Shown here: positions 1-6,541 of the stretch, one piece after another
How positions within the stretch are numbered: position 1 is the stretch's first letter
How the letters are laid out: every line of letters starts with the position of its first letter
Source: a bacterium
Lineage (GTDB): Bacteria; Dependentiae; Babeliae; Babeliales; RVW-14
Direction of reading: 5' to 3'
DNA: 6,541 nt
Assembly (NCBI GenBank): GCA_010027825.1
Contig: RGUK01000082.1
Span: 1 to 6,541 of the forward strand
Notes under the pieces: model-generated
Told to the model about the DNA's origin: nothing
Seen by the model: the letters and a program-made list of their open reading frames with translations, nothing else
Databases searched by the model: none
Position numbers and translations under genes: made by a program

Positions 1-377
1 GCGGTTATAAAGCCAGGACGAGCATCCGCCGTAGATACTATTGCCTTGCCAGTCATGGTTGCCCCCTCAAGCATGAGGGGCGTTTCCAAGATAAGCGCGC
101 CGGGCGATCCAGGAAATGGAGATCCGCCTGAAACTTGGACCGAGGTAGTAACCGGCACTGTAAGCCCTAAAATAGCCGTAGTGCCTTCAGGAACAGAAAA
201 GCCCCGACGAAAATATACCTCCCCACGCGCCCATTCATAGTCAGTGAAGGTATACGCTGCATCAACAAACACCGGTGCATTTCGCCCGTCTAAGATGGCA
301 TACGCAGGTTGCGCTGCAACCAATAACACCCCGAAAAGCAAAAAACACATGCTGCGCATACAGGTGGCTCGCATCAT
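1..377 (-). CDS. Secreted beta-helix-like paralogue, N-terminal part (runs off window)
   Basis: The reading frame opens with ATG ATG at 377 and stays open for 125 codons to the window edge, so the 3' end is missing. Residues 1-27 form a Sec signal peptide: a basic n-region with R3 and R8, a hydrophobic core CFLLFGVLLVAA, and the cleavage site AYA. The mature protein starts ILDG, as in the two genes upstream (VLDG). It then has YTFTD, VYFRRGFSVPEG and beta-rich sequence that aligns by eye with the N-terminal module of the 405-1484 and 1495-4482 products. It is the fourth gene in the row, 27 nt after the tandem stop of the 405-1484 gene. The first ATG lies 4 nt after AAGGAG, the same spacing as in the other two genes; the second ATG (374) would have 7 nt. 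The function is unknown; an exported structural or adhesive role is inference from the fold style only. Confidence 0.8.
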   Translation of the reverse strand, partial: MMRATCMRSMCFLLFGVLLVAAQPAYAILDGRNAPVFVDAAYTFTDYEWARGEVYFRRGFSVPEGTTAILGLTVPVTTSVQVSGGSPFPGSPGALILETPLMLEGATMTGKAIVSTADARPGFIT

Positions 378-381
378 CCCT

Positions 382-387
382 CTCCTT
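382..387 (-). promoter_or_regulatory. Ribosome binding site for the 1-377 gene
   Basis: On the minus strand AAGGAG lies 4 nt before ATG at 377 and 7 nt before the second ATG at 374. It sits in the 27-nt gap after the upstream gene, so translation starts independently here instead of by stop-start overlap. The site identifies the gene as bacterial. Confidence 0.75.
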
Positions 388-404
388 CTCACGCATTCAC
401 CCTA

Positions 405-1484
405 TTAACGCGCTTGATTATTGTTTACTAGCAAAACATTATCCAGCACCAACGTCGCATGGGGCGCGACATCGATAAACGCGTCGTAATCATAGGAAGA
501 GTCTGCACCAATCGTTACTTGCGCATCACTACCTTCACCAAGACCCCGTAAAATGCTTGTGTTGTTCACATTGATCGCACTAATCATATTTTTTGCCAAA
601 TAGGGGGCCGGCAAGGTCAGGGCCTTGTTGTAAGAAAAGGTAGCTGCATCAAGCGTCAACGAACTCCCATGACCGATAGAAAAATAACTACTCGTGAGCG
701 TTGTATTCAAGCGCAACTCCAGCCCCGGGTTCAAAGTAACATTGGTCAGATCATTCAGGTATAGGCCTGCTCGGAGGTGGATGAGAGAGCTGCGTAATCC
801 TGTAATAACATTTTTATAGCCTGAAAACATAAGGTCATACCCCGTACCTGTCATCGTGCCCTCAAGCGTGAAACGCACATCAAGATCTTTGAAGTGGAAG
901 CCATGCCTGCCCGCCGTAGGGGTGGTTGCCCGCAACCGTGGCCCAAATCCCGTTGTAAAATCTTGTACTCCTCGCAGCCAGCCATTACGCAACATCACTG
1001 TTTGTGAAACCGTATTGTCAATCATGAGTGAACCACGGCTTGCGCCATCGCCACGCAGGGTAAGCGCATAAGATCCCAAGTCCAACACCATGCTGTTTTT
1101 AAAAACAAGCTGTTTAGTAAGGTCCGTGTTACTTTCCATGGTGATGACACCCTGGTTGCCATCATTTGTGCAGATAGCGCCACCATTCGTAAAACCAGTC
1201 GCTGCCGGACCTAGCCGCAGCGGCGCGCTCAGGTACAGCACTCCCGTTTGATTCAGGTCAATCGGCCCGTTCACACGCGGAATAACCCCCACATAAGCCT
1301 TTTGGCCAGCAGGCACCGTGAAGCCATTCTTAAAATGCACAAATCCTAATGCATACTCACCATCACTAAAGGTATACGTGTTTTCCACGGTAATAACCGT
1401 AGCACGTCCATCAAGCACAGCATGCGCTATTTGCATAGATGCCGCGATCAAACATATGCCGATAAACGGCAAAAAGATCTTCAC
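405..1484 (-). CDS. Secreted beta-helix-like protein, 359 aa (short paralogue with both caps)
   Basis: The chosen start is GTG at 1484, because AGGAGG lies 4 nt before it and a clean signal peptide follows (residues 1-22, VKIFLPFIGICLIAASMQIAHA split here as VKIFLPFIG, ICLIAASMQ, IAHA). The open frame reaches to 1559, but that extension is charged and overlaps the upstream gene. The mature protein starts VLDG and carries YTFSDG, ALGFVHF and GFTVPAG, then short beta-strand-like turns rich in L, N, G, T and S. Around residues 188-195 is PTAGRH, shared with the 4490-5290 product. The C-terminal third (LNPGLELRL, SSYF, ILRGLGEGS, YDYDAFIDV, LVLDNV) aligns closely with the end of that same protein. 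This is the smallest complete member, so it may be the minimal N-cap, coil and C-cap unit. There is no catalytic motif, anchor or C-terminal barrel. It ends with tandem stops TAA TAG. Right-handed beta-helix is an inference; the function is not recognised. Confidence 0.85.
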   Translation of the reverse strand: MKIFLPFIGICLIAASMQIAHAVLDGRATVITVENTYTFSDGEYALGFVHFKNGFTVPAGQKAYVGVIPRVNGPIDLNQTGVLYLSAPLRLGPAATGFTNGGAICTNDGNQGVITMESNTDLTKQLVFKNSMVLDLGSYALTLRGDGASRGSLMIDNTVSQTVMLRNGWLRGVQDFTTGFGPRLRATTPTAGRHGFHFKDLDVRFTLEGTMTGTGYDLMFSGYKNVITGLRSSLIHLRAGLYLNDLTNVTLNPGLELRLNTTLTSSYFSIGHGSSLTLDAATFSYNKALTLPAPYLAKNMISAINVNNTSILRGLGEGSDAQVTIGADSSYDYDAFIDVAPHATLVLDNVLLVNNNQAR

Positions 1485-1488
1485 CCGC

Positions 1489-1494
1489 CCTCCT
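1489..1494 (-). promoter_or_regulatory. Ribosome binding site overlapping the upstream stop region; decides the GTG start at 1484
   Basis: On the minus strand AGGAGG follows directly after the TAG stop (1497-1495) of the 995-residue gene and precedes GTG at 1484 by 4 nt. The 10-nt gap between the genes is thus almost entirely ribosome binding site, which suggests translational coupling. It is the reason to prefer GTG 1484 over the longer open frame. Confidence 0.8.
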
Positions 1495-4482
1495 CTACGT
1501 CTGCTGGAAGAACACAATTCCCGACTGCGTATCAAGCACCTTGCCTGGCTGAACATCAAGTATCATGTCATGAGATGGGTTGCCATCACCAAAAATAACT
1601 GCTTGGCTGCTGGATAGAGCTCCCTGGTTCTGCAGTGTTGAAGCGCTGCTTACCAGCAGGGTGCCCTTAGTCAATTGCATGCCCGTCGTCGTTGTCGCCA
1701 ACGTCCCCCCGTGCAGTTCAAGCACGGCGGTGTTGTCGGCAAACTGGATCAGCGTCTTATCTGCCACTGGCGGTGCGTACTTAAACGTCATGCCGCGGTC
1801 GACCAACAGCTTGCCAAAGCTGCCGATGGTACTCGTCTTTTGCGAGGCGTACTTGAACGTTGCTGAGCCCGTCAGATCTAGCTCATCACGCACGTATATT
1901 TTGCCACGGGTGAAGCTATAGTCGCCATCTTGCACCAGTAAGACATTGCCAAAGGTCACGGTACAGCGATCATCCATGCAGCAGATGTTGTACCCATGCA
2001 CGTCATTAAGCGTTATGTTGTCAAACAGCAGCGAAGCGCCCGGCCTGAGGACAATGTTTCCGCCCGTGCCTAGCGTTAGCACCTTGCCATTCCCATGAAT
2101 GACCGCTGCTCCTGAGCAGTACCACGTCGAGGTCAAGGTTGCACTATCTCCCAGCTCTACCGTTGCTTGGTGTCCTAGCGTCAGTGTTGAACCACTGCGC
2201 AATCGTACATCGGCAATCGTTACTGGGAAATCTTTAAGCGAAATATTTTGGAACGTGATGTGCGTATCTGGCGATGACAAAAGAATTGGAATGCCTGGAT
2301 TGCGTGCAAACTGAATACTGAAGCCAGCACCATCAAGCACCGTATCGCTTAAGAAGAATAAGCGGCGCAGTGGCGTTACCACCAAGCCTGCTGAGAGCGT
2401 GCTATTACCGGTGTAGTTGAAATCGGCGCCTGGCAGCGTCGTCACGTTGCGTATCAAACCGCTGTCGGCCAATGGATTGTCGCTATTGATGATGAAAATG
2501 TTCTTATTATCGTTGTTACCAAGGGTGTCATAATCGAGCGATGCTCCCTCAGCCACCGCCAGCTGATCTGATGAAGCAAAATACAAAATCTTGTCGGCGG
2601 TCACCACCTTAGTTGGCGCATCAACTGACCACAGCCCCGAGGTAACGGTATACGACCGATCCATCTTCACCACGCAGTTTTTCAGCGATAGCACGCCGGT
2701 GCTGTCGTCAAAGACTATCGTTCCTGTCCCCAAGCCACTGAGCGTCAAATTGTTCAATTCTACCGTCGTGTTGGCTTTTATCCGAATGGTACCCGTTCTG
2801 GTAATGTCCAAAACATTATTGCCGCCAACCACGCTTGCATCACCACTAAACGCCCATTGGCCCGTTAGGCGTGCATCACCTCCCAGCACAATGTTCTTTG
2901 CATTCGTCCAGTAGAGTGTGCTTGTCCACACCGAATCATTTGCTCCAAAGATGAAGTTATTCCCATTCAGCGTTACGCTCCCTGTGCCACTGAGTACATT
3001 GCTTTGCCCAATGCTAAAATCGTTCTCCAGCACCAACGATCCGCCATTCATGATAATCGATTGGCCAAAAATACCCTCCGTACCAAGAATCAATTCTGCA
3101 TCGCTGTTAGCAAGCTGCACCGCGTTAGGTGTTAGGAACTGCGGCCGCCCCTCAATCCGATTATTGCTGCCAAGAACAAATGCCCGCAAATGGGTGGGTG
3201 CATCAACTTGTGCCCGCAAACTGCATGCCCCATTAAGCCGAATTGAATATGTCTGTGTAGCATCCAAGGTTGCTGTCAATAGCAAATCAGAACCATTCTC
3301 TGCATATATGCCATCGCGAAAAAACATGCTGCCCGAGGCATCCACAGAGCAATCAAAAGGAACACGCAGCGTTCCATTCCACCCAAAGAATGGGTGATCT
3401 CCAGGAATGTTTGTTGCCCCCTCAGCAAGATCAATAGACGAAGTTTGCATCTGAAGCACTGGAGGCGAAAAGGATAGATAACGGATATTTTCAAGCGAGA
3501 GGTGAGTACCAGCACTTATACACAAACCAGGCCGCCAAAAGCACTGCACCGTAATGCCATCATCACCGCCCACAATTGAAGAGCTGCCCTTAACCAAAAA
3601 CACGCACGACCCCGAGCCATGGAACACTTGCAGCCCAGTGCCAGTAATAGATAGTGAGGCGTTTTCAAGCTCGAGAGTATTGTTATGTGTCGTATCAAAA
3701 CCTCCAAAATGGGCCATGGTTATACCCGAACCCAGGTGAAGACCAGCCTCCCGAACAATGGAGCACCCTCCACGAACATCCACCAAAGCCTTGCCAACAG
3801 TTTTGAAAAATGAATGTCCGCTTGCGGCATACAAAGCGTATCCAGTTGCTGTCATAGTCGTTTCTGGCTCAAGTAGACAAGTGGTATCTTCAAGCCACAC
3901 TTGCGGAGCCCCAAAATCATTGCCCCGTGCACGAATACGAGGGGCATATCCAGTCGAAAAGTCTTGTACGCCTTGAACAACCCCATTAAGCAAGCGCAAG
4001 GGCACCCCAAGCGAGGTCAACAAGAATGACCCCCGGGCGCCAGGCTCATCGAGCAGAGCCAATGTATTCTGTTGTAATTTGATCGTGGCAGCACAGTTAG
4101 AAAACGTGAGTTGTCCTCCCAGTGGCACATCATTTTCCAAAATAATTGTCGATGCTTGAGCGGTGTCATTCGTAATAATCCCTCCCGTAGGAAACCCTTG
4201 TGAGTTCAGCCCCAGCACCAGGGCATTAGCACTTGTCAGATGCAAAGTACCAGTACCGTTCAGGTTAACTGGACCATCAACAGGCGCATAAACATCAAGA
4301 GCAACCGTTCCGCCGGCAGGAACATTGAATCCTTTTCTAAAATAGACTAACCCAAGCGCACTATCACCATCAGAAAATTGATAGTAATGATTAATAATGG
4401 TTGGCGTAGTGGTACCATCAAGCACAAATGCTCGTGCGTCGGGCATGCAGAGCATTATGGCCAGCGCTAAAGCTCTCTGCAT
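1495..4482 (-). CDS. Large secreted beta-helix-like protein, 995 aa
   Basis: ATG at 4482 is chosen over the open frame's upstream limit (4602) because AGGAG lies 4 nt before it and a signal peptide follows: MQRALALAIMLCMPDARA, cleaved after residue 18 to give FVLDG. The N-terminal module (residues about 19-250) has YQFSDG, ALGLVYFRKGF, NVPAGG, GVVQGVQDFSTGYAPRIRA and MTATGYAL, all matching the 405-1484 product. The rest is beta-strand repeats with N, G, T, S and D turns. Near residues 495-670 there is a distinct stretch (NGNNFIFG, NIVLGGDARLTG, LSGLGTGTIVFDD, LDYDTLGNNDN) that neither short paralogue shows. A Cys-rich spot, NICCMDDRC, lies near residue 836. The end (ILDVQPGKVLDTQSGIVFF) resembles the C-cap of the paralogues. 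No catalytic residues, membrane anchor or autotransporter barrel are seen. Surface or envelope-associated beta-solenoid is inference; an enzyme of the pectate-lyase superfamily is possible but unsupported. Confidence 0.85.
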   Translation of the reverse strand: MQRALALAIMLCMPDARAFVLDGTTTPTIINHYYQFSDGDSALGLVYFRKGFNVPAGGTVALDVYAPVDGPVNLNGTGTLHLTSANALVLGLNSQGFPTGGIITNDTAQASTIILENDVPLGGQLTFSNCAATIKLQQNTLALLDEPGARGSFLLTSLGVPLRLLNGVVQGVQDFSTGYAPRIRARGNDFGAPQVWLEDTTCLLEPETTMTATGYALYAASGHSFFKTVGKALVDVRGGCSIVREAGLHLGSGITMAHFGGFDTTHNNTLELENASLSITGTGLQVFHGSGSCVFLVKGSSSIVGGDDGITVQCFWRPGLCISAGTHLSLENIRYLSFSPPVLQMQTSSIDLAEGATNIPGDHPFFGWNGTLRVPFDCSVDASGSMFFRDGIYAENGSDLLLTATLDATQTYSIRLNGACSLRAQVDAPTHLRAFVLGSNNRIEGRPQFLTPNAVQLANSDAELILGTEGIFGQSIIMNGGSLVLENDFSIGQSNVLSGTGSVTLNGNNFIFGANDSVWTSTLYWTNAKNIVLGGDARLTGQWAFSGDASVVGGNNVLDITRTGTIRIKANTTVELNNLTLSGLGTGTIVFDDSTGVLSLKNCVVKMDRSYTVTSGLWSVDAPTKVVTADKILYFASSDQLAVAEGASLDYDTLGNNDNKNIFIINSDNPLADSGLIRNVTTLPGADFNYTGNSTLSAGLVVTPLRRLFFLSDTVLDGAGFSIQFARNPGIPILLSSPDTHITFQNISLKDFPVTIADVRLRSGSTLTLGHQATVELGDSATLTSTWYCSGAAVIHGNGKVLTLGTGGNIVLRPGASLLFDNITLNDVHGYNICCMDDRCTVTFGNVLLVQDGDYSFTRGKIYVRDELDLTGSATFKYASQKTSTIGSFGKLLVDRGMTFKYAPPVADKTLIQFADNTAVLELHGGTLATTTTGMQLTKGTLLVSSASTLQNQGALSSSQAVIFGDGNPSHDMILDVQPGKVLDTQSGIVFFQQT

Positions 4483-4486
4483 AGTT

Positions 4487-4491
4487 CTCCT
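4487..4491 (-). promoter_or_regulatory. Ribosome binding site inside the upstream stop codon; decides the ATG start at 4482
   Basis: On the minus strand the sequence TAGGAG serves twice: TAG (4492-4490) stops the upstream paralogue, and AGGAG within it lies 4 nt before ATG at 4482. Termination and initiation are therefore almost superimposed, which supports one polycistronic, translationally coupled transcript. Confidence 0.8.
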
Positions 4492-5290
4492 AAAGCACGA
4501 AGTTTTTGTTAATAAATGTAACATTATCCAGTTGCAGCAGCGCACCCGTAGCAATATCAAGTAGCGCATCGTAGGTATACGTAAGTTTTGGCCCGGCCCC
4601 AAACTCTATAGTGTTGTTGCTTCCTGCGCCCGTCCCCCTAAGCACGGTAGCTCCATCAACAATCAAGGTAGGAGTAGTATCTTGAGCAGGGAAAGTGGAA
4701 GGAAGCCGCAAAGGCCGGTTGAAGGAGACTATGTTACTATTCAGATAAAGCTTGCCCCGGCTAGCAACTTGAAAGTAGCTGCTTTCTACAATTGACGGTG
4801 TTAGGTGTAATTCTACGCCAGGCGCAAGCGCTAGAGCGGCGTCGTCCTGTATGTTTAGAGCACTATAAAACTCAGCCGTAGCTCCTGGTTGCCCAATAAT
4901 CCAGCTCACCCCATTTCGACACGTAAAATCTAAATTCGTAAAAGTCATCAGTGGATTAACCGGCTGTGAAATGTCGCCTTCAGGAGATATAGAGGGCACA
5001 AAATTGCGCGACCCCATCACCAGAGAAACTCCTTCCAAAGCAAGTTCATGCCTGCCTGCTGTAGGCCCTCCACAAAACATCGGTGTCACATGAAAAGCAT
5101 TGTCAGCAAAAATCACAGTCCCATTAGTCAAACTAAGCGTCTTGGGGGCTGGGCTGCTAATAATGAAACGTGACGGCAAATCGAAAGGACCATTAGTATC
5201 CCCATCACTCCGCAAGGTCCCTCCCTGCAGATCTATCAAAAAATCATCGCCAAATATTATTGCGTCGCCAATCCCTTTGAGCCTGTTAAG
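4490..5290 (-). CDS. 5'-truncated secreted beta-helix-like paralogue, C-terminal about 267 residues
   Basis: The frame is open from an in-frame TAG at 5332-5330 down to the TAG stop at 4492-4490, but it has no ATG or GTG near its 5' end, only a TTG at 5239 without a Shine-Dalgarno site. No signal peptide or (V/I)LDG module is present. By alignment to the 405-1484 product, roughly the first 130 residues are missing. What remains is clearly family sequence: IIFGDDFLIDLQGGTLRSDG, then PTAGRHELALEG, and a C-terminal third (APGVELHL, ESSYF, VLRGTGAGS, YTYDALLDI, LQLDNV) that matches the short paralogue almost step for step. Sequence beyond about 5285 no longer looks like this family. The 5' end given is where I think the join lies, uncertain by about 20 nt. 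It is best read as a fragment cut by the junction; a truncated pseudogene is the alternative. Confidence 0.75.
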   Translation of the reverse strand, partial: LNRLKGIGDAIIFGDDFLIDLQGGTLRSDGDTNGPFDLPSRFIISSPAPKTLSLTNGTVIFADNAFHVTPMFCGGPTAGRHELALEGVSLVMGSRNFVPSISPEGDISQPVNPLMTFTNLDFTCRNGVSWIIGQPGATAEFYSALNIQDDAALALAPGVELHLTPSIVESSYFQVASRGKLYLNSNIVSFNRPLRLPSTFPAQDTTPTLIVDGATVLRGTGAGSNNTIEFGAGPKLTYTYDALLDIATGALLQLDNVTFINKNFVL

Positions 5291-5300
5291 AACGTAGCAA
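5262..5300. other. Probable junction between a bacterial and a giant-virus sequence
   Basis: To the left, the minus-strand frame reads as beta-helix sequence up to about LKGIGDAIIFG (5284-5252). To the right, the plus-strand frame reads as a coherent protein from about NPFEPVKNVATL (5270 on). Both genes are missing their 5' ends here, although in a head-to-head arrangement an intergenic promoter region would be expected between them. Gene grammar also changes: Shine-Dalgarno sites and signal peptides on the left, a mimivirus-type promoter and overlapping genes on the right. An assembly chimera is most likely. A true insertion or recombination point is possible but would have broken both genes at once. 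Confidence 0.65.
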
Positions 5301-5554
5301 CCCTGTCCGTCTACGTCAGAACCTGGCTCCTAACCTTTCACAATGAGGTGAGGGCAAGCAAAGGTCAGTCCATCGATGTCACCACCCTAGACCAACTGGC
5401 AACCCTCTACGGCTCTGAAACAATTCAGACCTGTCAGATAAAGACAATTATATCCAATGTAAGCTATGGAATTCGCACAGGAATTGTGAAGCAAGACAAC
5501 TGGAAGCGCTGGCATGTCCATTTTAATCGACTGAAAGTGTTGACGGGGACATGA
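5270..5554 (+). CDS. 3' fragment, possible Erv1/ALR-like thiol oxidase with C-terminal extension
   Basis: An open plus-strand frame enters from the presumed junction and ends at TGA 5552-5554. About 94 residues remain and no start codon belongs to it; the GTG at 5348 is internal. The segment NPFEPVKNVATL ... WLLTFHNEV (W at 5324, HN at 5339-5344) resembles the end of the FAD-binding core of Erv1/ALR sulfhydryl oxidases, where animal ALR has WLCHLHNEVN. The CxxC active site would lie upstream and is not in the window. After the HN motif come about 68 residues (including LDQLATLYG and SYGIRTGIVKQDNWKRW) that are not part of the Erv core. Viral Erv1 homologues are nearly universal in large DNA viruses, where they form disulfides in virion proteins, and the mimivirus enzyme R596 also carries an extra C-terminal domain. 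The match rests on one short motif, so it is tentative. Its 3' end overlaps the convergent gene by 32 bp. Confidence 0.5.
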   Translation, partial: NPFEPVKNVATLSVYVRTWLLTFHNEVRASKGQSIDVTTLDQLATLYGSETIQTCQIKTIISNVSYGIRTGIVKQDNWKRWHVHFNRLKVLTGT

Positions 5555-6242
5555 GGAGCCCACAGGTCTGCTGCAGCTGATTCACAATAAACGCATTCAA
5601 CTCTGCTGTGCTCATATTATCATAGTTAAAGATGATGGTATTGAAGAAAGTGTACTCATAGAGGCCAAGGAGAGTGACCATGATAAGATTCTCTATCAAG
5701 ATGCGTTTCCAGGCAAGACGAAGCCTTACCTGGCGCCCTATAGCCGCTCCTATTGCAACTGCCGAGCAGAGTCCAACCACATACATCCAGGCCTGAAGCT
5801 GCAATCGACCATTATACTGACTTATAGCAACACTAGATATCTGATTCTGCTGATAAACGTCGGTAACGTTTATGAACAGGGACAGCACCTCATCCATGGC
5901 CGCCGTTGTATTAGCCGTCCAGTTGCCACATGAATTGAGCACTCCATTCACATACGAGTCCACCGTGGACCGCAAGCCCGCATCCTCTGAGCGACTGACA
6001 AAGTGGAAGAAGAAGACCGTTTCAAACAGGCTAATCAATGTCAGGTGAAGCCCGAAGCCCATGAACCGATTGTACCACTTTTCGCACGGCGTATACTCCC
6101 TGCTCAGTACGACCATATCCGTGGGCGAAGGGTCATGAATAGATTCACTTATAAGGGGTTTGAAGAGGGGCTCAGAATGAATGGTTTCGGGTAGATATAA
6201 TAAAGAATCCGAATACGATGGAGGGCGTCTGTGCCTGTCCAT
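5523..6242 (-). CDS. Three-helix membrane protein with N-glycosylation sequons, giant-virus type, 239 aa
   Basis: The first ATG is at 6242; the open frame continues upstream to a TAA at 6341-6339 but only with a GTG, which a eukaryotic virus would not use, and that part overlaps the promoter region. Residues 1-55 are polar and proline-rich, likely facing the cytoplasm or virion. Predicted membrane segments are about 60-82 (GLHLTLISLFETVFFFHFV), 151-169 (AWMYVVGLCSAVAIGAAIG) and 181-205 (ILIENLIMVTLLG then LYEYTFFNTIIF). Between the first two helices lie sequons NWT (107), NTT (111) and NVT (125), and NMS (209) follows the third; this puts both regions on the lumenal or outer side and fits an odd number of helices. 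The basic RQVRLRLAWKR (170-180) would be the inner loop. The YEYTFFNTIIFNYD region looks like a family signature that I associate, from memory, with uncharacterised giant-virus proteins. A virion inner-membrane role is inference. Confidence 0.8.
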   Translation of the reverse strand: MDRHRRPPSYSDSLLYLPETIHSEPLFKPLISESIHDPSPTDMVVLSREYTPCEKWYNRFMGFGLHLTLISLFETVFFFHFVSRSEDAGLRSTVDSYVNGVLNSCGNWTANTTAAMDEVLSLFINVTDVYQQNQISSVAISQYNGRLQLQAWMYVVGLCSAVAIGAAIGRQVRLRLAWKRILIENLIMVTLLGLYEYTFFNTIIFNYDNMSTAELNAFIVNQLQQTCGLLMSPSTLSVD

Positions 6243-6280
6243 TCCCTGTCTAGAAGAACGGAATCTTATTTTAGATGGGC

Positions 6281-6296
6281 AATTGAAAAAATTGAA
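6281..6296 (+). repeat. Direct repeat of AATTGAA containing the early-promoter octamer
   Basis: AATTGAA occurs at 6281-6287 and again at 6290-6296 on the plus strand, a period of 9. Only the second copy completes AAAATTGA. The first may be a degenerate second promoter element or chance in an AT-rich spacer. Confidence 0.4.
6288..6295 (+). promoter_or_regulatory. Mimivirus-type early promoter AAAATTGA
   Basis: A perfect AAAATTGA octamer lies on the plus strand 48 nt before ATG at 6344, oriented towards that gene. This motif is the established early-gene promoter element of Mimivirus and its relatives, usually found within about 150 nt of the start codon. It sits in the only intergenic space of the viral part (6243-6343, 101 nt), which is more AT-rich than the flanking genes. 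A TATAAA at 6311-6316 lies between the motif and the start codon and may be incidental. No Shine-Dalgarno site precedes the ATG. The downstream gene is thus predicted to be an early gene. Confidence 0.7.
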
Positions 6297-6343
6297 GTTA
6301 TGGGCGTCTGTATAAAGAGGGAAGTCCACTATCCAATATTAGC

Positions 6344-6541
6344 ATGTCAAGACTACCAGGAGTCGATTTTGACCATTATGGGGCGCTGAAACAGGCGCGC
6401 GCAGAAGCCTTTGAGCTCTGTGAACATCTCGAGGGATGTATCGAAGAGGGCCACGCACGTATCCATCAGGCCAGGATGGGATTCGACAATATAGAGGCCG
6501 CGGAGGCATACCTCCAAGAACAGATAGACGAATATGATGAT
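6344..6541 (+). CDS. Charged, helical hypothetical protein, N-terminal part (runs off window)
   Basis: ATG at 6344 opens a frame of 66 codons that continues past the window edge. It follows the AAAATTGA element by 48 nt and is divergent from the 5523-6242 gene. Residues 1-12 (MSRLPGVDFDHY) are followed by an almost continuous stretch rich in A, E, Q, R and H with leucines, typical of amphipathic helices or a coiled coil. The end of the visible part (EQIDEYDD) is very acidic. There is no signal peptide, membrane segment or cysteine motif (C26 and C32 are isolated). I do not recognise the family and assign no function. Early expression is predicted from the promoter. Confidence 0.65.
   Translation, partial: MSRLPGVDFDHYGALKQARAEAFELCEHLEGCIEEGHARIHQARMGFDNIEAAEAYLQEQIDEYDD

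Follow-up and report, generated by a model that had tools for sequence, protein, structure and literature searches.

The window, the whole 6,541-nucleotide stretch of DNA that was analysed, is made up of two parts of different character. Its left ~5.26 kb form a compact minus-strand operon of secreted beta-helix-like proteins, and the right-hand 1.28 kb resemble giant-virus DNA. The features are laid out as follows.

3..377, minus strand: beta-helix paralogue 1, N-terminal part, running off the window; signal-peptide-like start, AGGAG at 382-386.
405..1484, minus strand: beta-helix paralogue 2, 359 aa, GTG start; signal-peptide-like start, AGGAG at 1490-1494, all-beta model.
1495..4482, minus strand: large beta-helix-like protein, 995 aa; signal-peptide-like start, AGGAG at 4487-4491, near-copy P0122.
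4490..5260, minus strand: fourth beta-helix paralogue, truncated, without start and N-terminal third; from paralogue alignment.
5249..5264, no strand: inferred junction of bacterial and viral DNA; from the edges of both homologies.
5258..5554, plus strand: viral Erv1/ALR-type sulfhydryl oxidase, C-terminal half, CxxC half missing; from viral homology.
5523..6242, minus strand: giant-virus-type membrane protein, 239 aa, RPPSYSDS motif; from homologues, alignment and IMG/VR relatives.
6288..6295, plus strand: AAAATTGA, early-promoter-like motif upstream of a plus-strand ORF; motif meaning from the available part of PMC6163669.
6344..6541, plus strand: first part of an ORF that continues beyond the window, without detected relatives.

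The four left-hand frames lie in tandem on the minus strand (1 to ~5258) with gaps of 7, 10 and 27 bases, and three of them have visible starts, at 377, 1484 and 4482. All three starts open into hydrophobic, signal-peptide-like N-termini (judged by eye) that align with one another, and all three are preceded by AGGAG 4-5 nt upstream; neither of the two viral starts (6242 and 6344) is. The Shine-Dalgarno sites and Sec signal peptides that an earlier, sequence-only reading had placed on this side are thereby borne out, the latter as far as the eye can judge. Even so, AGGAG occurs 15 times in the window, nine times on the minus strand, with 8.4 expected. With its tight spacing, signal-peptide-like starts and AGGAG before every visible start the left side is bacterial by anatomy. 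Neither Pfam nor NCBIfam holds a family above cut-off for the left-side proteins. The AlphaFold model of the 359-aa member (pLDDT 75, pTM 0.72) is all beta except for one short helix; it has no match among PDB folds at E<=0.001, and the best-ranked folds, from E 0.064 and with low TM-scores, belong to known beta-helix proteins but are not significant. A search of 5.8 billion proteins, in which the 7989 best candidates were scored, returned two relatives of the 995-aa protein: P0122, from another JGI contig (8,945 bp at longest), which differs at 2 of 995 residues, and P0123, with 31% identity over 61%. By protein, the left half has no relatives in IMG/VR, in genome contigs (two scans) or in plasmids. 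As an observation in its own right, the operon at 1-5258 represents an orphan family of secreted, beta-helix-like surface paralogues that is almost without relatives.

On the right, the membrane-protein gene overlaps the 3' end of the oxidase gene by 32 bp. Its product has 143 homologues at E<=1, including P0001 (90% identity over 89% of the query) and P0003 (93% over 67%). Of the 120 matches listed, one, on a 460-kb contig, is labelled "viral metagenome", and the others have either no name or a hypothetical one; many stem from unnamed metagenome contigs, none from a named cellular source. An alignment of 21 rows contains 37 invariant positions, and close to the N-terminus the family has an RPPSYSDS motif that is almost strictly kept. 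The window's own member, which the sequence-only reading had called sequon-rich, has four N-x-S/T sequons in 239 residues and falls in no Pfam family. Searched with the alignment, IMG/VR yielded three loci with distant relatives (34-36%), all of them viral records; the single sequence found no match in IMG/VR. Neither the membrane protein nor the whole window matched phages. At one of the three loci, L003, the relative is encoded between the end of the RPB2 gene and the gene for the ribonucleotide reductase large subunit, a neighbourhood that is a giant-virus setting. By homology, then, the right side is giant-virus-like, and no standard marker gene for virus placement was seen in its 1.28 kb.

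At L003 the membrane-protein gene is flanked by intein-like insertions in RPB2 and ribonucleotide reductase (9-1703 and 2515-4896), called from LAGLIDADG-like and Hint hits that lie below their Pfam cut-offs. The stretch between the membrane-protein gene and the oxidase gene at L001 (1438-7590) holds four ORFs whose N-termini are alike and GIY-YIG-like (Pfam confirms one); the first is followed by a DNA methylase gene. L001 256-3828 and L002 4061-7633 hold the same ORFs in two IMG/VR records, apparently one virus in two samples.

Farther right, AAAATTGA at 6288-6295 lies 48 nt upstream of the ATG at 6344, whose ORF was searched for relatives and gave none. This octamer is the early promoter motif of the Mimiviridae, according to the available part of PMC6163669. 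The sequence-only reading was correct in reporting it on the viral side, but the motif also occurs at 4374 in the bacterial part, and at least two copies arose in 12 of 200 shuffles; by itself the copy at 6288 is weak evidence, no more than suggestive of a Mimiviridae-like (Imitervirales) virus.

The two genes that meet in between are both incomplete. The minus-strand frame ending at 4490 is open upstream to 5329, with its first TTG at 5239 and no ATG farther upstream, and inspection by eye found no signal peptide. It aligns with the C-terminal two thirds of the neighbouring paralogue at 408-1484 (E 2e-23), scoring 225 against 77 for the highest of 200 shuffles, and is without its N-terminal third at the join, in agreement with the earlier description of a bacterial beta-helix gene that lacks start and N-terminus. 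Its scores against the large paralogue (71; shuffle maximum 80) and P0123 (57; shuffle maximum 77) stay below chance maxima, and its apparent beta-helix kinship comes from one neighbour only, the 408-1484 gene. The match to that paralogue runs to ~5250, with a thin BLASTP extension to 5305. The bacterial edge can be located only within tens of bases, because the 45 junction-proximal residues are not clearly above chance: the best paralogue's score was reached by 20 of 500 shuffles, those of the other two by 30 and 41 of 500.

From 5249 on, the plus-strand frame ending at 5554 aligns (E 3e-24) with a viral Erv1/ALR protein of 185 aa, over residues 80-182 of the latter. Residues 1-79 of the oxidase, CxxC included, are absent from the window, where the positions aligned to CxxC read QIYQ (5228-5239); that a virus-like gene had lost its N-terminus here was thus rightly recognised from the sequence. 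A tyrosine at 5258 is common to all three aligned oxidase sequences. The protein set yielded a single homologue of the fragment, P0121 (66% identity); the two are identical over 27 consecutive residues, from 5264 to 5344. P0121 also begins near the join and its contig measures only 916 bp, so that it may itself be cut; for this reason the start of the window's frame is judged by one full-length relative. When the records behind the three IMG/VR loci were searched with the oxidase, one of the three matched (G001, E 5.4e-23), and the matching ORF hits the Erv1/ALR family PF04777 (E 9.2e-13; protein alone, E 1.1e-10). Relatives of the oxidase and of the membrane protein thus lie ~8 kb apart on one 27-kb IMG/VR contig, so that the two genes do co-occur in a virus, though neither adjacent nor in the relative orientation they have in the window.

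Other searches with the fragment were less telling. A pattern scan of IMG/VR with the oxidase alignment came back empty, though G001 holds a relative, and such an empty scan is weak evidence. The structure model of the 98-aa fragment is poor (pLDDT 55) and its fold search uninformative; against solved structures a profile search gave one chance-level match and the single sequence none. Some assignments were set aside. The JGI name of P0121, "short-subunit dehydrogenase", is disbelieved, since the viral relative of P0121 belongs to PF04777. The ORF at 5348-5554 resembles an integrase C-terminal domain at E 0.2 and 12.2 bits against a cut-off of 27, and the oxidase match is far stronger. L004 and L005 were rejected as relatives of the fragment, since both are 35-residue matches at 42%; the surroundings of the L004 match appeared phage-like.

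Viral homology sets in at 5249-5264, and both genes are beheaded there at about one point; the bacterial and viral homology edges coincide within about 20-50 bases. The shared break noticed in the sequence-only reading is therefore real as about one point, and it falls at the left edge of the interval proposed for it. Both truncated frames are stop-free up to the join, so neither gene shows decay. Only one edge of any insert would lie within the window; around it, in 4900-5700, there are no direct or inverted repeats of at least 12 bases, and no tRNA gene marks an integration site. The 31-mer at 5253-5283 had no exact match in IMG/VR, a weak result given that IMG/VR is without a close relative of either half. 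Should the two homologies overlap, the bases they share would be microhomology.

Composition differs between the sides. The dinucleotide distance of right to left is 0.149, compared with 0.034-0.104 for 20 overlapping left pieces each set against the rest of the left, and the tetranucleotide comparison that the sequence-only reading had proposed gives a 1-r of 0.862 against 0.299-0.527 for the same pieces. The best single dinucleotide split falls at 5550-5600, the edge of the scanned range, rather than at 5260, a sign of low resolution or of gene content. GC is nearly equal on both sides.

Judged from the sequence, the contig is very probably an artificial chimera of a bacterium and a giant virus. 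Template switching, ligation or false assembly, whether in amplification, library preparation or short-read assembly, would have joined bacterial DNA that stops within the fourth beta-helix gene to giant-virus DNA that starts within an Erv1-like oxidase gene, possibly by way of a short run of bases that match. The resulting locus would have no function of its own, and the genes of each side would belong to, and work in, their own genome. Such a chimera predicts that two unrelated genes lose their N-terminal parts at about the same place and that the composition of the two sides differs, and both are observed; the misassembly suspected in the sequence-only reading gains support accordingly from the protein homology of each half, giant-virus-like on the right, and from the bacterial anatomy on the left. 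DNA from two different kinds of source comes together at a single point, the genes of both are interrupted there without decay, and stop-free frames cut at about one point with no nearby repeats fit an artificial product. Weighing against it are the dinucleotide split away from the join, the near-equal GC and a right fragment of only 1.28 kb, and genuine end-joining recombination would leave an identical sequence picture.

A real join, that is, a fresh transfer of the beta-helix operon into a giant virus or the reverse before the broken genes decayed, has a slim chance of being right; if true, it would be an unusually recent transfer. Giant viruses take up bacterial genes, and the contig is continuous as given, as would be expected had illegitimate recombination inserted bacterial DNA into a giant-virus genome and broken its oxidase gene. 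Such an insert would, however, carry a beheaded bacterial gene and disrupt a viral enzyme gene, with no repeat at the join; nor is there any sign of adaptation to a viral genome, because the Shine-Dalgarno-like sites and signal-peptide-like starts are kept and the near-identical copy P0122 exists elsewhere. We consider this event very unlikely. The longer bacterial side would favour the opposite direction, giant-virus DNA inserted into a bacterial chromosome, and a bacterium living in protists could, speculatively, meet such DNA. Against this, a bacterial gene would be disrupted with no repeats present, the 120 membrane-protein matches listed include no named cellular source and the three loci are viral records; we know of no precedent, and among the readings considered we regard this as the most improbable. 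Hardly more credible is a window drawn from one genome, whether viral with genes of bacterial style or bacterial with virus-like ones, in which the truncated genes are old remnants: the similar GC of the two sides agrees with it, but their composition otherwise differs, the frames are stop-free to the join and so undecayed, and two homologies abut at about one site.

The join itself is thus not to be taken as gene transfer, an amplification or assembly error being most likely. At face value the contig would wrongly indicate that bacteria and giant viruses had exchanged genes, and genes of the bacterium could end up in a viral bin; with a flag on the break at ~5255, each side can be used separately.

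Each component has known counterparts. The left-side proteins resemble secreted parallel beta-helix proteins of the autotransporter/adhesin type in their signal-peptide-like start, many short strands and all-beta model, and differ from them in that neither Pfam nor NCBIfam has a family over its cut-off for them and no PDB fold matches significantly. A known viral Erv1/ALR sulfhydryl oxidase is R596 of mimivirus (from the available part of PMC3509050). The C-terminal half preserved in the window aligns to a PF04777-positive viral protein, whereas the fragment lacks the CxxC half of these oxidases; on its own it gives no PF04777 score and falls short of formal membership of the family. As for the join, more than 70% of the chimera junctions formed in multiple displacement amplification (MDA) were primed at 2-21 complementary bases and more than 85% of the chimeras were inversions with deletions, mostly within one molecule (PMC1855051, as far as available). 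Because most MDA chimeras are inversions within one molecule, a join of two genomes is not their commonest product. Viral records misassembled so as to carry foreign ends have been described as well (PMC9765019, likewise in part). The former study concerns bacterial single-cell amplification and the latter reference records of eukaryotic viruses, both different from the present case, in which the route may have been MDA, ligation or the assembler. What the window shares with both, in so far as these sources describe them, is an abrupt join of unrelated sequences inside genes, with no repeats.
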